Shown here: positions 1-23,057 of the stretch, piece after piece
Numbering within the stretch: position 1 is the stretch's first letter
How the letters are laid out: each line of letters begins with the position of its first letter
From: a virus
Reading direction: 5' to 3' (one strand)
Virus record (IMG/VR): IMGVR_UViG_3300034103_001343
Location: 1-23,057 of that record
DNA: 23,057 nt
Position numbers and translations under genes: made by a program
The notes under the pieces: model-generated
Seen by the model: only the letters and a program-made list of their open reading frames with translations
What the model was told of the DNA's origin: nothing
Databases searched by the model: none

Positions 1-27
1 GGGGCATGTTAATGAAAATATTGACAT
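1..27 (-). CDS. 5' end of a next tail-cluster gene (partial)
   Basis: An ATG at 27-25 opens a frame that reads nine codons (MSIFSLTCP) and leaves the window. It starts 8 bp after the stop of the 1013-aa tail protein and is preceded by an A-rich stretch, as are other starts in this phage. Nothing can be said about the product. The start is inferred from tight gene packing only. Confidence 0.35.
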
Positions 28-34
28 TGTTTTT

Positions 35-3000
35 TTAGCAAGTTAAGCAACTTGAGTTCCTGGGCTGGAAGCCCTGAATGAGTGCCTGAAACTTCATTTG
101 TGATAAAGTCTCAAAAGAGGATTGTGTCGTGAAATCTTGAATTGTGGCAACTTCAACATCTCCCTTCACAAATATTGACTTCCCTTCGTAGATTAAGTAA
201 GGATGGCGAGTGGCATCGGTCATCGCTAGCTGTGTATCCAAGTCGAAAAAATCTGTATGCAAATCTAATGATAAATCCTGCTTGTTCTGCGGTCTTCTAT
301 GAACGCCATTGGACTGCCTGTATAGGCTTTCCTCAAAGACAGGTTTCTCTCCTCCTCCATTTAGGCCAATGCGTACTCTCTGCTTCCAATCATTGAAATA
401 CTGCATTCCCTGAGCAACTGAGTTACTATCTGCCCAGAACTCAAGGATGGTAGAGAAGCAATCTGATTTATCAATGTTAATGATATTGCTTAGTGAGTAA
501 AGTGCAAACTGATCTCCGGTAGGTGGAGGTGGTGGAGGACATTCGCAGGATACCGGATCGAAGTTAAATTTAAGCTCTAATAGATTATCATTTTCATCAA
601 GATAACCCATTGTAAACTTATAATTTGTATTGCAAGGAATGTAAGGAGTGAAAAGAAAGCTAAATTCATAATCACACGCTTGCTCACTTATACACTCATC
701 CTCATCCGGCCAGGTCAATGTGTATGACATTTCAGGGATTCCTCCTAACCAATTAGTAAAGTTTGCCCAGAAAGCACAGAAATCATTTGCATATTCTCCA
801 GAAACTAAATCGGCTACTGAAATTTTATAAAGACAAGTCTTATTTTCATAAGGAAATGACTCTGAATCGGTCAAGAAAAAACCAAAATAGTCAGTTGGAT
901 AATCTTCAAGATCAGCTAACCAAGAGCATCCAGAAATAGGCACATCATTTTCAAATGTTGCCTGACACTTATCCTCACATGGGCAACAGGCAGATTCAGT
1001 AATGAAGAACGGATAATCTACATTAATACAAACTCCTCCTTCATCAGCAGCACTACAAACCTGAAATACTGCCTCTGTTTCACAAGGCAATTCAATTGTC
1101 CATTCAAAACCTATAATCAAAAAATCACTATCCCAAGTGCAAACCATGCCCGGAATGGTTGAGTTTGCCCATGCCGCTAAATCTGCTCCTATCAAATCAT
1201 AAGTAGCTACATCCGGAACTAAATAGGTATAGGTTTGATTATTTAGACTAAATGCTACATAAGGAGTTAGAGTTCCATAAAGATTAAAAACTGCCGCAAG
1301 GAAATCATCTGTGTCTGATGCACTAAATATCTTGTTATAGGTAACCTCACAAGCATTAACTGGGATTTCTCCTGATGTACTTAGGTTATAAAGACCCATT
1401 CGATAACAACCTTCCTTGCTTGGTATGGTAACAGTTGCCTGATGTTGATAAAGTGATGGATTGCTTGAGGTTAAATCGGAAGGATCAATGAATAGAAACT
1501 CCTCCGTTCCGCCAACCACCTGCTTTAGCATTTGCATCTGAATTCCACAATTGCATTCTGCCTGTGAACTTAAATCAAATGTAAATTCAACAGTACTGCC
1601 AATAATGGTCACAATTGCATTCTTAACTGAAGCAGGCCAATTAATAGCATTAAATGCATCAACAAATAATCCAGGATTGTTATTGGTTAGTGTTCCTGCC
1701 GGAATTATGCCAAGGGGTGAACCTATTAACTCTCCGGTGCAACTAACTAAGTAAAATCTAATCTCTCCTTGGTTAAAACCGGTTTCATCATAAACATCTG
1801 ACCACCATTGAGCATAGCCTAAGTTATTTCCAGAAAGTTGCCAGTAAAATCCGGTCAATGAAAATGTAACTGTCTGAACTATTGCCTCGCCTATCTTCTG
1901 AATAAAGTCTCCAGACTCTGAGAATAAGCCTACATTCGCCTGGTCAATAAAGGTGAGGTTGCCATCCACTACATTGAATTGAAACTGATCTCCCGGCTTT
2001 GCAGGCATAGGATAAAACTCTTTACTTTCAAAGCATCCTGATGTGAACTCTACAAATTCAAAGTCAAAAGTATCGTCATTGTATAACCACCTTCCGGCCT
2101 GATTGGGTTCATAAGGTAGTGCAGTTGTCTCTGAGTAAGTACTTAAAAAATCAAATGGAGGATTGATGTAAACATCACTAACAAACCTTTGCCATAACCA
2201 AGTACCTCCAATTTTTCTGCCTACTAAAATAAAAGTCCTTCTGCCTGAATCAATGAAGTTTATCTGTATCCTCTCATAAACTGTATATGATGGATAAGTA
2301 TAGGTTAGAGTATAGGTTTGAGGAAGTAAACTGCTTAACTCAATTGTTAAAGCAACCGGGTCTAAAACTTGCGGAGTTAGAAAGTCCTGAATTACTCTCT
2401 CAATAAGAGAAATGACATACAAATCATCTCCATTCAATTCAGGCAACTGGAATGTCCTTTGATTCTGATATGGATTCTGAGGTGGAGGGAATCGCTCTAT
2501 TGAACCATTGTCAAGTTTCCAATTCTTTCCCCTTGCCAGACCAGAAGTAGCAATGTTTGTTGTCGGATCAAACTTATAGGTAATCGGAAAGAAGGCAGAG
2601 CCATTCATATCCACTACATTCAATGCCTCTTGAACCTTTTTCTCAGTATCAATTAGAGGGTCATCGAATGTGCCTGAATATGAACCAGGAGCAAATGAAC
2701 TAAGGATTGCCGCTAAATTCAGAACCTTCGATGAATCAGTTGTTCCGGCAACAGTAAATTCCTGAGAGACATCCGTAGCAAATAATCCTTCATCCTTAAT
2801 GGTAAAGATGTAAGCATAGGTTGGATTGACAAAAGTCAGGTTAGCAGTTACGGTAAAGTTGCCAAAGTATGGACTTACATTAAACCCATCCACTATCCCC
2901 TTTACCGATGCCTTCAATTGTCCGTAGGTTGTTGTTCCAACTACTGCAATGGTAGGTAATGCCGTGTTGATGGCACTATACACTTCATTGAGTAAGTCAG

Positions 3001-3076
3001 AGACTATCTGGTTGTCTGGATAGAACCCAGAGTTCCATCCGGTTTCAAATCGGTAAAAAGGATTAGGATTGCCCAT
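35..3076 (-). CDS. Large cysteine-rich tail/baseplate-region structural protein
   Basis: This 1013-aa protein has the composition of a virion structural protein: it is rich in Y, F, T, N and D, has many short beta-strand-like segments, and shows no signal peptide or membrane helix. It lies in the tail cluster downstream of the tape measure and fibre genes, which suggests a baseplate or tail-tip component. Cysteines are unusually abundant for a cytoplasmically assembled phage protein. They cluster around residue 695 (ACCPCEDKC) and just before a six-proline run near residue 845 (CECPPPPPP) that looks like a hinge to a separate C-terminal domain. The ATG at 3076 overlaps the stop of the upstream 126-aa gene as TAATG, implying translational coupling. 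I do not recognise a specific family; the structural role is inferred from position and composition. Confidence 0.7.
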   Translation of the reverse strand: MGNPNPFYRFETGWNSGFYPDNQIVSDLLNEVYSAINTALPTIAVVGTTTYGQLKASVKGIVDGFNVSPYFGNFTVTANLTFVNPTYAYIFTIKDEGLFATDVSQEFTVAGTTDSSKVLNLAAILSSFAPGSYSGTFDDPLIDTEKKVQEALNVVDMNGSAFFPITYKFDPTTNIATSGLARGKNWKLDNGSIERFPPPQNPYQNQRTFQLPELNGDDLYVISLIERVIQDFLTPQVLDPVALTIELSSLLPQTYTLTYTYPSYTVYERIQINFIDSGRRTFILVGRKIGGTWLWQRFVSDVYINPPFDFLSTYSETTALPYEPNQAGRWLYNDDTFDFEFVEFTSGCFESKEFYPMPAKPGDQFQFNVVDGNLTFIDQANVGLFSESGDFIQKIGEAIVQTVTFSLTGFYWQLSGNNLGYAQWWSDVYDETGFNQGEIRFYLVSCTGELIGSPLGIIPAGTLTNNNPGLFVDAFNAINWPASVKNAIVTIIGSTVEFTFDLSSQAECNCGIQMQMLKQVVGGTEEFLFIDPSDLTSSNPSLYQHQATVTIPSKEGCYRMGLYNLSTSGEIPVNACEVTYNKIFSASDTDDFLAAVFNLYGTLTPYVAFSLNNQTYTYLVPDVATYDLIGADLAAWANSTIPGMVCTWDSDFLIIGFEWTIELPCETEAVFQVCSAADEGGVCINVDYPFFITESACCPCEDKCQATFENDVPISGCSWLADLEDYPTDYFGFFLTDSESFPYENKTCLYKISVADLVSGEYANDFCAFWANFTNWLGGIPEMSYTLTWPDEDECISEQACDYEFSFLFTPYIPCNTNYKFTMGYLDENDNLLELKFNFDPVSCECPPPPPPTGDQFALYSLSNIINIDKSDCFSTILEFWADSNSVAQGMQYFNDWKQRVRIGLNGGGEKPVFEESLYRQSNGVHRRPQNKQDLSLDLHTDFFDLDTQLAMTDATRHPYLIYEGKSIFVKGDVEVATIQDFTTQSSFETLSQMKFQALIQGFQPRNSSCLTC

Positions 3077-3456
3077 TAGAATGTGTTGAATTTACCCTCA
3101 CTATCTGCCCAGGTAATCTTCTGCGTAATGAAGTCCTGAATTATGATAGGCTCATCAATCAGAGCCATGTAGAAGTCATACTCTCCCATTGAATCTGGAG
3201 TGCCACAATCAACTATCTGTCCGGCAGAATTAACGCAGGTGGAATTATCGGCTAACAGGTTTACATACTTGGCATCGGGAGAAATAGGAAGCTCTACTCC
3301 ATCCAGGAATGCCCAGATTCTATACTTGAGCCTAATGTAAAATCCATAGTTGGCATCTGAGGCAATATCAAGTCCTGCCCATGACACATAACGCTCCATC
3401 GTAGTAATTGTCGGATGGTTGCTAATTTGATAAAGTGTATAACCCTGATATTCCAT
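3076..3456 (-). CDS. Small tail-cluster protein, unknown function
   Basis: A 126-aa soluble protein beginning MEYQGYTLYQISNH. It is mixed alpha/beta in appearance, with a segment on a rigid-body theme (YRIWAFLDGVELP) and two cysteines near residues 74 and 84. No catalytic motif is visible. It sits 10 bp after the fibre-like 282-aa gene and its stop overlaps the start of the 1013-aa gene, so it is probably co-translated with tail components and may be a small tail protein or an assembly factor. The family is not recognised. Confidence 0.65.
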   Translation of the reverse strand: MEYQGYTLYQISNHPTITTMERYVSWAGLDIASDANYGFYIRLKYRIWAFLDGVELPISPDAKYVNLLADNSTCVNSAGQIVDCGTPDSMGEYDFYMALIDEPIIIQDFITQKITWADSEGKFNTF

Positions 3457-3466
3457 TGTCTTAAAT

Positions 3467-4315
3467 TTATACTTGTCTTCCTAACTTAGATTGAAATGCC
3501 TGAACTAAAATATAATATCTTTTTGCCTCCTGCGATGTTAATCCAGTACCTATTGAACTAAAGGCAATTTCTTGTGGACTACCAAGTGCTGGACTATTAC
3601 TATCATTTCTTACTGCATACCAAATATTTAGATTTGGAGGAGTTTGTGATGCACCGGTCTGAGTCGCTCCATTTTGAATGCCATTTATAAACAATCTTTG
3701 GTCATTGCTTGCAATTCTTGAGCCAATATGAAATCCCTTTGAGTCAGTAATTCCAGTGCTTGGGCATCTATTAGCATCTACATTATTTATATTAATATTA
3801 CCAAGACCAGCAGTTGTTGTACTTGCATTTATTTGAGTGAAGAGAGTACCATCCCAACAACCCATTACAACCGAAGGTGTGGCTTGGCTCTGCCTAACAT
3901 AAATAGCCAAATGTTGGTTGTTTTGACTCCCGTTAGTGCGGGGATTATAATTTGAATTAGCCCTATTTGCAGTACTTCCATTTGTCTTCATACCGGTAGA
4001 AGCAACCGTCCATGTCCCGGTAAAGGTCATGTTAAAGGCATTTTTTAAATCAAAACCAACGGTTGATGTGGAACTACCAATTACCGGGTAAATGGCTTGG
4101 CACTTGTCATAAATTTCATTTGCAACCATTGACAATATTAGATTATTGATTGCATCTATTTCATTGATAGAAGGGCTATATCCTGCAACAACAAGTCTAT
4201 TTAAAAAATTCATAACCTGAGGGTGTAGTGTTTGTTGAATGGCAGTAGAGCCACCTATTACCCTTGTACCTCCTGCATATATGGTTGTTAGTGGCATTAG
4301 TTCAGATAGTGGCAA
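3467..4315 (-). CDS. Tail fibre / receptor-binding-like protein with a LamG-like (concanavalin-type) fold
   Basis: A 282-aa protein. The N-terminal ~90 residues contain a helical segment (LHPQVMNFLNRLV, INEIDAINNLI). The rest reads as an N/S/T/G-rich beta sandwich with features typical of LamG/concanavalin-like carbohydrate-binding modules in phage fibres: HLAIYVRQS, KGFHIGSR, RLFINGIQNG, and a closing helix (LTSQEAKRYYILVQAFQSKLG) that is common in such fibre proteins. It follows the repeat-bearing fibre gene with a 19-bp overlap, which supports a role in the same adsorption structure, perhaps as the tip. The fold assignment is by pattern only. The ligand cannot be inferred. Confidence 0.65.
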   Translation of the reverse strand: MPLSELMPLTTIYAGGTRVIGGSTAIQQTLHPQVMNFLNRLVVAGYSPSINEIDAINNLILSMVANEIYDKCQAIYPVIGSSTSTVGFDLKNAFNMTFTGTWTVASTGMKTNGSTANRANSNYNPRTNGSQNNQHLAIYVRQSQATPSVVMGCWDGTLFTQINASTTTAGLGNININNVDANRCPSTGITDSKGFHIGSRIASNDQRLFINGIQNGATQTGASQTPPNLNIWYAVRNDSNSPALGSPQEIAFSSIGTGLTSQEAKRYYILVQAFQSKLGRQV

Positions 4316-6267
4316 TAATTAACAATTGAACTTATAGAACTTGTTGTTCCTGGATTAGTCCAAGTAGCAACTACTTGTAATGTCAAGGCAGATGATGTGT
4401 TTAATGATGTTGCGGTTACTTCCGCAGGAGTAATAAAAACTGTCTCCTGATCTTTAGCAGTATGATTCACAATCATTTTTCCTGCTACACCAAAAACCGG
4501 ATTAGAACCTGATGATCTACAAGTAATACTTGTATCTATAACATATACACGATTTGTTAAATTGGTAGTGTCATAACTAAGTGTACCTAAAGTAACTGTT
4601 GTTGTTCCATCGGTTATTCTGAAATCAATTGCAACAAGCGGGCCTCCCGAATTAGCCATGCTAATTAATCCAGATAAATAAAACGCAATAGTTTTACCTG
4701 TTCCAAAGAAATTAGCAGGAAGCGCAGTAGCTCCTGTAACTGTGCCTATAAGAGACCCTGATCCAGTAGTTATTGCAGTTGGTGTATTTGTCTGAGCATA
4801 TATCCCCAAAGCAGTTAATTCTGATCCTTTGCTTATTGTTCCATTAGAGTCTGCCTGCAATAGCGCAGTTCCACTGGTAGCCAAGTCTGGGTTGCGGTCA
4901 ATGGTAACAATCTTGGTGTAATTGCTATCCTTGCGCATTGTGATGCTTGTGTTGCTACTAGCAGTATCAACCCAGAGAGAACCATTAGTAGTTCCACTAA
5001 TCGTTGCAGCGGATGTGGGAGTAAGAATCAAATGTGGAACACCTCCACTTGCTGCTCCAAGTTGTAACCTTGCTCCAGGTGTTGTAGTTCCTGCAATGCT
5101 TAGTCGGTCATTAATATTGTCAAAAAAGAAGTTTGTATTGTCCTGTTGTAATTGGCCTGAAGCAACAAACAATACTGATCCATTAGTTCCAGAGGTAATG
5201 GTGCTTCCTATTGAAATTGTTGCCGCAGGAGCATTAACCCATGATGGAGCAGAGCCTGTGCCATTGGATTGTAGGATTTGACCTGAAGTTCCTGCCGTAG
5301 GCAATTGAGATACTGCCGTGCCTGTTGCGGCATAATAAGTCAGTCGGTTAGCAGTACCAGAGTTTACAGTACCACTTCCTGATCCGGTTGCGGCAATAGT
5401 AAATGAAGGATAAGTTCCTGTAACACTTATTCCAGTTCCTGAACCTAATGAAACAATTTGGTCAGGAGCAGTATTTGCAATGGTAAAATTCGGATAAGTT
5501 CCTGTTGCATTAATTCCTGTTCCCGAACTAATAGCAACAATCTGATCAGGTGCAGTATTGGCAATGGTAAAGTTTGGATATGTACCAGTAGCATTAATCC
5601 CAGTGCCTGAACTAATAGCGACAGTTTGATCTGGTGCAGTATTGGCAATTGTAAAGTTTGGATAAGTTCCTGTTGCATTAATTCCAGTACCTGAACTAAT
5701 AGCAACAATCTGATCAGGAGCGGCATTAGTTAAAGTAACTGCTCCACTTGTTCCTCCTCCGCTTAATCCAGTTCCGGCAATTACGGCAGTAATATCACCC
5801 CCTCCACCTCCTCCGGAGATAGGGAAGAACCCGACCATCCTCCAGTTTCCTGAGCCTTCAGAGACAAGCATAGCGCAATCTCCTGCGGCAGTGGTGATGT
5901 CTGATCCACCGGGAAGAATCAATGATGTGGCATTGTAGGTCAATGTGCAGATGCCATCAAAGACTAAAACAAACCGACCTCCTGCCGGAATAGTGCCAAA
6001 ACTTGTGATGCCATTGAATGCCCCTGTGATGTGTAAGTAATTTCCAGTTGCATTTGCCAGATTAACTGTGGCAGATGCCGCTATATCACTTCCCTCATTC
6101 TCATAGATTACATTCTCAAGTCTGGAGGAGTCCTTCTGGGTGACAAAAGAATCAATCCCATTTTCCAGCCAATCCCTTAGATCAGCTGGAGAAATGAGCT
6201 GTGAAGTATTGTTCGGGAAGTTAGTGAGACTTAGTGCATCTAAGGCACTCCTGGTAATGTTAGGCAT
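4297..6267 (-). CDS. Tail fibre protein with four 28-residue repeats
   Basis: A 656-aa protein. Residues 1-150 form a collar-like N-terminal part ending in a glycine run (SGGGGGGD, residues 151-158). Residues 183-294 are four consecutive 28-residue units, each beginning APDQ and containing SGTGI-ATGTYP-FTIA. The first three are nearly identical (one I/T change) and the fourth is diverged (VSLGSGTGISVTGTYP). The rest is G/S/T/N-rich with trimeric-fibre-like strands (GQILQSNGTG, TNGSLWVDT), followed by a C-terminal domain after about residue 490. Such repeats usually form the elongated shaft of a homotrimeric fibre. The gene starts 3 bp after the upstream tail gene and overlaps the next fibre gene by 19 bp. 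The near-identity of the repeats points to recent expansion and makes copy-number change by recombination likely. Confidence 0.75.
   Translation of the reverse strand: MPNITRSALDALSLTNFPNNTSQLISPADLRDWLENGIDSFVTQKDSSRLENVIYENEGSDIAASATVNLANATGNYLHITGAFNGITSFGTIPAGGRFVLVFDGICTLTYNATSLILPGGSDITTAAGDCAMLVSEGSGNWRMVGFFPISGGGGGGDITAVIAGTGLSGGGTSGAVTLTNAAPDQIVAISSGTGINATGTYPNFTIANTAPDQTVAISSGTGINATGTYPNFTIANTAPDQIVAISSGTGINATGTYPNFTIANTAPDQIVSLGSGTGISVTGTYPSFTIAATGSGSGTVNSGTANRLTYYAATGTAVSQLPTAGTSGQILQSNGTGSAPSWVNAPAATISIGSTITSGTNGSVLFVASGQLQQDNTNFFFDNINDRLSIAGTTTPGARLQLGAASGGVPHLILTPTSAATISGTTNGSLWVDTASSNTSITMRKDSNYTKIVTIDRNPDLATSGTALLQADSNGTISKGSELTALGIYAQTNTPTAITTGSGSLIGTVTGATALPANFFGTGKTIAFYLSGLISMANSGGPLVAIDFRITDGTTTVTLGTLSYDTTNLTNRVYVIDTSITCRSSGSNPVFGVAGKMIVNHTAKDQETVFITPAEVTATSLNTSSALTLQVVATWTNPGTTSSISSIVNYCHYLN
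5386..5721 (-). repeat. Four tandem 84-bp repeats inside the tail fibre gene
   Basis: Four in-frame 84-bp units encode the 28-residue repeat of the fibre shaft. Synonymous differences between units (for example aattcctgt against aatcccagt) show that the copies are under protein-level constraint and not freshly duplicated at DNA level. The fourth unit (about 5386-5469) is the most diverged. A long open frame in another register here is a shadow of the repeat. Confidence 0.9.
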
Positions 6268-6269
6268 AT

Positions 6270-8567
6270 TTAACCACCGTTGTCATATCCATCATCAAAT
6301 CCATCATCAAATGCTCCACCTAGTTCTGATTGCAGATTAGAGTAAAGCAATGTGAATTGAGTTGTACCACCGGAGGCATCTTCCGGTTGATTGGTTGCCG
6401 AAGTTATAAAGCCTTCAATAACCAAACTGCCAGAGGTGAGCCTTACTTTCTTGTACTGCTCATCCTGAGACAAAGTTAAGAAATCGCAGAGACTTTGTGG
6501 GTAACTAAATGTAACCTCAATTGGCCTGAGTAGATAGTCCTTATAAGGCTCATCCAGAAAAAATGGAGAGACTGAATCGTTCTCTTTGATGCCCTGCTCT
6601 GGAAGGGCAAAAATATTGCAATCGTAACCAGTTATAATGCCTATTTCAATATTGGTAAAGTACTGGCCTACTTGAAACTGAAGTTTAGGAGCATTCCAAA
6701 CAATGTCATCAGGAGTTTTATAGGTGAACATTCCAACCCACTTCCACCATCTATATGCAATCCTTGCCGGAGTGATGGCAAAATTATATCTGTTGTCTAG
6801 TATGTCTCCATTGACATTACAAGCTATATTACTACTTGCCGATACCGTTCCCGGTACAAATGTGACCGCACCTGGAGTATCACCTGGAAGGTTATATTCA
6901 CTATCTTCTACGAATGTAACAGTAAATTCACTTCGATTAAGCCAGATAATAAATGTCTCATTATCATTCGGCCTATCCGAAGTTGCCGCACCAAAGGTGA
7001 TGTCAGACATCCTTCGGTAAAACTCTATCGCATAACCCTCTGCAATTATGTTTGATCTTAAATCCAATGTGGCAGATGAGTTATTATTCATTGCCTTGTT
7101 CTGAATGAAATAATTACGATCTGTGTGAACTGCATAAACACCACCAATCTGAATATTCTTCCATCTGTCGGTGTATCCGGTAATGATATTGTTCATAAGC
7201 ATATCCACCTTGGCCGCCTGAACAACTTCTCCTACATTGGCAAATGATTGACTTACCAAGTTCTGGTAGAAGTAATCTCTGGTTTCAACCCTGATTTTCC
7301 ACTCCGAACCTGTCCACTCGAATGCCCATCCAAGGCAGAAGATTTTATCGAGATCCTCAAAGGTCTTCTTCCAGGAAGTCATTAACTGCGTTCCTGCCTC
7401 TGTGGTATTATTCCTAATCCTGATACCATTGGTTAAGGCATAACTCCATTCACACCCATTGCCTGACTCACTAAAGGTGTCTGATAGCAACTTGTTATCG
7501 CTTCCTGTCATTACATAGATACACCTTCTTAGCCATTGCTCAATGGTGAGAACATCGGAAGTAGAAGCATATTGTCCTTCGTTTATTTCGCTAAGAGTAA
7601 TGGTGTAGCCATCGTAGATTGTAACATCTGAACTTGATTGTATAAATGGTTCTCCTTCAAAATATAAAGTGAATTTACACCCTGGATCTATTGTAAAACT
7701 TCCTGTATATGTTGCATTTGTAACCGTATCGGTTTGTCCAATTAATAATGTACTTGTGTGAAGTGTATTTACACTACTTACCGTAGTACCACAAGCGACC
7801 AAAGCAAATAAATATATATCCGCTGCACTTGGAGACCCACCTGTTCTTGCAACTTCAAAAGATATGTTTATTTTATAGTTAATTGTCCTTTGAGTGCTTT
7901 GGTTGTTTACAAATATTGGTGAACTAAAAGCATTGGCAAAACCAGTTATTTGAAGAAAAGCACTATTTATTGTAGAACCATAAGCCTCTTTAAAGTCTGA
8001 ACTTGTCCAATAAGTTGGTACAGCAACATATTTATGAAGTGCAGGAACTGGACTCCATCCAACAATACCAGTAAAATCCGCATAGTTCTTACCAGTAGCA
8101 GTCAAGTAAAGAGGCATCCGGTGCATCCTGATATTCCGGAATGCCAAGGCATTTATGGTACTATCATTTAAGTCTTTGGTTTTTGTTAGGTCAATCTCTA
8201 CATCAGTTCTGGCCTTGAAATCCTCCCTGAAATTATCATCAATGATGCCTACTGTAATCTCCCAGGAGTCAGTATCACAGACATTCTTCTCTTGATAAAT
8301 TGCCAGATTGAGAAAGCCATCAAACTGGTAGGAGGAGTTTCCATAGCCTACATCAGAAGTAATGGTTATGGCAATGGGTTGATTGATGAAGTACTCATCA
8401 TAAATCCTTTTTATGTATCTCGCTCCTTCCGCATAGAACCTCACCTCAGTGCTGAATGGCTGATCTATGCCATGAGATTCCATCCGGATTGCCGTGAACT
8501 CAATGGCATCCCAGCCGATTGGTTCTTCTACTTCATTCCCATCAAGAAAAAACTTCCAGTTCGCCAT
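6270..8567 (-). CDS. Tail protein (distal tail/baseplate type), unassigned
   Basis: A 765-aa protein encoded directly downstream of the tape measure, the position of distal-tail and tail-associated lysin/baseplate-hub proteins in siphoviruses. It opens with MANWKFFLDGNEVEEP followed by beta-rich sequence (FSTEVRFYAEGARYIKRIYDEYF), compatible with a distal-tail-like N-terminus. The middle (about residues 330-500) is of mixed composition with WEWTGSEW-like segments. No peptidase or lysozyme motif is evident. The C-terminus is a short acidic/glycine repeat (FDDGFDDGYDNGG). Its start shares bases with the tape measure stop (TAATG), implying coupled translation. The role is inferred from position; the family is not recognised. 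Confidence 0.7.
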   Translation of the reverse strand: MANWKFFLDGNEVEEPIGWDAIEFTAIRMESHGIDQPFSTEVRFYAEGARYIKRIYDEYFINQPIAITITSDVGYGNSSYQFDGFLNLAIYQEKNVCDTDSWEITVGIIDDNFREDFKARTDVEIDLTKTKDLNDSTINALAFRNIRMHRMPLYLTATGKNYADFTGIVGWSPVPALHKYVAVPTYWTSSDFKEAYGSTINSAFLQITGFANAFSSPIFVNNQSTQRTINYKINISFEVARTGGSPSAADIYLFALVACGTTVSSVNTLHTSTLLIGQTDTVTNATYTGSFTIDPGCKFTLYFEGEPFIQSSSDVTIYDGYTITLSEINEGQYASTSDVLTIEQWLRRCIYVMTGSDNKLLSDTFSESGNGCEWSYALTNGIRIRNNTTEAGTQLMTSWKKTFEDLDKIFCLGWAFEWTGSEWKIRVETRDYFYQNLVSQSFANVGEVVQAAKVDMLMNNIITGYTDRWKNIQIGGVYAVHTDRNYFIQNKAMNNNSSATLDLRSNIIAEGYAIEFYRRMSDITFGAATSDRPNDNETFIIWLNRSEFTVTFVEDSEYNLPGDTPGAVTFVPGTVSASSNIACNVNGDILDNRYNFAITPARIAYRWWKWVGMFTYKTPDDIVWNAPKLQFQVGQYFTNIEIGIITGYDCNIFALPEQGIKENDSVSPFFLDEPYKDYLLRPIEVTFSYPQSLCDFLTLSQDEQYKKVRLTSGSLVIEGFITSATNQPEDASGGTTQFTLLYSNLQSELGGAFDDGFDDGYDNGG

Positions 8568-10984
8568 TAGTTATTTATGCCAAATCTATTGTTAAGAATC
8601 TTAGTGCTGCGCCTTGGTGTGCGGATAAACTTCTCAAAGCCTCGCTCATCCATGTTGAGCTGAGTGATTGGTAGGCCTTTTAAAATGCTTCCTAACTCTC
8701 TAAGCTCACCCACCACCGGAGAGCCAGCACTGCTGCTGCTTCTGTTGGCATAGTGGTTAGCCAGAAACACCTCCTGCCTGCTCAGGGAGTGGTTAGGAAT
8801 AACTTGTGAGCCTTTAGGCAGGTCTACAAGAGTAGCAGTTGGTGGAGTGAAGTAAACTTTGCCTGACTCGGTGACAACCTTCTCTACCCCTCGCTCACCG
8901 ACTATTGCCTTACCTCCTTTGAATGCCTTGCCTTTAGTACCTTCTGCAAACTCAGGCACAGGCTGAGCTAATATAAAGCCAATCTGGGCAGCTTGAGTTG
9001 CTAGAGTCAAGGCAGCAAGTGGCAATGTAATCGGATTGCTTGACCATTTAGCAATTATTGATGCAGTTTCAAACACAACTCTAGCCACAGCAGCATTTCT
9101 TTCAGCCTGGAATTGCCTAGTCTTAATTTCTCTTTCCTTTTGATCTCTTCTATTATTGATTTCGGTAATCTTCTGCTCATTGCCATCAGCTAGCCTTATT
9201 TCCTCATTGTATCGCTTCTGTAATGCCGATAATTCATTGCTAAGGTTAGCCTGGTATAAGTTAAATGCTCCATCTACAAGTGTTTGGCCTAATTCTAAGG
9301 TTAGCTGCTTAATTGCTTGTTTTTCTTCTTCTGCTTTTTTTGCCGCTTCAACTTCATCAGCTAGCCCTTTCTCATAGGCTTTCTGCCATGCCTTCATCTG
9401 GGCTAGTCGCTTATCGTAAAGAGTCTTATCCTCTTCAGCAACTTGTATCTTTACCTCTTTAGTTACTAGAAGCTCCTTCTTGGCTGCATCTTCGTAGTCT
9501 TTTGCTGCCTTATCTCTCTGTAGTTTGGCTACCTTGACTTCATCTTCTATAATGCCAATGTTCTTAGTGCTGTATTCTTTTTTTAAGTCATAAACCTTCT
9601 GCTGAAATACCTTTTCAGCACCTACCTCACCCAGTTTTGAGCCTCTTAGCTGAGCCATCAGCACTTGCTGCTGCTTCTCCAGCTCAAGTAATTTTAGCCT
9701 GGCTTGATATTCGGCCTTGATTTGTTTTTCAGTGGCTTGATCAACCTGAAGATTCTTCTTTTTCTCTTCATATAGCTTAGTAAATACATCAATAGTTAGT
9801 TGGTATGAGTTAATTAAAGACTCTTGATTAGCTATCTGCTCGGCAGTAACCGTTCTTGAAGTAGTAATTGTCTGCTGTTGAATGTCATCATATTCATTTC
9901 CGCTTGCTCTATATTCTTGCATTACAACCTCAGCAGACCCACTTTCCTCGCCAAATATCTGTTTCATCTGGGCGAGCCTATCCTTTTCAATCTTTATGCT
10001 ACTTTCTGCATTGGTTTTTCCATTTTTTAAAGCCTCAGAGCTTGCATTGCTATATTTCTCATATAACTTATTGAAATTTTCTCCAGCCTCTTTAATTTGT
10101 TTACCTCCAAATAAATCGTTTAGCTTATTAAGGAATGCAGATGTTAAAACTAATGCCTTCTGATAAACTGGTGCTAGATTAGTGCCAATGGTATTGAGTA
10201 AACTATCATAAGCATCTCCAAGGTTGCTGATTTGCCCCTCTAGTGTTCCAGAGATTGCAGCCATTGCCCCACTAACACCTTGAACATCGCCTAGCGAAAC
10301 TAAATACTGTCTGATGGCATCGTTAGTAAATTGAACCTGAGTCTGAACACCTTTAAATGTGAATGTGACCTGATCTCCAGCCTTGCTTGCTCGGATGCCA
10401 AACTCCTTTAATCGCTCAAACTCTCCTGTCTGAGCATCTATTATTGCCTCCGCTAATTGGTCAAATCCTTTTCCGGTGGATGAAGCCAGGTCTCCTAGCC
10501 TTCTCAACTGAGCAACAGTAGGTGTGAATCCTTGATTGGCTAGTTTTACAAATGACTGAGTAAGTTCTTGCACCGAAAATGGTGTCTCTGAGGCAAACTT
10601 CTGGATGTTAGTCATTGCCCCAGCTGCTGCACTCCTGCTTCCAAGTGTATTGGTAAGAACAGCAGATAGTTTCTGAAACTCCCCAGTCACAGCAATGACC
10701 TCTTTAGCAAAGCCCATGACTTTATCGGCAGCAAAGATTCCTGCTATTGCTGGTGCAATTTTAGAAGCAACAGCTCCCATGCCGCCCATAGCATCACCAG
10801 CATCCTTACCAGACTTCTTAGCTTTATCTCCTACTTCATCAAACTGCTTCTTGAGTTTCCCAAGCTCAGCAAGCAACTGCCGTTCCTCGGAAGTAATCTT
10901 ATCAAATTCAGAAGTAGCCTGCTGAAGTTTACTCAGGTCAATGTCATACCTGATCTTGATGTCATTAGTTGAAATCGTTGCCAT
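8567..10984 (-). CDS. Tail tape measure protein
   Basis: An 805-aa protein that sets tail tube length and helps DNA delivery. Residues 1-60 are a helical coiled coil. Residues about 75-275 match the conserved tape-measure N-terminal region, including SETPFSVQELTQSFVKLANQ, the GKGFDQLAEAIIDAQTGEFE stretch and ERLKEFGIRASKAGD. A long charged K/E/Q-rich coiled-coil zone follows at about 370-650, then a hydrophobic segment around 650-680 (PLAALTLATQAAQIGFILAQ). The protein ends with the GERGVEKVV ... LPKGSQVIPN pattern seen at the C-termini of many phage tape measures. It lies directly after the frameshifting chaperone gene. At roughly 1.5 angstroms per residue it implies a tail near 120 nm (a general rule, not measured). 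A hairpin terminator lies 20-45 bp upstream of its start. Confidence 0.93.
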   Translation of the reverse strand: MATISTNDIKIRYDIDLSKLQQATSEFDKITSEERQLLAELGKLKKQFDEVGDKAKKSGKDAGDAMGGMGAVASKIAPAIAGIFAADKVMGFAKEVIAVTGEFQKLSAVLTNTLGSRSAAAGAMTNIQKFASETPFSVQELTQSFVKLANQGFTPTVAQLRRLGDLASSTGKGFDQLAEAIIDAQTGEFERLKEFGIRASKAGDQVTFTFKGVQTQVQFTNDAIRQYLVSLGDVQGVSGAMAAISGTLEGQISNLGDAYDSLLNTIGTNLAPVYQKALVLTSAFLNKLNDLFGGKQIKEAGENFNKLYEKYSNASSEALKNGKTNAESSIKIEKDRLAQMKQIFGEESGSAEVVMQEYRASGNEYDDIQQQTITTSRTVTAEQIANQESLINSYQLTIDVFTKLYEEKKKNLQVDQATEKQIKAEYQARLKLLELEKQQQVLMAQLRGSKLGEVGAEKVFQQKVYDLKKEYSTKNIGIIEDEVKVAKLQRDKAAKDYEDAAKKELLVTKEVKIQVAEEDKTLYDKRLAQMKAWQKAYEKGLADEVEAAKKAEEEKQAIKQLTLELGQTLVDGAFNLYQANLSNELSALQKRYNEEIRLADGNEQKITEINNRRDQKEREIKTRQFQAERNAAVARVVFETASIIAKWSSNPITLPLAALTLATQAAQIGFILAQPVPEFAEGTKGKAFKGGKAIVGERGVEKVVTESGKVYFTPPTATLVDLPKGSQVIPNHSLSRQEVFLANHYANRSSSSAGSPVVGELRELGSILKGLPITQLNMDERGFEKFIRTPRRSTKILNNRFGINN

Positions 10985-11002
10985 GCCGTAAAGATAGCAA
11001 TT

Positions 11003-11028
11003 AAAAAAGCCACCGAATATCAGTGGCT
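11003..11028 (-). terminator. Intrinsic terminator between tail chaperone and tape measure
   Basis: On the minus strand an 8-bp stem (AGCCACTG/CGGTGGCT, one G-U pair) with a 5-nt loop (ATATT) spans 11028-11008 and runs straight into six T (11008-11003). It sits after the -1-frame stop at 11063 and before the tape measure ATG at 10984. It could reduce read-through so that the chaperone is made in excess over the tape measure. Strength is not known. Confidence 0.7.
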
Positions 11029-11062
11029 CTTTACTGTTTCACTAAACCAAAACACTAAACAA

Positions 11063-11353
11063 TTATGTTCTCACCTTAGTCCTCTTCTTTTGGTCTGCAA
11101 TATAGCTACTCACAATTAAATAGTACTCGTAGATTGGCCTTTCGACCAGGTATTTAATTCGCTCAAAATCTCCATTTGCAACTCTATACTGCTCATCAAA
11201 TCGCTGTCTGTGCTGTCTGGTAATTGCAGTCCAATAATGTGCTTCAGGTTGTTTAGGTTTTGCAGAGTTTCTGCCTGCAAATAGCTCGGGAAATTCGTGC
11301 TGTACTCGGTCAAAGAGGGCAGATAGGCGTACTCCGGCAGATTCAAAAAAAAA
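11063..11353 (-). CDS. Tail assembly chaperone C-terminal (-1 frame, T-like) extension reached by frameshift
   Basis: In the -1 frame relative to the 11116-11868 gene, a stretch of 96 sense codons runs from the T9 tract (11353-11345) to TAA at 11063. The same frame has TAA and TGA stops immediately upstream of the tract, and no ATG near its beginning, so it would be entered from the upstream gene. The translation starts FESAGVRLSALFDRV, passes through FDEQYRVANGDFERIKYLVE and ends YIADQKKRTKVRT. It has balanced composition and ordinary codon use. The fused product would be about 268 aa (174 zero-frame plus 94 from the -1 frame). The arrangement directly before the tape measure is that of lambda G/GT-type chaperones, in which the extension binds the tape measure. 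A sequencing error in the homopolymer is the alternative. Confidence 0.72.
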   Translation of the reverse strand, partial: FFFESAGVRLSALFDRVQHEFPELFAGRNSAKPKQPEAHYWTAITRQHRQRFDEQYRVANGDFERIKYLVERPIYEYYLIVSSYIADQKKRTKVRT

Positions 11354-11868
11354 CCCTGAACATCATTATGCTCCATCCAATGGCTGAGCTTAGACTTGTT
11401 ATATGGGTATTGATAGTCCAGTGGATTCTCATGCTCATCAAAATAGACAACTGTTGCCAGCTTCATCTGCCTAACCAGGCTAACCGATAGCTCCATCTGC
11501 TCCTTTAACCGGGATGCCAGAATGCCTATCTCATAGAGCTTCTTGTCATCCTTCTTCTTCTTGTCCAGCAGTAGATTGATTAGACCATTGTTCCAGCCTT
11601 TCAGGTAGTCTGGGTTGATTTGCCAAAGCTCTTCAGTGAAGATGTCTCTGGCTGCTACTGCTCTCTGAAATGGCACATTGACCTCTGCCGTGAACTTGAA
11701 GTAATTGACTCCACCAGAGGTGAAAGCAAACTCAATCTGATCCCAGCGGTCTTTCGGAGCTACACCCCTGTAAAGTATTCTGTTACCTTGTTCTTGAGAA
11801 GCAGCTTCTTCTGCCACTTGTTGAACAGGAGCAGGCACAGGTGGTTTGCGCCTAAAAATATTGAACAT
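11116..11868 (-). CDS. Tail assembly chaperone, zero-frame (G-like) product
   Basis: A protein of 250 aa starting MFNIFRRKPPVPAP. The same frame is open to 11940, but the first 24 codons of that extension lie over the membrane-protein gene, so the ATG at 11868 is preferred. The N-terminal half is well structured (DRWDQIEFAFTSGGVNYFKF, residues about 41-60) and rich in charged residues around a lysine cluster (LLDKKKKDDKKLYEIG). Position immediately upstream of the tape measure and the internal slippery T9 tract identify it as the tail assembly chaperone pair, whose ratio is set by frameshifting. The zero-frame C-terminus after the tract (about 76 residues, S/T/L/N-rich) is less protein-like than the -1 frame in the same DNA, so the biologically important C-terminus may be the frameshifted one. 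Family membership is inferred from context, not from sequence similarity. Confidence 0.75.
   Translation of the reverse strand: MFNIFRRKPPVPAPVQQVAEEAASQEQGNRILYRGVAPKDRWDQIEFAFTSGGVNYFKFTAEVNVPFQRAVAARDIFTEELWQINPDYLKGWNNGLINLLLDKKKKDDKKLYEIGILASRLKEQMELSVSLVRQMKLATVVYFDEHENPLDYQYPYNKSKLSHWMEHNDVQGFFLNLPEYAYLPSLTEYSTNFPSYLQAETLQNLNNLKHIIGLQLPDSTDSDLMSSIELQMEILSELNTWSKGQSTSTI
11345..11353 (-). other. T9 slippery tract for -1 frameshifting
   Basis: The zero frame reads GGT TTT TTT TTG here. A one-base backward slip on the T run changes ...GFF-L into ...GFFF-E and enters the long -1 frame. Homopolymeric T or A tracts support ribosomal -1 slippage as well as polymerase slippage. The site follows -1-frame stop codons by only a few codons. 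Confidence 0.72.
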
Positions 11869-12155
11869 AAGTAAAATGGATAGTGAAAAATAAGGCAAGA
11901 GATTATGAGGAACTGCCAAGCACCGGAGCAGAATGGGCATTCCCCTAAGGGCTTAGCCCAATAAGTCGGGAGCTTCTGAATCTGTGACAGATACCACTGC
12001 CCAACTGGGTGATCCTCCAGAAGGAAGTCCAGAAACAATGAGAAGGATGCGCTGAGTGCCGCTATTAGCAACAACATCAGCAGGCTCGGCATCGTTAGGT
12101 AATTCGATAAGGCAACAGCCTCTGCGCTTGCCTCCACAACTTGCATCAATATCAT
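11760..12155 (-). CDS. Small membrane protein with a CPFCSGAW cysteine motif (DUF1360-like)
   Basis: A 131-aa protein. A hydrophobic segment at about residues 22-45 (LLMLLLIAALSASFSLFLDF) is followed by PTYWAKPLGECPFCSGAWQF (residues 63-82), then a second and third hydrophobic stretch (about 82-112), and a basic C-terminus. The CxxCxGxW signature after a helix, preceded by LP..(W)AKPLG, resembles small phage and bacterial membrane proteins grouped as DUF1360-like. The function is unknown. The ATG at 12155 overlaps the TGA of the preceding gene (ATGA), which supports this start; an internal ATG at 12092 is an alternative. The 3' end overlaps the chaperone gene by 109 bp and the 5' part overlaps a 72-aa open frame. 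Confidence 0.7.
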   Translation of the reverse strand: MILMQVVEASAEAVALSNYLTMPSLLMLLLIAALSASFSLFLDFLLEDHPVGQWYLSQIQKLPTYWAKPLGECPFCSGAWQFLIISCLIFHYPFYLCSIFLGANHLCLLLFNKWQKKLLLKNKVTEYFTGV

Positions 12156-12171
12156 AAATCGGGTTGTTCAT
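11953..12171 (-). CDS. Possible 72-aa overlapping gene
   Basis: An ATG at 12171, inside the last codons of the 134-aa gene, opens a 72-codon frame (MNNPIYDIDASCGGKRRGCC at the N-terminus, then TQRILLIVSGLP and SPSWAVVSVTDSEAPDLLG). Amino-acid composition and codon choice look ordinary. For 203 bp it shares DNA with the membrane-protein frame, whose CxxC motif lies outside the shared part. It could be a true overlapping gene encoding a small structural protein, or a chance open frame. I cannot decide without homologues. Confidence 0.38.
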   Translation of the reverse strand: MNNPIYDIDASCGGKRRGCCLIELPNDAEPADVVANSGTQRILLIVSGLPSGGSPSWAVVSVTDSEAPDLLG

Positions 12172-12556
12172 TATTTATAGGATTAATAATTACTATCACT
12201 GTCTCCTCATTACTGATTGTCTGAATGAAGCTCAGGCAGATGCTGTCATACTGCTCTCCATCAACTGAGATGTAGGTTAATGGCTTATTGGGTAAGTCAG
12301 GATCAGAAAAGCTGATGGTGTACTGTCCACCCCAAGGGTTGAAGAAGCCTTCAGGTAGTGCCTCTAAATCAATTTCCACAAACCCATCACCTCCAATGCT
12401 GAGCAATTGCTGGCCTTGCACATTGACTCCTGGCTTAACGATGTTGACCAGAATGCCTCTGCCATAGTCACCCGGGGGAGTGAATAGATAAACCGCTGTT
12501 GGACAGCTAGGCAAGGGCAGGCAGATTGGGTAGCATTTATTGCAGCATAGTGCCAT
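12152..12556 (-). CDS. Small protein with cysteine-rich N-terminus, after large terminase
   Basis: A protein of 134 aa beginning MALCCNKCYPICLPLPSCP, with six cysteines in the first 18 residues. An all-beta-looking domain follows (RGILVNIVKPGVNVQGQQLL, GGQYTISFSDPDLPNKPLTY). The frame is open further upstream to 12667, but those codons overlap the terminase gene and read as a shadow, so I take the ATG at 12556. That start overlaps the terminase 3' end by 20 bp. The spaced CC..C...C pattern could bind a metal or form disulfides in the virion. It lies between terminase and tail genes, where small head-tail joining proteins are common, but no family is recognised. Its TGA overlaps the next gene's ATG. 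Confidence 0.65.
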   Translation of the reverse strand: MALCCNKCYPICLPLPSCPTAVYLFTPPGDYGRGILVNIVKPGVNVQGQQLLSIGGDGFVEIDLEALPEGFFNPWGGQYTISFSDPDLPNKPLTYISVDGEQYDSICLSFIQTISNEETVIVIINPINNEQPDL

Positions 12557-13871
12557 ACTTTTCCAGATTAAAGTTGGATGTGATTTCCGCAAAGTTAGAG
12601 AAAATAAAATAGCGGAAGGCATCCAGAGCATGAGACTTGTCTGGGTTCTTATTCTTCCAGGCATCAAGGCTTCCCTGCCTGTCTACCTTGGCTTCCTTGA
12701 GGTCTGTGATTAGATTAGCACATGTCCTATCACTTATCTTAATAACTGACTTTTGAAACAGCAGAATGGTAATGAGCCTGCTGGCAATGTGGCTAGGATT
12801 AATCTTAGGCACTTGCAGTTGCATGTCTACAATGTTAAGGTAATTTTTAATGATAAGATATGCACTAATGTTGCCTTGAGTGAATGCACTTCTTGAAGCT
12901 CCAGATGCATCCCCATTTATGACATAGTTCATGCCAGGAAACTCCTCCTTGATTGTTTGACATAGTGATGCAAGGTCACCAATTCGATAAACCTTAATTA
13001 CATTGATTCTTGCATATAACTCAGCATCATAGCCATACTTAATATATTGGCACACTACGCATGTATTGGTGACATTAAAGTCAAATGCTAGGTATAAGTC
13101 ATGAGATGGTGATGCCTTGATGTATCCATGCTGAACATGCTTGCTAATGTCGAAGCTGGTAGCAAATAGGCTTTCCCTATCCCAGATGCCCCACTGCCCA
13201 AGGGCATAGACTTCATAATAGGTTTGGCTCACTGACTTCAGTGCCTCCATCCTTGTCACATACTCATCATCGAGGAAGTCAATGGCATCCTTGTAAGTGC
13301 CGTGCAACCGGAGTACTTGATTCTGCTCCTTTGCTGGCACATCATCAAAGAATCGCTTCTTAATCCAGTGGCTATCACTCACCGGGTTGAAAGTAAGAAA
13401 GAATCTCTTTGGATGCTCAGACTTACCTCTGAGTCGCAGAGTAATCTGGGTGAAGTCCTCTAGCGTTAGTTCAGTGGCTTCCTCAATCCAGATGTACTTT
13501 GCCTGGCTAAGTGACTTCAGCTTCTCAGGATCATCACAGCCTAGAAACACAATCTTGTTAGTTCCAGATTGCAGCTCCATGTATCCGGTTTTTGCCTTGA
13601 TGAGCTTATCTAGCCCCCATTGGCTGATCTTGTTTCTGAAGTCAGCAAAGACTGAGTTCCTGATGGTGGCAGCTACTTTGCGGATGACAAAGAAAGTCTG
13701 GAATTGGTTGGCCTTGTTGTCGCATATCTCAGCCAGGAACAGCTGAATCATGGTTTGGCTTTTCCCGCTTCCCGCTCCTCCCCAAAGTATATTGTAGGTC
13801 TTTGGGTCGGTGACTGCTTCCAGGTACTTCTCCTGCCATAAGTCAGGGCTTGAGAGATCAACCTTCGGCAT
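12537..13871 (-). CDS. terL: Terminase large subunit
   Basis: A 444-aa DNA packaging motor, an ATPase plus nuclease that translocates and cuts the genome at the portal. The Walker A motif is GGAGSGKS (residues 31-38). An arginine-bearing FVIRKVAATIR follows at about 61-71, Walker B with catalytic glutamate at YIWIEEA (126-132), and a coupling-type motif at FLTFNPVS (about 158-165). The C-terminal RNase H-like nuclease shows acidic residues in LAFDFN (D264), INGDASG (D321) and SHALDAF (D417). The length and the GGAGSGKS/EEA pattern fit the PBSX/Terminase_3 type. The gene overlaps the small subunit by 14 bp. It is followed by small genes and the tail chaperone, not by a portal gene, which is unusual. 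Confidence 0.95.
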   Translation of the reverse strand: MPKVDLSSPDLWQEKYLEAVTDPKTYNILWGGAGSGKSQTMIQLFLAEICDNKANQFQTFFVIRKVAATIRNSVFADFRNKISQWGLDKLIKAKTGYMELQSGTNKIVFLGCDDPEKLKSLSQAKYIWIEEATELTLEDFTQITLRLRGKSEHPKRFFLTFNPVSDSHWIKKRFFDDVPAKEQNQVLRLHGTYKDAIDFLDDEYVTRMEALKSVSQTYYEVYALGQWGIWDRESLFATSFDISKHVQHGYIKASPSHDLYLAFDFNVTNTCVVCQYIKYGYDAELYARINVIKVYRIGDLASLCQTIKEEFPGMNYVINGDASGASRSAFTQGNISAYLIIKNYLNIVDMQLQVPKINPSHIASRLITILLFQKSVIKISDRTCANLITDLKEAKVDRQGSLDAWKNKNPDKSHALDAFRYFIFSNFAEITSNFNLEKYGTMLQ

Positions 13872-14334
13872 CAGCCTCCTGCTCTGCTCCCTTCTTGTTT
13901 GGCTTAGGCTTTATCACCTCCACCACTTGCAAATTGACTTGCTCCTGGTTCATCAGGCCTAAATCTCTGGCTATGATGTTGTGGTTAAATAGGCCACTGG
14001 CAGCCCCTTCTAGCTTGCTTGTATAGATGGCCTGCTCTATGCGTGTAAAGACTTGAGCGAAATCTTTTGATTTGCCTTTATAAACTGCTAGGGTAGCCCA
14101 TGAAGCGAAGCCACAGGCCAGCGCAAAGCCTTCCTTTGTCAATAGCCTTTTCTTTGGCAATCTGACCTCTGTTGCATCCTTGCCTCTGAAATCAACTTCA
14201 ATCAATGGGTTCTCTTCTGCCCACTGAACATACTGTTCAAAGTTTTCAAGAATTTCATCCGGAGTTTTGAATCTGCCATCTAGCCCATGCTTCAATCGAA
14301 GCATCCAACATTGGTTTCCTTTTGGTGCTGCCAT
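13858..14334 (-). CDS. terS: Terminase small subunit (gp3-like DNA packaging protein)
   Basis: A 158-aa protein located directly upstream of and overlapping the large terminase, as expected for the subunit that recognises the packaging site. It starts MAAPKGNQCWMLR, contains a helical DNA-binding-like region (LTKEGFALACGFASWATLAVYKG as helix-turn-helix, about residues 65-87) and the motif GLFNHNIIARDLGL (114-127), which is similar to the 'GLFN...DLGL' stretch of P22 gp3-type small terminases. The C-terminus is charged and low-complexity (KPKPNKKGAEQEADAEG), as often seen in the large-subunit-binding tail. The family call rests on the motif and the gene position. Confidence 0.82.
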   Translation of the reverse strand: MAAPKGNQCWMLRLKHGLDGRFKTPDEILENFEQYVQWAEENPLIEVDFRGKDATEVRLPKKRLLTKEGFALACGFASWATLAVYKGKSKDFAQVFTRIEQAIYTSKLEGAASGLFNHNIIARDLGLMNQEQVNLQVVEVIKPKPNKKGAEQEADAEG

Positions 14335-14370
14335 AATTTTAGTACCGGGCTAATGCCCCTTGTTTTGTGG

Positions 14371-14949
14371 TTATTTTAGAAATTGATAAAAATCATTTTT
14401 TGGAGTTATCTGATAAATCCAGCAGCCATATTTTGAAAGTATATTATTGCCAAAGTACTCATCAACTGCTTTTTTAACTCCCTCCCATTCTGGATAGTCA
14501 TGACCTGCAATTACTCCTCCTAGTTTGACTTTCGGAAACCAAGCCTTAATATCGGCAATGACATTGTCATAGTCATGAGAGGCATCGATAAAGCAGAAGT
14601 CAAGTGATGAATCTTCCACAAGTTTAGCAGCTTCAAGGCTGGTGGATCTAACCGGAGTGATTATGTCATTAAGCGGCTCAATGTTTTTTAGAAATTCAGC
14701 ATAAAGAGTTTTGTCCTTGATGGCATCAATGTCTTTGGTAAACTCACAGCCTGCCCAAGTATCAACACAAGTGAAAGAATGTTCTTTACCGCTGTTAATT
14801 ATTTCAACACCCATGTAAACAGATGATCTGCCCTTCCAGCTACCTATTTCGTAAAAGTTACTTTTAGGCCGGAAGTATTCAACTGCTGCTGAATATAGCT
14901 TAGGGTAGCTAAACCAATTCTCACCAATATTATGGTAATAGTGCTTCAT
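14371..14949 (-). CDS. Class I SAM-dependent methyltransferase (Methyltransf_24-like)
   Basis: A 192-aa protein. Motif I is FYEIGSWKGRSSVY (residues 32-45), followed by an acidic end of strand 2 in FTCVDTWAG, then LDFCFIDASHDYDNVIADIK (about 124-143) as motif IV/V and LGGVIAGHDYPEWEGVKKAV. This order matches small-molecule or sugar-type class I methyltransferases of the Methyltransf_24 group, not DNA methyltransferases, because no DPPY/NPPF-type catalytic motif or target-recognition domain is visible. The substrate is unknown; cell-surface glycans or virion components are options seen in other phages. It begins 2 bp after the 48-aa lysine-rich gene and is separated from terS by 36 bp. Confidence 0.8.
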   Translation of the reverse strand: MKHYYHNIGENWFSYPKLYSAAVEYFRPKSNFYEIGSWKGRSSVYMGVEIINSGKEHSFTCVDTWAGCEFTKDIDAIKDKTLYAEFLKNIEPLNDIITPVRSTSLEAAKLVEDSSLDFCFIDASHDYDNVIADIKAWFPKVKLGGVIAGHDYPEWEGVKKAVDEYFGNNILSKYGCWIYQITPKNDFYQFLK

Positions 14950-14951
14950 TG

Positions 14952-15098
14952 CTACATTTTCTTCTTTGCTGCCTTCTTAGCCTTCTTAGCCACAGACAGA
15001 GCAATGGCTACTGCCTGTTTCTGAGGCTTGCCTGCTTTCATTTCACGCTTGATGTTGGAGCTAACTGTTTTAGCTGAGTAACCTTTCTTCAGTGGCAT
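14952..15098 (-). CDS. 48-aa lysine/alanine-rich small basic protein
   Basis: A short gene starting MPLKKGYSAKTVSSNIKREM, continuing through KAGKPQKQAVAIALSVAKKA and ending KKAAKKKM. The pattern (MPLKKGYS...I..EMKAGKPQKQAVAIAL...KKAKKAAKKK) is recognisable from many small phage and bacterial proteins of the DUF6496 kind with a histone-H1-like lysine tail. Such basic proteins may bind DNA; in this phage it could act in packaging or nucleoid effects, which is inference. The ATG at 15098 is preceded 20 bp upstream by a TATCTTTG box, and the stop is 2 bp before the methyltransferase ATG. Confidence 0.8.
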   Translation of the reverse strand: MPLKKGYSAKTVSSNIKREMKAGKPQKQAVAIALSVAKKAKKAAKKKM

Positions 15099-15102
15099 AG
15101 CT

Positions 15103-15366
15103 TTAAACTTGTTTCCGCAAAGATAGGTATTTCAGAATTGAGACATATATCTCTCTTTGGTTATGCCAGCGGCTCATGTGCCTGGTGTAACCACCTTTGG
15201 CAATCTTGGCATCTAGTTGCTTAATCTTCCGGTGCAGGTATTCCAGGCAGTCCTGATAGTTCGGAGGTAGTGAAATGTGTTCGTACATAAGGTCGTTTTG
15301 GTAAGTTACATTAGTGTGCCAGAGTTCTGGCATTTGGCTTAGATGGATGGCATTTAGTTCAATCAT
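15103..15366 (-). CDS. Small hypothetical protein downstream of DnaB-like helicase
   Basis: An 87-aa protein starting MIELNAIHLSQMPELWHTNV. It looks mostly helical in its second half (YQDCLEYLHRKIKQLDAKIA, then HMSRWHNQREIYVSILKYL), is basic at the C-terminus, and shows no membrane segment. Its start overlaps the helicase stop by 8 bp, so it is co-translated with it. A helicase loader or other replication helper is possible by position, but there is no AAA+ or other diagnostic motif. The family is not recognised. Confidence 0.65.
   Translation of the reverse strand: MIELNAIHLSQMPELWHTNVTYQNDLMYEHISLPPNYQDCLEYLHRKIKQLDAKIAKGGYTRHMSRWHNQREIYVSILKYLSLRKQV
15118..15125 (-). promoter_or_regulatory. 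Candidate promoter -7 box upstream of the 48-aa gene
   Basis: TATCTTTG on the minus strand matches the Bacteroidota -7 consensus TAnnTTTG, 20 bp before the ATG at 15098, the same offset seen at other candidate promoters in this window. No upstream TTTG at the usual spacing is visible, so it is tentative. It would drive the 48-aa, methyltransferase and terminase genes. Confidence 0.35.
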
Positions 15367-16690
15367 GGTAATCTTTTAGCCTCATTAGTGGGGCATCGAA
15401 TCGCAAAGGTACTATTCCGGTGCTACCAGAGCGCATTTTAACCTGATCAATCAGGCAAAGGTCTTGGTTTGGCAATTCTGCGCTTCCTACTTTAGTTGTT
15501 GCTGTTGGCTCAAAGTAGTACTCAGGCCTAAGCATCATCCAGATGACATCTGCATCTTGCTCAACCGAACCCGACTCTCTAAGGTCACTCATAAGAGGCA
15601 TCTTATCGCTGCGTTCATCTACTCTCCGGCTGAGCTGTGATAGTGCTACCACTGGAATCTGAAGCTCCTTGGCAAGTAGTTTCAATCCTCTGCTTATTTC
15701 TCCTATTATGTTTACTCGGTTTGTCTCTTTAGGATTGACAGAGTTGATAAGGCCAATGTAGTCCACAAATAGCACCTGCATCTTGTGCTTGTTCTTCCAC
15801 ATGGTTGCCTTGGTTCTGATTTTGCTCATGTTGAGATAGCCTTCATCGCTAATCTTGATTGGCCACTGCTTCATGCGGTGAACAGCATTATTGATTGCAT
15901 TTTTATCGTATGGATTAAGATCGCCCTGTTTGATTTTAAAGGCATAGACCTTGCTCTCCTGAGATGCCAATCTCTGCACCATTTCGTGCTTAGTCATCTC
16001 AAGGCTGAACATGCCACAGCCTATTCCTTGGTTTGCTAAGTTTCTGATAATTGATACAGCAAGGGCAGTCTTGCCTTGTCCTGGTCTAGCTCCAATGATG
16101 GTGAGTTCACCATTGACCAGCCCTCCGCATAGTTTATCAAGTGCATCAATTCCGGTGCGATAGCCTGCGATGTCTCCAGGCTGACTATTTAGCCAGACCT
16201 TTGCCGACTCATCGAGCTGCTTCTGAAAGTCATCATCTGATCGTGTAATTGTAGAGGCAAGTATGTTGTCGAACTTTGACTGATACTCTGAAAATAAGTC
16301 AAAAATATCACCAGCATCAGACTGCGACTTCTGGAGTAGCTCAATGCTGAAGGTATATAGTTTTGCCTTCAGGAAGTGTTCAATAAGCAGGTGGCTGTGG
16401 CTCTCGATGTGACCAGGAGACTTTAGGCAGCCATAGATGTTGGCAATTGCTCTTGTTCCTCCGGCTTCTTTGATTAGTCCTGACTTCTTTATTGTGGAAA
16501 CCACAGTTTCTAAATCAACAGGCTCACCAGCATCTTGTAATGCCTGGATTGCCTTGGCTAATATCTTGTGCTGCTCATTCTGGAAGCAGTCAAGAGTGGG
16601 CAGGATGGAGAAGGCTGTTAGCCTGTCCTCCGGTGAGATCATCATTGCGGAAAGTACTTGCCTCTCCAGTTCTGAATTTTCGAATTGCAT
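15359..16690 (-). CDS. dnaB: DnaB-like replicative DNA helicase
   Basis: A 443-aa protein. Residues 3-110 are the DnaB N-terminal helical domain (NSELERQVLSAMM ... CLKSPGHIESHSHLLIEH). A linker follows, then the RecA-like ATPase: motif H1/Walker A GARPGQGKT (200-208), SLEM (229-232, H1a region), Walker B VLFVDYIGLI (306-315), the glutamine/arginine-finger region ALSQLSRRVDER, and SDLRESGSVEQDADV near 365-380. This is the 5'-3' hexameric helicase that unwinds the replication fork. Length is close to bacterial DnaB (about 450-470 aa). It is encoded directly after the helix-turn-helix initiator-like gene (11 bp), so the two probably act together at the phage origin. Confidence 0.95.
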   Translation of the reverse strand: MQFENSELERQVLSAMMISPEDRLTAFSILPTLDCFQNEQHKILAKAIQALQDAGEPVDLETVVSTIKKSGLIKEAGGTRAIANIYGCLKSPGHIESHSHLLIEHFLKAKLYTFSIELLQKSQSDAGDIFDLFSEYQSKFDNILASTITRSDDDFQKQLDESAKVWLNSQPGDIAGYRTGIDALDKLCGGLVNGELTIIGARPGQGKTALAVSIIRNLANQGIGCGMFSLEMTKHEMVQRLASQESKVYAFKIKQGDLNPYDKNAINNAVHRMKQWPIKISDEGYLNMSKIRTKATMWKNKHKMQVLFVDYIGLINSVNPKETNRVNIIGEISRGLKLLAKELQIPVVALSQLSRRVDERSDKMPLMSDLRESGSVEQDADVIWMMLRPEYYFEPTATTKVGSAELPNQDLCLIDQVKMRSGSTGIVPLRFDAPLMRLKDYHD

Positions 16691-16701
16691 AGTTGTTTTG
16701 G

Positions 16702-17439
16702 TTAAAGTTTAAAGGTAAAGGATTCATGTAACTGATGTGATTTTCTTTTTGGCATTTGGTCAGCCTGCGGCGGCGGAACTTCAATGGTTTGCTCGTTATT
16801 TTGGTTTTTAAAAATCCAATTGTTACGAACAGTGCTTTTCCAATTGATTAATTTTTTGCCAAACTTATTATGCCAGTCAAGTTCCTTGTAATAGAAGTAG
16901 CATTTTTCTGCCTGATCTCTTGAAGCTCCTTGCTCCAGAAAGTAGGCTTCTACTTGCTCATAGGTTGGAGGCACAAACTGAATTTTTTGCCTTTTAGCTT
17001 TTTCTGGCTTTGGCTCATTACTAATAGGTTTATGGTTTATTGGTTTATGGTTTATTGGTTTAACTATTGGGTCAGGTGCTTGCTCAGTTGGTTGCTCATG
17101 TGCTTGCTCAGTTGGTGTGTCAAGTGGTGTGTCAGGTGCTTGCTCAAATTTTGACAGGGCAATTATTGATGCATGATGATATTGATTGCAAGACTCACGG
17201 ATTAACTTTATAAAACCATAGTCAATTAAGTCACCAAAAAGTTTTTTGTAAGTATTTCTGCTACCTATCGAAAGCACCTCCATTGTGTGCAATCTAGGAA
17301 GCCCGAACTCTGATTTTTGACCAAAATAATTCCATCGATCAACTATGTAGAAATAAAGTTCAGCATGCGCTGAAGATAGTTTGCCTGGATTATTAAATCT
17401 CCATTCAAACCATTGTCTGGTTAATTGATATCCATTCAT
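16702..17439 (-). CDS. Helix-turn-helix replication initiator-like protein
   Basis: A 245-aa protein with two domains. Residues 1-98 are winged-helix-like (LSSAHAELYFYIVDRWNYF, then GLPRLHTMEVLSIGSRNTYKK and FGDLIDYGFIKLI), as in phage replisome organisers and DnaD/O-type initiators. A low-complexity linker follows at 99-142 with repeated TEQA/PTEQAPD and PINHKPINHKPI. Residues 150-215 form a C-terminal helical domain (YEQVEAYFLEQGASRDQAEK, WKSTVRNNW), resembling the domain that contacts helicase in such proteins. It lies just upstream of the DnaB-like gene, the lambda O/P-type arrangement. The repeats in the linker DNA are iteron-like. Its ATG overlaps the TGA of the preceding 57-aa gene (ATGA). 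The exact family is not certain. Confidence 0.78.
   Translation of the reverse strand: MNGYQLTRQWFEWRFNNPGKLSSAHAELYFYIVDRWNYFGQKSEFGLPRLHTMEVLSIGSRNTYKKLFGDLIDYGFIKLIRESCNQYHHASIIALSKFEQAPDTPLDTPTEQAHEQPTEQAPDPIVKPINHKPINHKPISNEPKPEKAKRQKIQFVPPTYEQVEAYFLEQGASRDQAEKCYFYYKELDWHNKFGKKLINWKSTVRNNWIFKNQNNEQTIEVPPPQADQMPKRKSHQLHESFTFKL
17027..17062 (-). repeat. 15-bp AT-rich direct repeats in the initiator gene
   Basis: On the plus strand the unit GGTTTATGGTTTATT occurs at 17027-17041 and 17042-17056, and the next six bases repeat its start (17057-17062). The hexamer GGTTTA therefore occurs five times in 36 bp. It codes for the PINHKPINHKPI stretch. An AT-rich tandem array beside further repeats suits an origin unwinding region. 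Confidence 0.85.
17077..17146 (-). repeat. Iteron-like TGCTTGCTCA and GGTGTGTCA repeats in the initiator gene
   Basis: On the plus strand TGCTTGCTCA occurs at 17077, 17101 and 17137 (spacings 24 and 36 bp). The first two copies extend to a perfect 16-bp match. The 16-mer GTCAGGTGCTTGCTCA occurs at 17071-17086 and 17131-17146. GGTGTGTCA occurs twice, 12 bp apart (17114-17122 and 17126-17134). All spacings are multiples of 12 bp. Together with the adjacent AT-rich array it is a candidate replication origin. Confidence 0.8.
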
Positions 17440-17609
17440 AGATATATTCCACTATCAAGTAAAATTTGTTCAACTGAAGGCATATCTAAGAAATCATCAT
17501 AAATACCTTCTGCAACAAGAGTTTCATCTAACCACACCATAACTTTGACATTGTTAAGTTCTGGACTGTGAGTGATGTCAATTTTTAATTCTTTAAAAAC
17601 TAAGTGCAT
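17436..17609 (-). CDS. 57-aa hypothetical protein coupled to the initiator gene
   Basis: A small acidic protein, MHLVFKELKIDITHSPELNN at the start, then VKVMVWLDETLVAEG and DMPSVEQILLDSGIYL. It is a plausible alpha/beta small domain with no known motif. The stop TGA overlaps the initiator's ATG, arguing that it is really translated and coupled. The frame is open back to a TTG at 17750, but that extension would run through a highly structured RNA element and has no ATG, so the ATG at 17609 is preferred. The T-rich end of the upstream hairpin is only 6 bp before this ATG, so translation or transcription of the replication genes may be attenuated there. Confidence 0.6.
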   Translation of the reverse strand: MHLVFKELKIDITHSPELNNVKVMVWLDETLVAEGIYDDFLDMPSVEQILLDSGIYL

Positions 17610-17611
17610 AA

Positions 17612-17719
17612 AAATAAAAAAACCCTTTGTTCGCCGTTCGAGGTAGGAGTCTCTACTAAGCGGACAAAGGGCAATAAATTTTTTCACAAACGCTGCTCCT
17701 ACCCAGCGGCCTTTCGGCT
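17612..17719 (-). ncRNA. Candidate structured small RNA / attenuator with kissing loops
   Basis: Read on the minus strand, a GCC-GAAA-GGC hairpin (17718-17709) is followed at once by a hairpin with stem CGCTG/CAGCG and 8-nt loop GGTAGGAG (17708-17691). A 19-nt A/T-rich linker follows, then a larger hairpin with an 8-bp outer stem CCCTTTGT/ACAAAGGG (17671-17664 with 17630-17623) and an inner CGC/GCG stem. Its loop contains CTCCTACC (17649-17642), the exact complement of the first loop. Seven T follow the outer stem (17622-17616). A TTTG-N17-TATATTTG promoter lies just upstream. This is the layout of a free-standing RNA ending at an intrinsic terminator, or of a leader attenuator for the replication operon. 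No known family is recognised. Confidence 0.6.
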
Positions 17720-17722
17720 TTG

Positions 17723-17751
17723 CAAATATAACTAACTTCTCACTGCCCAAA
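17723..17751 (-). promoter_or_regulatory. Candidate promoter for the structured RNA and replication genes
   Basis: On the minus strand TTTG (17751-17748) and TATATTTG (17730-17723) are separated by 17 bp, matching the Bacteroidota -33/-7 pattern TTTG ... TAnnTTTG. The start point would fall about 17716-17719, exactly at the beginning of the GCC-GAAA-GGC hairpin. It lies over the 3' end of the coiled-coil membrane protein gene. Confidence 0.5.
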
Positions 17752-18016
17752 AAAATAAAACTGACATTCCGATGCTAAAGATGCCCAGGACTATGGCAAT
17801 GCTCATCCATCGGTGATGATGGTATCGAGCTTCACAGAATGCACTGTCCATCTTATTGTGCTGGCCTTTCCAGTATTCCAAGGCAGCAGATAGCTCCTTT
17901 ACTTCTTCACGCAGATCAGCAGATTGCTCCTTGTGGTAGTCTCTTGACCGCCTGTGATTGTCTGAGTGCCTCCGGCAATCATCCAGTTTCTTTTGCAATT
18001 CGGTTAGTTCTTCCAT
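17732..18016 (-). CDS. Coiled-coil protein with C-terminal membrane anchor
   Basis: A 94-aa protein. Residues 1-60 are charged and helical (MEELTELQKKLDDCRRHSDN, then EEVKELSAALEYWKGQH) with heptad-like leucines, rich in H and R. Residues 71-91 are a single hydrophobic helix (MSIAIVLGIFSIGMSVLFFW) followed by AVRS. This topology suits a tail-anchored membrane protein facing the cytoplasm; holins, superinfection-exclusion or replication-membrane tethers are possible but no family is recognised. It has its own candidate promoter 20 bp upstream and the methyltransferase ends 55 bp before it. Confidence 0.7.
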   Translation of the reverse strand: MEELTELQKKLDDCRRHSDNHRRSRDYHKEQSADLREEVKELSAALEYWKGQHNKMDSAFCEARYHHHRWMSIAIVLGIFSIGMSVLFFWAVRS

Positions 18017-18035
18017 GTTTTGATTTATTTTTTTG

Positions 18036-18068
18036 CAAATAAAATGTAGGATGAATCAAACCACCAAA
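18036..18068 (-). promoter_or_regulatory. Candidate promoter for the coiled-coil membrane protein
   Basis: On the minus strand TTTG (18068-18065) and TTTATTTG (18043-18036, one mismatch to TAnnTTTG) are 21 bp apart, and the box ends 20 bp before the ATG at 18016. Spacing and offset match the other candidates. Confidence 0.4.
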
Positions 18069-18071
18069 TTT

Positions 18072-18629
18072 TTAAATGAAAACCATCAAACTATTTTTAA
18101 ACCACCAGAGGCTGGCTGCTTTGCGCAGCTGGTTAGTCAATGTGTCCTCTAGGTAATAACCTCGCTGCTGCATCTGTTGCATGATGTAGTCATTGGTCTG
18201 GCAATTGACATGCCCATCACCTACTTGACCAGGCACTGCCCAAGAGAGAATGATTATGCCATCATCAAAACAGTGCTTGACTATGTTGTCCAGAAATGCC
18301 TGCTCAAATTCTGCTGGTATGTGTTCGCCCACTTCCAGACTCATTACACACCCAAACTGCTTTAGTAGGTTAAATGGCTGGCTCAAGTCCTTAACTGATC
18401 CGATACCTCCTGTAAGCTGCTCAGTGAATGGATTGCCATCATAGGCTTCTACTACAAATCCGTACTTCCTGAAGAATCTGGCATAGTCTCCAGTGCCACA
18501 TCCAAAGTCCACTAAGGTGTCGCACTTCCTGCGCCTAAGTATCTTTAGAATAGCTCCTGCCAGCCTGCTATCATGGGCATGTCCTTCATTGGTTGGATTC
18601 TCCCAGAATCCTTTCTTATTTATGTTCAT
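18072..18629 (-). CDS. Class I SAM-dependent methyltransferase (Methyltransf_23/11-like)
   Basis: A 185-aa protein. The SAM-binding motif I is VDFGCGTGDYARFF (residues 40-53), an acidic residue follows strand 2 in EAYDGNPF (about 61-68), and CVMSLEVGEHIPAEFEQAF (about 93-111) is the typical motif IV region (S-L-E-V-x-E-H-I-P). DGIIILSWAVPGQVGDGHVN forms motif V/VI. It therefore resembles small-molecule methyltransferases of the Methyltransf_23/11 group. No DNA-methylase catalytic motif is seen, so the substrate is unknown. Its start overlaps the VRR-NUC gene by 14 bp, placing it in the same early leftward operon. Confidence 0.85.
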   Translation of the reverse strand: MNINKKGFWENPTNEGHAHDSRLAGAILKILRRRKCDTLVDFGCGTGDYARFFRKYGFVVEAYDGNPFTEQLTGGIGSVKDLSQPFNLLKQFGCVMSLEVGEHIPAEFEQAFLDNIVKHCFDDGIIILSWAVPGQVGDGHVNCQTNDYIMQQMQQRGYYLEDTLTNQLRKAASLWWFKNSLMVFI

Positions 18630-19023
18630 AGTAATAATCTATTATGCTAATTACTTCATCGAGTGACCAGGATACCACCACCATCCAGTTGGCAGCAACT
18701 AATTTGTCAAAAATTGACAACTGATGCTCTGATGGTTTATTATAGCCTACCTTTAGTTCAATAGCCAGACCGGAATAGCCTTTCCACTGATCAAGTATCA
18801 GACAATCTGGAATGCCAGCCTTTACTCCCATACCTTTAAGCTTGCTTGCTTCAATGGCATTCCTGCTGCCTCCATTAGGGCAATGAAACCAGAATGCTCC
18901 GATTGTGTCTAGATACTTGGCAACTGCCTTCTGGAAGTTGTCCTCAGTGCCTACATACTTTTTGAAGTGTGGGTTTGGCTTTATGACTTGAGGCAACTCC
19001 ATTTCAAATATTATTCCTGCCAT
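18616..19023 (-). CDS. VRR-NUC domain nuclease
   Basis: A 135-aa protein. The PD-(D/E)XK core is visible: E27 and Q31 in the first helix (GTEDNFQKAVAKYLDTIGAF), the conserved CPNGGSRN segment (48-55), GIPD with the metal-binding D73 (70-73), the IELK pair E89/K91, and Q101 after the strand (SEHQLSIF). This matches stand-alone VRR-NUC proteins, which are common in phages and are thought to act as structure-specific or Holliday-junction-type nucleases in recombination and replication. The ATG at 19023 gives MAGIIFEMELPQV; an ATG seven codons later (MELPQV) is also possible. It is the first gene of the leftward operon. Confidence 0.88.
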   Translation of the reverse strand: MAGIIFEMELPQVIKPNPHFKKYVGTEDNFQKAVAKYLDTIGAFWFHCPNGGSRNAIEASKLKGMGVKAGIPDCLILDQWKGYSGLAIELKVGYNKPSEHQLSIFDKLVAANWMVVVSWSLDEVISIIDYYYEHK

Positions 19024-19037
19024 AATAGTTTTGCAGT

Positions 19038-19045
19038 TACTTTTG
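19038..19045 (+). promoter_or_regulatory. Candidate rightward promoter -7 box (divergent pair)
   Basis: TACTTTTG fits TAnnTTTG and ends 19 bp before the ATG at 19064. It directly abuts the leftward box CAAACCTA. No clear -33 TTTG is found at standard spacing. Confidence 0.45.
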
Positions 19046-19053
19046 CAAACCTA
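19046..19053 (-). promoter_or_regulatory. Candidate leftward promoter -7 box (divergent pair)
   Basis: On the minus strand TAGGTTTG fits TAnnTTTG and ends 23 bp before the VRR-NUC ATG at 19023. It abuts the rightward box, so the two polymerases would collide over the same 41-bp gap and only one could initiate at a time. Confidence 0.45.
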
Positions 19054-19063
19054 AACCAAAAGG

Positions 19064-19426
19064 ATGGACTTACTTAAAATTTCTGACTTCTGCCGGAAGT
19101 ATAAACTTCCACAGCACCGCTTTACTAGGTATAAACGACTGTTCCACACCCAGAAGGTGGATGGCTACAAATATCCTTGGGTAAAGGTTGATGAGTGGAA
19201 TCTGGCAATGGTTGCTGACATACTTCAGCACTGCGGCACACGCAGGCACAAGCAGAGGCTTAGCCTGGATGCCTTCTGTATTAAGCACGGATTGACTACT
19301 GAACATTTCAAAAAGGTGTGCCACCGGATGAACCTGGAGGATCATGAAGGTCAATTAATGGTAGTGGATACTAAGCACAATTATGCCCTCCTGAAGTATG
19401 GGAGGCTGATTCGAAAAAAAATCTAA
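19064..19426 (+). CDS. Small possible regulator with a duplicated domain
   Basis: A 120-aa basic protein made of two similar halves. The first (residues about 5-50: DFCRKYKLPQHRFTRYKRL, then PWVKVDEWNLAM) and the second (about 67-110: AFCIKHGLTTEHFKKVCHRM, then MVVDTKHNYALL) align on FC-K-(Y/H)-L....F.....R..........V..D..N.A. Each half begins with a helix-turn-helix-like segment (FC.K..L....F) and ends in a short strand with V-x-D. It is the first gene of the rightward module, beside divergent promoters, the usual place of a phage switch regulator. The regulatory role is inference from position and basic, HTH-like sequence; no family is recognised. Confidence 0.75.
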   Translation: MDLLKISDFCRKYKLPQHRFTRYKRLFHTQKVDGYKYPWVKVDEWNLAMVADILQHCGTRRHKQRLSLDAFCIKHGLTTEHFKKVCHRMNLEDHEGQLMVVDTKHNYALLKYGRLIRKKI

Positions 19427-19443
19427 AAAAAATGTAAAATATT

Positions 19444-19464
19444 TTTGCAGATAATTTGCAGATA
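19444..19464 (+). promoter_or_regulatory. Two 10-bp direct repeats with 11-bp period (candidate operator)
   Basis: TTTGCAGATA occurs at 19444-19453 and 19455-19464. The copies are 11 bp apart, about one helical turn, so a protein could bind both on the same DNA face. The second copy contains the -33 TTTG of the promoter upstream of the 95-aa gene. Related TTTTGCAG/TTTTGCAA boxes lie in the divergent promoter. Confidence 0.5.
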
Positions 19465-19485
19465 TAAATTCTGTGCTTACCTTTG
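19455..19485 (+). promoter_or_regulatory. Bacteroidota-type promoter upstream of the 95-aa gene
   Basis: TTTG (19455-19458) and TACCTTTG (19478-19485) are separated by 19 bp, a full match to the TTTG/TAnnTTTG promoter pattern described in Bacteroides and Flavobacterium. The start codon lies 31 bp downstream. This is the best promoter match in the window. Confidence 0.65.
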
Positions 19486-19515
19486 TCTCAACATTTACAA
19501 ATAACAATTACAAAA

Positions 19516-19803
19516 ATGACAACAGCACAAATCAGAAAAGCAAATCCAGAAGGTTCAATGTCTATGGTATCTGGAAACAACGACATCGTTTTCGACAATG
19601 GGGTAATATTTACATCTGCTACACCAAGGGAAAAAACCAACCTTTGGAACAAACTAATTAGAATGGGATATAGCCGCCCATCTGATGGTTATCTTAAAAG
19701 TGATGAATTTAATGGTCTTTGCCAAGCAGGTCAATTAGGGTTAAATCCTTTCAACTGCACAATAATGTGTTCAAATCCACAACTTAACGGAATTTTTAAC
19801 TAA
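19516..19803 (+). CDS. 95-aa hypothetical early protein
   Basis: It starts MTTAQIRKANPEGSMSMVSG at an ATG preceded by an A-rich stretch. An open frame extends 11 codons further to 19483, but that start would lie on the promoter box, so the ATG at 19516 is preferred. The sequence has an alpha/beta look (KTNLWNKLIRMGYSRPSDGY, LKSDEFNGLCQAGQLGLNPF) and two cysteines close to the C-terminus. No signal, membrane segment or known motif is visible. It is followed by a strong hairpin, so it may be an independently transcribed, abundant early protein. Confidence 0.65.
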   Translation: MTTAQIRKANPEGSMSMVSGNNDIVFDNGVIFTSATPREKTNLWNKLIRMGYSRPSDGYLKSDEFNGLCQAGQLGLNPFNCTIMCSNPQLNGIFN

Positions 19804-19814
19804 CATAAATAATC

Positions 19815-19840
19815 GGGAGGGGAAACCCTCCCATTTCTTA
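19815..19840 (+). terminator. Hairpin with GAAA loop after the 95-aa gene
   Basis: A perfect 7-bp GC-rich stem GGGAGGG/CCCTCCC (19815-19832) has a GAAA tetraloop and is followed by ATTTCTTA. The T tract is short, so it may be a partial terminator or a transcript-stabilising end. Confidence 0.55.
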
Positions 19841-19850
19841 CCTAACCAAT

Positions 19851-19952
19851 ATGACCGACAATCACCCACAAATGCCCCTAAAGGATCAGGTTATCCTTTT
19901 CGCAAAACTCCTCGCAGTCTGGGCAATCTGCGCTATCGTTTACGCACTTTAA
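19851..19952 (+). CDS. 33-aa single-pass membrane peptide
   Basis: The reading frame encodes MTDNHPQMPLKDQVILFAKL followed by LAVWAICAIVYAL. A short polar N-terminus leads into one hydrophobic helix of about 19 residues (VILFAKLLAVWAICAIVYA) that runs to the C-terminus. It sits between the hairpin at 19815 and the SSB-like gene at 19982 and fills an otherwise empty 178-bp gap. Such peptides are common in phage early regions. Translation is inferred from the clean topology and position, not proven. Confidence 0.5.
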   Translation: MTDNHPQMPLKDQVILFAKLLAVWAICAIVYAL

Positions 19953-19981
19953 TTTTTGTTTCACTATAATAATCTAAGCCA

Positions 19982-20695
19982 ATGGCAATTATCGCTAAAA
20001 GCACCGGAGAAAGCACTCAGAGAGAGCTTATCCCAGCTGGCACTTATGTAGCCAGATGTTATTCAGTTGTTCACCTTGGTCATGTAGTTCAGAAGTACAT
20101 GGGTGAGGAGAAGGTAGTAGACCTGGTCAGGTTTACTTGGGAGTTACCCACAGAGCTTAAGTGCTTCAATCAGGACAAGGGCATGCAGCCATGTGCAATC
20201 AGCAGGGAGATGACATTCAGCTTGAATGAGAAGTCAAACCTGAGAGCCATGCTCAATGCCTGGAGAGGTAAGGCACTGACCGATGAAGAGGCAAAGGCAT
20301 TTGATCTTGCTAAGCTCATAGGCGCACCGTGCATGATTAACCTAATCCATCAGCCTAGCAAGGCTAATCCAGAGAAGGTATATGAGCGCATTGCTGCTGT
20401 GTTGCCAATGATGAAGGGCATGGTCTGCCCACCACAGCACAATCCTAGCATGGAGTTCAGTGTGCTGGAATTTGACCGCACTAAATTTGAGACCTTGCCA
20501 GCATTTCTACAAGAAATGATTACAGGCTCAAAAGAGTACCAGGCCATGATGAAAGCTCCAGTTGCTCCTGCTCCTGCAGTGGCAACTCCTACTCCGGCTC
20601 AGCAGCAGGAGATGCTCTATGCCCAGCATCAGCAGCAACATCAGACTCCTGCTAACCCTGACCTTAAAGAAGAGTTTGATGATCTGCCATTCTAA
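19982..20695 (+). CDS. Single-stranded DNA-binding-like protein
   Basis: A 237-aa protein. The N-terminal ~185 residues form the folded part (ELIPAGTYVARCYSVVHLGH at about 15-34, VDLVRFTWELP, then LIGAPCMINLIHQ), compatible with an OB fold as in phage DUF669-type/SSB proteins. Residues about 190-225 are a P/A/Q-rich flexible linker (PVAPAPAVATPTPAQQQ). The C-terminus ends in the acidic tail EEFDDLPF, the hallmark tip of bacterial and phage SSBs that recruits replication partners. It would coat single-stranded DNA at the fork driven by the DnaB-like helicase. The OB fold is inferred; the acidic tip is direct evidence. Confidence 0.78.
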   Translation: MAIIAKSTGESTQRELIPAGTYVARCYSVVHLGHVVQKYMGEEKVVDLVRFTWELPTELKCFNQDKGMQPCAISREMTFSLNEKSNLRAMLNAWRGKALTDEEAKAFDLAKLIGAPCMINLIHQPSKANPEKVYERIAAVLPMMKGMVCPPQHNPSMEFSVLEFDRTKFETLPAFLQEMITGSKEYQAMMKAPVAPAPAVATPTPAQQQEMLYAQHQQQHQTPANPDLKEEFDDLPF

Positions 20696-20722
20696 AATGG
20701 TAATTTTTATATTTCCATTTTA
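20693..20722 (+). terminator. AT-rich inverted repeat after the SSB-like gene
   Basis: TAAAATGG (20693-20700, including the stop codon) and CCATTTTA (20715-20722) form a perfect 8-bp inverted repeat with a 14-nt loop and T-rich flank. It could be a weak terminator or mark the left boundary of the inserted endonuclease gene. Confidence 0.3.
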
Positions 20723-20727
20723 ATTTA

Positions 20728-20735
20728 TATCTTTG
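20728..20735 (+). promoter_or_regulatory. Candidate promoter box of the HNH endonuclease gene
   Basis: TATCTTTG fits TAnnTTTG and ends 17 bp before the ATG at 20752. There is no upstream TTTG at standard distance. Its presence suggests the endonuclease carries its own promoter. Confidence 0.4.
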
Positions 20736-20751
20736 TAAAAATAATTTAGTT

Positions 20752-21273
20752 ATGAGTACCAAGATATGCTTTAACTGCGAAATAGATAAGCCATTATCTG
20801 AATTTTATGTTCATAAACAAATGAAAGATGGGCATCTTAACAAATGTAAATTTTGTGTCAAATCTGATGTAAAAAAAAGAACAGATATTCTTTCATCTAA
20901 TCCAGAGTGGATAGATAATGAAAGGAAAAGAGCAAGAGATAAGTATCACAGACTTGGATATAAAAGCAAATTAAATCAAGATGCTCAAAAAAAATATAGA
21001 GAAAAATATCCTGAAAAATATAAAGCAAAAAATGCATCAATTAATATGAAACCATTAATAAAAGGAAATCAATTACATCACTGGTCATATAACAAAGAGC
21101 ATTATAAAGATGTAATAGAACTGACTCCAAAAGAACATCATAAGGCTCACAGATTCATCGTATATGACCAAGAAAGAATGATGTACAGAACATTTGATAA
21201 AAATCTTCTTCTTGATACACGAGAAAGACATGAAACCTTTATAAAAAATTGTATAACTTATTTTCAAGATTAA
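20752..21273 (+). CDS. HNH homing-type endonuclease
   Basis: A 173-aa protein. An N-terminal zinc-finger-like part has CFNC (C6, C9) and KCKFC (C32, C35), with DKPLSEFY and a DG between, typical of phage free-standing HNH endonucleases. A basic helical linker follows (about 40-100, many K/R/Y). The HNH core is LHHWSYN (H109, H110, N114) and [13 protein letters not shown] (H129, H130, H133), folding as the beta-beta-alpha-metal nuclease. The gene is visibly more AT-rich than its flanking genes, has its own promoter-like box, and sits alone between the SSB-like and Gp157-like genes. It is therefore probably a selfish insertion. Confidence 0.85.
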
Positions 21274-21276
21274 GTC

Positions 21277-21780
21277 ATGGCAACACTTTGGCAATTAACA
21301 CAAGAAGAACTCTCCTTCATCGCATTGATGGAGGAGAACGGAGGCGAGGTCAATGATGAGATCATGGAAGAGCTTGCCATCAGGAGGGAGAACTTCCAGT
21401 ACAAGGCTGAGGCCTATGCCAAGTTCATCCTAAAGCTCGAATCTGAGGCTGACCAGGCTGCTGCTGAAATTAAGCGCATACAAGCACTTAAGAAGGCCAA
21501 GGAGAACACTGTGCTGCGCCTAAGAGAGTCACTACTAGCTGCGCTTATGGTGTTCACAGAAGAAGATGCTAAGGGCATCAGGAGGTATGAGACTCCACTA
21601 GCCAAACTAAGCACTCGTAAGAGTCAGGCAGTGGAAGTACTTGATGAGACTATCCTTCCAGCTGAGTTCTGGGTGATCAAGAAGGAAGTGAGCAAGTCTA
21701 CCATTAGTCAGGCCATCAAGGATGGTGAAGAAGTACCAGGAGCGCAACTAAAGGAAAATGTATCACTCAGCATCAGATAA
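21277..21780 (+). CDS. Gp157-like siphovirus protein
   Basis: A 167-aa protein. It opens with a helix (MATLWQLTQEELSFIALMEE), then a long charged coiled coil (KAEAYAKFILKLESEADQAA, AEIKRIQALKKAKENTVLRL) and a C-terminal beta-like part (TPLAKLSTRKSQAVEV, then LPAEFWVIKKEVSKSTI and ISQAIKDGEEVPGAQL). This order and the PAEFW..K..V.K..I...IKDGEEVPGA signature match the siphovirus Gp157 family, which occurs next to SSB and recombination genes and has been linked to phage-resistance phenotypes in Streptococcus. It follows the HNH gene by 3 bp and overlaps the next gene by 23 bp. Confidence 0.85.
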   Translation: MATLWQLTQEELSFIALMEENGGEVNDEIMEELAIRRENFQYKAEAYAKFILKLESEADQAAAEIKRIQALKKAKENTVLRLRESLLAALMVFTEEDAKGIRRYETPLAKLSTRKSQAVEVLDETILPAEFWVIKKEVSKSTISQAIKDGEEVPGAQLKENVSLSIR

Positions 21781-22003
21781 CGCACCGGACAAATCAAAGT
21801 ATCGCTTTGATGTCATCTCTACAATAAGTGGCAGGCAAGAGCCATACATAGGAGTATTTGACACGAGGAGAGTAGCCGAGAACTGGTTTGCCACTTATGG
21901 GCAGTGGCATCTAAGAAGAGGCAGGCCATTAATCTTGGTCAGATGCCCAAGTGCTAAGAGCAGTGAGGAAGAGTTTGAGGATTGCTATATTGAGGACAAT
22001 TAA
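21758..22003 (+). CDS. 81-aa hypothetical protein
   Basis: It starts at an ATG inside the end of the Gp157-like gene (MYHSASDNAPDKSKYRFDVI). The body looks like a small alpha/beta domain (TISGRQEPYIGVFDTRRVAE, ENWFATYGQWHLRRGRPLIL) and the tail is acidic (SSEEEFEDCYIEDN). A later start is possible but no other ATG is nearby. It is the last gene of the rightward module, 25 bp before the terminator. No family is recognised. Confidence 0.7.
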   Translation: MYHSASDNAPDKSKYRFDVISTISGRQEPYIGVFDTRRVAENWFATYGQWHLRRGRPLILVRCPSAKSSEEEFEDCYIEDN

Positions 22004-22027
22004 GAGTTATTGTGTAAATGTTACAAA

Positions 22028-22063
22028 TAAAAAAAGGGAGGTTTTTGGCCTCCCTCTTTTTTT
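22028..22063. terminator. Bidirectional intrinsic terminator between convergent operons
   Basis: A 7-bp stem AGGGAGG/CCTCCCT (22035-22041 with 22049-22055) has a 7-nt loop. It is followed by seven T on the plus strand (22057-22063) and flanked by eight A on the other side (22028-22035), which serve as the T tract in the minus direction. It ends both the rightward early module and the leftward capsid operon. Confidence 0.9.
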
Positions 22064-22076
22064 GGGTTGTGGTTAA

Positions 22077-23057
22077 TTAAACACCAGCAACAAACTGAGC
22101 TTTGAACACACCGTTCACACCATCGTTTGGATCTCCGGCAGGAAACATAGCAGTAGGAGCAGAGAAGAGGTCGAAAAAGCACTCCATCCAGATTGAAAAC
22201 TCTTCTGAGCAAGAATCTGGCAAAATTCTTATGTCCGTGCGTACAGAAGGCAATCCTGGGATTGGCATTGTGAAACGCTCCATAGTTCCAATCTTACCGT
22301 AGTTGCCTACATATTGCAGGTATGGCAGATACACAAGTGAACCCGGTGCAAACACAAGCGCAGAATCCTGATTGGTCATATTGCTAGCGATGTTGCTGTC
22401 AAAATAGAAATCAGCAATTCCAGTGTTATCACGGACAGTTGCGAAGTTGATACCATTAGCACCCTGACCGAAGTAGCGGCTATCGTTCATCCATACACGC
22501 TGAAGCGCACCAGCACCACCTACAATGATAGGCGCACCGTTAAATCCGGTGTTCATGTAGTTCTGCTTCATTTCAAACAGACCCTTAGCCTTTACAGAAC
22601 CATCGGATGAGTTCTCAACGGTATAAGTAGGGTTAGCAGCTCCACCATACCAGTCACCAACTCCACCAAGGGCAGCAGTAATCAGGTCATCATTGATGGC
22701 TTGGATAAGAGCATTGGCAGACAGTTGGAAATCAACGAAGATCTCACGAACTACTGACAAAGCACCCTGAGCAGCACCGATGCCATTAGCACGCTCTACA
22801 ATCTGATTTGGAGCAGTGCTTCCAGTCAATTGTACAAGTTCGGCATAGCTGTCGCAAAAGGTGCGAAGTTGAGCCTCGGAGAGAGTGAAAGAAACACCAC
22901 GATAGTTATTGATTGCTACTGACTCCTCGATGTAGTTCATCTGACCATCGGCTACGCAATCCTTGGTGTCGGAGGCAGAAGAAGCTAGTTTACGCTGCTT
23001 ATACACCACACGAATCTCCTTAGATTGACCTGTTCCATTGTCATTAGCCTGGCGAAT
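22077..23057 (-). CDS. Major capsid-like protein, 5' end missing
   Basis: The frame is open to the right edge (IRQANDNGTGQSKEIRVVYK just inside it), so the start lies outside the window; 326 residues are visible. Features are those of a phage coat protein: a helix-rich N-terminal part (LSEAQLRTFCDSYAELVQLT), a long spine-like helix (FQLSANALIQAINDDLITAA), followed by beta-rich sequence with IVGGAGALQRVWMNDSRYFG, ALVFAPGSLVYLPYLQYVGN, and a conserved-looking end (FDLFSAPTAMFPAGDPNDG). Similar small 'capsid and scaffold' type proteins are found in Bacteroidota phages. It is the last gene of a leftward unit that ends at the terminator next to it. The capsid assignment is probable but by appearance, not by search. 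Confidence 0.65.
   Translation of the reverse strand: MRQANDNGTGQSKEIRVVYKQRKLASSASDTKDCVADGQMNYIEESVAINNYRGVSFTLSEAQLRTFCDSYAELVQLTGSTAPNQIVERANGIGAAQGALSVVREIFVDFQLSANALIQAINDDLITAALGGVGDWYGGAANPTYTVENSSDGSVKAKGLFEMKQNYMNTGFNGAPIIVGGAGALQRVWMNDSRYFGQGANGINFATVRDNTGIADFYFDSNIASNMTNQDSALVFAPGSLVYLPYLQYVGNYGKIGTMERFTMPIPGLPSVRTDIRILPDSCSEEFSIWMECFFDLFSAPTAMFPAGDPNDGVNGVFKAQFVAGV

Follow-up and report, generated by a model that had tools for sequence, protein, structure and literature searches.

The gene that precedes the tape measure in the window analysed here (the whole stretch of DNA, a viral record of 23,057 bases in IMG/VR that belongs to a family of Bacteroidota phages) carries a run of nine T's from which two different C-terminal tails can be read, and we consider it probable that slippage at this run yields a G-like/GT-like pair of products with swapped C-terminal domains and a role as tail chaperone. 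The frameshift itself is of a known kind, that of the G/GT chaperones, and what is new is the long overlap in which both tails are under selection.

On the minus strand the sequence across the slip site reads CAG GGT TTT TTT TTG AAT, and direct reading places the nine T's at 11345-11353, as in the initial annotation. The slip site as a whole (GG-T9, 11345-11355, minus strand) is GGT TTT TTT TTG with the core heptamer T_TTT_TTT. The zero frame begins with an ATG at 11868 and ends with a stop codon at 11118-11116, giving a G-like product of 250 amino acids (11116-11868, minus strand) that is conserved in 83 sequences. The longest mechanical ORF for this chaperone-candidate gene starts at 11940, however, conservation among relatives supports 11868 as the likely true start. 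The first 171 amino acids (11356-11868, minus strand) form an N domain common to both products, and are followed by a zero-frame tail of 79 codons counted from GGT, or 75 beyond the codons of the T run. The −1 frame is closed upstream by adjacent TAA and TGA codons, which start 13 and 10 nt ahead of GGT. It is then open for 96 codons from the first T of the run (11353-11066) up to a stop at 11065-11063, which lies 53 nt beyond the zero-frame stop, and together with this stop constitutes the putative T-like C-terminal domain (11063-11353, minus strand). The two upstream stops and the open frame ending at 11063, against 11116 for the zero frame, had already been reported in the initial annotation with correct coordinates. 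The dual-coded stretch, bounded by the GGT codon and the zero-frame stop, is 240 nt long (11116-11355, minus strand).

The late genes, on the minus strand, run from the small and then the large terminase subunit through two small ORFs to the slip gene and the tape measure. The tape measure gene (8567-10984, minus strand) lies directly downstream of the slip gene and is recognized by PHROG matches with E-values down to 8.8e-44; its Pfam TMP_3 match falls under the cut-off. Direct similarity places a tape measure match right after the slip gene in 227 of 236 loci, the nine loci lacking a direct match being mainly distant relatives. Among the remote members L204 and L208 give tape-measure PHROG matches, and L208 keeps the gene order of terminase, terminase, slip gene, tape measure and next structural gene.

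At its 5′ end the slip gene overlaps an upstream ORF (12155-11760) by 109 bases in the +1 frame (window 11760-11868, minus strand). Substitutions are depleted in both frames of this overlap too, implying that the slip gene is dual-coded at both ends. The upstream ORF (11760-12155, minus strand; 4656-5006 in L204) encodes a small membrane-like protein with a KPL...C-P-x-C motif (AKPLGECPFCSGAW in the window, TKPLYNCPICMSS in L204). A similar match is present in 222 of 230 loci, and searches of Pfam and PHROG with this protein gave no match. Elsewhere on the minus strand the window holds a tail-fibre-like ORF with repeat units such as PDQIVAISSGTGINATGTYPNFTIANTA (4297-6267) and two methyltransferase-domain genes (14371-14949 and 18072-18629; Methyltransf_24 and Methyltransf_23).

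Relatives were collected from IMG/VR using the N domain and the −1 tail as two separate queries, and these retrieved mostly identical sets of contigs. In all 83 distinct near relatives the 13-mer GGTTTTTTTTTGA is invariant and the phase of the −1 tail is constant. In these sequences the open −1 tail spans 92-97 codons, and the zero-frame tail measures 79 codons in 81 of them and 81 codons in the other two. Conservation across 83 distinct sequences excludes a chance origin of the −1 frame, and the extension, which the initial annotation read as a normal, charged protein, is a conserved protein domain. The layout is also kept in clade 2 (L152-L167, L187, L192, L199 and L200), where the −1 tails are approximately 42-54% identical to that of the window and the zero tails have 79 or 85 codons. 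Three members of this clade (L156, L157 and L160) have GAT TTT TTT ATT, that is seven T's and then an A, with the phase kept. The N domain is conserved down to just 32-38% identity to the query in the Bacteroidota MAG contigs L204-L208. These contigs, together with the viral contigs L270 and L271, have nine T's in unchanged phase; their zero tails span 42-70 codons, compared with 90-99 for the −1 tails. The search with the −1 frame that the initial annotation had recommended was productive in IMG/VR, whereas phage records searched with the slip gene, by DNA and by protein, gave no match. Two surveys, each covering 395 Bacteroidota genomes, recovered no genome other than the seed, implying that cellular genomes seldom carry prophages of this type.

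Sequencing and assembly are known to miscount homopolymers, and were the T9 run such an error the gene would really be one continuous frame. One contig, L013, does carry a −1-type domain in the zero frame. However, the run has equal length in independent assemblies (83 distinct sequences), the distant MAGs agree, the members with seven T's show the same phase, and both frames could not otherwise stay conserved, so that an error deserves virtually no credence. The N domain of L013 is 84% identical to that of the window, and its tail is 93% identical to that of L152. At 938-960 of this contig, next to the slip site, a clade 1 N domain passes into a clade 2 tail, and a single additional base is present there. 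With its halves from different clades and its additional base, L013 has the appearance of a recombinant or of a chimeric assembly, and it was set aside as a one-frame exception. The initial annotation had named a miscounted run and a −1 frame that is not conserved as the observations that would overturn it; both were looked for, and neither was found.

In order to measure selection in the two frames, substitutions were inferred on a 63-sequence tree and sorted according to what each did to the zero-frame and to the −1 reading, and the count in every class was scaled by the opportunities for such a change. In the clade 1 overlap the rate per opportunity was 7.39 for doubly silent changes, a value that rests on few sites and, like all these rates, on site-by-site parsimony reconstruction. 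Changes altering the −1 protein alone occurred at 0.77, those creating a −1 stop at 0.03 and those altering the zero-frame protein alone at 0.50. In the upstream control of the same clade, zero-silent changes gave 2.85 if they were −1-silent, 2.67 if they were not and 3.01 if they produced a −1 stop. Clade 2 showed the same pattern, with overlap rates of 1.94 (doubly silent), 0.21 (−1-altering), 0.05 (−1 stop) and 0.24 (zero-altering) and upstream control rates of 0.83 (−1-silent), 0.79 (−1-altering) and 0.69 (−1 stop). The steep fall from 7.39 to 0.77 and 0.03 within the overlap, against near-equal rates upstream, implies conservation of the −1 protein. For overlap changes that are silent in the −1 frame, the contrast between zero-silent (7.39) and zero-altering (0.50) implies conservation of the zero-frame protein as well. 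The count also contained apparent stop mutations in the zero frame, and these were attributed to codons that changed repeatedly, combined with reconstruction of ancestors site by site. When the zero-frame protein was held fixed and its codons were resampled, the −1 frame was open in 0.04% of draws per sequence, while in the reverse resampling, with the −1 protein fixed, the zero frame was open in 6% of draws.

Collectively, these comparisons among related sequences show purifying selection on both frames throughout the 240-nt overlap. Hence neither tail is a by-product, and a sequencing error is excluded. The initial annotation had called attention to a dual-frame stretch of about 240 bp as unusual and had suggested comparing conservation in both frames; this comparison, with depletion of −1-altering and of zero-altering changes in two clades, upholds it.

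A profile comparison of the distant relatives gave a less symmetrical picture, with −1 tails homologous over 91 columns (probability 97%, E=9.4e-11) and zero tails homologous over the first 40 columns only (E=4e-4). Since the −1 tail is deeply conserved over its full length and the zero tail in its first half only, there is a hint that the distal zero tail may be the younger or faster-evolving part. The same asymmetry, along with distant zero tails of just 42 codons, would fit a gene in which the −1 tail alone is functional and the zero tail has stayed open through chance or as a side effect of constraint on the −1 frame, its stop merely lying far downstream. This we regard as very improbable, as changes to the zero-frame protein alone are depleted in both clades (0.50 vs 7.39 and 0.24 vs 1.94), the zero tail has the same length, 79 codons, in 81 of 83 near relatives, and its mean identity among relatives is 0.83 compared with the 0.34 expected if the −1 protein alone were kept, with no selection on the zero tail.

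The slip site itself is strictly maintained. The 12-mer GGTTTTTTTTTG has zero substitutions on the 63-sequence tree, compared with 8.6 per upstream Phe third position. In the N domain TTC exceeds TTT for Phe (393 vs 337 codons), and TTG accounts for just 49 of 1227 Leu codons. This preference for TTC, the rarity of TTG and the invariance of the site imply that the T run is kept for its own sake. A heptamer of the X_XXY_YYZ type, T_TTT_TTT, stands in the correct phase in all members examined, including the variants with seven T's. The −1 tail contains no ATG in any of the 83 sequences, and its first GTG or TTG lies at least at codon 65 or does not occur, so independent initiation of this tail was ruled out. 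Pseudoknot-free folding of windows of 50-120 nt downstream of the site gave no structure above chance (mean z of +0.2 to +0.6); some tailed phages are known to manage their shifts without a downstream stimulatory structure (PMC5009743). With ATG codons missing from the −1 tail and no stimulatory RNA structure in the predictions, the sequences indicate that this tail is reached by slippage at the T run.

Slippage could in principle occur in the RNA polymerase or in the ribosome. In the former case one U would be added at T9, and the 10-U mRNA would be translated normally to give the fusion. The corollary in clade 1 is that loss of one U would bring a UGA right after the run, yielding a truncated N domain in addition to the two other products. 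T9 is a good substrate for transcriptional slippage, a process with documented cases among bacterial genes, mxiE being one (PMC5009743), and nine T's are found in nearly all members, remote ones included, though a T7 heptamer suffices for ribosomes. However, in the three clade 2 members with seven T's followed by A the layout is unchanged, and on account of these members the sequences favour ribosomal −1 frameshifting. Runs of T7 length slip poorly in transcription in the bacteria studied. In the known G/GT pairs it is ribosomal shifts that operate (PMC5009743), and we consider transcriptional slippage unlikely here.

With ribosomal frameshifting, the majority of ribosomes would pass T9 unshifted and produce the N domain with a C-terminal tail of about 76 residues, a G-like product. 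A minority would slip back one base on T_TTT_TTT, with the Phe-tRNA re-pairing to UUU, and would produce the identical N domain with another C-terminal domain of about 95 residues, a GT-like product. The shift would then amount to an exchange of C-terminal domains, in which two selected tails are drawn from about 240 shared bases. In lambda many gpG and few gpGT work jointly, with recruitment of the tube protein falling to the T domain (PMC5009743); by analogy, the N domain may bind the tape measure while the −1 tail may recruit the tail tube subunit. We infer the ribosome as the slipping machine, the ratio of the products and the chaperone function, the last of these from the position of the gene and the architecture of its products.

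Several features match the G/GT arrangement. The gene is immediately upstream of the tape measure gene, two products with a common N part are predicted from the sequences to arise by a programmed shift, and the second ORF has no start codon of its own. A usual though non-defining trait of G/GT genes, a slip close to the zero-frame stop, is absent, as about 230-240 nt intervene here and 26-36 nt on average in known phage chaperones. The fit to G/GT chaperones advanced in the initial annotation holds for the position, the common N part and the start-less −1 domain, and for the chaperone function itself it stays an argument from position and architecture. Searches for chaperone similarity in Pfam, PHROGs, NCBIfam, PDB and BFVD gave no sequence or fold match, with a best E of 0.09 in fold searches using the model of the zero-frame product. 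The pLDDT was 71.6 for this model and 68.4 for the −1 tail modelled alone, and the models suggest with modest confidence, low for the −1 tail, that both tails are helical. The lack of a match would suit a genuine slip-dependent two-product gene with another role, for example as another tail factor or a head-completion factor. However, known chaperone pairs have little sequence in common (PMC5009743), and the position immediately before the tape measure, the common N part with an added −1 domain and the gene order unchanged in the remote L208 make such a role quite unlikely. We thus retain the tail chaperone as the preferred reading. Rather more cautiously, we lean towards a two-tailed chaperone in which both selected domains are needed for tail assembly, one of them having been partly overprinted on the other in an ancestor of the present Bacteroidota phages.

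Tail chaperone frameshifts are usually described as a C-terminal extension, whereas here a domain exchange appears to take place over about 240 dual-coded bases. The implication is that the unshifted chaperone would require a C-terminal domain of its own. One published frameshift finder counts among its features how close the zero-frame stop lies (PMC10885494), and across a large group of uncultivated Bacteroidota phages the second product will probably escape frameshift finders and gene callers alike. Our literature search found no description of such an arrangement in Bacteroidota phages.

Among phages of Bacteroidota, Flavobacterium phage vB_FspM_pippi8-1 (MN812205) likewise has two ORFs, gp038 and gp039, directly before its tape measure gene, annotated as separate hypothetical proteins. 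They appear to be an unannotated classical −1 pair (L151 6143-6867), with A AAA AAG leading into the gp039 frame. In contrast to the gene described here, the overlap in pippi8-1 is of the classical short type, with the slip just before the zero-frame stop, and there is no sequence similarity between the two.

As in lambda gpG/gpGT (PMC5009743), the slip gene adjoins the tape measure gene and combines a common N part with a start-less −1 C-terminal domain; comparison of the slip gene with lambda gpG/gpGT found no sequence similarity. In lambda the slip occurs towards the 3′ end of G and only lengthens the protein, whereas here it is followed by 240 nt in which both frames are selected. The poly-T site, the −1 direction and the tail gene cluster are shared with gpE/gpE+E′ of P2 and with the P2-like phage Smp131 (T6G or T7G; PMC3931495). 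According to that paper, P2 E′ reaches just 37 nt back into E; measured by this figure the present overlap is about six times that of P2, and it is dual-coded under selection. Position and logic are also alike in the frameshifted chaperones of SEA-PHAGES genomes and of the phages of Xu et al. The mean distance from slip to zero-frame stop is 26 nt in the former and 36 nt in the latter, both as given in PMC10885494, compared with about 230-240 nt here, a distance that is maintained in two clades.

Follow-up and report, generated by a model that had tools for sequence, protein, structure and literature searches.

What does a folded RNA do when it lies directly before the replication genes of a phage? 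The stretch of DNA analyzed here (the window) is 23,057 nt of a virus (IMG/VR record IMGVR_UViG_3300034103_001343). An earlier note described in it a free-standing RNA with its own promoter, three hairpins, two complementary loops, and a terminator, and left two functions open: a small regulatory RNA, or an attenuator that controls the genes for the 57-aa protein, the initiator, and the helicase. The question is whether this locus specifies an RNA that acts on its own or the leader of the genes that follow it.

We found that the elements of the proposed RNA are present in the window, on the minus strand (Table 1). At the sequence level, the promoter described as TTTG-N17-TATATTTG is found at 17751-17723, and the last stem does end in seven T's, at 17622-17616. 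The transcript is predicted to start a few nucleotides downstream of TATATTTG. A TAnnTTTG sequence occupies the equivalent position in most members of the class A alignment (described below); the TTTG of the window promoter is not conserved across all relatives. All three of the hairpins are there, except that the third is compound, consisting of P3 with an internal loop, and P3b. Its order is 8 bp, a C-A mismatch, 4 bp, an AGUA/GAA internal loop, the 3-bp P3b, and an 8-nt loop. The 8-nt complement between the loops (GGTAGGAG and CTCCTACC) also exists in the window, but the conserved kissing helix, K1, is 7 bp (GTAGGAG/CTCCTAC). The eighth pair (G-C) is missing from some members, and its C is also part of P3b. 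Folding z-scores were -2.46 for the whole element and -3.51 for the 3' hairpin. In a scan of both strands of the window for terminators with kissing loops, the element scored 36 and the runner-up 25.

Table 1. Features of the element and of the replication operon in the window
Feature	Position	Strand	Basis or remark
Element	17751-17616	-	Flanked by the end of a 94-aa membrane-type ORF and by the first ORF (57 aa) of the replication operon
-33-like TTTG of a Bacteroidota-type promoter	17748..17751	-	Sequence; inside the 3' end of the 94-aa ORF
-7 element TATATTTG (TAnnTTTG)	17723..17730	-	17-nt spacer from TTTG
P1 hairpin, GCC-GAAA-GGC, GNRA tetraloop	17709..17718	-	Alignment of class A
P2 hairpin, CGCTG-GGTAGGAG-CAGCG	17691..17708	-	Bears the 5' kissing loop (17703-17696)
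K1 5' strand, GTAGGAG	17696..17702	-	Pairs with 17649-17643
A-rich linker, 19 nt	17672..17690	-	Sequence; from P2 to the terminator hairpin
P3, compound terminator hairpin	17623..17671	-	Sequence, folding, class A alignment
AGUA/GAA internal loop of P3	17657-17654/17639-17637	-	
P3b, apical stem	17653-17651/17642-17640	-	
CTCCTACC in the P3 loop	17649-17642	-	Sequence
K1 3' strand, CTCCTAC, terminator loop	17643..17649	-	Class A alignment
T7 run of the intrinsic terminator	17616..17622	-	Sequence; followed by A, T5, and ATG at 17609
57-aa ORF, first gene past the terminator	17436..17609	-	Start codon 17609-17607
Replication-initiator-like protein, 245 aa	16702..17439	-	Similarity to cultured-phage proteins
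DnaB-type helicase, same operon	15359..16690	-	Pfam DnaB_C, E 3.6e-78
Candidate origin, about six 12-bp tandem repeats beside AT-rich 8/15-bp repeats	17027..17155		Inside the initiator gene

We found that related phages carry re-paired versions of this fold. A search of IMG/VR with the initiator protein of the window gave 23 loci, and most of those with upstream DNA had an RNA of one of two classes, A or B, before the replication genes. Additional members of both classes came from pattern scans that left out the kissing sequence. The loci were gathered by sequence patterns, and their counts are not an unbiased census. We aligned 21 class A sequences (alignment A1) and 29 class B sequences (alignment A2) and included the pseudoknots in the pair counts. 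In class A, 99.8% of cells were paired, and nine pairs had changed on both sides. The covariation score was 0.208, compared to 0.088 in shuffles, and a slid alignment was only 39-47% paired. In class B, 99.4% of cells were paired and 18 pairs showed two-sided change. None of 500 shuffles reached the observed covariation score in either class.

The changes include the kissing helix itself. K1 of class A was 100% paired and occurs as GTAGGAG/CTCCTAC, GTAGCAG/CTGCTAC, and GTAGAGG/CCTCTAC. The kissing helix of class B has six versions (TGCGAC, TGAGAC, TGACAC, TACGAC, TGCGAA, and TACGAA, each with its complement). The linker is A-rich in both classes; that of class B holds one strand of a second long-range helix, K2, formed with an inner loop, and all five K2 pairs had changed on both sides. 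In class A, P1 has a GAAA loop in 21 of 21 sequences with a stem that covaries (C-G/U-A), three pairs of the P2 stem differ on both sides, and P3b appears as GAG/CTC, GGG/CCC, or AGG/CCT. The AGUA/GAA loop, which matches the consensus of the G-bulged (sarcin-ricin) motif, adjoins the apical stem in both classes. The class A covariance model detected class B contigs (down to 7.8e-10) and the class B model detected the window (2.9e-8), indicating that A and B are one superfamily. Among standard pairs, G-T cells far outnumbered A-C cells (25 vs 0 in class A, 49 vs 5 in class B), which indicates that the structure is selected as RNA of the minus sense and disfavors a structure of the plus strand or at the DNA level. 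The earlier note had named relatives lacking paired changes as evidence that would count against it; the relatives have paired changes in both stems and loops. Because re-paired versions occur in related phages, we conclude from these alignments that the kissing-loop fold is real.

We found that the element is probably not free-standing. We compared 77 distinct cassettes from the collected loci, two of which are probably spurious. The distance from the terminator stem to the first ATG is 20 nt or less in 73 of them (median 11 nt), and no TAnnTTTG occurs in between. With the ATG this close and no promoter between, the downstream genes would be readable only by polymerase that passes the terminator. 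In the window, the start codon of the 57-aa ORF (17609) follows the T7 run by 6 nt, so the element, although located before the replication operon as proposed, is not an isolated intergenic RNA. Judged by sequence, the layout is that of an attenuator, i.e., a promoter, an intrinsic terminator, and a gene with no promoter in between, and not that of a small RNA unit that is dispensable for reading the next gene. Free-standing RNA is therefore the less favored of the two functions suggested in the earlier note. The other, attenuation of the 57-aa ORF and of the initiator and helicase genes, has better support, but not in its classic form: by inspection, we saw no mutually exclusive anti-terminator helix, and any switch would not be of the classic two-state kind.

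The short distance between stem and ATG might also belong to a 5' untranslated region that controls mRNA stability or translation. The locked 5' hairpins would then stabilize the replication mRNA and display its start codon, and the T run would be a U-rich ribosome-binding region. The stem ends ~11 nt before the ATG, P1 begins within a few nucleotides of the predicted transcript start, and Bacteroidota usually lack Shine-Dalgarno sequences. However, a comparable T run is uncommon before the ATG of ordinary ORFs in these phages (9.6%), the T run comes directly after a G+C-containing stem, as in intrinsic terminators, and contig L030 (below) keeps a T run upstream of a separate Shine-Dalgarno sequence. 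We regard this explanation as improbable.

A terminated RNA of ~105 nt could itself be functional, as a small RNA made compact and nuclease-resistant by its kissing loops, with targets in the host or the phage that it would reach in trans; read-through would be either incidental or the result of upstream transcription. By sequence, the element has its own promoter and a strong terminator, and the fold is more elaborate than simple attenuation requires (class B has two pseudoknots, and there are the AGUA/GAA motif and the GNRA loop). The GTAGGAG loop is common to classes A and C (class C is described below) despite quite different stems. The identity of the RNA is also decoupled from that of the next gene: class A and class B can precede the same ORF, and class A precedes many unrelated ORFs. 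This decoupling argues against gene-specific autoregulation. A role in trans is harder to reconcile with the position of the ATG, close by and with no intervening promoter in nearly all cassettes, and with the replication genes that adjoin the element in the cases checked. The loop 8-mer has a single other occurrence in the window, at 8327-8334 (as CTCCTACC on the coding minus strand, in a 765-aa ORF), and this copy is probably due to chance. We consider a trans-acting small RNA unlikely, but an alternative to be taken seriously.

Two further kinds of control were weighed. In class B, an ORF begins at an ATG in the linker and runs for ~31 codons through the hairpin, and its translation would open the terminator. 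The ATG is invariant and the frame open in 29 of 29 class B sequences, and both are also found in class B'. However, class A has no conserved start or frame, the substitutions track base pairing and not codons, the position of the stop varies, and an open frame of 31 codons is not unusual by chance. Attenuation by a leader peptide is thus extremely improbable. In many members, the ORF from the invariant class B ATG (at least 31 codons) ends by overlapping the start codon of the next ORF, as ATGA. The other possibility is an RNA like put of phage HK022 that modifies RNA polymerase for processive antitermination past the later terminators in the early operon. The element resembles put in being a folded phage RNA, presumably cis-acting, right after an early promoter, and it stands at the head of the replication operon and appears to be general rather than gene-specific. 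Unlike put, whose hairpins do not run into a terminator and for which kissing is not known, the element has a terminator at its own end and has complementary loops. We think this function very improbable.

The genes past the terminator include those expected to start replication. The 57-aa ORF had no Pfam or PHROG match. The C-terminal part of the initiator-like protein shares 36% identity with the protein annotated for replication in Flavobacterium phage elemoA, and the N-terminal part shares 35% identity with a protein of Polaribacter phage Danklef_1 that matches replication-initiation families. The repeats inside the initiator gene (Table 1), which are similar in relatives, are likely the phage replication origin. 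Their placement resembles that in lambda, whose origin lies within its initiator gene. We rejected the idea of an origin within the RNA itself, since the origin-typical repeats were found inside the initiator gene instead. Read-through from the promoter would cross these repeats, and the terminated RNA would end ~460 nt short of them. Control of read-through could therefore affect both the supply of initiator and transcription of the putative origin. Elsewhere in the window, an 84-bp tandem repeat (5408-5721, 3.7 copies) lies in a 656-aa ORF for a probable tail or fibre protein.

Based on these results we lean, by a little, toward the notion that the replication operon of this Bacteroidota phage has the element as its structured 5' leader and as a transcription attenuator close to the promoter, and that the element probably sets the amount of replication protein made by the phage. 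RNA polymerase would start at the TAnnTTTG promoter. P1 and P2 would fold first, followed by the terminator hairpin P3, whose loop would then kiss the P2 loop (K1) and lock leader and terminator in one compact fold. Much of the transcription would stop at the U run, giving an RNA of ~105 nt as a short product. Only polymerases that read through would make mRNA, with the first start codon a few nucleotides past the terminator, resulting in expression of the initiator, the helicase, and the 57-aa protein and in transcription across the putative origin. We infer that transcription would actually terminate at the U run and that K1 would set the balance between termination and read-through. The modularity of the RNA relative to the adjacent gene points to a general factor (the state of the polymerase, a host or phage antiterminator, or the growth state), and not the product of the adjacent gene, as the signal that might change this balance. 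However, the kissing helix makes no use of the terminator stem and need not affect termination, and the same sequence would be expected if the terminated RNA were the main product and read-through merely sufficient.

We found the same layout directly before the replication genes of three cultured phages. In Flavobacterium phage FCL-2, a replication-initiation gene (phrog_428, 4.7e-32) immediately follows TATATTTG, CATCCAC, and a terminator that contains GTGGATG, and the AGUA/GAA motif is there too; the FCL-2 score by itself is near the noise of the scan (0.2 shuffle matches per set at scores of at least 36). In elemoA, the region upstream of the replication genes contains TATCTTTG, TGAGAGC in a hairpin, and GCTCTCA in a terminator. 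Danklef_1, read by eye, has TATATTTG, GGTGGAA, and TTCCACC. The element is not universal, as there was no convincing case in the examined sequence of Flavobacterium phage 11b, Nonlabens phage P12024S, or 50 kb of Cellulophaga phi38:1. Class C RNAs have long first hairpins and loops as in the window, and precede other ORFs, several of which begin like known phage replication proteins. One of them (L190), found without reference to the loops, has loops changed to GTGGTAG/CTACCAC. Across class C (L026, L031, L044, L190, and others), the loop GGTAGGAG is nearly constant and the stems are variable, which hints at a constraint beyond self-pairing.

Some contigs have more than one kissing-loop RNA. 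Four (L075, L078, L095, and L139) have two in tandem, class A and then class B' (e.g., L078 7392-7895), with one or two small ORFs between them and a replication ORF after. The kissing sequences of the two are different and mutually non-complementary, and each RNA has its own promoter-like boxes, as expected if the pairing acts in cis. Contig L030 (IMGVR_UViG_3300032038_000063), apparently from an unrelated, non-Bacteroidota phage with TATAAT-like boxes and Shine-Dalgarno sequences, has four cassettes within 2.5 kb (2074-4525). Each consists of a promoter, a hairpin with a 7-nt loop, a terminator with a complementary 7-nt loop, a Shine-Dalgarno sequence, and an ATG. No two of the four hairpin loops are alike, and each is the complement of the terminator loop in its own cassette. 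A cassette akin to the L030 layout is also present at L039 4722-4810. Prophage or host copies were sought with the class A pattern in GTDB genomes, which gave chance matches only, and model searches of 42 and 395 genomes, a weak search without a positive control, gave nothing convincing. DNA similarity to annotated phages was limited to short, weak matches for the window, and there was none for class B, B', C, D, and L030 cassettes.

The element did not match a known family in Rfam. No family in Rfam 15 matched the window above its gathering score, and for class B and class C representatives the matches were weak and no better than chance. Membership in RT-14 (RF02921) was rejected: the match was 28.0 bits, below the gathering cut-off of 48.1, and covered model positions 89-144 only. 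The likeness is limited to the A-rich linker and a stem with UUAGUA...GAA. The best RT-14 match among 395 Bacteroidota genomes lies on a small contig that also encodes a reverse transcriptase and a protein of variable type, i.e., in a diversity-generating retroelement; neither the window nor seven related contigs had a reverse transcriptase (RVT_1) match. We also rejected a type III toxin-antitoxin RNA. ToxI-like systems have tandem RNA repeats, a terminator, and a conserved endoribonuclease toxin gene. Here the RNA is single copy without a tandem repeat, the downstream ORFs are mutually unrelated, and the 57-aa ORF lacks a match as noted above.

Better-known attenuators are similar in part. 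Those of plasmid rep genes (pT181 and pIP501 type) share a terminator just upstream of the start codon of a replication initiator and hairpin loops that kiss, but there the loops pair with a second, antisense RNA. In the present element a single RNA holds both loops, and we identified no antisense promoter or RNA. The leader RNAs of phages P4 (CI) and P1 (C4), antisense regulators of immunity, are also short phage leaders that contain complementary segments and halt transcription of genes for replication or anti-immunity. In contrast, the loop-loop helix here is intramolecular and precedes the replication initiators of phages not known to form lysogens.

We tentatively propose, as a possibility a little short of even, that these RNAs are an undescribed class of phage leader with a kissing-loop terminator, in which a promoter-proximal hairpin would pair with the terminator loop and set expression of the initiator. 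The class would recur, re-paired, across Bacteroidota phages, with the bare layout also ahead of several consecutive genes in the apparently unrelated contig L030. We found no paper on such an element in the literature searched, which included few subscription journals, and pairing of a loop with the loop of an intrinsic terminator on one RNA would be a control layout absent from that literature. With natural compensatory changes, no Rfam entry, and a site before the initiator in cultured phages, the proposal is directly testable. Little is known about the timing of replication genes in Bacteroidota phages, and the element is a handle on it. It may also be a compact expression part for Bacteroidota.
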